Origin: Microbacteriaceae bacterium X2B
GTDB lineage: Bacteria; Actinomycetota; Actinomycetes; Actinomycetales; Microbacteriaceae
Direction: 5' to 3'
NCBI GenBank assembly: GCA_005502445.1
Contig: SCPB01000009.1
Coordinates: forward strand, 1-63,969
DNA length: 63,969 bases
Below are positions 1 through 63,969 of the stretch, one piece after another (the first letter of the stretch is position 1; every line of letters begins with the position of its first letter). A program made the position numbers and the translations under genes. The notes below the pieces were generated by a model, which saw nothing but the letters and a program-made list of their open reading frames with translations, was not told the origin of the DNA and searched no databases.

Positions 1-27
1 GTGGTGCAGGATGGCGGGAGGCGACGG

Positions 28-2493
28 TCAGGCGATGGGGGCGCCGATCGAGCCGATCACGGCGTCGAGCGGAGCGCCCGAGCCGTCGCGCTTCGCGCCG
101 CCCTCGGGCAGCGTGCGTGCCGAGCCGTCGGGGCCGACCGCGAGCGGCCCGGTGCCGACCCAGGCGAGCTGCAGCGCATCCTCGCCCTTGAGGAACGTGT
201 GCGCCCGCACGCCGCCCGTCGCGCGTCCCTTGCCCGGGAACTCGGCGAACGACGACACCTTCGCCCGACCCGGATCGGTGCCCACGAGGGTCTGCGTCGA
301 CCCGCTGACCGTGACGACCTCGGCGGTCGTCCGGTCGACGACGCCGAAGTGCAGCGCCCGCGCGCCCGCGGCGAGCTTGATGCCGGCCATGCCACCCGCT
401 GGCAGCCCCTGCGGCCGCACCTGGTCGGCGCCGAAGTGCAGCAGCTGCGCGTCGCTCGTCACGAATACAAGCTCGCGATCGTCTGTCGCGGGCGCGGCGG
501 CGATCACCTCATCGCCGGCCCGCAGCGCGATGACCTCGCCATCGGGACGCGCGGGCCAGCCGCCGGCGATGATGCGCTTGACGACGCCGTCGCGGGTTCC
601 GAGGGCGAGAGGCGCGGGGGAGGCGGGGTCGACGATGGCGATGATGCGCTCCGTCGCATCGGTCAGCCCGATATAGTCGCGCAGCTTCGCGCCGGCGCCG
701 AGCTGCAGCGAATTGGCGGGCACGGCCGGGAGCCCGACCGGCGTGAAGCGCACGAAGCGCCCGCGCGACGTGATGGCCGCGAGCTCGCCGCGCGTCGTCG
801 AGTCGACGCTCGACAGCAGCGCATCGTGCTTGCTGCGGCGCGCCGGTGGCAGGAGCGGCGCGTCCTCCGCGAGGTCGACGCGCACCGCGCGGCCCGTCGT
901 CGACAGCAGAACCCGGCAGGGGTTGTCGGCGATCTCGAGCACGGGCGCCGATCCGCGCGAACGTGGCGCGGCGATGGAGGGGCCGGCCTCGGTGAGCAGG
1001 GTGCGACGCGGCGTGCCGAATCGCTCGGCCACGGCATCCAGCTCATCACCGACGACGCCGCGCACGCGGGCAGGGTCGGCGAGCAGCGACTCGAGCTCGG
1101 CGATCTCGGCCCGCAGCTGATCCCGCTCGGCTTCGAGCTCGATGCGGCTGAAGCGCGTCAGACGCCGCAGTCGGAGCTCGAGGATGTACTCGCTCTGCGG
1201 GTGGCTGAGATCGAAGACGTCCATGAGGCGGGTGCGGGCCTGGTCGGCGTCGTCGGAGGTCCGGATGACCTGGATCACCTCGTCGATGTCGAGAATCGCG
1301 ACGAGGAGCCCCTCGACGAGGTGCAGGCGCTCGCGCCGGCGGGCGAGCCGGTACCGGCTGCGCCGCGTGACGACGTCGATGCGGTGCTCGATGTACACCT
1401 GCAGGAGCTCCCGGAGACCGAGGGTCCGGGGCCGCCCCTCGACGAGCGCGACGGCGTTGATCGAGAAGCCGTCCTCGAGCGGGGTGTATCGGTAGAGCTG
1501 CTCGAGCACGGCCTCGGGGCTGAACCCCGTCTTGATGCCGATCACCAGGCGCATGCCGTTCTTGCGATCGGTCAGGTCGGTGACGTCGCTGATGCCCGCG
1601 AGCTTCTTCGCCTGAACGCCGTCCTTGATCTTCTCGATGACCTTCTCGGGGCCGACGAGGTAGGGCAGCTCGGTGACGACGATGCCGGTCTTGCGCGGGG
1701 TGATCGGCTCGATCGCGACCTTCGCTCTCGTCTTGAACGATCCGCGACCCGTCGCGTAGGCCTCCTTGATCCCGTCGAGGCCGATGATCGTGCCGCCCGT
1801 GGGCAGATCGGGGCCGGGAACGTAGGCCATGAGCTCGTCGAGCGTCGCGGCGGGGTTCTCGATCAGATGACGGGCGGCGCCGGCGACCTCGATCAGGTTG
1901 TGCGGCGCCATGTTGGTGGCCATGCCGACGGCGATGCCGCTCGCGCCGTTGACGAGCAGGTTCGGGAAGGCCGCCGGCAGCACGGCGGGCTGCACGAGCT
2001 GGTTGTCGTAGTTGGGGATGAAGTCGACGACGTCCTCGTCGAGGTCGTCGACCATCGCGAGGGCCGCCGCGCGCATCCGCGCCTCGGTGTACCGCGAGGC
2101 GGCGGGTCCGTCGTCGAGCGAGCCGAAGTTGCCGTGCCCGTCGACGAGCGGCACGCGCAGCGTGAAGTCCTGCGCGAGACGCACGAGCGCGTCGTAGATC
2201 GCGCCGTCGCCGTGCGGGTGGAGCTTGCCCATGACCTCGCCGACGACGCGCGCCGACTTGACGTGACCGCGATCGGGACGCAGGCCCATCTCGCTCATCA
2301 TGTACAGGATGCGCCGCTGGACCGGCTTGAGCCCATCTCGAGCGTCGGGCAGCGCACGCGAGTAGATGACCGAGTACGCGTACTCGAGGAACGAGCCCTG
2401 CATCTCGTCCGCGAGGTCGACGTCGTCGATGCGCTCGCCGGGGCTCTCGTCGAGGTCGGGCTGGGGCGCTCGGGGGGCAGGCGGGGGAGTCAT
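28..2493 (-). CDS. parC: DNA topoisomerase IV subunit A (ParC/GyrA family)
   Basis: Type IIA topoisomerase A subunit of 821 aa; with a B subunit (not in the window) it breaks, passes and reseals duplex DNA. The breakage-reunion domain comes first: the HPHGDG..YD segment at about residues 92-101, then the catalytic Tyr at about 135 in SRYTEAR. A coiled-coil tower and a beta-pinwheel C-terminal domain follow. The canonical GyrA-box (QRRGGKG type) is not seen, only a degenerate GKGRATGG near the C terminus, which favours ParC over GyrA. A Gly stands where E. coli GyrA has Ser83. The ATG is only 12 bp from the divergent phosphatase start. A standalone assignment as a second gyrase A cannot be fully excluded. 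Confidence 0.9.
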
Positions 2494-2511
2494 AGGATTG
2501 CGCCCATGCTA
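2493..2511. promoter_or_regulatory. Interlocked divergent -10 elements between parC and the phosphatase gene
   Basis: Only 12 bp separate the two start codons. On the plus strand TAGGAT (2493-2498) lies 7 nt before the phosphatase ATG at 2506, the leaderless arrangement. On the minus strand TAGCAT (2511-2506) overlaps that ATG and would start parC transcription a few nt upstream of its own ATG. Each -10 therefore overlaps the other gene's start codon. The hexamers are seen directly; promoter activity is inferred. Confidence 0.55.
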
Positions 2512-3636
2512 CCGGCGCCCCGACGCGACGCCCCGTCACTCGCGGACGTGTTGACGGGCGCTCTCGCCGCGATCCGGGGGGAGCCGAACCGCCTCGCGGC
2601 TCCGCCGGTGCGCAGCGCCGCCGTCGTCCTCGTCGACGGCCTGGGGATGCACGCGCTCCGTGCGCGCGCCGGTCACGCCCGCCGCATCCTGGCCGCGATC
2701 CCGGCGAAGGGCGGAGCGATCGACGCAGGCTTCCCGACCACCACCGCGTCGGCGCTCGCGACGCTCACCACGGGGCTCGAGCCGGGCAGACACGGGATCG
2801 TCGGCTACACCGCCATCGACCCGCAGGGGGATCGCGTCGTCAACCAGTTGAGAGGCTGGGATGCGGGCATGAGACCGGAGGACTGGCAGCCTCACCCGAC
2901 GGCGTTCGAGGCGGCAGCGGCATCCGGCGCCGATGCCGTCGTGGTCGGCGCCGAGCGCTACCGCGACACCGGCTTCACCGACGCCGTGCTGCGCGGGGCA
3001 CGATTCGAGGCGCTCGCCTCGATCGCGGATCGCATCGAGCGCACCGTCGCCCTGCTGCGCGAGCCCGGCGCGCGCCTCGTCTACTGCTACATCCCCGAGC
3101 TCGACATGGCGGGGCACGCGAGCGGCTGGGAGTCGGCCCGCTGGCTCGAGCGGCTCGACGAGCTCGACGCGGCGCTCGAACCGGTCGCGACGACGACGCT
3201 CTCCGACTCAGGGGTGTTGCTGACCGCCGACCACGGCATGCTGGACGTTCCTGAGCACGCGCGCCTCGTCATCGGAGCCGACAGTGCGCTGTGGAGCGGA
3301 GTCCGCCACGTCGCCGGCGAGCCGCGGTGCCTGCAGCTCGGGCTCGAGCCCGGTGCGGACCCCGCTGAGGTGATCGCTCGCTGGCGCGAATCGGAGGAGC
3401 GCCGTGCGTGGGTCGTCGGTCGGGACGAGGCGATCGCGGCCGACTGGTTCGGCACCGTCGACCCGGCGGTCGAGCCGCGCATCGGCGACGTGATCGTGGC
3501 CGCACGGTCTCGCGTCGCCTACTACGACGAGCGCACCGCCTCGCCGCGCTCGCTCGCGATGGTCGGCCAGCACGGCTCGTTCGCGCAGGAGGAGACGCGG
3601 ATACCGCTCGCGCGGTGGGGAGCGTTCGCCCGCTGA
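2506..3636 (+). CDS. Alkaline phosphatase superfamily protein (nucleotide pyrophosphatase/phosphodiesterase-like)
   Basis: Protein of 376 aa in the alkaline phosphatase/phosphodiesterase superfamily, metal-dependent hydrolases of phosphate esters. Visible metal-site motifs in order are VDGLG (Asp), FPTTTASAL (nucleophile Thr), [10 protein letters not shown] (Asp/His), TADHGML (Asp/His) and GQHGSF (His). There is no obvious signal peptide. The ATG at 2506 was chosen because the protein begins just before the conserved VLVDGLG strand and a TAGGAT -10 lies 7 nt upstream; the frame stays open further upstream only as a shadow of parC. It is convergent with sepH. The substrate is unknown. Confidence 0.85.
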
Positions 3637-3640
3637 GCGC

Positions 3641-3670
3641 TCGCGCCCGGTCGACTCGCGCCCGGTCGAC
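3641..3670. repeat. Perfect 15-bp tandem duplication in a convergent intergenic gap
   Basis: TCGCGCCCGGTCGAC occurs twice head to tail (3641-3655 and 3656-3670), filling nearly all the gap between the phosphatase stop and the sepH stop. No terminator hairpin with a T-run is evident here. Confidence 0.8.
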
Positions 3671-4801
3671 TCAGGCCGGGTCGTCGTCGGGGCGCGCGCC
3701 GAAGACGATCTCGTCCCAGCTCGGCATCGCCGCGCGACCGCGCCTGGCCGCCTTGAGAGGCGCCGCCTCGCGCGCGTCGGACGTCGCCGACGAGACGCCT
3801 CGAGGGGCCTCGCCACTCAGCTCGGCGGGAGAGTCGGAGGAATCGGCGGAGGATTCCGCGACGATGTCGAGCGGGACGTCGACGATCCTGATGCTGCCCG
3901 TCGAGGGATGGGCGGCCTTCGCCGCCTCCCAGTCATCGCGCGGAGCTGTCTCGCGCTCGCCGCGGCGGCGACGGAGCGCCTCGAGAAGATCGGCGGTCTG
4001 GCTCACGTCCGCGGTGTCTGCGTCGTCCCCGGGCGCGGTCCGCACGCCGATACGCGATCCTGGAAGGGCAGCGGGCGCGAGCGGTGCGTTCGGCAGACCC
4101 GACGGAGCAGATGCAACGGGACCGGTCGTCTGGCCGCTGCCGTCGATGTCGTCGCCGAGCAGGAACGCCCCGCTGTCGAAGCGCCCTCGGTCGTCAGCGG
4201 GTGCGGCCGCCGGCACGGCGCGCAGCCGCGGGATGAGCGTCGGCGGAGCCTCGCCCTGCTGCGAGAGGGACTGCGCCTCGTGGTTCGACGGGATCAGCGT
4301 CGCCTTCTTCGGGTCGAACGTCCAGCGCGCCTCCCGCTCGACCCCGGCGTCGAGGAAGGTCACCGTGATGATCCAGTGCAGGTCGGTCTTCCAGCTCGCC
4401 CACCGGACGTCGGCGGCTGTGAGCTCGGAGAGCCGCGAGTCGATGACGCCTCCGAAGGTGCGCGAGGCGACGCTCGCTTCGGCCTCCGCCGCGAGCGCGA
4501 CTGGAACACTGCGGGCGGCGGTGACGACGTACTCGCGCTCGGCGACGACCGGGCCCTCGAAGCGCTGCACGTACTCGGCCGGCTCCCCGGTCTCGGCGAC
4601 GACCTCGGCGGCCGACTTGCCGGATCGGATCAGCGCCTGGATCTCGCGCGGGCTCACCCGGTGGGCCGTGGGGGCGGCCGGCCGGTTCTGCCGCAGGGCG
4701 CTGTGCAGCGCCTCGGTGATCGGCACCCGGTAGCGGTCTCCGTCGCCGGAGACCACGATCAGGGCGCCGCTCTCGGCGCCGATGACGGTGAGTTCGTCCA
4801 T
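3671..4801 (-). CDS. sepH: Septation protein SepH (DUF3071)
   Basis: Protein of 376 aa. The N-terminal DUF3071 domain (about residues 1-170) begins MDELTVIGAESGALIV and includes an HTH-like segment (SPREIQALIRSGKSAAEVV) and a conserved W/HWIITVTF region. A long Pro/Ala/Asp-rich disordered tail follows. In Streptomyces and mycobacteria SepH binds FtsZ and promotes septation. The start at 4801 is preceded by GAGAGGG; the longer upstream reading frame lacks family similarity. The gene is divergent from the DUF4193 gene across a 205-bp gap, which contains a short inverted repeat GTTTGC/GCAAAC (4928-4957) of unknown role. Confidence 0.85.
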   Translation of the reverse strand: MDELTVIGAESGALIVVSGDGDRYRVPITEALHSALRQNRPAAPTAHRVSPREIQALIRSGKSAAEVVAETGEPAEYVQRFEGPVVAEREYVVTAARSVPVALAAEAEASVASRTFGGVIDSRLSELTAADVRWASWKTDLHWIITVTFLDAGVEREARWTFDPKKATLIPSNHEAQSLSQQGEAPPTLIPRLRAVPAAAPADDRGRFDSGAFLLGDDIDGSGQTTGPVASAPSGLPNAPLAPAALPGSRIGVRTAPGDDADTADVSQTADLLEALRRRRGERETAPRDDWEAAKAAHPSTGSIRIVDVPLDIVAESSADSSDSPAELSGEAPRGVSSATSDAREAAPLKAARRGRAAMPSWDEIVFGARPDDDPA

Positions 4802-5006
4802 GACGTGGCCCTCTCGTTCCTGGCTCGGTGGGCACAGCATCCCACGGCGATCGCCCGCAGCCCGGGAATAGAACGGGCGTGCCGGAAGTTGCGCGGGAAG
4901 CACTCCCCGGCGAGCCCGACCGAGGTGGTTTGCGTTTCGGTCGGGGTTCCTGCAAACTATCGCCGCCGAGCGCGGCCCCGAAGCACCATTCGACGAAACG
5001 AGCAGC

Positions 5007-5297
5007 ATGGCTACCGACTACGACGCCCCCCGCAAGACGGACGAGGACACCGACTCGATCCAGGCCCTGCAGGAGCGCGTTCCCGACAAGATGTCGGGTG
5101 TCGTCGACGTCGATGACGCCGACAACCCCGGCTTCGAGCTCGCCGGCCAGGACCTCGCCGACCTCGACCTCGACGTCGTCGTGCTGCCGCCGCAGGCCGA
5201 CGAGTTCACCTGCGTCAGCTGCTTTCTCGTGAAGCACCGGTCGCAGCTCGACCACGAGGTGAAGCTCGGCCCCGTCTGCCGGGAGTGCGCCGCGTAG
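5007..5297 (+). CDS. DUF4193 family protein with a Cys4 zinc-ribbon-like tail
   Basis: Small acidic protein of 96 aa, of the DUF4193 family found throughout Actinomycetota and usually beside sepH and dut, as here. The N-terminal half is Asp-rich. The C-terminal third carries C69xxC72 and C91xxC94, consistent with a structural zinc site or an RNA polymerase/ribosome-associated ribbon; no function is established. The ATG at 5007 gives the conserved MATDYDAPR start. A strong bidirectional terminator follows. Confidence 0.85.
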   Translation: MATDYDAPRKTDEDTDSIQALQERVPDKMSGVVDVDDADNPGFELAGQDLADLDLDVVVLPPQADEFTCVSCFLVKHRSQLDHEVKLGPVCRECAA

Positions 5298-5319
5298 AGC
5301 GCGACCGATCCGAACCCCC

Positions 5320-5356
5320 GCGACCGCCGCATCCGATTCGAGGATGCGGCGGTCGC
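5320..5356. terminator. Bidirectional hairpin terminator between DUF4193 and DUF3093 genes
   Basis: A perfect 15-bp stem (GCGACCGCCGCATCC at 5320-5334, its complement at 5342-5356) with a 7-nt loop GATTCGA lies between two convergent genes. It has no U-tract, common in high-GC actinobacteria. Confidence 0.8.
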
Positions 5357-5360
5357 CGCT

Positions 5361-5819
5361 TCATGGGGCGCCCTGCGCGACAGCCTTCTCGCTCGCGATC
5401 GCTGCCGCGAGCTCGTCCGGTCTCCGAGTCGAGACGAGCCAATACGGAGTCGGGTCGTCAGGGTCGACGACCGCGATGCGCACGACCGGGTCGACCCACC
5501 CGCGCAGCACGAGGTGCGCCCGCGCATCGAGCCCAGGCCCGCGCTCGTGCCGCGCCTCTTCGCCCCGTGCCGGGACCGTCTCGCCGAGCAGGACGACGGG
5601 GATCCGTGCGCGACCGGCGAGGAGCTCGCCGGGTTCGACGGCGATCGTGGGGGCGGCGCGCACGAGCATGGCCGTGCAGCCCACGACGAGAACGATGGCC
5701 GTCGCGATGCCGGCGGGAATGCTGATCGGTGTGAACACGAGCATCGTCGCGGGGATCACGAGGGCGATGACGGCGTACATCCAGGGGGCGGGCCAGAGGC
5801 GCTCGCGATAGCTCGACAT
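5361..5819 (-). CDS. DUF3093 membrane protein
   Basis: Protein of 152 aa, DUF3093 family, typical of actinobacteria next to dut. Two hydrophobic segments near the N terminus (about residues 10-30 and 35-55) are followed by a soluble domain with the RGWVDPVVRI and DPTPYWLVSTRRP motifs. Role unknown. The ATG at 5819 has GGAG just upstream and begins MSSYRERLWP; the longer open frame upstream was rejected because it runs into the divergent dut start. There are 32 bp to the dut start codon. Confidence 0.8.
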   Translation of the reverse strand: MSSYRERLWPAPWMYAVIALVIPATMLVFTPISIPAGIATAIVLVVGCTAMLVRAAPTIAVEPGELLAGRARIPVVLLGETVPARGEEARHERGPGLDARAHLVLRGWVDPVVRIAVVDPDDPTPYWLVSTRRPDELAAAIASEKAVAQGAP

Positions 5820-5839
5820 GGCTCCATTCGACCATGCAC

Positions 5840-5845
5840 TACCCT
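5840..5845 (+). promoter_or_regulatory. -10 hexamer of dut (leaderless arrangement)
   Basis: TACCCT ends 6 nt before the GTG at 5852, so transcription would start at or next to the start codon. No Shine-Dalgarno sequence is seen. Confidence 0.5.
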
Positions 5846-5851
5846 CGACGC

Positions 5852-6319
5852 GTGCCTGAAACCGTCGATGTGCTGCTGACCGGATCGCACCCACCCCGCT
5901 ATGCCCACCCCGGTGATGCGGGCGCCGACCTCCTTGCCGCCGAGCACGCCGTCATCGGCCCCGGGGAGCGCGCGACGATCGGAACGGGCACCGCGATCGC
6001 GCTGCCCGCGGGCTACGCGGCGTTCGTGATGCCCCGCAGCGGCCTGGCAGCGCGGCACGGCATCACCATCGTCAACGCCCCGGGCACGGTCGACGCGGGC
6101 TATCGCGGCGAGATCCGCGTGACGCTGCTCAACACCGACTCGCACGAGGGTTTCGAGGTGCGCCCGGGCGACCGGATCGCCCAGCTCGTCGTGCAGCGGG
6201 TCGAGCGCGTGCGCTTCGTGCCGGTCAAGGCGCTTCCGGGTTCGCACCGCGGCGAGCGCGGCTTCGGCTCGACGGGCTACCGTGAAGACACCGCGTCGAA
6301 TGAAGGAGCCACCGCGTGA
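5852..6319 (+). CDS. dut: dUTP diphosphatase (dUTPase)
   Basis: Hydrolyses dUTP to dUMP and PPi, keeping uracil out of DNA and feeding dTMP synthesis. 155 aa, the usual length of the homotrimeric family. All five motifs are present: GDAGADL (I), PRSGLAARHG (II), GTVDAGYRGE with the catalytic Asp (III), RPGDRIAQLV (IV) and the Gly-rich RGERGFGSTG (V). The GTG at 5852 was preferred over an in-frame ATG 18 nt upstream because TACCCT sits 6 nt before it. It overlaps the DUF3710 gene by 4 nt (GTGA), implying translational coupling. Confidence 0.93.
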   Translation: MPETVDVLLTGSHPPRYAHPGDAGADLLAAEHAVIGPGERATIGTGTAIALPAGYAAFVMPRSGLAARHGITIVNAPGTVDAGYRGEIRVTLLNTDSHEGFEVRPGDRIAQLVVQRVERVRFVPVKALPGSHRGERGFGSTGYREDTASNEGATA

Positions 6320-6954
6320 CCGATCCGATCACCGACGGCGGGCCGCTGCCCGACGACGAGAAGTCAGCGCCCGAGGATCGCGCGACCGCCGGCCCGCTCG
6401 ACGAGAGCGAAGCCAACGCCGTGCGCCCGTACGTCGACCTCGGCGGCGTCAAGATCGTCCCGAGGCCCGAGCTGCAGCTGCGGCTCGAGGTCGAAGAGGG
6501 CTCGAAGCGCGTCATCGCCGTCGGCATCGATTACGCCGGCTCGACGCTGCAGGTGCAGCCCTTCGCCGCCCCCCGATCGAGCGGTCTCTGGCACGAGGTC
6601 CGCGGGCAGATCGTCGAGCAGATCAGGAAGCAGGGCGGCGAGACGACCGAGCGCGACGGCGTGTTCGGGCCCGAGATCATCGCCCGCATCCCCGTCGTCG
6701 CCGACGGCGGCGGCTCGACGCGCATCGCGCGATTCATCGGCGTCGACGGGCCGCGCTGGTTCCTGCGCGGCGTCGTCGCCGGCCAGGGCGCGATCGACGC
6801 GCAGGCTGCCGCTCAGATCGACGACGTGTTCCGCAGCATCGTCGTCGTGCGCGGCTCGACGCCGATGCCGCCCCGCGATCTCATCCCGCTCCAGGTGCCG
6901 ACCGGTGCGGCGCCGGGCGGGCCCGCTGCCGTTCCGCCCGCCCCATCGGCATGA
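6316..6954 (+). CDS. DUF3710 family protein
   Basis: Protein of 212 aa, DUF3710, a conserved actinobacterial family nearly always next to dut. The N-terminal 35 residues are acidic and disordered. A globular core follows with RPYVDLGGVKI, LQVQPFAAPRS and the RWFLRGVVAGQGA motif, and then a Pro/Ala-rich tail. Biochemical role unknown. GTG start overlaps the dut stop; its own stop overlaps the DUF3159 ATG (ATGA), so dut, DUF3710 and DUF3159 form a coupled operon. Confidence 0.8.
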   Translation: MTDPITDGGPLPDDEKSAPEDRATAGPLDESEANAVRPYVDLGGVKIVPRPELQLRLEVEEGSKRVIAVGIDYAGSTLQVQPFAAPRSSGLWHEVRGQIVEQIRKQGGETTERDGVFGPEIIARIPVVADGGGSTRIARFIGVDGPRWFLRGVVAGQGAIDAQAAAQIDDVFRSIVVVRGSTPMPPRDLIPLQVPTGAAPGGPAAVPPAPSA

Positions 6955-7640
6955 CCGAGCCGGACCCGCAGGCGCCTCTGCGCGACGCACTGGCCGATGC
7001 CGCGCGGAAGTCGGGCTTCGGCGTCGTGCGGCCGGGGGAGCGGCCGACCGCTCACGCCCTGTGGTCCGCCGTCGGCGGCGTGCGCGGTGTTCTCGAGTCG
7101 TTGCTGCCGGGCTTCCTCTTCCTCGTGGTGTTCACGGTCACGAGCGAGGTCGTCCCCTCCGTGCTGATCCCGGTCGGGGTCGCGGTGGCGTTCGTGCTCG
7201 TCCGAGCGGTGACCCGATCGCCGATCGCGCCCGCGGTGGTCGGCCTCGTCGGAATCGCCCTCTCGGCCGGTCTTGCGCTGCTGACCGGCCGGGCGGAGGA
7301 GAACTTCGTGCTGGGCTTCGTCATCAACGCGGTCTGGTTGACGGCGCTGCTGGCGAGCCTCGCCGTGCGTCGCCCGCTCGTCGGGGTCATCGCCGCGCTC
7401 CTCACGGGCGACCACGAGTGGCGTGCCGACCCGGCCAAGCGTGCGGTGCTCACGGTGACGACCTGGCTGTGGGCCGGAATGTTCGCACTCCGCCTGGCGG
7501 TGCAAGTGCCGTTGTACCTCGCCGGCCAAGCCGCGGCACTGGCGGCGACCAAGCTCGTCATGGGGGTGCCTCTGTACGCGGCGCTGCTCTGGGTGACATG
7601 GCTCCTGGTGCGGTCGGTCTACGCGCGTCGCCCGAGCTGA
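6951..7640 (+). CDS. DUF3159 integral membrane protein
   Basis: Protein of 229 aa, DUF3159 family. A soluble N-terminal stretch of about 45 residues is followed by several hydrophobic segments (pairs around residues 50-95 and 100-145, and more near the C terminus). Conserved-looking features include GGVRGVLESLLPG and NAVWLTALLASLAVRRPL. It probably sits in the inner membrane; function unknown. It is the third gene of the dut operon, joined by a 4-nt ATGA overlap. acnA follows after a 211-bp gap with its own regulatory region. Confidence 0.8.
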   Translation: MTEPDPQAPLRDALADAARKSGFGVVRPGERPTAHALWSAVGGVRGVLESLLPGFLFLVVFTVTSEVVPSVLIPVGVAVAFVLVRAVTRSPIAPAVVGLVGIALSAGLALLTGRAEENFVLGFVINAVWLTALLASLAVRRPLVGVIAALLTGDHEWRADPAKRAVLTVTTWLWAGMFALRLAVQVPLYLAGQAAALAATKLVMGVPLYAALLWVTWLLVRSVYARRPS

Positions 7641-7700
7641 GCCGCCGCCGCGAGCCCGCAGCGGAGGGTGTCGCCGGTGGCCGCGTCGGACGGCCGGTGC

Positions 7701-7728
7701 TACCATGAAGTATCTCGATATCGAGATA
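7701..7728 (+). promoter_or_regulatory. Candidate acnA promoter and palindromic operator
   Basis: TACCAT (7701-7706) looks like a -10. Immediately downstream TATCTCGATATCGAGATA (7711-7728) is a perfect 18-bp palindrome that would cover the transcription start, and a third half-site TCTCGA (7731-7736) follows. This geometry suggests a dimeric repressor blocking initiation. Which regulator binds is not shown; TetR-family AcnR controls aconitase in corynebacteria but with a different motif. Confidence 0.5.
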
Positions 7729-7794
7729 AATCTCGAGGCATCCTGCGCACCTCCGACCTCCCTCGGAGCCGGTGCCGCGGCGGATCGGGGCGGC

Positions 7795-7800
7795 TAGGCT
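7795..7800 (+). promoter_or_regulatory. Second -10 candidate upstream of acnA
   Basis: TAGGCT lies 51 nt before the acnA GTG, giving a leader of about 45 nt that contains the AGAGGAGA ribosome binding site. No clear -35 is visible. Confidence 0.4.
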
Positions 7801-7851
7801 GGCCCTCGTCCGGCGCGGGGATGCGCCCGGCAGAACCAGAGGAGACGGCCA

Positions 7852-10665
<2,814 letters not shown>

Positions 10666-10762
10666 CGACCGCCGCGGTGCTCGCTCGCACCGTCGAGCCA
10701 CGCACAGTGAACGGACAGCAACCGGGCGGCACGGCTCCAGGACGACGCCGTCGGCCCTCGCG

Positions 10763-10768
10763 TAGAGT
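10763..10768 (+). promoter_or_regulatory. -10 hexamer of dxs (leaderless arrangement)
   Basis: TAGAGT, a 6-nt spacer GCTGGA, then ATG at 10775. No ribosome binding site precedes the ATG. Confidence 0.55.
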
Positions 10769-10774
10769 GCTGGA

Positions 10775-12721
10775 ATGGCACTGCTCGAGACGATCCACGG
10801 CCCGCGGGATCTCGACCTCCTCACCGAGTCGGAGCTGACGGAGCTCGCGGGCGAGATCCGGCGGTTCCTCGTGGCGGAGGTCTCCAAGACGGGCGGCCAT
10901 CTCGGTCCGAATCTGGGCGTCGTGGAGGTGACCCTCGCCATCCATCGCGTCTTCGACTCGCCCCGCGACGCGATCGTGTGGGACACGGGCCACCAGTCGT
11001 ACGTGCACAAGCTCGTGACCGGTCGGCAGGACTTCTCTCGCCTGCGGCAGAAGGGCGGCCTCGCCGGCTACCCGCAGCGATCCGAGTCCGCTCATGACAT
11101 CGTCGAGAGCTCGCACGCCTCGAGCTCGCTCAGCTGGGCCGACGGCATCTCGCGCGCCTTCGAGATGACGGGCCAGGATGATCGCCACGTCGTCGCGGTG
11201 GTCGGTGACGGAGCGCTCACGGGGGGCATGACGTGGGAGGCGCTCAACAACATCAGCGACGACAACTCGCGAAATCTCGTCATCGTCGTCAACGACAACG
11301 GGCGCTCGTACGCCCCCACGATCGGCGGCATGGCGCGGTTCCTCTCGGACGTTCGCACCCGGCGCGGGTACCGCCGCCTGCGTCGCTCGAGCGAGAGCCT
11401 CTTCGCCCACCTCGGTGCACCCGGGCGCGCCTTCTACCGCGGGGTGCGAGGCGGGCTCCACGGCTTCCTCTCCCGCTTCTCCAACAACGAAGCGCTCTAC
11501 TCCAACCTCGACATCAAATACCTCGGCCCGGTCGACGGCCACGACGTCAAAGCCATGGAACGGGCGCTCCGCCAGGCGAAGGATTACGGGGCCCCGGTGA
11601 TCGTGCACGCGATCACCCAGAAGGGCAAGGGCTACGAGCCAGCGCTCGCCGACATGGCCGACCAGTTCCACGCCGTCGGCCAGATCGACCCCGAGACGGG
11701 CGAGTCGATGGAGGTCGCGAACCGGCCGTCGTGGACGAGCGTCTTCGCCGAGGAGATCGTGGCGCTCGCCGACCGGGACGCACGCATCGTCGGCATCACG
11801 GCGGCGATGCTGCGACCGACGGGCCTGCACAAGCTCGCCGAGAAGCACCCCGGCCGGGTGCTGGATGTCGGCATCGCCGAGCAGCACGCCGTCGCCTCCG
11901 CCGCAGGCCTCGCCTTCGGCGGTCTGCACCCGGTCGTCGCCGTCTACGCGACGTTCATCAACCGGGCCTTCGACCAGGTGCTCATGGATGTCGCGCTGCA
12001 CCGGGCAGGGGTCACGTTCGTGCTCGACCGAGCGGGAGTGACGGGGCCAGACGGCCCGAGTCATCACGGGATCTGGGACCTCGCGATCCTCCAGGTCGTT
12101 CCGAACATCCGCCTCGCCGCGCCGCGGGACGCCACCCGGCTGCGCGAGGAGCTCGCCGAGGCGGTCGCGGTGCAGGATGCTCCCACCGTGCTGCGCTTCT
12201 CGAAGGGCTCGGTCGGCACCGAGTTCGAGGCCGTACGGCGCACGGACGACGGCGTCGACGTGCTCCGCGAGGCCCCGCACAAGGACGTCCTCATCGTCAC
12301 GGTCGGCCCGATGGCGAAGACCGGACTGGAGGTCGCCGAGCGCCTCGCCGCGCAGGGCATCGGCGCGACAGTGATCGACCCGCGCTGGGTCGTGCCCGTC
12401 GCGGCCAGCATCATCGACCTCGCGCGCGCCCATCGCATCGTCGTGAGCATCGAGGATGGCATCCGCGTGGGTGGCATCGGAACGCGCATCCGCCAGGAGC
12501 TCCGGGCTGCGGGCGTGGACACCGCCGTCGACGAGCTCGGGCTCCCCGACGAGTTCATCGACCACGCGAGCCGCGACGAGATCCTCGAACAGGTCGGGCT
12601 CACGCCTCAGGCGATCGCGCGGGACCTGGTCGCGCAAGTGCTCGGCACGCGCATCCCTGTCGCACGGCCGCTGCCTGTCGAGGCCGACGCCGAGATCGAC
12701 CAGGACGAGACCGCGCGATAG
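10775..12721 (+). CDS. dxs: 1-deoxy-D-xylulose-5-phosphate synthase
   Basis: Condenses pyruvate and glyceraldehyde 3-phosphate to DXP, first step of the MEP isoprenoid pathway; thiamine diphosphate and Mg dependent. 648 aa, normal length. The TPP site shows VGDGALTGGMTWEALNN (GDG...N motif, about residues 144-160), with catalytic-site DTGHQSYVHKL near residue 70. The transketolase pyrimidine domain begins near residue 310 (IAEQHAVASAAGLAFGG) and a C-terminal transketolase domain follows. It probably has a leaderless mRNA. In this lineage it adjoins the beta-oxidation genes; here a small foreign-looking gene intervenes. Confidence 0.95.
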   Translation: MALLETIHGPRDLDLLTESELTELAGEIRRFLVAEVSKTGGHLGPNLGVVEVTLAIHRVFDSPRDAIVWDTGHQSYVHKLVTGRQDFSRLRQKGGLAGYPQRSESAHDIVESSHASSSLSWADGISRAFEMTGQDDRHVVAVVGDGALTGGMTWEALNNISDDNSRNLVIVVNDNGRSYAPTIGGMARFLSDVRTRRGYRRLRRSSESLFAHLGAPGRAFYRGVRGGLHGFLSRFSNNEALYSNLDIKYLGPVDGHDVKAMERALRQAKDYGAPVIVHAITQKGKGYEPALADMADQFHAVGQIDPETGESMEVANRPSWTSVFAEEIVALADRDARIVGITAAMLRPTGLHKLAEKHPGRVLDVGIAEQHAVASAAGLAFGGLHPVVAVYATFINRAFDQVLMDVALHRAGVTFVLDRAGVTGPDGPSHHGIWDLAILQVVPNIRLAAPRDATRLREELAEAVAVQDAPTVLRFSKGSVGTEFEAVRRTDDGVDVLREAPHKDVLIVTVGPMAKTGLEVAERLAAQGIGATVIDPRWVVPVAASIIDLARAHRIVVSIEDGIRVGGIGTRIRQELRAAGVDTAVDELGLPDEFIDHASRDEILEQVGLTPQAIARDLVAQVLGTRIPVARPLPVEADAEIDQDETAR

Positions 12722-12814
12722 CGCTCCTCGGCAGCGAGCGCATGCTCTACGGCGCTCTTCGCGAAAGTGGTGATGGCGCGATGGGCACGAAGTTCTATTC
12801 GACGCACCGGAGTG

Positions 12815-13255
12815 CTAGACAGGGCGCTGGGAGTGGACCACTGCAGTGCGGCTTCTGAGGCGCCAGCCGTTCTTCGTGCTGATGTAGGTGTCGTAGTACG
12901 AGCCTGCTACCGAGAGCCAACTCTGATCGAGAAGCTGCGTCTCGGAATAGACATCGAAGCGCGCCGTTCCCTGCGCTCGGTCTACTCCAATCTCGATCGA
13001 GGGATTCGATGTCCAGTGGAACGTTCTCGTTGTCGTCCGCCACTGGGTCTGGATTCCCTCGGCGATGTGTTCTCGTCCGACGAACTCCAGATCGTCTCGA
13101 ACTCGCCACGTGCCGTCGTCGCTCCACACCGAAAGGAACAGTTCCAGATCTCGGAGGTCCGCCCCGCGGCAATAGTCTGCAGACAGACGTGCAATCGCGT
13201 TAGCGGCCTCCAACCTCTCGATCCGCATCCCCAAAGAGTCATACTGATCGCTCAT
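12815..13255 (-). CDS. SnoaL/NTF2-like family protein
   Basis: Protein of 146 aa with the alpha+beta cone fold of the NTF2/SnoaL-4 group: N-terminal helices (IARLSADYCRGADLRDLELFLSVW), then SDDGTWRV, EHIAEGIQTQ, and a C-terminal sheet with SYYDTYISTKNGWRLRSR. Members include dehydratases, isomerases and enzymes of unknown specificity; nothing here fixes the substrate. The gene is clearly lower in GC than its neighbours and interrupts the usual dxs/beta-oxidation order, suggesting acquisition by transfer. TAGGAT ends 6 nt before the ATG (minus strand), again leaderless. Confidence 0.7.
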   Translation of the reverse strand: MSDQYDSLGMRIERLEAANAIARLSADYCRGADLRDLELFLSVWSDDGTWRVRDDLEFVGREHIAEGIQTQWRTTTRTFHWTSNPSIEIGVDRAQGTARFDVYSETQLLDQSWLSVAGSYYDTYISTKNGWRLRSRTAVVHSQRPV

Positions 13256-13261
13256 TGAGCA

Positions 13262-13267
13262 ATCCTA
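13262..13267 (-). promoter_or_regulatory. -10 hexamer of the SnoaL-like gene
   Basis: Minus-strand TAGGAT, spacer TGCTCA, then the ATG at 13255-13253. The remaining intergenic sequence to 13392 shows no other clear signal. Confidence 0.5.
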
Positions 13268-13392
13268 TTGTCGACTGATGGTCGCATCAGTGCGCCATAA
13301 CCTCATATCGCCGTCACGAAAATCAACTGGCGCACGACATTCCGATCCCGAATGGCACTCGGTCGTCACATCGCCCGGGAGGCTTATCTGGA

Positions 13393-15552
13393 CTAGCGCG
13401 CGCCGCGGATCGGCGGGTGATGGAACGTGTCGCCGAACACGCGCTCGGAGGCGCCGACCCGATCGAGGAACGGCGTGATGCCGCCCATCTGGAACGGCCA
13501 GCCCGCACCGAGGATCATGCACAGGTCGATGTCCTCCGGCGCGGCCACGACGTCATCCCGCAGCATCCGGTGGATCTCGTCGGCAAGGCCGTCCTCGAGG
13601 CGACGCGTGAGCTCGGCGACCGAGGTCGGCTGCGAGCCCGCCGGCCGGTGCTTCGCGACGATCGCGACGGCATTCTTGTCGATGCCCTTCGGGTTGCCCT
13701 TCCCGTCCTTCTCCAGCAGCACGCCCGCCTGGGCGAGCTCGTGCAGGGCCGGCGACTCGAAGAACCGGTCGGGGAACGCCGCGTGGTGCGTGTCGAGCAC
13801 GTGCGCCCCGACCGTGAGGCCGACGAGGTCGAGCAGGACGAACGGGTCCATCGGCAGGCCGAAGTGGCGCTGAGCGGCGACTACGTCCTCGAATGGCGTG
13901 CCCGTCTCGACGGCGTGCATGGCCTCGCCGAGGAGCTTGGCGAGGACGCGGTTGACGACGAAGCCGGGGGAGTCGGCGGTGATGACCGCGTTCTTCTTGA
14001 GCGCCGCCGCCGTGACCATCGCGGTCGCGAGCGTCGCCTCGTTCGTCGCGGGCGCGTTGACGACCTCGATGAGGGGCATCACGGCGACCGGGTTGAAGAA
14101 GTGGAAGCCGACCACGCGCTCCGGGTGCTCGAGCTTCGACGCGATCTGCTCGACCGAGAGCGACGACGTGTTCGTCGCGAGGACGGCCGTCGGCGAGACG
14201 TGCTTCTCGATCTCGGCGAACACCGCCTGCTTGATCGCGAGCTCCTCGAAGACTGCCTCGATGACCCAGTCGCAGCCGGCGAAGTCGGCCTTGTCGGTCG
14301 TCCCCGTCACGAGCGAGCGCAGGCGGTTCGCGTCATCGGCGTGCAGGCGGCCCTTCTTCTCGAGCGCGGAAATCTCGCCGTGGATGTAGGCGATGCCCTT
14401 GTCCACGCGCTCCTGGTCGAGGTCGGTGATGATGACCGGGACCTGCAGGCGACGGACGAAGAGGAGCGCGAACTGGCTCGCCATGAGGCCGGCGCCCAGC
14501 ACGCCGATCCGGGTGACGGGGGTCGCGAGCGACTTGTCCGGTGCGCCCGCCGGCTTCTTCGCGCGCTTCTGCACGAGGGTGAATGCGTAGATCGACGCCC
14601 GGAACTGGTCGCCGGAGATCAGGTCGGCGAGCGCGTCGTCCTCGGCCGCGAAGCCCGCGGCCTTGTCGCTGCTCTTGGCCGCTTTGAGGAGGTCGAGCGC
14701 GACGTAGGGGGAGCGGGCGACGGAGCCGATGCGCTTCTCGAGCATGTTCCGCGCGATGCCGATCGCGGCATCCCACTTCACTGCCCGCTCGATCTTGCCG
14801 GGCTGGTTCGGGCGCTTGACCTTCGTGCGGCCGGCGATGACGCCGTCAGCCCAGCGGATCGAGCTCTCGAGGAAGGTCGCCGAGTCGAAGATCGCGTCGG
14901 CCATGCCGAGCTCGAAGGCCTGCTCGGCGGTCAGCATGCGGTTGTTCTTCAGCGGGTTCTCGACGACGACCTTGAGCGCGTTCTCGATGCCGATGAGGTT
15001 CGGCAGCAGCCACGCGCCGCCCCATCCGGGGATGATGCCGAGGAACACCTCGGGCAGGGCGACACCCGCGGCGTTGCGGTCGATGGTGCGGTAGTCGGCG
15101 TTGAGGGCGACCTCCACGCCGCCGCCGAGGGCGAGCCCGTTGATGAAGACGAACGACGGCACACCGAGCTCGCCGAGCTTGCCGAGGGCGTAGTGGCCGA
15201 GCTGGGCCATGAGCTTCCCCGAGGCGCGGTCGGGGATGCTCTCGACCTTCGAGAGGTCGGCGCCCGCCGCGAGGATGAAAGGCTTTCCGGTCACCGCGAC
15301 GGCCGCGATCTCACCGCGCGCTCCCCGCGCGGCCTGCTCGTCCATGACCTGCGCGAACTCCAGCAGGCCCCGCGGGCCGAGCGTGCTCGGGCGGGTGTGG
15401 TCGCGACCGTTGTCGAGCGTCACGAGGGCGAGCGTTGCGCCGCTCGGGAGGGGGACGTCGCGCACGAAGGAGTGCGTGACGACCTCGTCGTCGCTGAGAG
15501 CCAGCAGCGGCTCGAACTGCTCGGCCGAGTACTGTGCGATGGCGCTGGTCAT
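13393..15552 (-). CDS. Bifunctional enoyl-CoA hydratase / 3-hydroxyacyl-CoA dehydrogenase (FadB/FadJ-like)
   Basis: Multifunctional beta-oxidation protein of 719 aa that hydrates trans-2-enoyl-CoA and oxidises the 3-hydroxyacyl-CoA with NAD. The N-terminal crotonase domain (about 1-310) shows the FILAAGADLSKVE oxyanion loop and GWGGAWLLPNLIG. The Rossmann NAD site follows (IGVLGAGLMASQFALL, about residue 347), then the dehydrogenase motif VVGFHFFNPVAVMPLIEVV and a C-terminal helical domain. The ATG directly abuts the stop of the upstream thiolase (TAGATG, zero gap), so the two form an operon making an alpha/beta trifunctional set. Confidence 0.92.
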   Translation of the reverse strand: MTSAIAQYSAEQFEPLLALSDDEVVTHSFVRDVPLPSGATLALVTLDNGRDHTRPSTLGPRGLLEFAQVMDEQAARGARGEIAAVAVTGKPFILAAGADLSKVESIPDRASGKLMAQLGHYALGKLGELGVPSFVFINGLALGGGVEVALNADYRTIDRNAAGVALPEVFLGIIPGWGGAWLLPNLIGIENALKVVVENPLKNNRMLTAEQAFELGMADAIFDSATFLESSIRWADGVIAGRTKVKRPNQPGKIERAVKWDAAIGIARNMLEKRIGSVARSPYVALDLLKAAKSSDKAAGFAAEDDALADLISGDQFRASIYAFTLVQKRAKKPAGAPDKSLATPVTRIGVLGAGLMASQFALLFVRRLQVPVIITDLDQERVDKGIAYIHGEISALEKKGRLHADDANRLRSLVTGTTDKADFAGCDWVIEAVFEELAIKQAVFAEIEKHVSPTAVLATNTSSLSVEQIASKLEHPERVVGFHFFNPVAVMPLIEVVNAPATNEATLATAMVTAAALKKNAVITADSPGFVVNRVLAKLLGEAMHAVETGTPFEDVVAAQRHFGLPMDPFVLLDLVGLTVGAHVLDTHHAAFPDRFFESPALHELAQAGVLLEKDGKGNPKGIDKNAVAIVAKHRPAGSQPTSVAELTRRLEDGLADEIHRMLRDDVVAAPEDIDLCMILGAGWPFQMGGITPFLDRVGASERVFGDTFHHPPIRGAR

Positions 15553-16758
15553 CTACTCGCCCTTCCGTTCGCCGCGATAGTGCGGGTTCTCCCAGATCAT
15601 CGAGCCGCCCTGGCCGAGGCCGACGCACATCGCGGTGAGTCCGTAGCGCACCTCGGGGTGCTGCTCGAATTGACGGGCGAGTTGGATCATGAGCCGCACG
15701 CCCGAGCTCGCGAGCGGGTGGCCGATCGCGATCGCGCCGCCCCAGGGGTTGACGCGCGGGTCGTCGTCGTCGATGCCGAAGTGATCGAGCAGGCTCAGCA
15801 CCTGCACGGCGAAGGCCTCGTTGAGTTCGAACAGGCCGATGTCCCCGATCGAGAGACCGGATTTCTTCAGCGCCTTCTCGGTCGAGGGGATCGGGCCGAT
15901 GCCCATGACCTCGGGCTCGACACCGGCGAAGGCGAAGCTCACGAGGCGCATCTTGGTCGTGAGGCCGAACTCCCGCGCGGCCTCGGCGCTCGCGAGCAGG
16001 CTCACGGTCGCGCCATCGGTGAGCGGCGAGGCGTTGCCGGCGGTCACGCGACCGTGCGGGCGGAAGGGCGTCTTGAGCCCGGCGAGGCCCTCCATGGTCG
16101 TCTCGGGGCGCATGCCCTCGTCCGCAGTGGCGAGGCCGAAGCCCTGTTCGCTGCGGAGCGCGACCGGCACGAGGTCGGGCTGGATGTGACCGGCCGCGTA
16201 GGCGGCGGCCACCTTCTGCTGGCTGCGCATGCCGAAGTGGTCGGCGCGCTCCTTGGTGAGGGAGGGGAATCGGTCGTGCAGTCGCTCGGCCGTCATGCCC
16301 ATGTTGAGCGCGTCGCCGCTCACGAGCTTCTCGGAGAGGAAGTGCGGGTTCGGGTCGGCGTTGCCCCCCATGGGGTGGCGACCCATGTGCTCCACGCCAC
16401 CGGCGATGGCGACATCGTATGCACCGAAGGCGATGCCGCCCGCGGTCGTCGCGACCGCGGTCATCGCTCCGGCGCACATGCGGTCGATCGCGTAGCCGGG
16501 AACCGACGTCGGCAGCCCCGCGAGGATCGCGGCGGTGCGCCCGAGAGTGAGGCCCTGGTCGCCCTCCTGCGTCGTCGCCGCGATCGCGACGTCGTCGACG
16601 CGCTCCTTCGGCAAGGAGGGGTTCCGCTCGAGCAGACCGATCATCGCCTTGACGATGAGGTCATCCGCTCGGGTGTTCCAGTACATCCCTTTTTCGCCCG
16701 CTCGCCCGAACGGAGTTCGCACTCCGTCGACGAAGACGACATCGGCTCGATCGGCCAC
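15553..16758 (-). CDS. Acetyl-CoA acyltransferase (thiolase)
   Basis: Thiolase of 401 aa carrying out the last, CoA-dependent cleavage step of beta-oxidation. Catalytic residues are in MCAGAMTAV (nucleophile Cys, about residue 92), GGAIAIGHPLASSG (His) and AMCVGLGQGGSM (second Cys). The GTG start at 16758 is preceded by AGGGGAGG and begins VADRADVVFVDGVRTPFGRAG; the 44-residue upstream extension is basic, unlike the family, and was rejected. It is the first gene of the two-gene operon with the FadB-like protein. A minus-strand TAGGTT -10 lies about 32 nt upstream. Confidence 0.92.
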   Translation of the reverse strand: MADRADVVFVDGVRTPFGRAGEKGMYWNTRADDLIVKAMIGLLERNPSLPKERVDDVAIAATTQEGDQGLTLGRTAAILAGLPTSVPGYAIDRMCAGAMTAVATTAGGIAFGAYDVAIAGGVEHMGRHPMGGNADPNPHFLSEKLVSGDALNMGMTAERLHDRFPSLTKERADHFGMRSQQKVAAAYAAGHIQPDLVPVALRSEQGFGLATADEGMRPETTMEGLAGLKTPFRPHGRVTAGNASPLTDGATVSLLASAEAAREFGLTTKMRLVSFAFAGVEPEVMGIGPIPSTEKALKKSGLSIGDIGLFELNEAFAVQVLSLLDHFGIDDDDPRVNPWGGAIAIGHPLASSGVRLMIQLARQFEQHPEVRYGLTAMCVGLGQGGSMIWENPHYRGERKGE

Positions 16759-16789
16759 AGTGCCTCCCCTGTCGGTGGTCAACTCTCCC

Positions 16790-16795
16790 AACCTA
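16790..16795 (-). promoter_or_regulatory. -10 hexamer of the thiolase/FadB-like operon
   Basis: Minus-strand TAGGTT, about 32 nt from the GTG, leaving a short leader with a good ribosome binding site. Confidence 0.5.
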
Positions 16796-16834
16796 GGAGT
16801 CGCGACTCGGGGCGGTCGGTTCGACTGCGCCTTC

Positions 16835-18127
16835 CTACGAAGGGCCTTCCTCGGGTTCCCCCGGGGCTTGGTGCGCTTCGACAAAGGCATCGGCGATCAA
16901 CTGTGCTGTTGCGTCAATCTGCCAGGGGCGAGCGCCGAACGACTCGAGGGCAGCGCCGATCGACGCGGGGCTGATCTCCGCGGGCGGCCTCCAGGCCAGC
17001 CGACGCAAGTGGTCGGGGGTCAGAACGTTCTCGACCGGGATGCTCCAGGCGTCGGCCACTGCCTGCACCACCGGACGTGTGGCACGCAACCGCCGGTCGG
17101 CCTCCGGATTGCGGTCGCCCCACGACCGGGGCGGCGGGATCGTCTCCTCGCCGGCGCGCAGCACCGGGAGGTCATCGGTCGTGCGCCCCACCTCGATCGC
17201 GGCCCACCAGCGATCCAACTGGGACCGACTGGCTCTGCCGTGGAAGCCCTGGAGGGCCGCGAGCTCGCGCTTGCTCGCCGGCATCGCGCGGGCCGCGACG
17301 ACGATCGAGGAGTCGGGGAGCAGCCGGCCGGGGGCACTGTCGATCTCGCGAGCATAGGCATCCCGCGCGATCCACAGCTCGCGAGCGACCGCGAGCGCGC
17401 GCTGGCCGCGGACGGCGTGCACTCCGGACAGGCGGCGCCAGGGATCCGAGCGCGGCTCGGGCGCCTCTCGGGCGAGCACCGCCGAGAACTCCTGCTCCGC
17501 GAGCTCGGTCTTGCCGGCGTCGGCGAGCGAGTCGGCGATCGCATCGCGCACGTCGACGAGCAGTTCGACATCGAGCGCTGCGTAGGTCAGCCACGTGGCC
17601 GGGAGGGGCCGAGTCGACCAGTCCGCCGCCGAGTGCTCCTTCGCGAGGTGGAGCCCGAGCGTGTGCTCGACGACCGCGCCGAGGCCGACGCGTGGGAGTC
17701 CGGCGAGTCGGGCGCCGAGCTCGGTATCGAACAGGCGCGAGGGATCGAGGCCGACCTCTCGCAGGCATGCGAGATCCTGACTGGCGGCGTGCAGCACCCA
17801 CTCCTCATCGCCGATCGCCTCCTGCAGTTCGGCGAACGAGCCGAGGGCGGGCGGATCGAACAGGAAGGTGCCGGCCCCCCGTCGGAAGATCTGGATCAGG
17901 TAGGCGCGCTGGGAGTACCGGAAACCGCTCGCCCGTTCCGCGTCGACCGCGACGGGGCCGTGCCCAGCAGCGATCCGCTCGACAGCGGCGAGATAGACGT
18001 CTCTGTCGTCGATGACGACCGGGGTCACCGCCGGCACCGCCAAGCGCAGCGGCTGGCCCGGCTCGGGGGCGGTACTCGCGGCGGCGCCCTGCTCGTCCGG
18101 CCTCGGACCGGATGAAGCCTCAGCCAC
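16835..18127 (-). CDS. Ribonuclease D-like protein (DEDDy 3'-5' exonuclease plus HRDC)
   Basis: Protein of 430 aa. The exonuclease domain has Exo I (VAVDAERASGFRY, Asp/Glu), Exo II (LHAASQDLACL, Asp) and Exo III (YAALDVELLVDVRD, Tyr/Asp), all within about residues 45-200. An HRDC nucleic-acid-binding domain follows around residues 220-300, then a C-terminal extension typical of actinobacteria. It probably trims structured RNAs such as tRNA precursors. The GTG start overlaps the DUF3000 stop by 8 nt, marking co-transcription. Upstream in-frame codons are Arg-rich shadow sequence of DUF3000. Confidence 0.85.
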   Translation of the reverse strand: MAEASSGPRPDEQGAAASTAPEPGQPLRLAVPAVTPVVIDDRDVYLAAVERIAAGHGPVAVDAERASGFRYSQRAYLIQIFRRGAGTFLFDPPALGSFAELQEAIGDEEWVLHAASQDLACLREVGLDPSRLFDTELGARLAGLPRVGLGAVVEHTLGLHLAKEHSAADWSTRPLPATWLTYAALDVELLVDVRDAIADSLADAGKTELAEQEFSAVLAREAPEPRSDPWRRLSGVHAVRGQRALAVARELWIARDAYAREIDSAPGRLLPDSSIVVAARAMPASKRELAALQGFHGRASRSQLDRWWAAIEVGRTTDDLPVLRAGEETIPPPRSWGDRNPEADRRLRATRPVVQAVADAWSIPVENVLTPDHLRRLAWRPPAEISPASIGAALESFGARPWQIDATAQLIADAFVEAHQAPGEPEEGPS

Positions 18128-18713
18128 GCGCTGCTCGTCGGGTGGGCAGCACCGCGACGCCCTCCGGCGCGGGAGGGTAGCCGGCGACCATGCACAGCAG
18201 CTCGGCCCAGCCCTCGACGTGCGGGGCCAGGTCGTCGTCGAGAGGCGTCCACGAGGCGCGGAGCTCGAGCTGCGCGCCACTGCCCTGGGGCGCGAGCTCG
18301 CCGTAGCCGGTCGAGAGAACCTTGGTGGCGGTGCCGCTCGCAGCGGTGTACACGGCGCCGCGCGCCTCCAGCGCGTCAACGAGCCACGCCCAGGTCACGT
18401 CGGCGACGAATGGGTCCAGCCCGATGTCGGTCTCGAGCGGGGCTTGGGCGAAGCAGACGATGCGGACCGTTCCGTTCCACCCCTCGGGGGCATCGGGGTC
18501 GTAGAGGATGATGAGGCGCCCGGTGCCGAGGTCGGAATCGTCGTGATGGCGCGCCGGGTTCACGTCGGCGGCGAGCGCGTAGGAGAAGGGGGCGAGCCCG
18601 CTCGGGGCGGGGATCGCCGTGACGTCGAGTTCGTCGCGCAGGCGGGCGCGCGCGACCGAGGCGACGAGAGAGTCGAACACGGCCTGAGGCGAGGCGGCGG
18701 GCGAGACGGGCAC
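18120..18713 (-). CDS. DUF3000 family protein
   Basis: Protein of 197 aa, DUF3000, an actinobacterial family almost always just upstream of the RNase D-like gene, as here (8-nt overlap). Recognisable parts are FDSLVASVARARLRDELDV, WNGTVRIVCFAQAP, VTWAWLVDALEARGA and ELRASWTPLDDDLAPHVEGWAELLC. No catalytic motif is seen; function unknown. The GTG at 18713 has a TAGTCT 6 nt upstream, so it is likely leaderless and fires back to back with the alpha/beta hydrolase gene. Confidence 0.8.
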   Translation of the reverse strand: MPVSPAASPQAVFDSLVASVARARLRDELDVTAIPAPSGLAPFSYALAADVNPARHHDDSDLGTGRLIILYDPDAPEGWNGTVRIVCFAQAPLETDIGLDPFVADVTWAWLVDALEARGAVYTAASGTATKVLSTGYGELAPQGSGAQLELRASWTPLDDDLAPHVEGWAELLCMVAGYPPAPEGVAVLPTRRAARG

Positions 18714-18719
18714 GTGTGC

Positions 18720-18742
18720 AGACTAGGAGCACTTGCTAGGTT
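18720..18742. promoter_or_regulatory. Back-to-back leaderless promoters in a 35-bp divergent gap
   Basis: Minus-strand TAGTCT (18725-18720) is 6 nt from the DUF3000 GTG; plus-strand TAGGTT (18737-18742) is 6 nt from the hydrolase GTG at 18749. The two -10 elements are 11 bp apart, so their -35 regions must overlap each other and the facing genes. Confidence 0.5.
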
Positions 18743-18748
18743 CGTGGC

Positions 18749-20014
18749 GTGAGACTCGCCGTTCCGTGGGCAGCCGTCCGGACCGAGCGACCGGGGAGGA
18801 CTCGGCGACGCCGCCCACCGAGCCTCCTCGCCGTGGGCATCGGCGCCGCTCTCGGGGCCGGGGTTGCTGTGCTCGCAGCGGGCGCCGCCCTCGCCGTCTC
18901 GACGGCCCGCGCCATCGTCACGCCGCCGCGCGATCGGGTGGAGGACATCGTCGTGCTCGCGGTGGATCGGCTCGCCGGAGAGGTCAGGCTCAGCCGCACC
19001 CGCGACACCGTGCTCGCCGGGCGATACAGCCTCTGGTTCGATCGGGACCGCGGCCACGCCCGCGTGGGCCGCGTGCTGCACGAGGACTCGGCGAGCGTGA
19101 CGCGCGTGCTCGAGTCGGTGCAACGGGGCGCGCTCGAGGCTGCGCGCACTGCTCGGTGGGGCGGCTGGTACCACCTCGTGCCGGGCGACATCGGTGCGGT
19201 CGAGCGCGAGGTGAGCATCCGGACCCCGATCGGCGACGCGCCAGCCTGGCTGATTCCCGCCGACGGCCCGCCGGACGGCCACGGCACCGACTGGGTGATC
19301 CAGGTGCACGGGCGCGGCGTGACGCGAGCCGAGGGGCTGCGGGCGGTGCCGGTCTTCAGCAGCGCGGGGTGGACGAGTCTGCTCATCAGCTACCGCAACG
19401 ACGGCGAGGCCCCCGCGAGCGCCGACGGCCGGTACGCGCTCGGATCGACCGAGTGGCTCGATCTCGAGGCGGCCGTCGCGTTCGCGCGCGATCATGGTGC
19501 GCGGCGCATCGTGATCATGGGGTGGTCGATGGGCGGGGCGATCACGCTGCAGTTCCTCGTGCGCTCCCCGCTCGCAGCGCTCGTTCACGGCGTCGTGCTC
19601 GACTCCCCGGTCATCGAATGGGCGACCGTGCTGCGGTTCCATGCCGCACTCGCGGGAATCCCGCGTCCCGTCGGCGAGGTCGCGATGGCGCTTCTCGGGG
19701 TCTCGGCCGCCGTTCCGCTCATCGGCAGCGCCGAGCCGATCGACCTGCGTCAGCTCGACCTCGTCGCGCGGGCCGATGAGCTGCGGGTTCCGATGCTCGT
19801 CCTGCACAGCGACGACGACGGGTTCGTGCCGATCGACGCCACGCTCGCGCTCGCCGAGGCGAGACCCGACATCGTGACAGTCGAGCGGTTCACGGTGGCG
19901 CGGCACGCACGGCTGTGGAACTTCGATCCGGATCGGTGGGAGGGCGCGATCCGCTCCTGGCTCACCCGGCTCGAGGCACCCACCGGGCGTACAGCACCCC
20001 GTCGTCGTCGATGA
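18749..20014 (+). CDS. Membrane-anchored alpha/beta hydrolase
   Basis: Protein of 421 aa. A basic N terminus and one transmembrane segment (about residues 27-52) suggest a membrane-anchored, outward-facing hydrolase. The C-terminal alpha/beta-hydrolase domain has the nucleophile elbow GWSMGG, an acid in HSDDDGFVP and a His in ARHARLWNF, the usual Ser-Asp-His triad, plus QVHGRGV for the oxyanion region. Likely an esterase or peptidase-like enzyme; the substrate cannot be told. Its 3' end overlaps the convergent reductase gene by 53 bp, unusually long for neighbours. Confidence 0.8.
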   Translation: MRLAVPWAAVRTERPGRTRRRRPPSLLAVGIGAALGAGVAVLAAGAALAVSTARAIVTPPRDRVEDIVVLAVDRLAGEVRLSRTRDTVLAGRYSLWFDRDRGHARVGRVLHEDSASVTRVLESVQRGALEAARTARWGGWYHLVPGDIGAVEREVSIRTPIGDAPAWLIPADGPPDGHGTDWVIQVHGRGVTRAEGLRAVPVFSSAGWTSLLISYRNDGEAPASADGRYALGSTEWLDLEAAVAFARDHGARRIVIMGWSMGGAITLQFLVRSPLAALVHGVVLDSPVIEWATVLRFHAALAGIPRPVGEVAMALLGVSAAVPLIGSAEPIDLRQLDLVARADELRVPMLVLHSDDDGFVPIDATLALAEARPDIVTVERFTVARHARLWNFDPDRWEGAIRSWLTRLEAPTGRTAPRRRR

Positions 20015-20684
20015 GCAGCTGGCGAGGCTTCCATCGGCTCGCCGGAACGTCGTCGACGGCCGGCACGCGGATGCCCGCCCCGCCCCATCGCGGAACCGTC
20101 GTCAGGCACAGCTCGTCGACCGATCCCGTCGCGAGCACCTGGGCGGCGAGCGAGGGCCCGCCCTCGCAGACGATCCCGGCCGCTCCGCGGTCGCGCAGGG
20201 CTGCGAGCGCGTCGGCGACGGCGACGCGCCCCGCGCGCTCGGGCAGCGGCACGACCACGTGGTCGACGCCGCCGAGCGCGCGGTGCGCGGCGCGAGCGCC
20301 CGCCGCGGAGGTGAGGACGAGCACCGGGGCGGCCCCGTCGCGCGGCTGGATGGCCGCTCCTCCGAGGTCGCCGGTGGCGGTGACGATCGCGAGCTGCGCC
20401 CGTTTCGGCAGACGGTAGCCCTCGGCGCGCACGCTCTGCGCGCCGACGAGCACGACGTCGGCGGCCTCTCGGATCACGCCGAGGATCATGCGATCGGCGC
20501 CCGCCGTGAGCGAGTTCGAGGTGCCGTCGTCGCCCGCGACCCGGCCGTCGAGGGTCGTCACGAGGTTGATGCGCACCGAGTCGGCGGCGAGCGGCCGGTA
20601 CCACTCCAGCAGCCGCGCCCGCGCGCCCGCGGCCTCGGTGTCGAGCTCGTCGGCCGGGCCGGGCGCGACGCGGCGCAGGATCAC
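19962..20684 (-). CDS. Dihydrofolate reductase-fold pyrimidine reductase (RibD C-terminal domain-like)
   Basis: Protein of 240 aa with the RibD C-terminal/DHFR-like fold: VRINLVTTLDGRVAGDDGTS at the N-terminal core, ADVVLVGAQSVRAEGY, and the NADPH-site IVCEGGPSLAAQVL. Such proteins reduce riboflavin precursors or are stand-alone reductases of unknown substrate. The deaminase half of RibD is absent and no other rib genes are near, so a riboflavin role is not assured. The GTG start overlaps the SufE-like stop by 4 nt (GTGA). Confidence 0.75.
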   Translation of the reverse strand: MILRRVAPGPADELDTEAAGARARLLEWYRPLAADSVRINLVTTLDGRVAGDDGTSNSLTAGADRMILGVIREAADVVLVGAQSVRAEGYRLPKRAQLAIVTATGDLGGAAIQPRDGAAPVLVLTSAAGARAAHRALGGVDHVVVPLPERAGRVAVADALAALRDRGAAGIVCEGGPSLAAQVLATGSVDELCLTTVPRWGGAGIRVPAVDDVPASRWKPRQLLIDDDGVLYARWVPRAG

Positions 20685-21124
20685 GCGGCGCTCGCCTCGC
20701 GCACCTGGCGCTTGATGCGCGCGAGCATGCCCGTCATGCCGCGCAGCCGCAGGGGGCTCACCGCCTTCGTCAGGCCGATCTGGAACGCGTAGTCGTCGGG
20801 CACCGCGAGAATCGCGGTCACGTCGAGGCCCGAGAGACCCTGAGCGAGAATGGACGCGAATCCCCGGGTCGTCGGCGACTCGGCCGGCGCGGTCGCATGC
20901 ACCGCGACGGCGCCGGCCTCCACCTCCACGATGAGGAAGACGGGCGACTGGCACTCCTCGACGCGTTCGAGAAGCTCGGGGTGGTCGCGGAAGCGCTCGG
21001 GCAACTCGGGGAGCTCGTTGGCGAACTCCAGCAGGAGCTGCAGGCGGTCGCGCTCGCTCAGCGCGAGGAAGTCGTCGCGCGTCTGCGCGAGCGACTCGGG
21101 CAGGGCGAGGTCGGGCTCGGTCAT
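20681..21124 (-). CDS. SufE family sulfur acceptor
   Basis: SufE-like protein of 147 aa that takes persulfide sulfur from a cysteine desulfurase and stimulates it for Fe-S cluster or other sulfur transfer. The acceptor Cys is in VEECQSPVFL (about residue 60), followed by the family signature VVSPLRLRGM-like segment (here KAVSPLRLRGMTGMLARIKR) at the C terminus. Start: ATG at 21124, 7 nt after a minus-strand TAGCGT (21137-21132); a GTG three codons earlier would overlap that hexamer. It is downstream of the rhodanese gene, a common pairing in actinobacteria. Confidence 0.85.
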   Translation of the reverse strand: MTEPDLALPESLAQTRDDFLALSERDRLQLLLEFANELPELPERFRDHPELLERVEECQSPVFLIVEVEAGAVAVHATAPAESPTTRGFASILAQGLSGLDVTAILAVPDDYAFQIGLTKAVSPLRLRGMTGMLARIKRQVREASAA

Positions 21125-21134
21125 CGACTCCACG

Positions 21135-22034
21135 CTACCGAATCGGTGCCTCGCCAGGCTCGGCTCCCGTCGCGATCGGCACGCGCACGGCGCTGCCCCA
21201 CTCCGTCCAGGAGCCGTCGTAGTTGCGCACGCGCGGCACGCCGAGCAGGTGCGTCAGAACGAACCAGGTGTGGCTCGATCGCTCGCCGATGCGGCAGTAG
21301 GCGACGACGTCGTCGGCGTCGCGGATGCCGGCGCCCTCGCGGTAGATCGCGGTGAGCTCGTCGACGGTGCGGAAGGTTCCGTCGTCGTTCGCCGCGCGCG
21401 CCCAGGGCACGCTTCGCGCCGTCGGGATGTGACCGCCGCGCAGTGCTCCCTCCTCCGGGTAGGCGGGCATGTGGGTGCGCTCGCCGCTGTACTCCTCGGG
21501 CGAGCGCACGTCGATGAGCGGCTTGCCGAAGTGGGCGAGCACGTCGTCCTTGAAGGCCCGGATGCGGCTGTCGTCGCGGTCGACGACCGGGTAGTCGACC
21601 CGTTCGGGGGAGGGCGCGTCGGTCGTGATCGGGCGGCCCTCGGCGATCCACCGGTCGCGACCGCCGTCCAGCAGGCGGACATCCTCGTGCCCGAAGAGGG
21701 TGAACACCCACAGGGCGTATGCCGCCCACCAGTTGCTCTTGTCGCCATAGACGACGATCGTGGTCTCGCGCGCGATGCCGTTGCGACCCATGAGGTCGGC
21801 GAAGGCCGGACCGTCGATGTAGTCGCGCACGACGGGGTCGTTGAGGTCGGTGTGCCAGTCGATCTTCACGGCGCCGGGGATGTGCCCGACCTCGTAGAGC
21901 AGCACGTCCTCGTCCGACTCGACGACGACGAGGCGGGGATCGTCGAGGTGCTCCTCGAGCCAGGCGGTGGAGACGAGACGCTCGGGGTGCGCGTATGACT
22001 GGAACTTCTCGCTGGAGTCGTAGGGGGCGGTCAT
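21135..22034 (-). CDS. Thiosulfate/3-mercaptopyruvate sulfurtransferase (two-domain rhodanese, SseA-like)
   Basis: Tandem rhodanese of 299 aa; it moves sulfane sulfur from thiosulfate or mercaptopyruvate to an acceptor. The N-terminal inactive domain contains [15 protein letters not shown]. The C-terminal active domain has [23 protein letters not shown] and the active-site loop [12 protein letters not shown] (Cys about residue 243; CxxGxR as in thiosulfate-type enzymes). The ATG at 22034 has GAGAGG 6 nt upstream. It ends 10 nt before the SufE-like ATG, so the two probably work together in sulfur trafficking. Confidence 0.88.
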
Positions 22035-22248
22035 GTCGGCCTCTCGGGGTTCGCTGGGTTCGATCGGTGGCGGTCGGCGCGCTCGCCGGCTGCGCCGCTC
22101 ACCGGGGGCAACGCCCGCGGCGGCCCCGGTATTCTGAGACACGCCGTGCCCGTCGAATCTACGCACTCCGAGCGGGCGCGCTCCACCGGCGCGTCATGTT
22201 GCGTCGCGGGGCCGGCCGAGTGCGATCCCGGCGAGCGAACGGCACCGA

Positions 22249-23277
22249 GTGGACACTGCGACGACGGCCCTGCACCTGACCGACCGGCAGCCCGGCCTGA
22301 CCGCTGCGGAGCTCATCGGCCACCTCGCGCCGCCTCCCCAGTTCGCGCACGCGAGCCTCGAGAACTATGTGCCCGACCCCGCGCACCCCTCGCAGGCGGA
22401 GGCCGTCGAGGCGATCCGCCGGTTCGCCGACGGCGTTCCCGCCGAGCAGCCGGGCGGCCTGCGGTCGCTCTTCGCCAAGCGCGCCCCCGCCCTGAACGGC
22501 AAGGCGGGCATCTACCTCGACGGAGGCTTCGGCGTCGGCAAGACCCACCTGCTCGCCGCCCTCTGGCACCGCACGCAGGGCCGGAAGCACTTCGGCACGT
22601 TCATCGAGTACACGGCGCTCGTCGGTGCCCTCGGCTACCAGCAGGCGGTTCAGCAGTTCCGCGGCGCTAGCCTCATCGCGATCGACGAGTTCGAGCTCGA
22701 CGACCCGGGCGACACCATGGTCATGTCGCGACTGCTCGGCGAGCTCGTCGCGAGCGGCTCGCGCATCGCCGCGACCTCGAACACGCCACCGCACGCCCTC
22801 GGCGAGGGGCGCTTCGCCGCCCAGGACTTCCTGCGCGAGATCAACGCGCTCGCCGAGCGCTTCGAGATCCACCGCATCGACGGCGACGACTACCGCAAGC
22901 GCGACATCGAGGGCCACGCCGTCGCACTCAGCGACGATGAGCTCGCGTCGCGGCTCTCGACCGAAGCCGGTCCGGTCACGGTCGACGCCTTCGACGCCGT
23001 GCTCGCCCACCTCGCGACCGTGCACCCGAGTCGCTACATCGGGCTGATCGACGGGCTGACGGCCGTCGCGTTCACGAAGGTAGCGCCACTGCGCAATCAG
23101 ACGGATGCGCTGCGTCTGGTCGCGCTCGTCGACCGGCTCTACGACGCCCAGACCCGGATCCTCGCCACGGGCACCCCTCTCGATCAGGTGTTCACCGACG
23201 ACATGCTCGCGGGCGGGTATCGGAAGAAGTATCTGCGGGCCGCCTCGCGCATGATCGCGCTGACCACGGCATCCTGA
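22249..23277 (+). CDS. zapE: Cell division protein ZapE (AFG1-like AAA ATPase)
   Basis: P-loop ATPase of 342 aa in the AFG1/ZapE family. Walker A is GGFGVGKTHLLAAL (about residue 92-105), Walker B SLIAIDEFELDD (about 142-153), and sensor 1 is in ATSNTPP. In E. coli ZapE destabilises FtsZ polymers; the family also links to membrane-protein quality control. The GTG at 22249 is the first codon of the conserved N-terminal region; a TATTCT (22130-22135) is a possible distant -10. Divergent from the sulfurtransferase gene. Confidence 0.85.
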   Translation: MDTATTALHLTDRQPGLTAAELIGHLAPPPQFAHASLENYVPDPAHPSQAEAVEAIRRFADGVPAEQPGGLRSLFAKRAPALNGKAGIYLDGGFGVGKTHLLAALWHRTQGRKHFGTFIEYTALVGALGYQQAVQQFRGASLIAIDEFELDDPGDTMVMSRLLGELVASGSRIAATSNTPPHALGEGRFAAQDFLREINALAERFEIHRIDGDDYRKRDIEGHAVALSDDELASRLSTEAGPVTVDAFDAVLAHLATVHPSRYIGLIDGLTAVAFTKVAPLRNQTDALRLVALVDRLYDAQTRILATGTPLDQVFTDDMLAGGYRKKYLRAASRMIALTTAS

Positions 23278-23282
23278 CCCCC

Positions 23283-23288
23283 TAGACT
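23283..23288 (+). promoter_or_regulatory. -10 hexamer upstream of nhaA
   Basis: TAGACT directly follows the zapE stop and lies about 89 nt before the nhaA ATG. Confidence 0.4.
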
Positions 23289-23376
23289 CGACGGCGGAGC
23301 GCCGGGAAGTCTGGTCGGCCCGCACGTCGCACGGCGACGCGCGGAGTGAGCACGGCCACGACCCCACGGAGCGAGC

Positions 23377-24699
23377 ATGACGACCGGCGCCGAGCGCTAC
23401 CGCGAGAGCCTCTGGATCGAGCAGATCCTGCGGAAGGAGACCGTCGGCGGCATCCTGCTGCTCGTCGCGACGGTCGTCGCCGTGACGCTCGCGAACACGG
23501 GCGCCGCCGACGGGTACTTCGGGCTGCGCGACACCTACCTGTCCCTCGGGTTCGGCGATGCCGTGTTCCGGATCTCGGTGGGGCATCTCGCGTCCGACGG
23601 TCTGCTCGCGATCTTCTTCTTCCTCGCCGGGCTCGAACTCAAGCGCGAGTTCGTCGCCGGCGAGCTGCGAGACCCGCGCCGGGCCGTCGTGCCGGTCGCG
23701 GCCGCGTTCGGCGGGGCGGCGGTTCCCGCGGTCATCTTCACGCTCGTCAATCTCAGCCAGGGGCCCGAGGTCCTGCGCGGCTGGGCGATCCCGCTCGCGA
23801 CCGACATCGCCTTCGCCCTCGCCGTGCTCGCGGTCGTCGGCACCGCACTGCCGCTCGCGATGCGCACCTTCCTGCTGACCCTCGCGGTCGTCGACGACCT
23901 CATCGGCATCACGGTCATCGCCTTCGTCTACACCGACGACCTGCAGCCGTGGTACCTGCTCGGTGCGGGCCTGGGTCTCGCACTGTTCGGGCTGATCGCC
24001 CAGAAGTACCAGGAGCTCTTCCGCCTGCGCTCGACCGCCGCTCTCGCGATCCTCGCACCGATCGGGGTGCTCGTCTGGTACTTCATGTACTCCTCGGGCG
24101 TGCACGCAACGGTCGCGGGCGTGCTCCTCGCGTTCACCGTGCCGGTCCTGCGGCGCGGGGGAGCGGCCGACGGCCTCGGCGGTCACGAGGGGCTCGCTGA
24201 GCGGTTCGAGCACGGGTTGCGCCCCGTCTCGGCAGGGTTCGCCGTGCCGGTCTTCGCCTTCTTCTCGGCGGGTGTCGCGGTCGGCGGCATCGCCGGCCTC
24301 GTCGAGGCGGTCACGTCGCCGGTCTCGATCGGCATCGTGCTCGGTCTCGTCGTGGGCAAGACGGTCGGCATCACGGCGGCGTCGTGGCTGGTGACGCGGA
24401 TCCGGGGGGTGAGTCTGCCGCGCGGCATCCGTTGGATCGACGTGCTCGGCCTCGCGCTGCTCGCGGGCATGGGCTTCACGGTGTCGCTGCTCATCAGCGA
24501 GCTCAGTTACGGCCAGGGCGACGCCCTCGACGATGTCGCGAAGGTCGGTATCCTGCTCGGCTCGCTCCTCGCCGCGCTCGGCGCCGGCGCCCTGCTCGGA
24601 GTACGCAACCGCCACTACCGGCGCATGCGCGACGACGAGGAGCGCGACTCCGACGGCGACGGCATCCCCGACGCCTTCGCCGACTCGGCGACGGCATAG
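23377..24699 (+). CDS. nhaA: Na+/H+ antiporter NhaA
   Basis: Inner-membrane antiporter of 440 aa exchanging external protons for cytoplasmic Na+ or Li+. The family core is clear: [39 protein letters not shown] with the conserved Asp, and [14 protein letters not shown] carrying the twin Asp of the cation site (Asp163/164 in E. coli). Roughly a dozen hydrophobic segments are evident. The C-terminal tail is charged and Asp-rich. The ATG at 23377 follows GGAGCGAGC. Monocistronic by context. Confidence 0.93.
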
Positions 24700-24740
24700 C
24701 TCGGCCCCGGGGAATCCTCCGCGGCCCGCAACGAGATGTT

Positions 24741-24774
24741 TACATTCCGAACGTTCGCGTAACACTCGCGAAAC
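24741..24774 (+). promoter_or_regulatory. GlnR-like box upstream of the ammonium transporter
   Basis: GTAAC-N6-GAAAC occurs at 24759-24774, a perfect match to the half-unit gTnAc-n6-GaAAc known for actinobacterial GlnR. A partial half-site (CGAAC) sits 11 bp before it, and TACATT (24741-24746) may be the -10. It would make the transporter nitrogen-regulated. The rest of the 205-bp gap shows no clear signal. Confidence 0.45.
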
Positions 24775-24904
24775 ACGACGACACCGCCCGTGAAATCTCC
24801 GCCGCCGACACTTCAAGAGCGCCCGAGCCTCGCCGGGGGGCCGGAGTCCCTAATCCGAGCCCCCGAGCCGGGCGCCTCCTTCACCACGGCAAGAGAGGTT
24901 CCAC

Positions 24905-26173
24905 ATGGATCAGGGAAACACGACCTTCCTCCTGGTCGCCGCCGCGCTCGTCCTGCTCATGACCCCCGGTCTCGCCTTCTTCTACGGCGGCCTGGTCAAG
25001 GCCAAGAGCGTCATCAGCATGATGATGCTGAGCTTCGGGGCGATCGGACTCATCGGCGTCCTCTGGGTGCTCTACGGCTACTCGATCGCCTTCGCGAACA
25101 ACGTCGGCATCGACGGCCTCATCGGCATCGACACCGGAGCGATCGGTCTGAACAGCCTCCTCGAGGTTCCCGAGGGCGCCGCATTCCCGCCGCTCGCCTT
25201 CGCGGCCTTCCAGGCGACCTTCGCGATCATCACCGTCGCGCTCATCTCGGGCGCGATCGCCGACCGCGCCAAGTTCGGCGCGTGGATGGTCTTCGCCGGC
25301 GTCTGGGCGACCGTCGTCTACTTCCCGGTCGCGAGCTGGGTGTTCAACTTCACTCTCGACCCCGAGACGCTTGCCTTCACCGACGGCGGCTGGATCACGT
25401 ACGGCATGCAGCAGGTCTTCGGCGTGGGTGCCATCGACTTCGCCGGCGGCACCGCGGTGCACATCAATGCCGGCGCCGCCGCTCTCGCTCTCGCTCTAGT
25501 GCTCGGCAAGCGCATCGGCTTCGCCAAGGGCGCCCACGTGCCCCACAACCCGCCGTTCGTGCTCCTCGGCGCCGGTCTGCTGTGGTTCGGCTGGTTCGGC
25601 TTCAACGCGGGCTCCGAGCTCGCCGCCGACGGCACGGCCGCTCTCGCCTTCATCAACACGATCGCCGCACCGGCCGCCGCGCTGCTCGCCTGGCTCGTCG
25701 TCGAGAAGATCAAGGACGGCAAGCCGACCTCGGTCGGCGCCGCCTCGGGCGCCGTCTCCGGTCTCGTCGCCATCACTCCCGCGTGCGCCTCGCTCACGCC
25801 GGGCTGGGCGATCGTGCTCGGTCTCGTCGCCGGTGCGCTGTGCGCGCTCGCGGTCGACCTGAAGTTCAAGCTCGGATTCGACGACTCGCTCGACGTCGTG
25901 GGAATCCACCTCGTCGGCGGCCTCGTCGGCACGCTCTACCTGGGCTTCTTCGCCAACGGCACCGGCCTCATCTACAGCGGCGAGTTCACGCAGCTGCTCG
26001 TGCAGGCGATCGCCGCCTTCTCGGTCATGATCTACTCCTTCGTCCTGGCCTTCATCATCGGCCTGGCGATCGAGAAGACCATGGGCTTCCGTGTCAAGGA
26101 GGAGGACGAGCTCGCCGGCATCGACCCGATCGTGCACGGCGAAGAGGGCTACGTGCTCGAGGCCACTCGCTGA
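24905..26173 (+). CDS. amt: Ammonium transporter (Amt/AmtB)
   Basis: Channel-like ammonium transporter of 422 aa with about 11 transmembrane helices. Family landmarks in order: LAFFYGGLVKAKS near residue 25, FQATFAIITVALISGAIADR about 105, FAGGTAVHINAGAAAL with the first pore His about 185, LLWFGWFGFNAGSE, and DVVGIHLVGGLVGTL with the second pore His about 330. The C-terminal cytoplasmic tail ends EEGYVLEATR. The ATG follows GAGAGGTTCCAC. No glnK lies downstream; instead an Amt-like paralogue follows after a terminator-like hairpin. Confidence 0.95.
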   Translation: MDQGNTTFLLVAAALVLLMTPGLAFFYGGLVKAKSVISMMMLSFGAIGLIGVLWVLYGYSIAFANNVGIDGLIGIDTGAIGLNSLLEVPEGAAFPPLAFAAFQATFAIITVALISGAIADRAKFGAWMVFAGVWATVVYFPVASWVFNFTLDPETLAFTDGGWITYGMQQVFGVGAIDFAGGTAVHINAGAAALALALVLGKRIGFAKGAHVPHNPPFVLLGAGLLWFGWFGFNAGSELAADGTAALAFINTIAAPAAALLAWLVVEKIKDGKPTSVGAASGAVSGLVAITPACASLTPGWAIVLGLVAGALCALAVDLKFKLGFDDSLDVVGIHLVGGLVGTLYLGFFANGTGLIYSGEFTQLLVQAIAAFSVMIYSFVLAFIIGLAIEKTMGFRVKEEDELAGIDPIVHGEEGYVLEATR

Positions 26174-26202
26174 TCGACTGAACCTGCGCCTCCGGGCGTG
26201 CG

Positions 26203-26236
26203 CGGGGCGCTACTCTTCGTTTCGAGTAGCGCCCCG
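26203..26236. terminator. Strong hairpin between amt and the Amt-like gene
   Basis: A 12-bp perfect stem GGGGCGCTACTC / GAGTAGCGCCCC (extended by one C-G pair) with an 8-nt loop TTCGTTTC. No U-tract follows. The arm also contains TACTCT (26211-26216), which could act as a -10 for the next gene. Confidence 0.7.
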
Positions 26237-26277
26237 TCGTCGTGCACGGGGGCCGATCCCGACACCCGAGGAGCGCC

Positions 26278-27354
26278 ATGAGCGCGAGCGACCCGCTGCT
26301 GCAGCTCGTCACCGCGGTCCTCGTCCTGCTCGCCCCCGCCGGGCTGCTGGTCGGGTTGCCGATGGGGCGGACGAACGTGTTGCGGGCGGTCGTCAGCGCA
26401 GGGCTGGTCGGCGCGATCGCCTCGCTCGCGGTCGATACGGTCGTGGTGGATGCCGCGGCCGGCTCGGCAGCGGACCTCCCGGCGCGCATCCTCGACGCCG
26501 CGATCGCGGCTGCGGTCACCGCGATCGTCGCACGCCTCGCCGCCGTGCGCCTCGGCGCCGCGGGCGCCGTCACGGTCGCCGCCGCATGGTCGGTGCTCGT
26601 CTATCAGCCGGTGATCGCGGCCGTCGTGGGGGAGTTCCCGCCGCTCGTGCAGTCTTTGACCGGCGCCGTCGACTTCGCCGGAGTGCTCGCGACGCACGTC
26701 GCCGCGGCGGCGACGCTCATCGTCGTGCACGTGCTGCCGTGGCCGCGCCGGCCTGACGTCTCGGTGCCGACCGAGGGTGGGCTTCCGCGCTCCCTCACGG
26801 GCGCCGCCCTCGTCCTTCTGGGCGGTGTGGCGTGGTTCCTCGGCGTCGAGCGCGTGATCGACGCCGCGACCGGCCGCATCCTCGTCAACGGCCTCCTGGG
26901 CATCGTTCTGGCGACGGCCGCCTGGGCCGCGGTCGAGAAGATCCGTTGGAACCGGTTCACGCCCACGGGCCTCGTCGGCGGCGCTCTCTGCGGATGGGCC
27001 GCCGTCGGTCTCGGTGCGCCCTTCCTCGAGCCGCCCGCGCTTGTCGCGACGGCCGTCCTCGGCGGCGCCGTGGCGAGTGCGATGAGCGGCGGGGGTGAGG
27101 GGCGACGCGCCGCCCCCGGGCTCGGGTGGTCGCTCGGGGCGATCGGCGCGGCCGCGATGGGCGGCATCGTGCTCGCCCTGCTCGGCGATGGCTTCGGGCT
27201 CGCCTCGACGGGCACCCTGCTGCTGGTGGCGGGCCAGCTCGCGGCCGTGCTCGTCATCGCGCTCATCGCCGGGCTCGCCGGGCTCGCGTGCGCGGGGCTC
27301 GCCGGGGTCGTCGTCGTGCTGCAGACTACGAAAAACACATCGAACGCCGCCTGA
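26278..27354 (+). CDS. Diverged Amt-like membrane protein (probable non-transporting paralogue)
   Basis: Polytopic membrane protein of 358 aa, visibly homologous to the preceding amt. AVDFAGVLATHVAAAATL matches AIDFAGGTAVHINAGAAAL, and VEKIRWNRFTPTGLVGGALCG matches VEKIKDGKPTSVGAASGAVSG at the same places. The first pore His is kept (ATHVAA) but the second is lost (GAAAMGGIV against GIHLVGGLV), the FYGGLVK loop reads VGLPMGR, and the C-terminal tail is missing. It is therefore unlikely to conduct ammonium in the normal way; a regulatory or assembly partner is possible. The ATG at 26278 has GAGGAG 6 nt upstream. Its stop lies inside the hip operator. Confidence 0.65.
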   Translation: MSASDPLLQLVTAVLVLLAPAGLLVGLPMGRTNVLRAVVSAGLVGAIASLAVDTVVVDAAAGSAADLPARILDAAIAAAVTAIVARLAAVRLGAAGAVTVAAAWSVLVYQPVIAAVVGEFPPLVQSLTGAVDFAGVLATHVAAAATLIVVHVLPWPRRPDVSVPTEGGLPRSLTGAALVLLGGVAWFLGVERVIDAATGRILVNGLLGIVLATAAWAAVEKIRWNRFTPTGLVGGALCGWAAVGLGAPFLEPPALVATAVLGGAVASAMSGGGEGRRAAPGLGWSLGAIGAAAMGGIVLALLGDGFGLASTGTLLLVAGQLAAVLVIALIAGLAGLACAGLAGVVVVLQTTKNTSNAA

Positions 27355-27400
27355 CTACGTTACAGTAGTCATGTTCTGATCGACGTGGAATTCGTAGTCA
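27324..27400 (+). promoter_or_regulatory. Symmetric four-half-site operator of the hip module
   Basis: GACTACG occurs at 27324-27330 and within TGACTACG at 27352-27359. Its complement occurs within GTAGTCA at 27365-27371 and CGTAGTCA at 27393-27400. The central pair makes a 20-bp palindrome (7-bp arms, 6-nt centre), and each outer half-site is 28 bp from its inner partner. TACAGT (27361-27366) in the centre resembles a -10, so binding of the HipB-like protein would block transcription. Confidence 0.65.
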
Positions 27401-27412
27401 AGGGGGTGGGCC

Positions 27413-27634
27413 GTGCAGGCTGAGATCGGATCGCAGAAGGACCTCGGCGCGCTCGTCAGGCGCGTGCGGGTACGCCACGGCTACACGCAGCGCGAACTCG
27501 CTGCGGCTCTCGGGACCACCCAGCGGTACATCTACGAGGTCGAGAACGGCCTGCCCAAGCGCGTCGACGACGACTTCCACGCTCTGCTGCGCAAGCTCGG
27601 CATCACGCTCATCGCGGAGATCGACGATGAATGA
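27413..27634 (+). CDS. HipB-like XRE-family antitoxin
   Basis: Protein of 73 aa made almost entirely of an XRE helix-turn-helix (LGALVRRVRVRHGYTQRELAAALGTTQRYIYEVENG), with a short C-terminal strand (ITLIAEIDDE). In HipBA systems such a protein neutralises the kinase toxin and represses the operon through inverted repeats, which are present upstream. GTG start at 27413 with AGGGGGTGGG upstream. It overlaps the hipA-like ATG by 8 nt. Confidence 0.85.
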   Translation: MQAEIGSQKDLGALVRRVRVRHGYTQRELAAALGTTQRYIYEVENGLPKRVDDDFHALLRKLGITLIAEIDDE

Positions 27635-28967
27635 GCGGCAGCTGCCGGTCACGCTTCACGGCCAGAGCCTGGGCCACCTCACCGATGGGCCAGACGGTCG
27701 GCCGATCCTCCGATGGCACACGCCGGGGCCTTGGCGGCTGAACAGCGCCGTCCTCTCCCGTCACCTCCGTGTGGGCGTCGAGAGCTCCGACGCCACCGAG
27801 TCGTTCTTCGGCGGGTTGCTGCCCGAAGGTGTTCACCTCGACCGGCTGGCCCGCGAAGTCCAGACCAGCACCACTGATCTCGTCGGCATGTTCGCAGCCG
27901 TCGGCGCCGACCTCGCCGGCGCGCTCCACGTCGGCCAGCCGCGCGAGGTCGGCGAGCCGCAGCGTCTCGAGCCCGCCGAGGTGCGCGAGCTGCTGCGGCA
28001 GGCACCCGGCTTCCTCGTCGGTGGAGGAGGTTCGGCACTGCCCGGCTTCCAACGCAAGCTCACCCTCACCCGCCAGGACGGAGGGTGGGTTCGGGGCAAC
28101 GGGCAGATCGCCTCCACCCACATCCTGAAGCCGGTCACCTCGGACCTGCGGGCGGTGGTCGAGTCTGAGGCATACGCACTCGCGCTTACTCGGCACATGG
28201 GTCTTTCGCCGTTCGCGTCCTGGGTGGAGGACTGGGACGACCTCGCCGTGCTGATTGTGCAGCGCTACGATCGCGCCCCCACGCCGTCCGGTCGGATCGA
28301 CCGCATCCATCAGGAAGACCTGGCGCAGGCGCTCGGACTGCCGCCGCACGGCGACCACAAGTTCGAGTGGTACGAACCCGGCGCGAGCCTCACGGCGATC
28401 GCCGCTGAGCTCGATGACAAGGCCACGATCTTCGCGCCGAGCGGCGATCGGGAGCAGCTGCTGCGGTACGTCACCGTCAACGTCGCCGTCGGCAACACCG
28501 ACGCGCACGCCAAGAACTACTCGCTGCTGCACGATGAGCGCGGCGGCACCCGCCTCGCTCCGCTGTACGACATCGCACCGGTCGCGCTCGGCTACAACGC
28601 CAGCGACCGACTCGCCATGAGCATCAACGGCAAGCGCCACCAGGGCGACATCACCACCGAAGACCTTGCAGCCGAAGCCGCCCGGTGGGAGATCGGGGAA
28701 GCCCGTGCAATCGAGATCGTCGGCGACACGCTCGAGCGCCTCATCGAAGGCACTCGCACCCTGCCCGCCCACGACAGCATCGAAGCGCACGTCCCCGGTT
28801 ACGTCCGCCACCAGGCCCAGAACCTCATCGAAGGCAAAGCTGCCCGCATCGACTCCTACACGCCGCTGATGCTGCTGCCCCGCCTCGGCACACCAGCAGG
28901 GCGGGTTGGGGAAGGCGGCGCGTTCGTCAGCCGTGACCACCCCGAATCCGGCGCCGACCTGCGCTAA
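27627..28967 (+). CDS. HipA-like serine/threonine kinase toxin
   Basis: Protein of 446 aa, HipA family; the E. coli prototype phosphorylates glutamyl-tRNA synthetase and causes persistence. The N-terminal HipA_N/couple domain includes FFGGLLPEG (about residue 55). The kinase domain includes GFQRKLTLT, HILKPV and ESEAYALALTRHMG, the catalytic loop VGNTDAHAKNYSLL (about 288-301) and the metal-binding APLYDIAPV (about 310). The full set of active residues appears intact, so the toxin is probably functional. The target in this organism is unknown. Coupled to the antitoxin by an 8-nt overlap. Confidence 0.85.
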   Translation: MNERQLPVTLHGQSLGHLTDGPDGRPILRWHTPGPWRLNSAVLSRHLRVGVESSDATESFFGGLLPEGVHLDRLAREVQTSTTDLVGMFAAVGADLAGALHVGQPREVGEPQRLEPAEVRELLRQAPGFLVGGGGSALPGFQRKLTLTRQDGGWVRGNGQIASTHILKPVTSDLRAVVESEAYALALTRHMGLSPFASWVEDWDDLAVLIVQRYDRAPTPSGRIDRIHQEDLAQALGLPPHGDHKFEWYEPGASLTAIAAELDDKATIFAPSGDREQLLRYVTVNVAVGNTDAHAKNYSLLHDERGGTRLAPLYDIAPVALGYNASDRLAMSINGKRHQGDITTEDLAAEAARWEIGEARAIEIVGDTLERLIEGTRTLPAHDSIEAHVPGYVRHQAQNLIEGKAARIDSYTPLMLLPRLGTPAGRVGEGGAFVSRDHPESGADLR

Positions 28968-29039
28968 GGCCACCCAACCCTCAGCACCCCTGTGCGCGGT
29001 CAGGCTCCGGTCGCTCAACCGCGACACCTCGGGGGAGTT

Positions 29040-29115
29040 TGGTGGGCGATACCAGACTCGAACTGATGACCTCTTCCGTGTGAAGGAAGCGCGCTACCAA
29101 CTGCGCCAATCGCCC
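29040..29115 (-). tRNA. tRNA-Val (anticodon CAC)
   Basis: Cloverleaf on the minus strand with acceptor stem GGGCGAT/ATCGCCC, anticodon stem-loop CTTCC-TTCACAC-GGAAG (CAC at 34-36) and T-loop TTCGAGT. A 3' CCA is encoded (29042-29040). It faces the other three tRNA genes. Confidence 0.93.
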
Positions 29116-29205
29116 GTGCGCGTCCATCTTGCCATAACTCGTTCAGGCCCTGCGCACACCCGGAGACGGTACGCGAGGGCCGGGGACACGCCCGCTCCGC
29201 CCGGT

Positions 29206-29235
29206 TTGGCATCCCCCCGAGAGGTCGGCTATGGT
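29206..29235 (+). promoter_or_regulatory. Sigma70-type promoter of the tRNA Gly-Cys-Val cluster
   Basis: TTGGCA (29206-29211), 18-bp spacer, TATGGT (29230-29235); the first tRNA starts 31 nt downstream. Confidence 0.6.
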
Positions 29236-29266
29236 TTCCATGCGCGCCGGAGACGGCGAGCGAAAT

Positions 29267-29338
29267 GCGGATGTGGCGCAGTGGTAGCGCATCACCTTGC
29301 CAAGGTGAGGGTCGCGAGTTCGAATCTCGTCATCCGCT
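29267..29338 (+). tRNA. tRNA-Gly (anticodon GCC)
   Basis: Acceptor GCGGATG/CATCCGC, anticodon stem-loop CACC-TTGCCAA-GGTG (GCC), T-arm with GTTCGAATC. No CCA is encoded. Confidence 0.95.
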
Positions 29339-29341
29339 CGA

Positions 29342-29371
29342 GTACGACCCGTCGGTAGTGGAGGGTCGTAC
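29342..29371 (+). other. 9-bp hairpin between tRNA-Gly and tRNA-Cys
   Basis: GTACGACCC and its perfect complement GGGTCGTAC flank a 12-nt loop. It could be a processing signal or attenuator; there is no U-tract. Confidence 0.5.
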
Positions 29372-29375
29372 CCAC

Positions 29376-29446
29376 GGTGGCGTGGCCGAGAGGCGAGGCA
29401 GCGGCCTGCAAAGCCGTGCACACGGGTTCGAATCCCGTCGCCACCT
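29376..29446 (+). tRNA. tRNA-Cys (anticodon GCA)
   Basis: Acceptor GGTGGCG/CGCCACC, anticodon stem-loop CGGC-CTGCAAA-GCCG (GCA), T-loop TTCGAAT. No CCA encoded. Confidence 0.95.
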
Positions 29447-29488
29447 CGTCTTCACAGACCGAGGTCACTACCAACCGAGCACCACCTC

Positions 29489-29560
29489 GGGCGATTGGCG
29501 CAGCGGTAGCGCGCTTCCCTGACACGGAAGAGGTCACTGGTTCGATCCCAGTATCGCCCA
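29489..29560 (+). tRNA. tRNA-Val (anticodon GAC), integration target
   Basis: Acceptor GGGCGAT/ATCGCCC, anticodon stem-loop CTTCC-CTGACAC-GGAAG (GAC). Its T-arm and 3' acceptor strand (from 29541) are duplicated at 37181, so the integrative element entered here and rebuilt an intact tRNA 3' end. Confidence 0.95.
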
Positions 29561-29575
29561 CAAAGAAACCCCCGG
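29541..29575 (+). repeat. attL core
   Basis: TTCGATCCCAGTATCGCCCA plus the next C (29541-29561), one mismatch at 29562, then 13 further identical bases to 29575, matching 37181-37215 at an offset of 7640. The core lies in the T-arm and acceptor strand of tRNA-Val. Confidence 0.92.
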
Positions 29576-29590
29576 TAACGCGGGGGTTTC
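29565..29590 (+). terminator. Terminator after the tRNA cluster (element-derived copy)
   Basis: GAAACCCCCG / CGGGGGTTTC, a 10-bp stem with loop GTAACG. A near-identical terminator follows attR, so the element carries a matching copy in its att region. Confidence 0.85.
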
Positions 29591-29605
29591 GGCGTTTCTA
29601 GGGGC

Positions 29606-29631
29606 CGTCGTGCGATCTACGTGCGATAGCG
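29606..29631 (+). repeat. Left arm-type site (probable integrase binding)
   Basis: CGTCGTGCGAT followed by CTAC and GTGCGATAGCG. The same two-part motif recurs near attR (37025-37049), in the same orientation. Two GTGCGAT copies about one helical turn apart fit the arm sites of lambda-type tyrosine integrases. Confidence 0.65.
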
Positions 29632-30273
29632 AGCTCCGCAGCGGGCTCGATAATGGCCAGCCGCGGCCGCATCGTATGGCGAGCCGACGCCGGCCGGGTC
29701 GGCTCGAGCGCATCCCCGCGGTGGTGGTGGCAGTCTGCGCCCACGGATCGAGCGCTAACGCTCACCGACCACGCGCCGCTATCGCCCCGGAACACGTCGC
29801 GCGGTGCTTAGCGGCGACGATTCGGCGCGCTTAGCGACTTATGACACCCGTGTGTCTCACCAGAAATGTTGGTATGCCCCCAGCCCCTAGAAGAGAGACT
29901 CTCCGCGACCCTCTCGACCGTGCACCCCTACCAACAAATCTGGTGAGCCTCGCCACGTCGCCGTCGCACGCCACGAGCCGCCCGAGCGCCCTCCACTCCG
30001 CGACACGCCCACTACATGCCGTAATTGCCAACGACGCTCCTAGGCCCCTACTCTGCTGATACCGGATCAAGGCGGTGCATCCAGCCTCCGGGGCCACGTT
30101 GCTCAGGTGCACCAGGGCGCGCAACGCGCCGCGAGCCTCTCGAATCCCGAAGCTCCGCCATTCCGGGTAAACGGCAATCGTCTCTCACAGAGAGCCGCCG
30201 CCGTGACCCGCTCGCTCACAACCGCTCACCGCTCCACAGCCCGCCAAGGTGCCTCCGAACTGGAGGGCACCAA
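29632..30273. other. Non-coding left-end region of the element
   Basis: About 640 bp without a convincing gene. It holds an imperfect 16-bp inverted repeat, CACCAGAAATGTTGGT (29858-29873) and ACCAACAAATCTGGTG (29930-29945), enclosing 56 nt that contain a smaller GAGAG/CTCTC palindrome (29893-29903). CTTAGCG is repeated at 29807 and 29830. It is less GC-rich than the operon. It may contain the replication origin, operon promoter or a regulatory RNA; short open frames here lack plausible codon use or ribosome sites. Confidence 0.5.
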
Positions 30274-30477
30274 ATGACCACCCGCGACGCCGCGCCCGCG
30301 GCTTCCCCGCTCGTCACAATCGCTGACGCCGCTGAGCGCCTGAGCGTCAGCCCCAAGACGATCCGCCGCTACGTCGCATCCGGCGCGCTGACCGCCGTGC
30401 GCATCGGCCCGCGTCTCGTCCGCGTCGAGCTCGCCAGCCTCGAGCGCCTCGGCCGCCCGATCGGCAACCGGCGATGA
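30274..30477 (+). CDS. Excisionase/MerR-like helix-turn-helix protein
   Basis: Protein of 67 aa with the HTH_17 excisionase fold: VTIADAAERLSVSPKTIRRYVASGALTAVRIGPRLVRV. Such proteins steer integrase toward excision or act as AlpA-like activators. The ATG at 30274 follows GGAGGGCACC; the frame is open further upstream but lacks similarity. First gene of the element operon, overlapping the next by 4 nt. Confidence 0.75.
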   Translation: MTTRDAAPAASPLVTIADAAERLSVSPKTIRRYVASGALTAVRIGPRLVRVELASLERLGRPIGNRR

Positions 30478-30914
30478 GCGGCAAGAAGGGCAAGAAGAAG
30501 CGCGCAGCCGAGGCGCTCGAGCCCGTCGAGCAGGCGACCGCGACGCCCGGCGCCAGCTTCCACAAGCCGTCACGGGAGAGCCTCGCCTCTCGCGGTCGTC
30601 TTGGCGGATACGTCACGGCGTCGCGTATGAGCCCGGAGGAGCGCTCTGAGCGCGCCCGGCAGGCCTCAGCGGCCCGCTGGGAGGCCGAGAACGAGCGCCG
30701 TCGAGCGCTGGGCCTCCCTCCCACCCGTCGCCGCCTCCCGCTGCTGAGCACCGAAGAGCTCGAGCCGTGGCTGGAGGCGGTCGACCGGCGCTTCCCCGAC
30801 CGCCAGTGGTCGAGCCATGAAGAGCGCCGCCGTCAGGCGCTGCTGCTCGCCCGCATGGCCGCCGCCGCGGCGTCGCACGAGTACCTGACGCGGAAGGCGC
30901 GAGGCGATGTCTGA
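30474..30914 (+). CDS. Unknown element protein with RGRLGGYVTASRMSPEER motif
   Basis: Basic, largely helical protein of 146 aa. A Lys-rich N terminus is followed by a segment RGRLGGYVTASRMSPEER and then ARQASAARWEAE, a motif seen in various phage and plasmid small proteins of undefined role. The C-terminal half (LSTEELEPWLEAVDRRFPDRQW) is more globular. It sits between the excisionase-like gene (4-nt overlap) and the primase (8-nt overlap), which suggests a replication or regulatory role, but none is shown. Confidence 0.6.
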   Translation: MSGKKGKKKRAAEALEPVEQATATPGASFHKPSRESLASRGRLGGYVTASRMSPEERSERARQASAARWEAENERRRALGLPPTRRRLPLLSTEELEPWLEAVDRRFPDRQWSSHEERRRQALLLARMAAAAASHEYLTRKARGDV

Positions 30915-32991
30915 GCGTCCCTACGCCGACGCTGAGAAGCTCTACGCCGCCGCCGGCTGGACGGCGATCCCCGTAACCGGGAAGTTCCCGCCCGTGGCGG
31001 GCGCGACGGGCCGCGAGGGCGTCGCCGACGCCGCGAAGCGCAAGGCGTGGCGCAAGACTCACGCCGGCCACAACATCGCGATACGTCATGAGGGCACGAT
31101 CGCCCTCGACGTCGACGAGTACGGCGACAAGCACGGTGCCGACGAGCTCGCCGAGCTCGAGCGCCTGCACGGCCCACTCCCGCCGACCTTCACGAGCACC
31201 GCGCGCGGGCGGAAGACGGCGAGTCGACAGCACCTCTATCGGATTCCCGAAGGGGTCGAGCTGCGCGCGCAGCCGTCGCCGAGCATCGAGGTCGTGCAGC
31301 GGCACCACCGCTATTCGGTCGGCCCGCCGAGCCGGCACCCGGACACCGGGAAGCTCTATCGCTGGTACACGCCGACGGGCGAGCGCTTCGACGGCGTGCC
31401 GAAGGTCGACGACCTGCCGATGCTCCCCGAGGCGTGGGTCGACGCTCTACGCGCCGAGCCCGCGAAGCGCGACGAGGCGGCCGACTGGGAGACGATCGTG
31501 CAGGACGCGGGGGAGGGGGCTCCTACCGCTGACCTCGCCGCGGCGCTGCAGGCCGCCCACGAAGCCGTGTACGTGGGGCATAGCGTCTTCCGCGACCTCT
31601 CCCAGCGCGTCATGCACCTCGCCTGGGAAGGCCACCGCGGCGCGGGCGTCGTGCTCGACGAGCTCCGCACGATGCACCTCGAGTACCTGCTGTCGAAGGG
31701 GACGACCGGCCGGAAGGCGAACAGCGAGATTGAGCGGCTGCTGAAAGGCGCAGCCGAGAACGCGGCCGGGAACCCGAAGCCGACGACCTTCCCGCTCGAC
31801 GCGCCGACCGTCGCCCCGGTGACCCTCGACGAGTGCGACGACGCCTTCCGGGCGTGGCTCGGGCTCGAATACGACCTCGACGCGCTGCACGCCGTGCTCG
31901 CGGTCGCTGTGGGGGAGAAGCTCACGGGCGACCCCGCATGGCTGCTGCTGCTCTCGGGTAGCGGCAACGCGAAGACGGAGACGGTCGGAGCTTTGGGCGG
32001 TGCCGGCGCACGTCTCGTCTCGTCGATCAGCTCGGCCGGCGCGCTGCTGTCGGCGACGAGCCGCAATGAGCGCACGAAGGATGCGACCGGCGGACTGCTC
32101 CGCGAAGTCGGCGAGCGCGGGCTGCTCGTCGTGAAAGACGTGACGACGATCCTGTCGATGGATCGCACCGCGCGCGCCGAGGTGCTCGCCGCTCTCCGCG
32201 AGGTTTATGACGGACGGTGGGTGCGAAACGTCGGCACAGACGGCGGGCGCTCGCTCGAGTGGTCGGGCCGGCTCGTCGTCATTGGGGCCGTGACAAGCGC
32301 ATGGGATCGCGCGCACGACGTCATCGCCTCGATGGGCGACCGCTTCGTGCTCGTCCGCATGGACTCATCCACCGGCCGCCTCGCTGCAGGGCGTCGAGCA
32401 ATCTCGAACACCGGCAACGAGACGACGATGCGGGCCGAGCTCGCCGCCGCCGCCGCAGGCGTGCTCGCGGGCGCCAACCTCACCGCCGTCGAGCCTGACG
32501 ACGAAGAGGCGGCGACGATTCTCGCGGCCGCGGACGTCGTGACGCGCGCCCGCACGGCCGTCGAGATGGACTACCGCGGGAACGTGGTCGACTCGCACGC
32601 GGCCGAGATGCCTACCCGCTTCGCGAAGCAACTTGCGCAGGTGTTCCGCGGGGCGGTGGCGATCGGCCTCGACCGGCAGGCGGCGCTGTCGCTTGCGATC
32701 CGGTGCGCGCGGGACTCCATGCCGCCGTTGCGGCTCGAGATTCTCGAGGACGTCGCCGCGCATGACTGGACGCCGCTCCGCGAGGTCACCAAGCGCGTCG
32801 ACAAGCCTCGCAGCACCGTCGATCGCCAGCTGCAAGCGCTGCACCTGCTCGGCCTGCTCACCGTCGAGGAAGACATCACGGTGACGGGCATGAGCCTTCG
32901 CGAGACGACGACGTGGCGTTACACCCTCGCCCCCGGCATCGACCTCTCATGTCTCACCACCATCCCCAACAAGAAAGGCACCAAGCCATGA
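30907..32991 (+). CDS. Primase-polymerase fused to a P-loop ATPase (replication protein)
   Basis: Protein of 694 aa. The N-terminal bifunctional primase/polymerase (PrimPol) domain spans about 1-190: YAAAGWTAIPVTGKFP, the catalytic acidic motif IALDVDEYGD (about 64-73), and SVGPPSRHP. A linker follows, then an ATPase domain with Walker A LLLSGSGNAKTETV (about 346-359), LLVVKDVTTIL as a Walker B-like strand, and sensor-like segments. A C-terminal winged helix (VDKPRSTVDRQLQALHLLGLLTV) is near 640-665. It likely primes and unwinds DNA to replicate the excised element. This is the largest gene of the element. Confidence 0.75.
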   Translation: MSERPYADAEKLYAAAGWTAIPVTGKFPPVAGATGREGVADAAKRKAWRKTHAGHNIAIRHEGTIALDVDEYGDKHGADELAELERLHGPLPPTFTSTARGRKTASRQHLYRIPEGVELRAQPSPSIEVVQRHHRYSVGPPSRHPDTGKLYRWYTPTGERFDGVPKVDDLPMLPEAWVDALRAEPAKRDEAADWETIVQDAGEGAPTADLAAALQAAHEAVYVGHSVFRDLSQRVMHLAWEGHRGAGVVLDELRTMHLEYLLSKGTTGRKANSEIERLLKGAAENAAGNPKPTTFPLDAPTVAPVTLDECDDAFRAWLGLEYDLDALHAVLAVAVGEKLTGDPAWLLLLSGSGNAKTETVGALGGAGARLVSSISSAGALLSATSRNERTKDATGGLLREVGERGLLVVKDVTTILSMDRTARAEVLAALREVYDGRWVRNVGTDGGRSLEWSGRLVVIGAVTSAWDRAHDVIASMGDRFVLVRMDSSTGRLAAGRRAISNTGNETTMRAELAAAAAGVLAGANLTAVEPDDEEAATILAAADVVTRARTAVEMDYRGNVVDSHAAEMPTRFAKQLAQVFRGAVAIGLDRQAALSLAIRCARDSMPPLRLEILEDVAAHDWTPLREVTKRVDKPRSTVDRQLQALHLLGLLTVEEDITVTGMSLRETTTWRYTLAPGIDLSCLTTIPNKKGTKP

Positions 32992-33764
32992 CCACCAACA
33001 TCCGCTACCGCGATCCCGAGCACGGCCCCCAGTACATCGTCCTCCCCGACCCGCCCCGCATCCCGATCAAGCCGATTCGCATGGCCCTGGAGGAGAGCAT
33101 CGCCCGCAAAGGCCAGCAGGCCGAGGCCGCGGCCCGACTGCAAGGCGCCTTCAGCGTTCAGAGCGTGGCCGAAGCCGAAGCTGAAGACGAGGCGAACGAA
33201 GCGGCCGCGGGGGGCGGGGTGATCCCATCGAAGGCGCTGGCGAAAAAGGTGGGAGCCGCGGCCGAGGAGGTCGCCACGGCCAAGCTCGAGCACCGAGCAC
33301 GAGCTCACGCCTACGTGGCCGCGCGAGGGACTCTGATCGACGCGATCGACCAGCACACGCCCGCATGGCGCGACGCCGCTCTCACCGCCGCCGACCGCGG
33401 GATCGCGCGCCTTGCCACCGCCCGCGAGGCGGCGCTGCAGGCCGCCGCCGAGTTGACTGAGCCGCTGGCCGTGCTCGAGATGCTGCAGATGTTCCCGCAG
33501 ACGCGCGCGCCGATGATCGACCAGGGCGGCGTCACTGCCGCTCACGTGAGCCGGGCGCTGCTCGAGCTCGGGTCGGCGATCGGGTCGGCCGTCGAGGCGC
33601 TCGCCCGGTTCCGCGGCGCGGAAGCCGCGACGGCCGCGGCCGAAGACGAGAAGGCGGGCGAGGCGGCCGCTAGGGAGACCGCGGGGGCGACCGCATTGGC
33701 GATCCACGCCGAGCGGGCAGCTCGTCGCGCGGCCAAGGCGGAGGCGGAGGCGAGCGATGGTTAA
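32988..33764 (+). CDS. Unknown Ala-rich helical element protein
   Basis: Protein of 258 aa. The first 35 residues are non-helical and Pro-rich (YIVLPDPPRIPIKPIRM), and the rest is an Ala/Glu/Arg-rich, coiled-coil-like sequence with a more globular middle (ELTEPLAVLEMLQMFPQTRAPM). No family recognised. The ATG overlaps the primase stop by 4 nt (ATGA) and the stop overlaps the next gene by 8 nt. Position after a primase and before a terminase-like gene is compatible with a structural or scaffolding role, but this is only position. Confidence 0.6.
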   Translation: MTTNIRYRDPEHGPQYIVLPDPPRIPIKPIRMALEESIARKGQQAEAAARLQGAFSVQSVAEAEAEDEANEAAAGGGVIPSKALAKKVGAAAEEVATAKLEHRARAHAYVAARGTLIDAIDQHTPAWRDAALTAADRGIARLATAREAALQAAAELTEPLAVLEMLQMFPQTRAPMIDQGGVTAAHVSRALLELGSAIGSAVEALARFRGAEAATAAAEDEKAGEAAARETAGATALAIHAERAARRAAKAEAEASDG

Positions 33765-34122
33765 GCCAGGCAAAGGGCTCCAGAAGAGCGAAGCGCGCGC
33801 CGTCGAGGCCGCTATTCGGGCCGTCGTCATGCGGCGCGAAGGCTACAGCCACGGCGAAATCGCAGAGCGGCTGGGGGTCACGCAACTCGAAGCCGAAGAG
33901 CTAACCCGCGTTGCGTACTCGCGGCTCAGCGCGGAAACGGCCGAGGAGCTCAGAACTTCCGTGGAAGACCGCATCGATGCGATCGTTCGCAAGGCAAACA
34001 CGGATCTAGCACTCGCCGAGGATCAAGGGACACGGACGGCCATATACCGCGTGTTACTGGCCGCGGAAGCCCAGCGGGCCCGCCTCCTCGGACTGAATCT
34101 GCGCGGCGGCAGCGATGACTAG
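33757..34122 (+). CDS. HTH protein resembling a small terminase subunit
   Basis: Protein of 121 aa. An N-terminal helix-turn-helix (MRREGYSHGEIAERLGVTQLEAEEL, about 28-52) is followed by helical segments and the ending EAQRARLLGLNLRGGSDD. This HTH plus RARLLGLD-like tail is characteristic of a group of actinophage proteins often called small terminase or terminase-like. In satellites a TerS redirects a helper phage's packaging. No large terminase is present. It could instead be a sigma-like or regulatory HTH protein. Confidence 0.5.
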   Translation: MVKPGKGLQKSEARAVEAAIRAVVMRREGYSHGEIAERLGVTQLEAEELTRVAYSRLSAETAEELRTSVEDRIDAIVRKANTDLALAEDQGTRTAIYRVLLAAEAQRARLLGLNLRGGSDD

Positions 34123-34387
34123 GGCCGCTGAGGTAGTCGCGTACTCGATCGACAGCGCTCGCGGCGAGGTAATCGTCGGCGTGACCGTGACCTGCCCGAA
34201 CGGTTGCCGCGACCGGCGGCGACCGGCGACCCATCACCACGGCTGGACGCGCACGAGCGGCGAGGACGGCGGCTACCGCGCCGCCCATTGCGGCACCGGC
34301 GGCGCCAGCGGGTACCGCCTCACCTGGCCGGGCGGGCCGCCCGCCGACGTGGTCACCGCGCTCACGAACCGAACGGAGACAAGCTGA
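34115..34387 (+). CDS. Unknown small Cys/His protein of the element
   Basis: Protein of 90 aa. It has a strand-rich N terminus (VVAYSIDSARGEVIVGVTVTCPNGC) and a Cys/His cluster (CPNGC, HHHGW, HCGTGGASGYRLTW) that could bind zinc. No family recognised. It overlaps the preceding gene by 8 nt and shares one base with the next ATG (TGATG). Confidence 0.55.
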   Translation: MTRAAEVVAYSIDSARGEVIVGVTVTCPNGCRDRRRPATHHHGWTRTSGEDGGYRAAHCGTGGASGYRLTWPGGPPADVVTALTNRTETS

Positions 34388-34986
34388 TGCCCCTCGCACG
34401 CACGACCAAGAGAAACGAGCTCACCCCTGACCAGGCTGCAGCCGCGGCCGAGCTCGAGATCATGCAAGCCGAAGTGGAGCGAGCCTTTGCCGCCGACCGT
34501 GCTCAGATTCGGGCTCTCGCCGCGCTAGACGACCTCACGCCCGAGCAGGCCCGGCGGTTTGACCTCCTGGCCGAGCAGCACCGCGAACGGAAGGCAGAGC
34601 AGAAGCGCGACGCGATCGAAGACCCGCTGCGCGAAGCCGCCGCCGCGGCCCACTGGGACAAGCGCGCCGAGCGCGGCGTCCCCGGCTTCGACGACCCGGT
34701 GCGGCGGGAACTGTTCGTCATGTTGGGCCGGCGCGACTTCCCGCTCGATCGGGCCGAGCGCAAGGCGCAGAAGAAGGCGCGCCGCTCGGCCGCCGACGCG
34801 GCGAAGAAGGCCGCGCAGGCGGCCGAGCGCGCCGAGCTCGACGCCCGTTTCTCGCGCATGAGAGAGGGCGACGAGCCCGACGTCGCCAAGCCCGCAGAAC
34901 GGCGCACAGCGACTGCTGCCGAGGTCGAGAAGCCTCAGCCGGCGCGTCGCCCCGTGCCGCGCGTGACGTACATCCCCATTCAGTAG
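34387..34986 (+). CDS. Unknown highly charged coiled-coil element protein
   Basis: Protein of 199 aa, dominated by charged helices: residues about 10-90 and 110-165 (KAQKKARRSAADAAKKAAQAAERAE) look like coiled coil. A central segment WDKRAERGVPGFDDPVRREL looks more specific. The tail ends PVPRVTYIPIQ. No family recognised. The start was fixed by the TGATG junction with the previous gene. Confidence 0.6.
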   Translation: MPLARTTKRNELTPDQAAAAAELEIMQAEVERAFAADRAQIRALAALDDLTPEQARRFDLLAEQHRERKAEQKRDAIEDPLREAAAAAHWDKRAERGVPGFDDPVRRELFVMLGRRDFPLDRAERKAQKKARRSAADAAKKAAQAAERAELDARFSRMREGDEPDVAKPAERRTATAAEVEKPQPARRPVPRVTYIPIQ

Positions 34987-35018
34987 CACCGACCACCGAC
35001 ACCGAACGGAGCACACCC

Positions 35019-35231
35019 GTGGACACCACGAACACCAGCCCTACCGCCCTACGTCGCCGCATTGCCGAGCTCGAGCGCAAGATCGCCAGGCGACAGCGCG
35101 CCGCGGAAACGCCTTCAGAGGCACAGGCCCGCGCAATGGGTCACCCGAGGCCGCGCACCGCCCGCGACACGCCGAGCGGCGACGCCAGCGCGCGAGCCGC
35201 GGCGAAGCTGACGGGGGTCGGCGATGAGTGA
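35019..35231 (+). CDS. Small unknown element protein
   Basis: Protein of 70 aa. One predicted helix (ALRRRIAELERKIARRQR) is followed by a polar tail. GTG start with ACGGAG upstream; it is the only gene of the operon separated from its neighbour by more than a few bases (32 nt). It overlaps the following ATG by 8 nt. No function inferred. Confidence 0.5.
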   Translation: MDTTNTSPTALRRRIAELERKIARRQRAAETPSEAQARAMGHPRPRTARDTPSGDASARAAAKLTGVGDE

Positions 35232-35445
35232 GCCGACGACGTGGGTTCAGACGGTCAAGCCGTTCGACGCGGACTCGTTCGACTGGCAACTCAACCGGGG
35301 GAACGCCCGCAACTGGATGCGCGGCGAACCGCTCGCGTCGCCCTACGGCGACGTCTCGGCGGTCGAGGTCGTCTCAGTCGTCGAGCGGGTCGACCGCCGC
35401 GGCGAGGTCGCGGCGACGATCGTGTATGGGATGCTCCCCTCATGA
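35224..35445 (+). CDS. Small unknown element protein
   Basis: Protein of 73 aa, probably compact alpha/beta: TWVQTVKPFDADSFDWQLN, NARNWMRGEPLASPYG, then strands VSAVEVVSVVERV and ATIVYGMLPS. No family recognised. Overlaps both neighbours (8 and 4 nt), supporting translation. Confidence 0.55.
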   Translation: MSEPTTWVQTVKPFDADSFDWQLNRGNARNWMRGEPLASPYGDVSAVEVVSVVERVDRRGEVAATIVYGMLPS

Positions 35446-35828
35446 GCTTCAAGAAATGGATCACCGGGGGCTATCAGGCCGAAGCCCTCGCCCAACGCCT
35501 CCAATGGCAGCTGGGCGGCCTCGCTCTCGAGGGCGATCAGATCGTCATCGCGGGGGAACGTCACCTCGTGAAAGGCGTGACCGCCTCAATCGTCGATGAA
35601 GGCGTGGCACGCTCGAGCGTGTCGGCCGGTCGCGTCGTGGCTGGGGGAATCATCCTCGGGCCGGCCGGGATGGTCATCGGCGCGCTCGCGAAAAAGCACA
35701 CCCGCGGCGACGGCGCGATCATGCTCGACGGGCCGAGCTTCCAAATGTTCATGGGATTCAAGGGTGCGCTACTGCCTCAGGCGCGGGAGCTCGTGGCCGC
35801 AATCAACACGGCGGCCCGTCAGCCCTAG
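35442..35828 (+). CDS. Small protein with glycine-zipper-like hydrophobic segment
   Basis: Protein of 128 aa. The first half is soluble (GLALEGDQIVIAGERHLVKGVTA); a Gly-rich hydrophobic segment GRVVAGGIILGPAGMVIGAL (about 67-86) follows, then a basic stretch and a soluble tail. The segment could be a single membrane span or glycine zipper. Last gene of the operon. Its TAG stop and the integrase TAG stop share the CTAG at 35825-35828, so the two transcripts converge. Confidence 0.6.
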   Translation: MSFKKWITGGYQAEALAQRLQWQLGGLALEGDQIVIAGERHLVKGVTASIVDEGVARSSVSAGRVVAGGIILGPAGMVIGALAKKHTRGDGAIMLDGPSFQMFMGFKGALLPQARELVAAINTAARQP

Positions 35829-37012
35829 CGCGCCGGGCGCTTGGCCATGCGGGCCGCGAGCTCGGCGTCGCGGTCGGTCGCGTGCTGATAGCGCATCGCC
35901 ACAGCCGCCGACGAGTGCCCGAGGCGGGCCATCGTTTCCGCGATCGTCGCGCCCTGCTGGGCGTACGCGGTGCCCGCTCGATGCCGGAGGGCGTGGAAGG
36001 GCATGTCGGGCCGCCCCGCCGCCTCGCGAGCGCTCGACCACCACGGCGTGTGGAACGTGCTTTGCGACAGGTGCCGCGTGCCCGTCTCGTCGCCCGGCGC
36101 CGGGAAGAGCAAGGGATCCCCGAACCTGCCGACGTGCTCGGCGAGGTGCGCCGCGATCGCCTCGGCCGCGTCGCCGTAGACGTACACGGCGCGAACGCCC
36201 GCGCTCGTCTTCGTGGGGCCGCTGACGAACTTCCCGCCGACCTTCACGACCGCGTGGGACACGCTGACGAGCACGCGGGCCACCGCGCCCGACTCGTCGC
36301 GCTCGACCTCGACGTCGGAGCGTCGAAGGTCGGTCGCCTCGCCGTAGCGCAGCCCGCCCTCGGCGGCGAGGTAGACGAGCGCGCGGAAGCGGGGCGCGAT
36401 CGCCTCGAGGATCGCGTCGAGTTGCGCGTCAGTCGGCGGAACGACCTTGCGACCCGTGCGGGCCGACTGGGCACCGCGGACGCGGCAGGGGTTCGCGGCG
36501 CCCTTGCCCAGCGCCTCGCGGTCGACCGCGTGCCCGAGGATCGTCGAGAGCAGGGAGTATGCGCGCGAGGCTTGCGTCAGCTTCCCGGTGCGGCTCTGCT
36601 CGTCGTACCAGGCATCGACCGTCTGGGCGGTGATCTTCGACAGCGGCATCGCGGCGAGAGTTGCGAGCGGCCCGCCGAGCAGGCGGCGATACTCGTCGAC
36701 CGTGCGAGGGCGGAGCGGTTCGCCGCGGCGGTTGCGATTCGTCGTTAGCCACGTGTCGGCGTACTCGGCGAGCGACTGAGAGCGCACGGCCTTCGCGGCG
36801 GTGGCGGCCTCGGCGAGCTCGGGCGACCACTTGTGCGTCTCAGCGGCCACGAGTCGGTCGCGCAGCTGCTTGTCCGCGTCGATCTTCGCGTCGAAGGTGC
36901 CTATCGAGTAGCGCTTGCCTTCGTAGACGTGGCTGGCCTGCCACCGCCCGCTCGGCAGCTTGCGGACGTAGCCGGCCGACGCTCGGGACGCCTTGCGTCG
37001 CTTCTCAGCCAT
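35825..37012 (-). CDS. int: Tyrosine recombinase (phage-type integrase)
   Basis: Integrase of 395 aa. The N-terminal arm-binding domain (about 1-65: GYVRKLPSGRWQASHVYEGKRYSIGTF) is AP2-like, then a SAM-like core-binding domain (about 75-175) and the catalytic domain with Arg222 (GLRYGE), Lys268, His340-x-x-Arg343, His366 (LGHSS) and the nucleophile Tyr375 (AMRYQHA). All catalytic residues are present. The ATG has GAGAGGG upstream. The promoter region coincides with the right arm-type repeats, suggesting integrase autoregulation. attR begins 168 nt upstream of the start. Confidence 0.93.
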   Translation of the reverse strand: MAEKRRKASRASAGYVRKLPSGRWQASHVYEGKRYSIGTFDAKIDADKQLRDRLVAAETHKWSPELAEAATAAKAVRSQSLAEYADTWLTTNRNRRGEPLRPRTVDEYRRLLGGPLATLAAMPLSKITAQTVDAWYDEQSRTGKLTQASRAYSLLSTILGHAVDREALGKGAANPCRVRGAQSARTGRKVVPPTDAQLDAILEAIAPRFRALVYLAAEGGLRYGEATDLRRSDVEVERDESGAVARVLVSVSHAVVKVGGKFVSGPTKTSAGVRAVYVYGDAAEAIAAHLAEHVGRFGDPLLFPAPGDETGTRHLSQSTFHTPWWSSAREAAGRPDMPFHALRHRAGTAYAQQGATIAETMARLGHSSAAVAMRYQHATDRDAELAARMAKRPAR

Positions 37013-37024
37013 GACCGGCCCTCT

Positions 37025-37049
37025 CGTCGTGCGATAACGTGCGATAGCG
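37025..37049 (+). repeat. Right arm-type site (probable integrase binding)
   Basis: CGTCGTGCGAT, then AAC, then GTGCGATAGCG: the counterpart of the left arm repeat (29606-29631), with a 3-nt instead of 4-nt spacer. It lies just upstream of the int ATG and overlaps its likely promoter. Confidence 0.65.
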
Positions 37050-37180
37050 GACGGCTATTCGTGTCTCAGCGTGTCCACTCGTGACTCTATCACCGAGGGG
37101 GCCGCATGCCAGTAAATACGCGGCATCGGGGCGGTTTGGCCCGTCGTTCCGGGGGAGTGACAAGAGGGGCGCTGTACTAA

Positions 37181-37215
37181 TTCGATCCCAGTATCGCCCA
37201 CTAAGAAACCCCCGG
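37181..37215 (+). repeat. attR core
   Basis: TTCGATCCCAGTATCGCCCA plus C, a T/A mismatch, and 13 more identical bases, copying 29541-29575. Upstream bases do not continue the tRNA, so this is the truncated copy left by integration. Confidence 0.92.
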
Positions 37216-37229
37216 AAACCCGGGGGTTT
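37206..37229 (+). terminator. Original chromosomal terminator of the tRNA cluster, displaced to attR
   Basis: AAACCCCCGG / CCGGGGGTTT stem with loop AAAC and a following T-run. It resembles the terminator at attL and was probably directly behind tRNA-Val before integration. Confidence 0.85.
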
Positions 37230-37393
37230 TCTGCTTCTCCGGGGGTGTCGTGAGACATTCGTGGGACTGGCAGAACGCGAAAAACGGCGGACGGGTGGTC
37301 CGAAGACCCCCGCCCTCCACGAGCATCCATGTCGGATGTCCTGCTTAGCCTCATCCTGCGGTGGCCGGACTGCTCGACTCTGAGAGGCACCGC

Positions 37394-38023
37394 GTGAGCG
37401 ACTGGCACCCGATCCTCGCCGCCGTGGAACACGAACCCGGCGTCTGGATTCTGACCTCGCAGCGGGACGCCTACGCCGTCGTGCGTCTCATCGAGATCGC
37501 AGGGGAACGCGGCTACCGGGCAACCACCTTCGAGCAGCCACGACAACTCATCGGCTACCGGCGCACCCTCCGCGGCGCGTGCGAGCTCGCACACTCCGCC
37601 TGGATCAGGCAGCACGGCCCCCACCCAGACCCTGCCACGATCTACCCGGATCTGTCGGGCAACCGTGGTCCACGGACTCGTTCCCGAGCCGGACAATCCG
37701 TACGAGCCGGCGGGCCACGCCCTTGCAGTGCTGCGCATCGCCGGGAACACGGTCGGGTATCTGGAACGTGCACACGCCCTCGAGTACCGCGACGTGGTTC
37801 ACCGCTTGGTCAGCTCAGGAATCGTGCCACAGGCTGGCGTTCGAGTATGGGCCGTCACCCGATTCAGCAGCAAACGCGGCCGCGACGAGCTCAAGGCATC
37901 GATCCGCCTGAATATTCGTTCGTCGGGCGACATCTTGCCGGTCAATCCCGCACCGTCGACCCCGCACGCACTCATCCCCCCGGGCCGATCCCTGCAGGTG
38001 ACGGGCGAAGCAGACCACCTTGA
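37394..38023 (+). CDS. Small protein of unknown function with doubtful C-terminal extension
   Basis: The first 90 or so residues look like a genuine compact protein (SDWHPILAAVEHEPGVWILT, ERGYRATTFEQ, LIGYRRTLRGACELAHSAW), with GAGAGGCACC before the GTG. From about residue 95 the sequence becomes Arg/Gly/Pro-rich, typical of wrong-frame reading, and overlaps the next gene in another frame. A lost stop or a frameshift is likely; the true protein probably ends near 37670. Function unknown. Confidence 0.5.
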   Translation: MSDWHPILAAVEHEPGVWILTSQRDAYAVVRLIEIAGERGYRATTFEQPRQLIGYRRTLRGACELAHSAWIRQHGPHPDPATIYPDLSGNRGPRTRSRAGQSVRAGGPRPCSAAHRREHGRVSGTCTRPRVPRRGSPLGQLRNRATGWRSSMGRHPIQQQTRPRRAQGIDPPEYSFVGRHLAGQSRTVDPARTHPPGPIPAGDGRSRPP

Positions 38024-38582
38024 CGTCATCGCGCCGTACGTCGGTGATCCGGCCGGCGAGCCCATAGTGGCGACGTTGCATCCGATCGACGTTCACAAGG
38101 CTCGATCTACTGACACCGTGCTCGAGGTGCGACTTGACGATCATCGAGTCGGCCAACTGCCACCGGCCACATCCTCAAGTCTGCTACCGCTGGTTCGCGA
38201 GGCGGAGAAGCTGGGCCGGATCACGGCAGCCTGGGCCAAGGTGAAGGGCTCCCGGTTCGCCGCGGACGTCACCCTGCAAGCGCAGAAGGCCGAGGAAGTG
38301 CCCAACTCCTGGCCAACAGCAAATGACACGATCCCACGCGTATCTTCGAACGCTGGCCCCGTCCCAGGAGCTTATGTGGCACAGCGAGAACTCGTTCCTC
38401 CGCCGACGAGTGGGCTATCGGGCTGGGTCGTGGTGCTCGGTGTCGCGGCGATCCTCATCCTTGCGTCAATCCCCGCCGTGGGGCCGATCTTCTTCATCGG
38501 CGGCGCGGTCGGACTCATCTACTGGTACATCGCGGCGAAACGGCAAGCTCCACGTGGCGCTCCTCGAACGATCGGACACTGA
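37665..38582 (+). CDS. HIRAN-like domain protein with a C-terminal membrane segment
   Basis: Protein of 305 aa from GTG 37665. The start region VPEPDNPYEPAGHALAV followed by GNTVGYLERAHALEY matches the HIRAN core, a DNA-end or damage-recognition fold often tied to repair or mobile elements. The usual first strand of HIRAN seems to be missing, so the gene may be 5'-truncated or start upstream by a frameshift. A middle domain follows, then a polar linker and a hydrophobic hairpin (WVVVLGVAAILILASI, FFIGGAVGLIYWYIAAK). No ribosome binding site is visible. Confidence 0.55.
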   Translation: MVHGLVPEPDNPYEPAGHALAVLRIAGNTVGYLERAHALEYRDVVHRLVSSGIVPQAGVRVWAVTRFSSKRGRDELKASIRLNIRSSGDILPVNPAPSTPHALIPPGRSLQVTGEADHLDVIAPYVGDPAGEPIVATLHPIDVHKARSTDTVLEVRLDDHRVGQLPPATSSSLLPLVREAEKLGRITAAWAKVKGSRFAADVTLQAQKAEEVPNSWPTANDTIPRVSSNAGPVPGAYVAQRELVPPPTSGLSGWVVVLGVAAILILASIPAVGPIFFIGGAVGLIYWYIAAKRQAPRGAPRTIGH

Positions 38583-38953
38583 TCCATGCGCCGTTTCCAG
38601 CGCCACGCGTGTGCTCGGGGCGCAACACGATGTCGACGACACCGGTGGAGTCCGGTCAGGGCACAACCCCCGGTGTGCGGTGTCGGCTGCGCTACCAACC
38701 TTCGTCGAGCGTGATCGCGGATTAGGGAGGGCAACGCTGCGCAATGAGCAATGTGTGGACGGGAGGGGCGATCCTGGCCAGTGCCATCGTCGATTCAGGG
38801 CATGTCCGTTCGCCTGCAACGTCGGCGTCGAGGATCATGACGTCGACCTGCGGCGTCGGCACCGCGCGGGCCAAGCCGTGTTCGAAGGCCAGGCTCGATT
38901 CCCCGGCGCCCAACCACCTGACCCGCTTCGGCGGATGCGGCCGAACGACGACG
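38583..38953. other. Stretch without a confident gene
   Basis: About 370 bp of mixed composition between the HIRAN-like gene and the DsbA-like gene. A 63-codon minus-strand frame (38722-38913) containing VDVMILDADVAGE faintly recalls a response-regulator receiver domain, too short to call; it may be gene debris. Confidence 0.4.
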
Positions 38954-39619
38954 TCAACGATCTAGTTCCGCTTCGATCGCTTCTCGAAGGTCCTCGAACG
39001 CGGCCAGCTGCACCTTCTGATCATTGACGAAGAAGGTCGGGGTGGAGTCGACGCCGAGTTCGACGCCATCATCGAAGTCCGACTCGACCCGCTGCAGGGT
39101 TGCCGGATCCGCGACGGCGGCGTCGTACTCGGTCAGATCAAGACCGAGGTCCTCGGCGAACTGACGAAACAGTGGCGCCCGTGACTCCTGCGCCTCGCCC
39201 CAATCCTTCTGAGTTTCGAACATACGCGTGTACATCTCCTCGAGCAGTCCTTGCTGCGCAGCCGCCTCCACCGCGACCGCAGCGTTCTTCGAGTTGAAAT
39301 GTCCGGGCAGCGGGAAATAACGGATGGCGAACGTCACCTGGCCGGAGAACTTCTCGCGCAGATCCTCCACTACCGGGTAGAAAGCACCGCAGGCCTCGCA
39401 TTCGAAGTCGAGGAATTCCACTACGGTTACCGAACCGTCGTCGGCGTCATCCAGAATGCGGGTGTCGTCCCGGATAGCGGACGCCGGCCCGGCCCCGGAC
39501 CCGACATCCGCTTCGGGGCGAGACTGCTGGGCCTGCACAATCGCGATGAAGATGAACGCGGCCACAACGAGAATAAGCACGCCGCTGAATCCGATGGCAA
39601 CTTTGGTGTTGGTATTCAT
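38954..39619 (-). CDS. DsbA-like membrane-anchored thiol-disulfide oxidoreductase
   Basis: Protein of 221 aa. One N-terminal transmembrane anchor (about 9-29), a short polar linker, then a thioredoxin/DsbA-fold domain with FLDFECEACGAFYP (active site C74EAC77), the helical insert typical of DsbA, and the cis-Pro loop GVDSTPTFFVN. It would act outside the membrane to introduce disulfides. The ATG at 39619 has GGAGAG upstream. The VKOR homologue 1.9 kb away is the natural partner for reoxidising it. The soluble domain is more acidic and lower in GC than the core genome. Confidence 0.85.
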   Translation of the reverse strand: MNTNTKVAIGFSGVLILVVAAFIFIAIVQAQQSRPEADVGSGAGPASAIRDDTRILDDADDGSVTVVEFLDFECEACGAFYPVVEDLREKFSGQVTFAIRYFPLPGHFNSKNAAVAVEAAAQQGLLEEMYTRMFETQKDWGEAQESRAPLFRQFAEDLGLDLTEYDAAVADPATLQRVESDFDDGVELGVDSTPTFFVNDQKVQLAAFEDLREAIEAELDR

Positions 39620-39751
39620 GTTTGGGTCTCTCCGAAGCTAATGGGACACATCAGGTTGAGCGCGCCCGCAGGTGCTCGGAGCGCGCAGAGAAGGACGGCA
39701 CGAGCAAAAGAGGCACGCAGACGCGCCCTGAGCTTCTGTGCCGGCTCGTGC

Positions 39752-40198
39752 CTATGTGCGGCTGATGCCGAGAGCGACCAGGCTGGGCCGTGCGACAGTG
39801 GCTGGCGCGGTGGAACCCGCCCCGATAAAGACCACGCGAAGAGGTAGCGTGACGTCGCTCAACCACCCGAACAGGTTCGCCCGCCAGGCGCGAGCGGCCA
39901 TGAGCGCGAGGCCCAGTGCGCAGGAGGCGATCAGTGCGATGCAGCCCATGACCAGGCCCACGGCGATGTCCTCACCAGCGATATCCGGATGTGCGCCGCT
40001 GCTGGCGGCGAACGATTGACGGGCCGGGTCGAACTCCGCGAGAACCGTGTGGCTGAACTCGCCCTGGGCGGTCTGAGCGTGATGTACGGCCAGCAAGCCC
40101 AGAACGACCAATACGAGAACCAGGATGGTGGTGACGAGTCGCGTCGGCGCCGCCGTGCTGGGCGGAGCTTTGAGGCGAAAGACAAGGGGAAGTCTCAT
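39752..40198 (-). CDS. Small membrane protein, DUF6153-like
   Basis: Protein of 148 aa with two hydrophobic segments, about 22-42 (VTTILVLVLVVLGLLAVHH) and about 86-110 (VGLVMGCIALIASCALGLAL), the layout of DUF6153-type proteins found near metal-related genes in actinobacterial islands. Assignment is tentative. The ATG overlaps the stop of the broken ArsR gene (ATGA), so it was once its downstream partner. An inverted repeat GGCACGAGC/GCTCGTGCC (39697-39705, 39744-39752) lies at its 3' end and may terminate transcription. Confidence 0.5.
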   Translation of the reverse strand: MRLPLVFRLKAPPSTAAPTRLVTTILVLVLVVLGLLAVHHAQTAQGEFSHTVLAEFDPARQSFAASSGAHPDIAGEDIAVGLVMGCIALIASCALGLALMAARAWRANLFGWLSDVTLPLRVVFIGAGSTAPATVARPSLVALGISRT

Positions 40199-40681
40199 CG
40201 GGTCAATGCTACTTCGCTGTCGGGGCGACCACGAGCGCGGCACCGCGGCTCGGACGGGCGTGGGAATTCGGATTCGCCAGTGGGATGAAGAAGCACGGTG
40301 TTTCCGACACGCTCGAGGGCCAGTACGAGGAGGACTGACTGGCACCTGCGAGTCCGCAAGCGCGTAGTAGGCGATCCTGCCATCGCGCTTGACGTTCACG
40401 ATCCGGTGCCTGCGAAGAGGACGGAGTGCGGTGGGAAATTGCTAACTTGCTCAGCCACATCACGGCGGCGATGTCCCCACTGCCCTACGGCCGGCCAATA
40501 AGGCGGTCAGAGCACTGACCCGGCCGGGATCGCCGAGCAAGCTGAACACGTCGGCCAAGTCGACGATCTCCTGCGGCCCAGGCCTGCTCGCTCGGGCCTG
40601 CGCGACCTGCTCAGGGCGCAGCGGCCTCGGCACCTCGCCGTTGTGGCCGTGCGAGCGCGTCTGATCGTCGATGATTTTCAC
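40195..40681 (-). pseudogene. ArsR-family metal regulator, broken by frameshifts
   Basis: Read across three frames it gives a full ArsR/SmtB-type repressor: IVDLADVFSLLGDPGRVSALTALLAG, then DIAAV and the recognition helix region SHAL-like, then HRIVNVKRDGRIAYYALADSQV, then VLLVLALERVGNTVLLH. The frame changes near 40475 (one base lost), near 40428 (one base gained) and near 40336 (one base gained). Because later segments return to clear ArsR sequence each time, this is decay of a real gene. GTG start at 40681. Sequencing error is less likely given the equally broken neighbour. Confidence 0.75.
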
Positions 40682-40700
40682 GCTGCTCGCCTGTCTCCGT

Positions 40701-41392
40701 TCAGAGGGGGTTGGTGCGCTCCTCGAGCGCGGACGACTCGCACTTGTATCGTTGCATGCTCGATCTGGTACCGGTCAGGGAACACGGTCGGCACCGAGTC
40801 GAGGACTTCGTGATAGTCACGATCGCCCGCGATGACGACGTGCCCGCTCGCAGACTATCTCCCCGAAGCGATCGTCCACACATGAAAATCGTGCACCTCG
40901 ATCACGCCGTCGGTAGCCCGCAGTGCGGCGCGCAGTTCATCCATATCGGTATCGTGCGGGCGGCCTCCAGCAGAGTTCGCAATGCCTTCCGTGTCAGATT
41001 CCAAGCGCGCGGCAGGATGAACAGGCCGATGTCGATGAGGTTGATGACCAGCCCGATGGTGGCGACGATCAGCAGGGAGCACCGGGGTTCTCCGGTGGTT
41101 CGCTGAAGCGCGTACTGCCCCGAGGAGGACGTATCCGATCAAGTCGATACAGGCCGCAAGCGCGCAATGAGGTGGCGGGCAGTTCGCGAGTCTAGTGGTC
41201 GCCAACGCCCCCGCGCCCGAGCACGTCCGTTCACAGGTGGCCGACGCCGGAGATCACGGCGAGCGAGTTGATGGCGAATTCGACGACGAGGGCGACCGGC
41301 ATGTAGCTGCCGGCCAATGCGAAGGCGATGACCAGCGGGCGGCGATGCTTCCCGCCCGCGTTCGGCGGCGAATGCGAATGGCCGGCACCCAG
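40701..41392 (-). pseudogene. Cation diffusion facilitator (CDF) metal efflux gene, broken
   Basis: Fragments in different frames add up to a CDF transporter. The N terminus is GAGHSHSPPNAGGKHRRP with ALAGSYMPVALVVEFAINSLAVISGVGHL, interrupted by TGA (41233-41231) exactly before TDVLG. Then come LIVATIGLVINLIDIGLF, DTDMDELRAALRATDGVIEV and HDFHVWTIASGR, a TAG stop (40857-40855), GHVVIAGDRDYHEVLDSV, and the C terminus ESSALEERTNPL in yet another frame. The expected initiator reads CTG. It precedes the ArsR remnant by 19 nt, so the pair was a metal-efflux operon. Confidence 0.8.
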
Positions 41393-41474
41393 GGCGCGCT
41401 AACCGACAACCGTTTGAGGGATCATATGGACAGCATTGCACGCATTGGAAGTGCCCGCACTGTCTCGTCGTCTG

Positions 41475-41480
41475 TACGCT
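41475..41480 (+). promoter_or_regulatory. -10 hexamer of the VKOR-like gene (leaderless arrangement)
   Basis: TACGCT, spacer TGAGGG, then GTG at 41487. Confidence 0.5.
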
Positions 41481-41486
41481 TGAGGG

Positions 41487-42131
41487 GTGACTGCGGGAGT
41501 GAGTGCGGGCCGGAGTGCCAGCAGCGAGACAATGCCAGAGAACGACCCTCCTCGTCGTTCGGTGATCCCCCTGGCCGTGATCCTGCTCGTGACGGGCGCA
41601 ATCGGTTGGTTCGCCGCCGTGACCTTGCTCGTTGAGCGCGTTCGCGGCCTGCAGAACCCCGGTCAATCACTCAGCTGCGACATCAGCCCCTTCGTATCCT
41701 GCGGGGCACTCTTTGACCGCTGGCAGGCCTCCCTCCTCGGCTTCCCCAATCCGATTCTCGGGGTGGCCGGATTCGTGGCACCGATCGCAGTCGCTGTCGG
41801 CCTGCTCACCGGTGCGCGGTTTAGCTCCTGGTACTGGCAGCTGTTCACCATCGGCGTCTTCGCCGCCTGGCTTTTCGTGACGTGGCTGTACATTCAGAGC
41901 GTCTATGCGATCGGGGTCCTCTGCCCGTACTGCATGCTGGTCTGGGCCGTGACGATTCCAATGTGGTGGTATCTGTTGGCGTGGGGCCTCAAGCACGGCA
42001 CCCTCTTCGGGACAGGCACGCGCCATGTCGGGGAGAAGCTCTTCCCCTTCGCCTTGGTGCTCGTGCTCGCCAACTACTCCGTGATCGTGCTCAGCATCGT
42101 CGTACGGTTCCCCTCGATCTTCGCGTTCTAG
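41487..42131 (+). CDS. Vitamin K epoxide reductase (VKOR) family protein
   Basis: Polytopic membrane protein of 214 aa with about five hydrophobic segments. The active CxxC lies in VLCPYCMLVW (C146, C149) and the loop cysteine pair in SLSCDISPFVSC (C64, C72). Bacterial VKORs take electrons from DsbA-like proteins and pass them to quinones, replacing DsbB; the DsbA-like gene nearby fits this. The GTG 41487 is preferred because TACGCT lies 6 nt upstream; an ATG at residue 16 is an alternative. Lower GC than the core genes. Confidence 0.85.
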   Translation: MTAGVSAGRSASSETMPENDPPRRSVIPLAVILLVTGAIGWFAAVTLLVERVRGLQNPGQSLSCDISPFVSCGALFDRWQASLLGFPNPILGVAGFVAPIAVAVGLLTGARFSSWYWQLFTIGVFAAWLFVTWLYIQSVYAIGVLCPYCMLVWAVTIPMWWYLLAWGLKHGTLFGTGTRHVGEKLFPFALVLVLANYSVIVLSIVVRFPSIFAF

Positions 42132-42587
42132 ACCTTACGAAATATCGAGTTGCTGCCCGCCGCCTGGGCCGCGGGTTCCGGGGCGGGTCACATGTTCGTA
42201 GTGCCCCATACCTGAGGGATCCCAGCTGGACACGCATAATGTCTAGCGTCACGCTGATGAGCGCGGCGCGTGTATCCGTCGTCTGCCACCGGGCGTCACA
42301 AGCCGCAAGAGGCAAGCGAGCGTACGCATCGGTTGCCGATACCGGCCGCCCGGCCACGACTCGGCCGGGTTTGGAGCCCGTGAGGTTGTCTGTCCGGCGG
42401 TCGCCGACGGGTCTGGGTCTGGGTCAGCGTAGTAGGAGTCCTCGGTCTCGATCAGGATGCGGTGGCCCATAGGTCTTCATGTGGTCGGGCATTTGCCGCG
42501 CAGGGAAAGCCGCCGCTGAGGCCGGGTTCTCTCGTTTTCGCCGCCGGTAGGCTGGGGCGGTCCCGCCCACGCCCCAGAAGGAGCCCC
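42132..42587. other. Gap between the island and thrS
   Basis: About 455 bp. A short minus-strand frame starting at 42470 ([18 protein letters not shown]) looks protein-like for about 25 codons but then degrades, probably debris. TAGGCT (42548-42553) is the likely -10 for thrS, with AAGGAG before its GTG. The change in composition near 42.5 kb probably marks the island edge. Confidence 0.45.
42548..42553 (+). promoter_or_regulatory. -10 hexamer of the thrS operon
   Basis: TAGGCT, 34 nt before the GTG start; the leader is short, so no T-box element is present. Confidence 0.5.
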
Positions 42588-44600
42588 GTGTCCGAGCACG
42601 CCGCCGAGTCGTCCACCGCCGTCCCCGAGGCGATCGTGGCAGAGACGACGACCGACGGCTTCGGGCTCTTCACCGACCGCTCCGTCGTCGCGATGCGCGT
42701 CGACGGCGAGCTGCGCGACCTCGCCCACCGCGTCGAGCCCGGCACCCGCGTCGAGCCCGTGACGATCGGCAGCCCCGATGGCCTCGCGATCCTCCGGCAC
42801 TCGGCCGCGCACGTCCTCGCCCAGGCCGTGCAGTCGATCAACCCCGAGGCGAAGCTCGGAATCGGCCCGCCCGTGACCGACGGCTTCTACTACGACTTCG
42901 ACGTCGCATCCCCGTTCACGACCGACGACTTCGCGGCCCTCAGCAAGGCGATGGAGCGCATCGTCCGTCAGGGGCAGCGGTTCATCCGCCGCGTCGTCAC
43001 CGAGGACGAGGCCCGTGCCGAGCTCGCGAGCGAGCCGTACAAGCTCGAGCTCATCGGGCTCAAGGGCGCGGCGGCCGACGGAGCCGACGGCGAGAGCGTC
43101 GAGGTCGGGGGCGCCGAGCTCACGATCTACGACAACGTCGACCCCAAGACCGGCGAGGTGCACTGGAAGGACCTCTGCCGCGGCCCGCACCTTCCTAACA
43201 CGCGCATGATCGGCAACGGCTGGGCGCTCATGCGCGTCGCGGCCGCGTACTGGCGCGGGTCGGAGAAGAACCCGCAGCTGCAGCGCATCTACGGCACCGC
43301 CTGGCCGAGCAAGGACGAGCTGCGGGAGTACCGCTCGCGCCTGGAGGAGGCCGCGAAGCGCGACCATCGCAAGCTCGGCGTCGAGCTCGACCTCTTCAGC
43401 TTCCCCGACGAGATCGGCTCGGGGCTCTCGGTCTTCCACCCCAAGGGCGGCATCATCCGCGCCGAGATCGAGAACTACATGCGCCAGCGCCTGCTCGAGA
43501 ACGGCTACGAGCTCGTCTACTCGCCCCACATCACCAAGGGGCAGCTGTTCGAGACGAGCGGCCACCTGCAGTGGTACGAGGAGGGCATGTTCCCGGCGAT
43601 GCACCTCGACGAGGAGCGCGACGCCGAGGGCAACATCACCAAGCAGGGGCAGAACTACTACCTCAAGCCGATGAACTGCCCGTTCCACAACCTGATCTTC
43701 CGCGCGCGCGGCCGAAGCTACCGCGAGCTGCCCCTGCGCCTCGCCGAGTTCGGCACCGTCTACCGCTACGAGAAGAGCGGCACGCTCTCGGGCCTCACCC
43801 GCGTGCGCGGCCTCACGCAGGACGACGCCCACATCTACGTCACGCCCGACCAGGTGAAGGCCGAGGTCGCGAGCCAGCTCGAGTTCGTGCTCGAGACGCT
43901 GCGCGGCTACGGCCTCGACGACTTCTACCTCGAGCTGTCGACGAAGAACCCCGACAAGTACGTCGGCAGCGACGAGGTCTGGGAGCAGGCGACCGAGACC
44001 CTCCGCGAGGTCGCGACCGAGTCGGGCCTCGAGCTCGTCGCCGACCCGGGCGGCGCCGCGTTCTACGGCCCGAAGATCTCGGTGCAGGCGCGCGACGCGA
44101 TCGGCCGTACCTGGCAGCTCTCGACCGTGCAGCTCGACTTCAACCAGCCCGAGCGCTTCGAACTCGAGTACGCCGCCTCCGACGGCTCGCGCCAGCGCCC
44201 GATCATGATCCACCGCGCGCTCCTCGGCTCGATCGAGCGCTTCTTCGCCATCCTGCTCGAGCACTACGCGGGAGCGTTCCCGGCCTGGCTCTCGCCCGTG
44301 CAGGTCGTCGGCATCCCCGTCGCCGAGGAGTACGCCCCCTACCTCGACAAGGTGATCGCCCGACTGCGCACCGCGGGGGTGCGCGCCGAGGTCGACCACT
44401 CCGACGACCGGATGCAGAAGAAGATCCGCACCCACACGACCCACAAGGTTCCGTACCTGCTCATCGCGGGCGAGGAGGATCGCGCGAACGGCGCCGTGAG
44501 CTTCCGCTTCCGCGACGGCACGCAGGTCAACGGTGTGCCGGTCGACGACGCGATCGCGCGCATCACCGGCGCCATCGCGAGCCGGTCTGCAGAGCTGTAG
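42588..44600 (+). CDS. thrS: Threonine-tRNA ligase
   Basis: Class II aminoacyl-tRNA synthetase of 670 aa. The N-terminal TGS-like domain (about 25-75: [16 protein letters not shown]) is followed by the editing domain with [14 protein letters not shown]. The catalytic core has [14 protein letters not shown], the zinc-site MNCPFHN, motif 2 [26 protein letters not shown] and motif 3 [26 protein letters not shown]. The C-terminal anticodon-binding domain ends in [13 protein letters not shown]. The GTG 42588 with AAGGAG gives the usual length; a longer in-frame upstream region is Arg-rich and was rejected. First gene of the thrS-HIT pair. Confidence 0.96.
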
Positions 44601-44612
44601 GGGGCATCCGCC

Positions 44613-45194
44613 GTGACCGATCAGGATGCCGCTCTCCCGTCGATCGACGGCGTCGAGCCGGAGCCGGGGGCCGCGTTCGCGGCGGTGCCCGACGCCTTCC
44701 AGCGGCTGTGGACGCCCCACCGCCTGGTCTACATCGAGCACGGGCAGCAGCCCGACGACGACGCCTGCCCGTTCTGCCGGGCGCCCGAGCTCGACGACGA
44801 GCAGGCGCTCATCGTGGCCCGCGGCGAGCACGCCTACGTGCTGCTCAACCTGTACCCGTACAACAGCGGTCACCTGCTCGTGTGCCCGTACCGCCACGTC
44901 GCGACCTACGACGAGGCGAGTGCGGAGGAGGTCGCCGAGATCGGCGCGCTCACGCAGATCGCGATGCGAGTGCTCACCACGACGAGCGGCTGCCACGGCT
45001 TCAACATCGGCATGAACCAGGGCCGCATCGCCGGCGCGGGCATCGCCTCGCATCTGCACCAGCACATCGTGCCGCGGTGGGCGCTCGACTCGAACTTCTT
45101 CCCGATCGTCGCGGGCACCAAAGCCGTGCCGCGGCTGCTCGGCGAGGTGCGCGACGAGATCGCGCGCGCCTGGCCCGCGGGTTCGGCGCAGTAG
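44613..45194 (+). CDS. HIT domain protein (Ap4A phosphorylase-like)
   Basis: Histidine-triad hydrolase of 193 aa with CPFC (about 51-54), [45 protein letters not shown] (triad His-x-His-x-His around residue 150) and a conserved C-terminal [15 protein letters not shown]. It corresponds to the thrS-adjacent HIT protein of mycobacteria (Rv2613c type), which cleaves Ap4A with phosphate. Starts 12 nt after thrS. The phospholipid/PIM genes that follow it in mycobacteria are not present; pdxS follows directly. Confidence 0.88.
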
Positions 45195-45197
45195 ACT
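45192..45197 (+). promoter_or_regulatory. -10 hexamer of pdxST overlapping the HIT stop codon
   Basis: TAGACT begins with the TAG stop of the HIT gene. The leader to pdxS is about 64 nt and contains a GC-rich inverted repeat, CGCGCGGTATCGCGCG, plus AGAAAGG before the ATG. Confidence 0.5.
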
Positions 45198-45267
45198 TCT
45201 CGCGCCGCCCACTACGAAACCTCGCGCGGTATCGCGCGCCTCGAAGTCCTCAGAAAGGCACACAGCA

Positions 45268-46170
45268 ATGAGCGAGACCTCTTCGACGAGCATCCAGGGC
45301 ACGAGCCGCGTCAAGCGCGGCCTCGCCGAGATGCTCAAGGGCGGCGTCATCATGGACGTCATCGACGCCGAGCAGGCGCGCATCGCGGAGGACGCCGGCG
45401 CCGTCGCCGTCATGGCCCTCGAGCGTGTCCCCGCCGACATCCGCGCGCAGGGCGGCGTCGCGCGCATGAGCGACCCCGACCTCATCGACGGCATCATCGC
45501 CTCCGTGTCGATCCCGGTCATGGCGAAGGCCCGCATCGGCCACTTCGTCGAGGCGCAGGTGCTGCAGTCGCTCGGCGTCGACTACGTCGACGAGTCGGAG
45601 GTGCTGAGCCCCGCCGACTACGTCAACCACATCGACAAGTGGCCCTTCACGGTGCCGTTCGTGTGCGGGGCGACCAACCTCGGTGAGGCGCTGCGCCGCA
45701 TCAACGAGGGCGCGGCGATGATCCGCTCGAAGGGCGAGGCCGGCACGGGCGACGTCTCCGAGGCGACCAAGCACATCCGAACCATCCGGGCCGAGATCAA
45801 CCGACTGTCGTCGATGTCGAAGGACGAGCTCTACGTCGCCGCGAAAGAGCTGCAGGCGCCGTACGATCTCGTCGTCGAGATCGCCGAGACCGGGAAGCTG
45901 CCCGTCGTGCTGTTCACCGCCGGCGGCGTCGCGACGCCCGCCGACGCGGCCCTCATGATGCAGCTCGGCGCCGACGGCGTCTTCGTCGGCTCGGGAATCT
46001 TCAAGTCGGGCAACCCGGCCGCGCGCGCCGCGGCGATCGTCAAGGCGACGACCTTCTACGACGACCCCGCCGTCATCGCCGAGACCTCGCGCGGGCTCGG
46101 CGAGGCGATGGTCGGCATCAACGTCGCCGACCTGCCCGCCCCGCACCGCCTCGCCGAGCGTGGCTGGTAG
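45268..46170 (+). CDS. pdxS: Pyridoxal 5'-phosphate synthase subunit PdxS
   Basis: Lyase subunit of 300 aa that makes PLP from ribose 5-phosphate, glyceraldehyde 3-phosphate and ammonia delivered by PdxT. TIM-barrel motifs include [32 protein letters not shown] (catalytic Lys) and [16 protein letters not shown] (second Lys), with the phosphate-binding [13 protein letters not shown] and [15 protein letters not shown]-terminal tail AERGW. Overlaps pdxT by 11 nt. Confidence 0.97.
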
Positions 46171-46774
46171 AGCACCGGTCGTCGGGGTACTCGCCCTCCA
46201 GGGGGATGTCCGCGAGCACCTGGCCGTGCTGCGCGCGCTGGGCGCCGACGCGCGCCCCGTGCGCCGGCCGGAGGAGATCGCGGCCGTCGACGGGCTCGTG
46301 ATCCCCGGCGGCGAGTCGAGCGTGATGGACAAGCTCGCGCGCGCCTTCGGCGTGCAGCAGGCGCTGCGCGACCGCATCGCGGCGGGCCTCCCTGTCTACG
46401 GAACGTGCGCGGGGCTCATCATGCTCGCCGACGATATCCGCGACGCGATAGCCGGCCAGCAGACCCTCGGCGGGCTCGATGTCGTCGTGCGGCGCAACGC
46501 CTTCGGCACCCAGCTCGACTCGTTCGAGACCGACATCGCGATGCCCGCTCTCGGCGAAGCGCCCGTGCACGCCGTGTTCATCCGCGCCCCCGTGGTCGAG
46601 TCGGCGGGGGAGTCGGTCGAGGTGCTCGGGCGGCTCGACGACGGGCGCATCGTCGCCGTCGAGCAGGGGCCGCTGCTCGCCACGAGCTTCCACCCCGAGG
46701 TCACGGGCGAGCACCGGTTCCACGAGCGGTTCCTGCAGAAGGTCGGCGCGTTCGCCGCGTCGCACGCGCGATAG
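46160..46774 (+). CDS. pdxT: Pyridoxal 5'-phosphate synthase glutaminase subunit PdxT
   Basis: Class I-type glutaminase of 204 aa supplying ammonia to Pdx[15 protein letters not shown] near the start, [12 protein letters not shown], the nucleophile elbow [11 protein letters not shown] (Cys about 83) and [13 protein letters not shown] (His/Glu of the triad). The GTG start lies within the pdxS 3' end. Translationally coupled to pdxS. Confidence 0.95.
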
Positions 46775-46799
46775 CGCTCACCGCCGCCACCATGGGGGC

Positions 46800-47411
46800 A
46801 TGAGCCTGTACTCGGCGTACCCCGCGGCGCGGGCGCGGCAGATGGTCGCCGACGCGGTCGCGCTTGCGGCGGTCATCCTCATCGTCATCGCCGCCACGAC
46901 GGTCACCGCGACCATCCGCGCCTTCGCGAGGCTCGGTCGCGACCTCGAGTCGGCCGGGCAGTCGTTCGCCGACGGCCTCGCCGACGCCGGCGACCGGCTC
47001 GGAGCGGTGCCGCTCATCGGCGACGGCATCCGCGCACCGCTCGATGCCGCCGCCGGCGCCGGAACCGCGGTCGCCGACGCCGGTCGCGGCCAGCAGCAGC
47101 TCGTCGAGGCGATCGCGCTCGGAGCCGGGTGGGCGGTCGCCCTCGGGCCCCTTCTCATCCTGGCGCTCGTCTGGCTCCGGCCCCGGGTCCGCTTCGCGCG
47201 GCGCTCCACCCTCCTGCGACGGATGCTCGCCGCGGGCCTCTCCGCCGACACGCTCGCCGCGCGCGCGATCGCCACGCAGCCTCTGACCCGACTGGTCGCC
47301 GTGCACCCCGACCCGGCCGCGGCCTGGCGATCCGGAGACGCCGTCGTCGTGCGCTCGCTCGCGGCCCTCGAGCTGCGCCGCGCGGGGATACCGCTGAGTG
47401 CCCTGCCGTAG
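46800..47411 (+). CDS. Small membrane protein of unknown function
   Basis: Protein of 203 aa with two clear transmembrane segments, about 20-42 (VALAAVILIVIAATTVTATIRAF) and about 110-130 (GAGWAVALGPLLILALVWL), separated by an extracytoplasmic Ala/Gly/Asp-rich region. The C-terminal third is soluble and basic. No family recognised, though a gene of this type recurs between pdxT and yebC in related genomes as far as memory allows. The ATG has GGGGG 5 nt upstream. Confidence 0.65.
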   Translation: MSLYSAYPAARARQMVADAVALAAVILIVIAATTVTATIRAFARLGRDLESAGQSFADGLADAGDRLGAVPLIGDGIRAPLDAAAGAGTAVADAGRGQQQLVEAIALGAGWAVALGPLLILALVWLRPRVRFARRSTLLRRMLAAGLSADTLAARAIATQPLTRLVAVHPDPAAAWRSGDAVVVRSLAALELRRAGIPLSALP

Positions 47412-47414
47412 ACT
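47409..47414 (+). promoter_or_regulatory. -10 hexamer upstream of yebC, overlapping a stop codon
   Basis: TAGACT starts with the TAG stop of the preceding membrane-protein gene; the yebC ATG is 34 nt downstream with GAGGAG before it. Confidence 0.5.
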
Positions 47415-47447
47415 GGGGCGGTTGTCCCCTGAGGTTCGAGGAGCGAG

Positions 47448-48212
47448 ATGTCCGGGCATTCCAAGTGGGCGACGACCAAGCACAAGAAGGCCGTCATCGA
47501 CGCCCGTCGTGCGAAGTCGTTCGCGAAGCTCATCAAGAACATCGAGGTCGCCGCGAAGATCGGCGGCGCCGACCTCAGCGGCAACCCCACGCTCGTCGAC
47601 GCGGTGCAGAAGGCCAAGAAGACCTCGGTGCCCAATGACAACATCGATCGCGCGATCAAGCGCGGAGCCGGTCTGACGGGTGATTCGGTCGATTACCAGA
47701 CCATCATCTACGAGGGCTACGGCGCGGGCGGCGTCGCCCTGCTCATCGAGTGCCTCACCGATAACCGCAACCGCGCTGCCGCCGAGGTGCGCACGGGCAT
47801 GAACCGCAATGGCGGCACGATGGCCGACCCCGGCAGCGTGGCGTACAACTTCCACCGCAAGGGCGTCATCGCGATCACGAAGACCGAGGGGCTCACGGAG
47901 GACGACATCCTGATGGCGGTGCTCGACGCGGGCGCCGAGGAGGTCGTCGACCAGGGCGGCGGCTTCGAGGTCGTCACCGATCCCTCACAGCTGCTCGCCG
48001 CTCGCGCCGCCCTGCAGGAGGCCGGCATCGAGTACGACTCGGCGGAGGCCGAGTTCGTCGCCGGCGTGCAGATCGAGGCGGACGGCGACGTCGCGCGGAA
48101 GGTGTTCCGACTCGTCGACGCGCTCGACGAGCTCGACGACGTGCAGAACGTCTACACCAACATCTCGCTCTCGGCCGACGTGCGCGCCGAGCTCGACGCC
48201 GACGACGAGTAG
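47448..48212 (+). CDS. yebC: YebC/PmpR family protein
   Basis: Protein of 254 aa, the TACO1/YebC family. The start [21 protein letters not shown] is diagnostic. [28 protein letters not shown] and [28 protein letters not shown] follow, with the ferredoxin-like domains behind. Family members are known as transcriptional regulators and, more recently, as translation factors relieving ribosome stalling. Just upstream of ruvCAB, the standard place. Confidence 0.95.
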
Positions 48213-48222
48213 CGGCCCGCCG

Positions 48223-48801
48223 ATGGTGCGGGTGCTCGGCGTCGACCCGGGTCTGACGCGCTGCGGTGTCGGGGTCGTCGACGTCGAGGCCACGCGCCGC
48301 ACCACCCTCGTGCACGTCTCGGTGATCCGCACCGACCCCGCTTCGCCCCTCGAGCAACGGGTGCTCGCGATCGCCGAGGGGGTGGGCTTGCTCATCGACG
48401 AGCACCGGCCAGATGTCGTCGCGCTCGAGCGCGTCTTCGCGCAGCACAACGTGCGCACCGTCATGGGCACCGCCCAGGCGAGCGGCGTCGTCTTGCAGGC
48501 AGCCGCCGCGCGTGGGCTCGCCGTCGCCCTGCACACGCCGAGCGAGGTGAAGGCGGCCGTGACCGGGCACGGCGGCGCCGACAAGAGGCAGGTCACGGCG
48601 ATGGTGCAGCGCATCCTGCGATTGGATGCCCCGCCGACGCCCGCGGACGCCGCCGACGCGCTCGCCCTCGCCATCTGCCACGCCTGGCGGCGCGACGGGG
48701 TCTCGACGCCCGTCGCCGCCGGGGGAACGCCGCTCACGCCCGCGCAGCGCGCGTGGCGCGCGGCCGAGAAGTCGGCGGGCGCCCCTAGGCTCGACGGGTG
48801 A
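48223..48801 (+). CDS. ruvC: Holliday junction endodeoxyribonuclease RuvC
   Basis: Resolvase of 192 aa cutting Holliday junctions. Acidic residues are in [12 protein letters not shown] (first Asp), VVALERVF (Glu) and the C-terminal [16 protein letters not shown] (two Asp), with [21 protein letters not shown] in the DNA-binding region. ATG 48223, 10 nt after yebC. Overlaps ruvA by 4 nt. Confidence 0.95.
48786..48791 (+). promoter_or_regulatory. Internal -10 for ruvA inside the ruvC 3' end
   Basis: TAGGCT, spacer CGACGG, then the ruvA GTG at 48798: a possible leaderless internal promoter besides operon read-through. Confidence 0.45.
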
Positions 48802-49436
48802 TCGCCTCCCTGCGCGGAACCGTCGTCGCCCTCGGCCCCGGCCGGGTCGTACTCGACGTCAACGGCGTCGGCTACGCGGTGACCGTGACCGAGAGGCACG
48901 CGCGCGAGCTGCGGCTCGACGACCGCGCCCTGCTGCACACCGCGATGATCGTGCGCGAGGACGACATCAGCCTCTTCGGCTTCGTCGACGAGGTCGAGTT
49001 GCAGCTCTTCGACCTGCTGCGCACCGTCTCGGGCGTCGGCCCGAAGTCGGCGCTCGGCGTGCTCGGTCAGCTGGAGCCCGCAGCGATCGCTCACGCGATC
49101 CACGACGACGACGACGCCCCCTTCCGCCGCGTCAGCGGCATCGGCCCGAAGACCGCCAAACTGATCGTGGTCTCCCTCGCCGGCAAGCTCGCCGCGCCCG
49201 CCGCCACCGCTCGGAGCGCGGTCGCGCCATCCGGTGACGCCGCCACCGCACTCGCCCTGATCGAGGCGCTCACGGGGCTCGGCTGGCCCGAGCGCTCGGC
49301 GGTCGAGGCGGCGGAGGCCGTCATCGCGGCCGAAGCCGACGGCGAGCGCAGCCCGATGCCCGTGCTGCTGCGCCGCGCGCTCGCGCAGCTGGGCCCCCGA
49401 GCGGCGCGCCCCGACGACCGCGGCGGCCGCGCGTGA
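48798..49436 (+). CDS. ruvA: Holliday junction branch-migration protein RuvA
   Basis: Tetrameric junction-binding protein of 212 aa that loads RuvB. N-terminal OB fold ([28 protein letters not shown]), two HhH motifs ([36 protein letters not shown]), and a C-terminal RuvB-binding domain ([23 protein letters not shown]). GTG overlaps the ruvC stop (GTGA); overlaps ruvB by 4 nt. Confidence 0.95.
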
Positions 49437-50449
49437 CCGACGACCTGCTGCGGCCGACGCCCGAGAGCGAGACCGAGCTCGCCTTCGAGGGGGCCCTGCG
49501 CCCGCAGAGCCTCGCCGAGTTCGTCGGGCAGCAGAAGGTGCGCCGGCAGCTGCAGCTGCTGCTCGAGGCCGCGACCCTGCAGAACCGCGCGCCCGACCAC
49601 ATCCTGCTGGCCGGTCCGCCGGGTCTCGGCAAGACGACGCTCGCGATGATCGTCGCGCACGAGGGCGACCGCCCCCTGCGCATGACGAGCGGACCGGCGA
49701 TCCAGCACGCCGGCGATCTCGCCGCCGTGCTGTCGTCGCTCGTGCCCGGTGAGGTGCTGTTCATCGACGAGATCCACCGCATGACTCGCTCGGCGGAGGA
49801 GATGCTGTACCTCGCGATGGAGGACTACCGCGTCGACATCATGGTCGGCAAGGGGGCGGGCGCAACGAGCATTCCGCTCGAGCTCGCGCCGTTCACGCTC
49901 GTCGGCGCGACGACGCGGTCGGGGCTGCTGCCCAACCCCCTGCGCGACCGCTTCGGCTTCACCGCTCACCTGGAGTTCTACGAGCCCGACGAGCTGCACC
50001 GCGTGCTCGACCGTGCCGCCGCGCTGCTGAGACTCGACGCCGATCAGGATGCCCTCCGCGAGATCTCCGGACGCAGCCGGGGCACGCCTCGCATCGCCAA
50101 CCGCCTCCTGCGGCGCGTCCGCGACTACTCGCTCGTGCACGGGGGCAGAGCGGACACGGCCGCCGTGCGCGCCGCGCTCGAGCTGTACGACGTCGACGAG
50201 CAGGGGCTCGACCGGCTCGACCGCGCCGTGCTCCACGCCATCATCGACCGTTTCGACGGCGGGCCGGTGGGTCTGTCGACCCTCGCGGTGTCGGTGGGGG
50301 AGGAGGCGGAGACGATCGAGGCGGTCGTCGAGCCCTTCCTCGTGCGCACCGGGCTGCTCGCGCGCACCCCGCGCGGCCGTGTCGCGACCGCGCAGGCCTG
50401 GCGCCACCTCGGGCGCGAGCCGCGGGGCGCCTCGGCTGATGACCTATAG
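49433..50449 (+). CDS. ruvB: Holliday junction branch-migration ATPase RuvB
   Basis: AAA+ motor of 338 aa. Walker [14 protein letters not shown] (about residue 62), Walker [11 protein letters not shown], sensor 1 [20 protein letters not shown], the arginine-finger region, and a winged-helix C terminus ([15 protein letters not shown]). The GTG overlaps the ruvA stop. The 3' end contains the yajC promoter. Confidence 0.96.
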
Positions 50450-50450
50450 T
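50445..50450 (+). promoter_or_regulatory. -10 hexamer of the yajC-secD-secF operon, overlapping the ruvB stop
   Basis: TATAGT contains the TAG stop of ruvB; it is one of the best -10 matches in the window. Leader to yajC is about 80 nt. Confidence 0.55.
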
Positions 50451-50536
50451 TGTGCGAGGCTGCGCCGGAGCATCCGCTCGACGATGCCCGCCGATTCCGG
50501 ACGCGCCGCAAACATCCCCGAAAGGCTCACCACCCC

Positions 50537-50863
50537 ATGGATCCGTTGACGATCGTCATGCTGGCCATTCTGGCCATGCTCATCTTCTTCATGTGGCGCA
50601 ACTCGAAGAAGCGCAAGGAGGAGCAGGCGAAGCTCCAGGAGCAGATGGTGCCGGGCGCGGAGGTCATGACGAACTTCGGCCTCTTCGGCACTCTCGTCTC
50701 GATCGACGACGAGAACAACATCGCCGTGCTCGAGACGAGCCCCGGCAGCCAGGTGCGGGTGCACCGTCAGACCCTCGCCCGCGTCGTCGACGAGACCGCG
50801 GCCGACGAGGCGGACGCATCGGAGTCCGACTCCGCCGCCGAGCCCGCGAAGTCGGACGACTGA
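50537..50863 (+). CDS. yajC: Preprotein translocase subunit YajC
   Basis: Single-span membrane protein of 108 aa. The N-terminal helix MDPLTIVMLAILAMLIFFMW is followed by a basic stop-transfer (RNSKKRKEEQ) and the family block VPGAEVMTNFGLFGTLVSIDDE. Acidic tail. It associates with SecDF. ATG 50537 with AAAGG upstream; an earlier in-frame start is unlike the family. Confidence 0.92.
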   Translation: MDPLTIVMLAILAMLIFFMWRNSKKRKEEQAKLQEQMVPGAEVMTNFGLFGTLVSIDDENNIAVLETSPGSQVRVHRQTLARVVDETAADEADASESDSAAEPAKSDD

Positions 50864-50940
50864 CCGCTCCTCCCCGCGCCGCGCGCCGCTGCTCCCCATG
50901 GGGGTCGTTCGCGCGCGGCCAGCAGAAATGAGAATCTGAG

Positions 50941-52671
50941 GTGGCACGAAGCACCCCCGAGCGCAGGGCACTGCGCTCCCTGGTCTGGCTGCTCGTCATC
51001 ATCGTCGCCCTCATCGGCGGAAACGCTGCGAGCGTGCTGTGGAACGAGGGGGCCTGGACCCCGAAGCTCGCCCTCGACCTCGAGGGCGGCACGCAGCTGA
51101 CACTCACGCCCCAGCTCGCCTCGGGGCAGGGCGTCTCGCAGGAGCAGCTCGACCAGGCCGTCGAGATCATCCGCCAGCGCGTCGACGCGGCGGGGGTGAG
51201 CGAATCCGAGATCAACACGCAGGGCGGCGAGAACATCGTCGTCTCGATCCCCGGCACACCCGACGAGTCCACGCTGCAGCGCATCCGATCCTCGGCGAAG
51301 CTCGAGTTCCGGGCCGTGCTCGCGGCCGACCTCGCCTCGTCGAGCACGATCGGCGAGGACGGCGCGGAGGGCGCGGATCCGAGCGCGAGCCCGAGCGCCG
51401 CCGAGCCCACGTCCGAGCCGAGCGCCGCCCCGAGCCCCTCGGCGGCGCCGACGGACGCGAGCGACCCGAACTGGATCACCCCCGAGTTGCAGACTCGGTT
51501 CGACGAGTTCGACTGCGCGAGCCTCGACGCGGCCGGCGCGAACGTCGCCCCCGAGGAGGAGCCTCTCGTGACCTGCGAGGTCGACTCTTCGCTCAAATAC
51601 ATCCTCGGGCCCGTCGAGGTGACCGGGGCCCGCATCACCAATGCGACATCGGGGCTCATCCAGGGGTCGACCGGTGTGAGCACCAACGAGTGGGGCGTCT
51701 TCCTCGAGTTCGACGGCGAGGGAACGGCGGCGTTCCGCGAGGTCACCGAACGCCTTGTCGCGCTGCAGGGCGTGCGCAACCAGTTCGCGATCGTGCTCGA
51801 TGGCCGGGTCATCGCCGCTCCACGGACGATCAGCGCGATCACGAACGGTCAGCCGCAGATCTCGGGAAGCTACACGCAGGAGAGCGCGAAGACCCTCGCG
51901 GACCAGCTGAAGTTCGGAGCGCTGCCGATCGGCTTCGAGCTGCAGTCGCAGGATCAGATCAGCGCGACGCTCGGCGTCTCCCAGCTGCAGAGCGGCATCA
52001 TCGCCGGTCTGGTCGGGCTCGTACTCGTCGTGCTGTACTCGCTGCTGCAGTATCGTGCGCTCGGAGGTGTCACCGTCGCCTCGCTCATCATCGCGGGCGT
52101 CGTGACGTACTTGCTCATCACCTATCTGTCGAACCAGCAGGGGTTCCGGCTCTCGCTCGCGGGCGTCGCCGGTCTGATCATCGCCGTCGGCGTCATCGCC
52201 GACTCGTTCATCGTCTACTTCGAACGCATCCGCGATGAGCTGCGCGACGGCCGCAGCGTCGACGGAGCCGTCGAGGCGGGGTGGAAGCGGGCCTTCCGCA
52301 CGATCCTGATCTCCGACGTCATCAACGTCCTGGGCGCTGTCGTGCTGTTCGTGCTCGCCGTGGGCAACGTGCGCGGGTTCGCGTTCACCCTCGGCCTCAC
52401 GACGGTCGTCGACCTCGTCGTCGTCGCCCTGTTCACCCACCCGATGATGCAGCTGCTCGGTCGCACGGGGTTCTTCGCCGGCGGGCACCCGCTCAGCGGG
52501 CTCGACCCGAAGGCGCTCGGGGCTGTCTACCGCGGGCGGGCGCAGTTCCGACCCGCCGCCGAGCTCAGCGCCGCGAAGCGGGCGTCATCCGGCCGGGAAG
52601 CTCAGCGGCGGCAGACGATCGCCGAGCGCCGAGCCGCCCAGCAGAACGGTGAGGGGAAGGACGCCCGATGA
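50941..52671 (+). CDS. secD: Protein translocase subunit SecD
   Basis: Proton-driven translocation accessory subunit of 576 aa. TM1 (about 14-35) and LDLEGGTQLTLTP (D1 motif), a periplasmic domain with EIIRQRVDAAGVSESEI, then five further TM helices including AGVAGLIIAVGVIADSFIVYFERIRDEL. The periplasmic domain carries an Ala/Ser/Pro/Glu low-complexity insert (about 140-178) common in actinobacteria. GTG start with GAGG; overlaps secF by 4 nt. Confidence 0.95.
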   Translation: MARSTPERRALRSLVWLLVIIVALIGGNAASVLWNEGAWTPKLALDLEGGTQLTLTPQLASGQGVSQEQLDQAVEIIRQRVDAAGVSESEINTQGGENIVVSIPGTPDESTLQRIRSSAKLEFRAVLAADLASSSTIGEDGAEGADPSASPSAAEPTSEPSAAPSPSAAPTDASDPNWITPELQTRFDEFDCASLDAAGANVAPEEEPLVTCEVDSSLKYILGPVEVTGARITNATSGLIQGSTGVSTNEWGVFLEFDGEGTAAFREVTERLVALQGVRNQFAIVLDGRVIAAPRTISAITNGQPQISGSYTQESAKTLADQLKFGALPIGFELQSQDQISATLGVSQLQSGIIAGLVGLVLVVLYSLLQYRALGGVTVASLIIAGVVTYLLITYLSNQQGFRLSLAGVAGLIIAVGVIADSFIVYFERIRDELRDGRSVDGAVEAGWKRAFRTILISDVINVLGAVVLFVLAVGNVRGFAFTLGLTTVVDLVVVALFTHPMMQLLGRTGFFAGGHPLSGLDPKALGAVYRGRAQFRPAAELSAAKRASSGREAQRRQTIAERRAAQQNGEGKDAR

Positions 52672-53678
52672 GCAGGTTCACGTCGTTCGGCAACGATCTC
52701 TACACGGGCGCGCGCTCCTTCGACTTCGTCGGCAAGCGCCGGATCTGGTACTCCGTCGCCGCCGTGCTCGTCATCATCGCCGTGGGACTCACCGCCCTGC
52801 GCGGAGGATTCGTGTTCGGCATCGAGTTCCGGGGCGGCTCCGAGTTCCGCGTCTCGCAGGTCGCGGAGGCCTCGGCCGACACTGCGGCCACGACCGACAC
52901 CGCGACCGCCGCCGTGGGCGAGGTCGTCGCCGGATCCAACCCCCGCGTCTCCGTCGTCGGCGGCGACTCGGTGCGCGTGCAGACCGAGCAGCTCACACCG
53001 GAGGAGACCGCCGAGGTCTCCGCGTCGCTCGCCGAGGCCTTCGCGGTCGACGGCGACCAGATCAGCACGAGTTTCATCGGGGCGACCTGGGGCGGCGACA
53101 TCACGCGGCAGGCGATCATCGCGCTCATGGTGTTCCTGCTGCTCGCGAGCCTCGTCATGGCACTGTACTTCCGCACCTGGAAGATGGCGCTCGCGGCCAT
53201 GGTCGCCCTCGTGCACGACCTCGTCATCACGGCCGGCGTGTACGGCGTTCTCGGGTTCGAGATCACGCCCGCCGCCGTCATCGGGTTCCTGACCATCCTC
53301 GGATACTCGCTCTACGACACGGTCGTCGTGTTCGACAAGGTTCGCGAGAACACCGGGGAGGACGGCGTGGAGTCGCGGCGCAGCTTCGCCGGTTCGGTCA
53401 ACCTCGCCGTCAACCAGACCCTCGTGCGCTCGATCAACACCTCGATCGTCGCGATCCTGCCGGTCGCCTCGATCCTGATCATCGGTGCGGCGCTCCTCGG
53501 GGCCGGTACGCTGTTCGACATCGCCCTCGCCCTCTTCGTCGGCACGATCGTCGGAACCTACTCGTCGATCTTCCTCGCCGCCCCGCTCTACGTGCACCTT
53601 CGCGAGAACGAGCCGGAGGTGCAGAAGCAGGGCGGCCGGGCGAAGCGGTCGGCGCCGGAGTCGGGCGCGGTCCGCTGA
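52668..53678 (+). CDS. secF: Protein translocase subunit SecF
   Basis: Partner of SecD, 336 aa. TM1 (about 24-44), [13 protein letters not shown], a periplasmic region, then five TM helices with [37 protein letters not shown] and [18 protein letters not shown], all SecF signatures. ATG overlaps the secD stop (ATGA). Confidence 0.95.
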
Positions 53679-53690
53679 ACGAGCCCCGCG

Positions 53691-53696
53691 TAGAAT
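53691..53696 (+). promoter_or_regulatory. -10 hexamer of relA
   Basis: TAGAAT, 19 nt before the ATG, leaving a leader of about 13 nt that consists mainly of the GGGAGG ribosome binding site. Confidence 0.5.
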
Positions 53697-53715
53697 CGCG
53701 ACCGGGAGGCCCGCG

Positions 53716-55965
53716 ATGACGGACACGACGCAGAACACCGCGACGCTCCGCGCGCTCCTGCCCCGCCTGTTCTCCCGCGCGCAGCCGGCCGGCGGCTTCG
53801 AGGGCCTCGTCAAGACCGTTCGCGCGCAGCACCCCCGGGCCGACATCGCTCTCCTGGAGCGCGCGTACCAGGTCGCCGAGCAGGCGCACCGCGGCCAGAC
53901 CCGCAAAAGCGGCGAGCCGTACATCACCCACCCCGTCGCGGTGACGCAGATCCTCGCCGAGCTCGGCATCGGCGTGAAGACGCTCGCCGCCTCGCTTCTT
54001 CACGACACGGTCGAAGACACCCCCTACACGCTCGACCAGCTGCGCGCGGATTTCGGCGACGAGATCGCGATGCTCGTCGACGGCGTCACCAAGCTCGACA
54101 AGGTCAAGTACGGCGACAGTGCGCAGGCCGAGACGGTCCGCAAGATGATCGTCGCGATGTCCAAAGACATCCGCGTGCTCCTCATCAAACTCGCCGATCG
54201 ACTGCACAACGCGCGCACCTGGGGCTTCGTCGAGAGCGCGTCCGCGACGCGAAAGGCCCAGGAGACCCTCGAGATCTACGCACCCCTCGCGCACCGCCTC
54301 GGGATATCCACCATCAAGTGGGAGCTCGAGGACCTCTCGTTCGCGGTGCTGCACCCGAAGATCTACGTCGAGATCGAGAGCCTGGTGAAGAACCGCACGC
54401 CCGAGCGCGAGGCCTTCGTGCAGCAGGTCATCGACGCGGTCACGAGCGATCTGCGGCAGTCGAAGATCAAGGCCCAGATCATCGGCCGGCCGAAGCAGTA
54501 CTACTCGATCTACCAGAAGATGGTCAATCGCGGCCGCGACTTCGACGAGATCTACGACCTCACGGGGATCCGCATCCTCGTCAACACGATCCGCGACTGC
54601 TACGCCGTGCTGGGCGCCGTGCACGCCCGGTGGAACCCGATGCCCGGCCGCTTCAAGGACTACATCGCGACCCCGAAGTTCAACCTGTACCAGTCGCTGC
54701 ACACGACGGTGTTCGGCCCCGGCGGCCGGCCGGTGGAGATCCAGATCCGCACGCAGGAGATGCATCAACGCGCGGAGTTCGGTGTCGCCGCGCACTGGAA
54801 GTACAAGGAACGCATGAACTCCGGTCGCGGCGATGTCGACCAGGGGCGCTCCGACACCGACATGGCCTGGCTCGCGCACATCTCCGACTGGCAGGCCGAG
54901 ACGAGCGACCCGGGCGAGTTCCTCGACAACCTGCGCTATGAGATCGGCGCGAAGGAGGTCTATGTATTCACGCCGCAGGGCAAGGTCATCGGCCTGCCCG
55001 CCGGCGCGACGCCCGTCGACTTCGCCTACGCCGTGCACACCGAGATCGGGCATCGCACGATGGGGGCGAAGGTCAACGGCCGCCTCGTGCCGCTCGAGAG
55101 CGTGCTGAGCTCGGGCGACACGGTCGAAGTCTTCACCTCAAAGAACCCCGACGCCGGGCCGAGCCAGGACTGGCTCAACTTCGTCACGAGCACTCGCGCG
55201 CGCTCGAAGATCCGGCAGTGGTTCACCAAGGAGCGCCGCGACGAGGCGATCGAGCAGGGGCGCGACGCCATCGCACGCGCGATGCGCAAGCAGAACCTGC
55301 CTCTGCAGCGGCTCATGTCGCAGGACGCGGTGGCCGAGGTGGCGTCGCAACTGCGGTACGAGGCGGTCGATTCGCTCTACGCCGCGGTCGGCGAGGGCCA
55401 CGTCTCGACGCAGTCGGTGATCGAGAAGATCGTCGCCGCGCTGCATGTCGACGCCGAGAGCGACGATGAGCCCTTCGTCGTTCCCACCCGCGGCCGGACT
55501 CCTGTGCGCACGAGCGACTCGGGAGTGCTCGTGCGGGGCGCCCCCGACATCCTCGTCAAGCTCGCCAAGTGCTGCACGCCCGTGCCCGGGGACGAGATCG
55601 TGGGTTTCGTGACCCGCGGTACCGGAGTGAGCGTCCACCGTGCCGACTGCACCAACGTGCAGTCGCTGCTCACCGAGCCCGATCGCATGATCGAGGTCGA
55701 GTGGGCCCCGACCTCGAAGAGCCTCTTCCTCGTGCAGATCCAGGTCGAGGCCCTCGATCGCAGCGGCTTGCTGAGCGACGTCACGCGCGTGCTCTCGGAG
55801 CACCACGTCAACATCCTCTCGGCGAGCGTCAACACCTCGCGCGACCGCCTCGCGTTGAGTAGGTTCGTCTTCGAGATGGGCGACGTGACGCACCTCGATC
55901 GCGTTCTCAACGCCGTTCGCCGCATCGACGCCGTCTACGACGTGTACCGCGTCAGCAACGGCTGA
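53716..55965 (+). CDS. relA: Bifunctional (p)ppGpp synthetase/hydrolase (Rel/RelA-SpoT)
   Basis: Stringent-response enzyme of 749 aa. HD hydrolase domain ([36 protein letters not shown]; His-Asp motifs intact), synthetase domain ([25 protein letters not shown]), TGS ([28 protein letters not shown]), and a C-terminal zinc-finger/ACT region ([30 protein letters not shown]). Both activities should be present. ATG 53716 with GGGAGG. Its 3' end overlaps a convergent gene by 31 bp. Confidence 0.96.
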
Positions 55966-56522
55966 TCCCCGGCAGAGCAGGCGAGCGCGAGCGCCTCCGT
56001 GAGGCGTTGGCGCGCCCGACGTCGCCCGGCGGCGCTGGGTCGCCGATCGAGGGCCGCCGCGACGACCTCCGGCGGCATCCCGGCGATGCGGATGCCGGCG
56101 GCGAGCAGGTCGACGACGTCCTCGGCCTCGTCGAACCGTGCGAGGTCGATGAGCGTGCGCTCCGGGCTCGTGATCGACACTCCCTCCAGCTCGTGGATCT
56201 CATCGGTGTCGATCACCACCTCGCGGGCGCGGCGGGCACGGCGCGACGGTGATGCGATGCGCGCCGTCTTAGAGATGCTGACGCGCAGCGGCCCCGACTC
56301 CACCGTCCAGCCCCACACCCAGGCCGCCGTGCGGTCGGAGAGGATCACCCGCTCCGGCACGAGCGAGGCGAGGCTCGCCGCGCGCGTCGCGGGCGCGGGC
56401 GGCAGGTCGATGATCGCGTAGGCGGCACCGAGCGCACCCAGTTCGCCGTCGAGCGTCGCCGCCCGCAGTTCGACCGGGTTCAGGCAACGGTCGTCGATGA
56501 TGCGGGGCAGTCGAGAGGGCAT
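55935..56522 (-). CDS. AbiEi antitoxin-like winged-helix protein
   Basis: Protein of 195 aa resembling the C-terminal part of type IV AbiEi-family antitoxin-like proteins common in Microbacteriaceae: [52 protein letters not shown]. No AbiEii nucleotidyltransferase toxin lies next to it, so it is probably an orphan with an unknown role. The 101 bp between its start and the DUF349 gene carry no clear signal. Confidence 0.55.
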
Positions 56523-56623
56523 GCCGCGAAGTGTCGCCCCGCGCCGGGATCGCCCGCGGACAGGAGGGGCGATCGGTGGAGAACCGTTCGGCGCGATTCA
56601 CCTGGGGAGGACGGCGCCTCCGG

Positions 56624-57859
56624 TCAGCGCTCGACGGCCGCGAGCCAGGCGCGGCGCGCCTCGAGCGACTCGGTGAGCTCGGCCGTTCTCGCGGTATCCT
56701 TCGCGGTCTTCGCCTTCTCGAGCTCGGCCTCGAGCCCAGCGATCGCCTCGTGCAACTGCGCGACGAGTCCCTGCGATCGGGCCTTCTTCTCGGGGTCGTT
56801 CTTCTTCCAGTGCTCCTCCTCGAGGGCCTTGACGGCCTGCTCGATACGACGAAGGCGATCTTCGACCGCCTTGACCTGCTCGCGGGGCACCTTGCCGATC
56901 GCGTCCCACCGACGCTGGATGTTCGTGAGGGTGTTGCGGGCGACCACGCGGTCGGTCGCGGCCAGGAGCGCCTCGGCCTCATCGAGCAGGGCGAGCTTGG
57001 CGCGCAGGTTGTCGGCGAACTCCTCGTTCTCTCGCGCATCGACTTCGGCCTTCGCGGCGTACAGCACGTCGCCCGCGGCCTTGAACGCCGACCACAGGGT
57101 GTCATCGACCTTCTTCCCGGCACGCCCGGCGAGCTTCCACTCGTCGAGAAGTCGGCGGTATTCCGGGATTCCCGCCGTGCCCTGGCCGGCGAGGGCCTCT
57201 GCTTTCGCCACGAGCTCCTGCTTACGGCTCTTGGCCTCCTTGTGCTCGGCGTCGAGCCCGGCGAAGAAGGAGCGACGGTGAGCCTCGACCGCGCTCCGGG
57301 CGGCGCGGAAGCGCTTCCAGAGGTCGTCCGCCTCCTTCTTGGGCAGCCTCGGCCCGTTCTGCTGGTGATCCTTCCACTGCACGAAGAGGTCGTCGAGCGT
57401 CGCGGTGACCTGCTTCCACTGCAGCGACTGCGGGTCCTTCGCGGCGATCGCCTCGGCGGCGGCCACGATCGCAGCCCGATGCTCGATCGCCGCGGCGATC
57501 GCCGCCCGCTGCTCCGCCTGCTGCTCCTCGGTGAGCTTCTCGACCGTGCCGCTCAGCGCCGCCAGTCGGGCGCGCAGGGCCTCGAGGTCGCCGACCGCGG
57601 CCGCATCCTCGAGGGTCGTGGTCAGGTGGGCCACGGTCTTCGCGACGTCCGAGGCGGGCGCACCGCCCTTCGCGCGCTGCTCGAGCAGCCGCACCTGCCC
57701 CTCGAGCTCCGAGAACTTGCGGGTGAAGTAGGCGAGTGCCTCCTCCGCCGAGCCATCGGGGTACTGGCCCACGGCGCGCTCGACGCCGCGATCGGTCACG
57801 TACACCGTGCCGGTCTCGTCGACCCGGCCCCAGACGGCGGTCTGCTCATTCACTGCCAC
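56624..57859 (-). CDS. DUF349 domain protein
   Basis: Protein of 411 aa, long charged helical protein with repeated DUF349 units: each has a W at its start and a basic K/R-rich helix pair (LQWKQVTATLDDLFVQWKDH, PEYRRLLDEWKLAGRAGKK, LTNIQRRWDAIGKVPREQVKAVED). N-terminal cap MAVNEQTAVWGRVDETGTVYV. Coiled coils near both ends. Function unknown, cytoplasmic. Same direction as, and 110 bp downstream of, the PPIase gene. Confidence 0.85.
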   Translation of the reverse strand: MAVNEQTAVWGRVDETGTVYVTDRGVERAVGQYPDGSAEEALAYFTRKFSELEGQVRLLEQRAKGGAPASDVAKTVAHLTTTLEDAAAVGDLEALRARLAALSGTVEKLTEEQQAEQRAAIAAAIEHRAAIVAAAEAIAAKDPQSLQWKQVTATLDDLFVQWKDHQQNGPRLPKKEADDLWKRFRAARSAVEAHRRSFFAGLDAEHKEAKSRKQELVAKAEALAGQGTAGIPEYRRLLDEWKLAGRAGKKVDDTLWSAFKAAGDVLYAAKAEVDARENEEFADNLRAKLALLDEAEALLAATDRVVARNTLTNIQRRWDAIGKVPREQVKAVEDRLRRIEQAVKALEEEHWKKNDPEKKARSQGLVAQLHEAIAGLEAELEKAKTAKDTARTAELTESLEARRAWLAAVER

Positions 57860-57969
57860 AACGCATCATCCTCATCGAGTGCGCCCGACTGCCTCGGATG
57901 TCGGACGGCTGTTCAGCATATTCCACGCCGCCGCGGGGATTCCGGCGGGGTGCGCGATGGCCGTGATCC

Positions 57970-58755
57970 TTACTGGATCGTGATCGACGAGATGACGGCC
58001 GATACGGCCGGTGCGCCGTCGCCTGCGCCGTCGGCCGTGCCGGCATCGACCACCCCGGCGATGAGGTCGTCGAGCCCTGCTGTCACCTCGCCGAGCACCG
58101 TGTAGCCGCCCGCGGCGTCGGAGGGGATCCTCGACTCGTCGTAGACGATGAAGAACTGGCTGCCCATGCTCGAGCCGTCTCCGCCCTGACGAGCCATGGC
58201 GAGGGTGCCCGTGGCGTAGACGTCGTCGGCCGGCGCGTTCTCGATCGGACCGTAGCGGTACTCGGGGCCGCCGGTGCCGTCGCCGTTCGGGTCGCCGCAC
58301 TGCAGCACGAAGATGTCCTCGGTCGTGAGCCGGTGGCAGGCGAGCCCGTCGTAGAAACCGTCGCGTGTGAGCTGCACGAAGGAGGCGACCGCCTGCGGCG
58401 CGGCCATGCCGTCGAGTCGGAACTCCAGGGGGATGCTGTCGTTGATCGTCATCCTGCCGGTCCACTCGCGGAACTCGCTGACCTCCGTCGACGGCGGTTG
58501 CGGCCTCTCCGCGGCAGGATCGACGCTCGGCGACGGCGACGCGCTCGGGGCGGCTTCGGGAGCACCGGGGCCCGCGGTGAGATAGACGAGCTGGGCCGTC
58601 GTCGCGAGCGCCGCGATGGCGACGAGCGCGATGGCCGCCCCGACGTTGTCGCGCACGCGACGGCGGACGCGCGACGCGTGCACCGACTGCCGTGCCCGGT
58701 ACCGGCGCAGGCGCTCTCGCGCCTCGCGATCGCTCGCCGACGAAGTGCGTGCCAC
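57970..58755 (-). CDS. Membrane-anchored cyclophilin-type peptidyl-prolyl isomerase
   Basis: Protein of 261 aa. Basic N terminus, one TM (about 40-65: [23 protein letters not shown]), a Pro/Ser-rich linker, then a cyclophilin domain: [75 protein letters not shown] and [14 protein letters not shown]. The usual catalytic Arg (FHR) reads CHR with His/Arg kept. Likely an extracytoplasmic foldase. GTG start with GGAGACCCTC-type leader. Confidence 0.9.
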
Positions 58756-58840
58756 GGAGGGTCTCCTCGCTGTCGATTTCCGTGGGGAACTCTAGTCGAG
58801 CGCCCGACCGGTCACGGACGCCCGCGTCGGCGGTCGGCGA

Positions 58841-58846
58841 TAGCCT
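58841..58846 (+). promoter_or_regulatory. -10 hexamer of rarA (leaderless arrangement)
   Basis: TAGCCT, 7-nt spacer, ATG at 58854. Confidence 0.5.
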
Positions 58847-58853
58847 CGATCAC

Positions 58854-60200
58854 ATGGATGCTCGCCCCGGGCTCGGCTCGGCCGCTGTGCCCCTCGCGGT
58901 GCGCATGCGGCCCGCGCGGCTCGACGAGGTCGCCGGCCAGCGCCACCTGCTCGGACCGGGCTCGCCCCTCGTGAGTCTCGCACGCGACGACGGCCGGCCG
59001 CCGAGCGCGGTCTCGGTGATCCTCTGGGGCCCGCCGGGCACGGGCAAGACCACGCTCGCCCAGGCCATCGCCCGCCAGTCGGGTCGCCGCTTCGTCGAGC
59101 TCTCGGCGATCACCGCGGGCGTGCGCGACGTGCGGGAGGTCATGGAGCGCGCCCTCGCCGACCGCGATCTCTACGGCAGCTCGACCGTGCTGTTCCTCGA
59201 CGAGATCCACCGGTTCACGAAGGCGCAGCAGGACGCCCTGCTGCCCGGCGTCGAGAACGGCTGGGTGATCCTCATCGCCGCGACGACCGAGAACCCCTCG
59301 TTCTCGGTCATCTCCCCGCTCCTGAGCCGTTCGCTCCTCCTGACGCTCGAGCCGCTCTCCGACGACGACCTCGGCGTGCTCGTCGACCGCGCCCTCGTCG
59401 ATCCGCGCGGGCTCGCGGCAGCCGTGCAGCTCGATCCGGGAGCGCGCGAGGCGATCATCCGGCTCGCCTCGGGCGACGCCCGTCGCGCTCTGACCGCCCT
59501 CGAGGCGGCGGCGCAGTCCGCGACGACCGAATCGACGGGGGATGCGCCCGCCGTCGTCACCGCCGAGATCGTCGCGGCGGCGGTCGACCGGGCCCTGCTG
59601 CGCTACGACAAGAACGGCGACGAGCACTACGACGTCATCAGCGCGTTCATCAAGTCGATCCGTGGCAGCGATCCCGACGCCGCCCTGCACTACCTCGCGC
59701 GGATGATCGAGGCGGGGGAGGACCCCCGCTTCATCGCCCGTCGCGTGATCATCTCGGCGGCGGAGGACATCGGCCTCGCCGATCCGCAGGCGCTCCCGAT
59801 CGCGGTGGCCGCGGCCCAGGCGGTGCAATTGATCGGAATGCCGGAGGGCCGGATCCCGCTCGCCGAAGCGGTCGTCTACCTCGCGACCGCGCCCAAGTCG
59901 AACGCAGCCTATGTCGGCATCGACGAGGCGATCACCGACGTGAGAGCCGGCCGGATCGGCCGCGTGCCCGCGCCACTGCGCGATGCTCACTACCCGGGCG
60001 CGAAGCGGCTCGGGCACGGCGCGGGCTACGCGTACCCGCACGATGATCCGATCGGCGTCGTCGCCCAGCAGCACCTGCCCGACGCGGTGGCCGGCCGCGA
60101 GTACTACCGACCCACCGAGCGCGGTTCGGAACGGGGGATCGGCGCCCGGCTGGCGAAGCTGCGGGCGATCATCCGCGGCGCCCGAGACCGGCGGGGGTGA
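58854..60200 (+). CDS. rarA: Replication-associated recombination protein A (RarA/MgsA)
   Basis: AAA+ ATPase of 448 aa acting at stalled forks. [27 protein letters not shown], Walker [16 protein letters not shown], Walker [21 protein letters not shown], sensor 1 [21 protein letters not shown], then the MgsA C-terminal tetramerisation region [42 protein letters not shown] 58854 selected by the upstream -10 hexamer. Confidence 0.93.
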
Positions 60201-60221
60201 CCGCGCTCGGCGAGCGTCTGG

Positions 60222-60361
60222 TAGGCTCTACCGGCCCGTCGGATATGGGCACACCCTCCCTCGCAGCCTCCCCTGACGCCTCGGCGTGCGTCACGGATCG
60301 GAGCGGAGAGGTGTACGTCCGTGAGCCGTGAGATCCGCGGCCACGACCATGGAAGGACATC
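60222..60361 (+). promoter_or_regulatory. rpsD promoter and structured leader
   Basis: TAGGCT (60222-60227) gives a leader of about 128 nt. TGACGC (60274-60279) pairs with GCGTCA (60288-60293), and other short GC-rich repeats lie nearer the GTG. Ribosomal protein S4 represses its own mRNA in other bacteria, so an S4-binding leader is plausible but not shown. Confidence 0.4.
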
Positions 60362-60991
60362 GTGTCGACCAAGTCACGTACCCGCAGCAAGACCCGCCTC
60401 TCGCGCGCGCTCGGCATCGCTCTGACGCCGAAGGCTGCGAAGTACCTCGAGAAGCGCCCATACGCTCCCGGCGAGCACGGCCGCACCAAGCGCAAGGCCG
60501 ATAGCGACTACGCCGTCCGCCTTCGCGAGAAGCAGCGTCTCCGCGCGCAGTACGGCATCCGCGAGGCGCAGCTCCGCATCATCTTCCAGGAAGCCCGTCG
60601 GACGGCCGGCCTGACCGGTGAGAACCTCGTCGAGCTCCTCGAGATGCGCCTCGACGCGCTCGTGCTCCGCGCCGGCTTCGCCCGCACGACCGCACAGGCC
60701 CGTCAGATGGTCGTGCACCGTCACATCCTCGTCGACGGCAAGATCGTCGACCGTCCGTCGTTCCGCGTCAAGCCCGAGCAGCTCATCCACGTCAAGGCCA
60801 AGAGCGAGTCGATGGAGCCCTTCCAGGTCGCGGCCGCCGGCGGTCACGTCGATGTCCTGCCCAAGGTGCCGGCGTACCTCGATGTCGAGCTCGACAAGCT
60901 GCAGGCCCGCCTGGTCCGCCGCCCGAAGCGCGCCGAAGTGCCCGTGACGTGCGAGGTCCAGCTCGTGGTCGAGTACTACGCGGCGCGATAG
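60362..60991 (+). CDS. rpsD: 30S ribosomal protein S4
   Basis: Primary 16S rRNA-binding protein of 209 aa that nucleates 30S assembly. KTRLSRALGIALTPKAAKYLEKRPYAPGEHG at the N terminus, REAQLRIIFQEA, the S4 RNA-binding domain LEMRLDALVLRAGFARTTAQARQMVVHRHILVDGKIVDRPSF, and ending VQLVVEYYAAR. It has no zinc-binding cysteines, i.e. the C-minus form. It stands alone between rarA and alaS rather than in an r-protein operon. GTG start with AAGGA. Confidence 0.97.
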   Translation: MSTKSRTRSKTRLSRALGIALTPKAAKYLEKRPYAPGEHGRTKRKADSDYAVRLREKQRLRAQYGIREAQLRIIFQEARRTAGLTGENLVELLEMRLDALVLRAGFARTTAQARQMVVHRHILVDGKIVDRPSFRVKPEQLIHVKAKSESMEPFQVAAAGGHVDVLPKVPAYLDVELDKLQARLVRRPKRAEVPVTCEVQLVVEYYAAR

Positions 60992-61010
60992 CGCGACGCA
61001 GCAGTCTCCG

Positions 61011-61040
61011 ACGGGGGTCCGGCCGATGCCGGGCCCCCGT
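61011..61040 (+). terminator. rpsD terminator
   Basis: ACGGGGGTCCGGC / GCCGGGCCCCCGT, a 13-bp stem with one G-T wobble and loop CGAT, followed by TCTCGT. Confidence 0.8.
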
Positions 61041-61122
61041 TCTCGTCCTCGCCCCGGGGCTAAGGTGGAAGCACGGCCCGGCACCCCGGGCGACCGCCAC
61101 CGTCGCAGTTGAGGGAGACCCC

Positions 61123-61350
61123 ATGAAGAACGCCGTCTGGCTCGTCATCGGCATCGCGATCGGCTTCTTCGCCGCTCACCAGGTCGAGAAATCGCCGCAG
61201 GGCCGGCAGTTCCTCGACGAGGTCGACGCGAAGGCCCGGGAGTTCGGCGACGCCGTCATCGAGGGCTACCGCCAGCGCGAGACCGAGTTGCGAGCCGCCG
61301 TCGCGGAGGCCGACGCGACCATCGCCGACCTCACCGAGCGCCTCTCCTAG
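61123..61350 (+). CDS. Small single-span membrane protein
   Basis: Protein of 75 aa: an N-terminal TM (AVWLVIGIAIGFFAAHQV) and a charged helical cytoplasmic part (EVDAKAREFGDAVIEGYRQRE). No family recognised by name; small proteins of this kind precede alaS in related actinobacteria. TAAGGT (61061-61066) is a likely -10; GAGGGAG precedes the ATG. It lies between rpsD and alaS. Confidence 0.7.
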   Translation: MKNAVWLVIGIAIGFFAAHQVEKSPQGRQFLDEVDAKAREFGDAVIEGYRQRETELRAAVAEADATIADLTERLS

Positions 61351-61423
61351 CTCCGCTCGCCGCCTGCCCGCCGCACCCGCGGCATCCTCTCGTCTCTTCG
61401 ATCACAGGACTCCTCGAACCCCC

Positions 61424-63969
61424 ATGCAGACCGCCGACATCCAGCGCCGGTGGCTCGACTTCTTCGGAAGCCGCGGTCACACCGTCGTCCCCTCCGCCTC
61501 CCTCGTCAGCGACGACCCCACGCTGCTGTTCACCGTGGCCGGCATGGTGCCGTTCGTGCCCTACCTGACCGGCGTCGTGCCGGCGCCGTATCCGCGCGCC
61601 ACGAGCGTGCAGAAGTGCATCCGCACCAACGACATCGAGGAGGTCGGCAAGACCCCCCGCCACGGCACGTTCTTCCAGATGAACGGCAACTTCTCGTTCG
61701 GCGACTACTTCAAGGAGGGGGCGATCGGCTACGCCTGGGAGCTCCTGACGACCCCGCAGTCGGAGGGCGGGCTCGGGTTCCAGGAGAAGGACCTCTGGGT
61801 CACCGTCTACAAGGACGACGACGAGGCGATCGCGCTGTGGAAGAAGATCGCGGGCCTGCCGGAGGAGCGCATCCAGCGTCTCGACATGGACACCAACTAC
61901 TGGTCGACCGGGCAGCCCGGCCCTGCCGGCCCGTGCTCGGAGATCTTCTTCGACCGCGGCCCGGCCTACGGCGCCGACGGGGGCCCGGCGACCGACGACG
62001 ACCGCTACGTGGAGATCTGGAACCTCGTATTCATGCAGTACCTCCGCGGTGGGGGCACGGGCAAGAACGACTTCGAGATCCTCGGCGAGCTGCCGAACAA
62101 GAACATCGACACCGGCATGGGCATGGAGCGCGTCGCCTTCCTCCTCCAGGGTGTCGAGAACATGTACGAGATCGACCAGGTACGACCGGTGCTGGATGCC
62201 GCGTCCGCGATGTCCGGCAGGAGATACGGAGCCGTCCACGACGACGACGTGCGCATGCGCGTGATCGCCGACCACGTGCGCTCGAGCCTCATGCTCATGA
62301 CCGACGGCGTCTCGCCCGGCAACGAGGGCCGCGGGTACATCCTGCGCCGCCTGCTTCGGCGCAGCATCCGCTCGATGCGGCTGCTGGGGGTGGATGCGCC
62401 CAGTTTCGAGGTGCTCTTCGCCGCCTCGCGCGATGCGATGTCGGCGGCGTACCCCGAGGTCGCGCAGAACTACGACCGCGTCTCGCGCCTCGCGCTCGGC
62501 GAGGAGGAGGCCTTCCTGCGCACCCTCGCGGCCGGCACGAGCATCCTCGACCTCGCCGTCGCGGACACGTCGGCGAAGGGCACGGGAGTGCTGCCGGGCG
62601 ACACCGCCTTCCAGCTGCACGACACCTTCGGGTTCCCGATCGACCTCACGCTCGAGATGGCGGAGGAGAACGGGCTCACGGTCGACCGCACGGCCTTCGA
62701 CCGTCTCATGGCCGAGCAGCGCTCGCGCGCGAAGGCCGACGCGAAGTCGAAGAAGGGCGCCCTGGCCGACTTGAGCGTCTATGGCGAGTTCCGTGCCGCG
62801 GGCGAGACGGGGTTCTTCGGCTACGACCGGCTCGAGACCGAGACGACCGTGCTCGGCCTCCTCGTCGGCGGCGTGAGCGTGCCCGTGGCGAACGCGGGCG
62901 ACATCGCCGAGGTCATCCTCGCCGAGACGACCCTGTACGCGGAGTCGGGCGGCCAGGACAGCGACGAGGGCGCGATCGTCGGCGCCGGTTTCGACCTCGA
63001 GGTGCTCGACGTGCAGAAGCCCGTCAAGGGCCTCATCAGTCACACCGTGCAGGTGCGTGCGGGGGAGGTGCACGTCGGTGATGTCGCGCGCACGCAGGTC
63101 GACGCCGAGTACCGCCGTTCGGCCGCGCAGGCGCACTCTGCGACCCACGTGATCCACGCCGCGCTGCGGCAGACGCTCGGCGATGACGCCCACCAGTCGG
63201 GCTCGTACAACAAGGCCGGGTACATGCGGTTGGACTTCAGCTGGAACCACGCCCTGAGCCCCGCGACCCGCAGCGAGATCGAGGAGATCGGCAACCTCGC
63301 GGTGCGCGACAATCTGCCCGTCGAGACGCGTGTCATGGGTCTCGACCAGGCGAGATCGCTCGGGGCGATGGCGCTGTTCGGCGAGAAGTACGGGGACACC
63401 GTGCGCGTCGTCGACATCGGCGGGCCCTGGTCGCGCGAGCTGTGCGCGGGAACGCACGTCGGCAGTTCCGCCGAGATCGGCATGATCAGCCTCGTGAGCG
63501 AGTCCTCCGTCGGCTCGACCAATCGGCGCGTCGAGGCCCTCGTCGGGCTCGAGGCCTTCCGCGAGTTCGCCGCCGAACGCGCTCTCGTCCAGCAGCTGAC
63601 GAGCACCCTCAAGACTCCGCGCGAGCACCTCGCCGAGCGCATCGCCGAGCTCAGCGCGCAGCTCAAGGCCGCCGAGAAGAAGGTCGCCCAGTTCGAGGCG
63701 GGCCGGCTGAGCGAGCGCGTGCCCTCGCTCTCGGGTTCCGCGTCGACCGTGGGCGCGTACACGGTCGTCGCCGAGAACCTCGGTCGGATGGCCTCGGCCG
63801 ATGACGTGCGCAGCCTCGCCACGAGCGTGCGCGAGCGTCTCGCGGCCCAGCCGGCCGTGATCGCGCTCGCCGCCGAGGTCGGGGGCAAGGCGACCGTCAT
63901 CGTCGCGACGACGGCGTCGGCGCGCGAGGCCGGCGCCCGCGCCGGGGTGCTCGCGCGCACCGCGTCGAG
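61424..63969 (+). CDS. alaS: Alanine-tRNA ligase (partial, runs off the window)
   Basis: Class II synthetase; about 848 aa visible, probably missing only the last few dozen. The N-terminal catalytic domain begins MQTADIQRRWLDFFGSRGH, with LFTVAGMVPFVPYL, NDIEEVGKTPRHGTFFQMNGNFSFGDYFKEGA and GMGMERVAFLLQG. The editing domain has QAHSATHVIHAALRQ and the zinc-site ELCAGTHVGSSAEIG. A C-terminal coiled coil (IAELSAQLKAAEKKVAQFEAG) and DHHA1 domain follow. ATG 61424 fits the family start; the ribosome site is weak. No T-box-like leader seen. Confidence 0.96.
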   Translation, partial: MQTADIQRRWLDFFGSRGHTVVPSASLVSDDPTLLFTVAGMVPFVPYLTGVVPAPYPRATSVQKCIRTNDIEEVGKTPRHGTFFQMNGNFSFGDYFKEGAIGYAWELLTTPQSEGGLGFQEKDLWVTVYKDDDEAIALWKKIAGLPEERIQRLDMDTNYWSTGQPGPAGPCSEIFFDRGPAYGADGGPATDDDRYVEIWNLVFMQYLRGGGTGKNDFEILGELPNKNIDTGMGMERVAFLLQGVENMYEIDQVRPVLDAASAMSGRRYGAVHDDDVRMRVIADHVRSSLMLMTDGVSPGNEGRGYILRRLLRRSIRSMRLLGVDAPSFEVLFAASRDAMSAAYPEVAQNYDRVSRLALGEEEAFLRTLAAGTSILDLAVADTSAKGTGVLPGDTAFQLHDTFGFPIDLTLEMAEENGLTVDRTAFDRLMAEQRSRAKADAKSKKGALADLSVYGEFRAAGETGFFGYDRLETETTVLGLLVGGVSVPVANAGDIAEVILAETTLYAESGGQDSDEGAIVGAGFDLEVLDVQKPVKGLISHTVQVRAGEVHVGDVARTQVDAEYRRSAAQAHSATHVIHAALRQTLGDDAHQSGSYNKAGYMRLDFSWNHALSPATRSEIEEIGNLAVRDNLPVETRVMGLDQARSLGAMALFGEKYGDTVRVVDIGGPWSRELCAGTHVGSSAEIGMISLVSESSVGSTNRRVEALVGLEAFREFAAERALVQQLTSTLKTPREHLAERIAELSAQLKAAEKKVAQFEAGRLSERVPSLSGSASTVGAYTVVAENLGRMASADDVRSLATSVRERLAAQPAVIALAAEVGGKATVIVATTASAREAGARAGVLARTAS

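Follow-up and report, generated by a model that had tools for sequence, protein, structure and literature searches.

A tRNA-Val-integrated island in a Microbacteriaceae bacterium is probably a TerS-encoding, PICI-like phage satellite

The window analyzed here, a 63,969-nt stretch of DNA from Microbacteriaceae bacterium X2B, carries an island of 7.66 kb that, judged from its sequence, is very probably a PICI-like phage satellite encoding a small terminase (TerS). This reading is based on integration at tRNA-Val(GAC), an integrase, an AlpA-like gene, a PrimPol, the lack of any recognized structural gene and a conserved gene block. No earlier description of the satellite family was found in the literature searched. 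The results support the satellite interpretation offered in the initial annotation, within which we infer helper dependence, induction and packaging.

The island is bounded by two identical 21-nt copies of the tRNA-Val(GAC) 3′ end, as first annotated. The tRNA gene (29489–29561, + strand; ARAGORN and Rfam) is the integration target and is intact, its 3′ end forming the attL core (29541–29561, +), which is repeated exactly in the attR core (37181–37201, +). A wider att match of 54 nt, including the terminator, is 91% identical. With up to 4 mismatches allowed, the core recurs in the window at one other site, in the neighbouring tRNA-Val(CAC) (4 mismatches). Two direct CGTGCGAT repeats (29609–29627, +) and a second pair of CGTGCGAT repeats (37028–37047, +) are candidate integrase arm sites. 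An interrupted palindrome with 19-nt arms and a 54-nt spacer (29856–29947, no strand assigned) is a candidate origin or operator; repeats of this type occurred in 0 of 60 resampled sequences. A palindrome of equal spacing and similar sequence is present in L019, and none was seen in the remaining family members within the upstream part present in each locus, many viral contigs ending early. A promoter scan returned zero sites, and terminator-like sites were fewer than in shuffles. The congener L106 represents the empty site, with thrS following tRNA-Val after 99 nt; the same comparison also disclosed a second inserted segment in the window, from 37202 to about 42507. Microbacterium sp. MAH-37 harbors a full relative, the L019 element, at the same tRNA-Val site (31-nt att, 7.9 kb), and islands also occupy this att site in G023, L018, L020, L032 and L149.

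Ten tightly packed genes (g1–g10, all + strand) are followed by a convergent int, giving 11 island proteins. The junctions are, in order, overlaps of 4, 8, 4, 8, 8 and 1 nt, a gap of 32 nt, and overlaps of 8 and 4 nt, in agreement with the packing reported initially (overlaps of 1–8 nt and one 32-nt gap); the last operon gene and int overlap by 4 nt. The tyrosine integrase (35825–37012, − strand), noted initially as complete, was confirmed (PF00589 (Phage_integrase) E 4e-15; phrog_1 E 3e-55), and a single-protein scan of viral contigs with it gave zero relatives. The excisionase-like HTH assignment likewise stands for g1 (30274–30477), an AlpA/excisionase-like protein (PF12728 (HTH_17) E 2e-9; TIGR01764 E 1e-8) that also matches small-terminase phrog_57 (E 7e-5), more weakly than the excisionase family (3e-8). 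Among the downstream genes, g6 (34115–34387) and g9 (35224–35445) are operon ORFs with no Pfam family, and g10 (35442–35828) has no match in phages. Matches of g9 (E 8e-3) and g10 (E 8e-4) to proteins of OscarSo were dropped as too weak. A similar-sized gene lies at the place of g7 (34387–34986) in relatives, and homology of g7 across the family was rejected as not significant; the small protein g8 (35019–35231) has a positional counterpart in relatives with weak similarity.

Structural phage genes had been noted as absent, and in 10 of the 11 proteins Pfam, PHROGs and NCBIfam indeed recognized none of the capsid, portal, tail or large-terminase families, g8 having been scanned with PHROGs and PADLOC only. 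The ‘head and packaging’ matches were small terminases alone (the phrog_57 match of g1 and phrog_2414 for the integrase, E 0.3). The island thus has no recognized gene for the large terminase (TerL), portal, capsid or tail, and the HMM panel that detects TerL and portal in L153, a locus in a Microbacterium chromosome, shows none of them here. No lytic gene was recognized in the island. Defence cargo was considered and rejected: PADLOC was applied to 9 of the 11 island proteins plus a HipA-like gene in the flank, and matched only the winged-helix stretch of g3 and, with PDC-M03A, the HipA-like gene.

The replicase g3 (30907–32991) combines a PrimPol part (PF09250 E 8e-24), a helicase/ATPase-like second half, so labeled by resemblance alone, and a C-terminal winged helix. 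Of the PrimPol-ATPase described initially, the PrimPol part was confirmed and the ATPase part was not, the second half matching none of the ATPase families of Pfam and NCBIfam up to E 1 and showing only the winged-helix stretch. Sequence comparison of g3 with solved structures gave no match, and a single-protein replicase scan of genome and viral contigs gave zero relatives. One alternative is an AICE-type element, a mobilizable or conjugative integrative element of actinomycetes that a conjugative helper would transfer. In some AICEs the core likewise comprises Int, Xis and PrimPol, and the PrimPol part of g3 matches in three plasmids, two of them predicted to be mobilizable. However, an AICE or conjugative element is defined by an FtsK/TraB-like translocase or a relaxase, whereas translocase, relaxase and transfer families all stayed below cut-off in the 10 proteins scanned. 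Homologues in conjugative plasmids had been named beforehand as a refuting result; g5 and the second half of g3 were found in 0 of 72,556 plasmids. Together with the TerS-like gene in the island, these results make an AICE-type element highly improbable.

That gene, g5 (33757–34122), probably encodes TerS, since its homologue precedes a TerL gene and the best viral match of its model is a TerS, in support of the small-terminase role first proposed for one HTH protein. In L153 the homologue (E 4e-9) lies 25 nt upstream of the TerL gene (phrog_2 E 8e-43), and a portal gene follows after about 3 kb. DelaGarza gp1 also matches g5 (E 3e-13; hhalign 96%), and a TerS is the top fold match of the g5 model in BFVD (E 6e-4). 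Several comparisons were negative: hhalign showed no homology with the protein annotated as TerS in Wyvern, a Microbacterium phage, the PDB gave no fold match better than E 0.2 and mostly TetR-type ones, tblastn against phages returned nothing below E 0.7, and a two-sequence g5 alignment recovered zero relatives from viral contigs. The PHROG matched by g5 carries the label ‘Rnase E’. Among nine weak TerS matches, contexts were examined for eight (all except G844). In seven further loci of Microbacterium, a weaker homologue of g5 is accompanied by an integrase but not by TerL, and six of these seven are repeat-bounded. The g5 family, having yielded these seven loci, is thus usable as a handle for finding further such elements.

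The block g2–replicase–g4–g5 recurs in 12 Microbacteriaceae elements, and relatives of the island with exchangeable parts were found in eleven other genomes. While g2 (30474–30914), g4 (32988–33764) and g5 are present in 12 of 12, three or more kinds of replicase and two of integrase occur. The HMM panel was partly built from elements that it labels; the held-out evidence consists of six later elements (L142, L144–L148) and a test in which a profile of three elements recovered three others, with E 6e-41 to 1e-21 for g5, 1e-16 to 2e-7 for g4 and 1e-25 to 2e-4 for g2. Genes in relatives were called with a simple purpose-made caller. In none of the 12 elements did the HMM panel recognize a capsid, portal or TerL gene, nor did PHROGs give a major capsid family. 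Thirteen PHROG families match among 112 proteins of these elements (a set excluding integrases, replicases and the window’s g1), each structural family in one member; L121:10794 matches structural PHROG families. A tail-fibre-like gene is present in 5 of the 12, one of them about 50% identical to a minor tail protein of phage Wyvern. These data bear on whether the island is the remnant of a full prophage, to which its phage-type genes (integrase, PrimPol and TerS) could belong. Against decay, the att pair is retained, the frames are open and overlapping, and the compact block persists with swapped parts in 12 elements, without recognized head or large-terminase genes and with no full prophage at any of the 12 loci examined. 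A remnant, the second outcome named beforehand as refuting, is therefore extremely improbable.

The second half of g3 also links the island to 7–11-kb islands, mostly actinobacterial. Exact repeats were sought in 34 such loci (L017–L050, with L052–L079 left out), and 11 in which repeats flank both integrase and replicase were kept; those dropped included loci lacking a repeat and others whose repeats were shorter or unplaced (e.g., L024, L025, L040 and L043). Seven of the 11 delimited islands carry their own capsid gene. Capsid-bearing islands linked through this replicase half lie in Nocardia (L020), Gordonia (L026) and Mycolicibacterium (L023). These capsid-bearing relatives, and the length of g4, which has no assigned function, would fit a mini-phage that is autonomous, or a satellite that forms its own capsid, with a head protein diverged beyond recognition. 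The g4 model (pLDDT 78.6, built from three sequences) nevertheless predicts a long helical, coiled-coil-like protein with a short N-terminal hairpin, an architecture from which the HK97 capsid fold differs, and the 12 close elements lack recognized head genes as well. We consider such an element very unlikely.

For the PICI-like satellite, the following cycle can be envisaged. The helper infecting the carrier would be a tailed phage of the type represented by DelaGarza and L153; the host genome contains zero large terminases of phrog_9 or phrog_2 and therefore no resident helper of those kinds. The AlpA-like protein would assist excision, and PrimPol would replicate the island, with an origin that may lie close to the palindrome preceding the operon. 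g5 would then direct the helper’s large terminase to satellite DNA, which would fill helper heads and exit in helper particles. Found in every family member, as TerS is, g4 and g2 probably aid the same hijack, perhaps via altered capsid assembly. Points against the PICI-like reading are the convergent int at the far end, the weak small-terminase match of g1 and the negative g5 comparisons (Wyvern TerS, PDB and tblastn). More tentatively, the elements may form a new satellite family of Microbacteriaceae phages in which a hijack block (g2, g4 and TerS) stays constant while replicases and integrases are replaced by unrelated ones, and in which some members carry a relative of a helper tail-fibre gene that might give the hijacked particle the satellite’s own tail tip; we regard this as possible rather than probable. 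If true, the family would represent TerS-directed, capsid-less satellites in hosts of Microbacterium phages. Many Microbacterium phages have been sequenced, so helper, packaging signal and interference are directly testable. Replicase exchange around a constant hijack block, together with the replicase-half link to capsid-bearing islands, likewise makes satellite evolution testable.

Among known systems, PICIs, in the portions of Fillol-Salom 2018 (PMC6092414) drawn on here, are att-bounded and typically around 15 kb, encode int, an AlpA-type regulator, a primase-replicase and sometimes terS but no structural or lytic genes, carry int at one end, with transcription of xis and the replication genes pointing away from int, and have att sites never occupied by prophages. 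The island shares the att boundaries, int, AlpA-like gene, primase-replicase and terS homologue and the lack of recognized structural or lytic genes, but is half the usual size, has int at its far end converging on the operon, lacks a recognized second regulator, uses a PrimPol as replicase and resides in Microbacteriaceae. Actinobacterial satellites, in the literature as far as covered here, are mostly capsid-encoding candidates. Candidate Mycobacterium PICIs, in the sections used of an mSystems 2023 study (PMC10654092), are defined by int plus a major capsid gene, with phiRv1/phiRv2 as PICI-like elements; they are likewise actinobacterial and use tRNA sites or serine integrases, and some of them encode replication functions. 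Several replicase-half islands fit their int-plus-capsid definition, whereas the window’s island has no recognized major capsid gene. Set beside the island by description only, from part of PMC10803314, the PICMI satellites of Vibrio belong to Vibrionaceae but similarly show reduced gene content and no recognized capsid remodelling genes. MulchRoom and MiniFlayer, satellites of Streptomyces phages, retain encapsidation genes and miss key replication genes, according to the parts of deCarvalho 2023 (PMC10690885) consulted; the island, if also an actinophage satellite, reverses this arrangement, carrying replication genes and no recognized encapsidation genes.

The island is bounded by exact 21-nt att cores at 29541–29561, the 3′ end of tRNA-Val(GAC), and at 37181–37201; a 54-nt att match (91%, few changes) spans the terminator downstream of the core, and the tRNA gene is intact. 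Ten plus-strand genes, g1–g10 (30274–35828), are packed with overlaps of 1–8 nt and a single 32-nt gap, with the integrase gene convergent. These coordinates agree with the att repeats and gene packing described in the initial annotation. Family assignments were obtained for AlpA/HTH_17, PrimPol and tyrosine integrase; its claim that structural phage genes are lacking also stands, as no conjugative, capsid, portal, tail or large terminase family was matched among the island proteins. Immediately inside the island ends lie two pairs of CGTGCGAT repeats (29609/29620 and 37028/37038), candidate integrase arm sites; GTGCGAT occurs 13 times in the 64-kb window, counting both strands, and 4 of these copies are in the pairs.

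The HTH protein g5 is very probably a small terminase subunit (TerS), as previously proposed. In Microbacterium phage DelaGarza its profile finds gp1 (E 3e-13), and hhalign gives the pair 96%, at 37% identity across 91 columns; gp1 opens an arm in which gp8 carries the terminase annotation. On a 3.2-Mb contig (L153, genus taken to be Microbacterium), 25 nt separate a 157-aa homologue from the large terminase gene downstream of it, and a portal gene follows ~3 kb beyond the latter. The predicted g5 structure (pLDDT 77.6, built from 3 sequences) has a terminase small subunit as its top BFVD match (E 6e-4), and that name recurs at ranks 5, 12 and 36 among the 50 listed. Against this assignment, all PDB matches of the model are weak and mostly TetR-type, with Sf6 TerS at rank 4 (E 0.44), and g5 does not resemble the TerS annotated in phage Wyvern. 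g5 matches PHROG 645, labelled 'Rnase E'; since a homologue of this family adjoins the large terminase in L153, the label looks wrong, suggesting that PHROG 645 is a small terminase family. Separately, three tRNA-Gly islands of 4.7–6.0 kb (L150:5731–11824, L152:6314–11892 and L156:7904–12682) carry an integrase and a g5 homologue, with no large terminase found in them and a replication-initiation-like gene in L152; they are possibly a second, smaller satellite family.

Searches with g5 matched 5/398 genomes of the window's family (taken to be Microbacteriaceae), 2/396 drawn from the order (neither additional), 2/24 in the genus of G143, and 15/345 (6 strong, 9 weak) in the genus of G130, taken to be Microbacterium. 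At all 12 strong g5 loci, g2, replicase, g4 and g5 occur in fixed order, with an additional small gene within the block in L017, L142 and L147. g5 of the other elements is 37 to 74% identical to that of the window. The replicase slot is filled by the window's kind in 7 elements, by another PrimPol/primase type in 2 (L147, L148), and by a dissimilar AAA_25 protein in 3 (L121–L123). A three-element profile found g2, g4 and g5 in three other elements and did not recover their replicase. Integrases are of tyrosine type in 3/12 and serine recombinases in 9/12; by eye, the serine-integrase members L017 and L122 seem to be placed at a Tad/Flp pilin locus, and L121 and L123 at a comM-dprA locus.

Profiles of three large terminases, two portals, two capsids, a tape measure and a major tail protein matched none of the 12 loci (E 1e-4), but the same panel did detect terminase and portal in L153. 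Among 112 proteins of the 12 elements, a set that excludes integrases, replicases and g1 of the window, 13 PHROG families were found; phrog_645 was the commonest with 10 members, and families named minor head, tail and tail fibre had one member each. Minor tail or tail-fibre-like genes occur in five elements (L121:10794–11480, L019:13565–13966, L146:11549–12100, L147:8097–8495 and L148:7711–8115), satellites with no recognised head genes; their N-terminal parts are alike, and lengths and C-terminal parts differ. The profile panel found none in the window's element. The L121 protein has a Peptidase_S74 match, hits 28 phage records in total, and over residues 17–160 is 49.7% identical to gp28, the minor tail protein of Microbacterium phage Wyvern, a resemblance from which we infer that such satellites and Wyvern/OscarSo-like phages have exchanged genes.

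The PrimPol replicase g3 matched 13 of 398 relatives, the window's own genome counted; beyond it, the only close matches were in G143 (57% over almost the whole length) and G366 (62%, confined to the second half). In Microbacterium sp. MAH-37 (L019), the tRNA-Val site is likewise occupied, by a full relative flanked by 31-nt att repeats and in the window's order: AlpA, g2, replicase, g4, g5 and convergent integrase. The syntenic block recurs at tRNA-Val in another genome, where the initial annotation had suggested looking. The second, C-terminal half of g3 aligned at 34 loci in named genomes and 27 in viral contigs, and matched none of 50,697 phage records and none of 72,556 plasmids; whole g3 matched 246 phage records (the 30 listed align over the PrimPol part only) and three plasmids, again over the PrimPol part only. 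Exact repeats delimit 11 of the 34 loci (7.1–10.6 kb), 4 at tRNA-Val(GAC) (L018, L019, L020, L032) and 6 at tmRNA or other tRNA genes, with L030 outside the tRNA scan. A major capsid gene is present in seven delimited islands (L018, L020, L026, L030, L032, L037, L041), a large terminase gene in another (L022) and a scaffold-like gene in one more (L021); none of these was seen in L019 or L031. In viral contigs L054, L056, L057 and L066 the second half accompanies large terminase, portal and protease families. Given this company, it is a marker of small islands derived from phages, most of them actinobacterial.

An interrupted palindrome (arms 29856–29874 and 29929–29947), a candidate origin or operator, precedes the operon. 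L019 has a palindrome of similar sequence whose arms are likewise separated by 54 nt, and among 63 second-half loci only these two carry CACCAG and CTGGTG half-sites 76 nt apart upstream; none of 60 resampled sequences of either region contained such a repeat. In L017 a pair of half-sites lies 72 nt apart, outside the element. Because the palindrome was not found in the remaining close-family members examined, it is not a family trait.

In the empty site of congener G002 (L106), the threonyl-tRNA synthetase gene lies 99 nt after tRNA-Val(GAC), and DNA similarity to the window starts again at 42508, so the insertion in the window measures ~12.9 kb and comprises two pieces; the synthetases (window 42588) share 96% protein identity. 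The second piece, 37202 to ~42507, between island and thrS, starts with 61 nt that are 85% similar to what follows tRNA-Val in G023 and encodes a DsbA-like protein, a zinc-transporter fragment and VKOR. At the same tRNA site G023 has a different, minus-strand island with integrase, AlpA-like gene and AAA_25 replicase (part covered, L107:654–10001); the site is therefore an insertion hotspot. Two tandem att cores 72–74 nt apart follow this tRNA in congeners G003 and G021 (L093, L094), perhaps scars of earlier insertions, and G004 has three partial to full core copies on one contig. At 27413–28967, immediately left of the tRNA cluster, a HipA-like gene (PF07804) is preceded by a small HTH-like gene identified by eye. 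Elsewhere in the host genome, contig C27 (L109:3781–6317) holds a 42% identical integrase adjoining an AlpA-like gene; this may be a second island in decay.

The host genome (99.98% complete) gave no phrog_9 or phrog_2 large terminase at E 1e-3, so the helper would be an infecting phage. No published description of the close family was found in the open-access literature searched, subscription papers lying mostly outside that search; the word 'satellite' is absent from a Curtobacterium study (PMC9862828). In other papers, satellite families are reviewed (PMC11389934), many actinobacterial elements <15 kb are assumed to be possible satellites (PMC10023795), candidate Mycobacterium PICIs are defined as integrase plus capsid (PMC10654092), and Streptomyces satellites are described as having encapsidation genes and lacking key replication genes (PMC10690885). 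Compared with PICI features as set out in PMC6092414, the island would work like a TerS-type PICI; its size and architecture differ, setting it apart from PICI proper as what may be a new variant among satellites.
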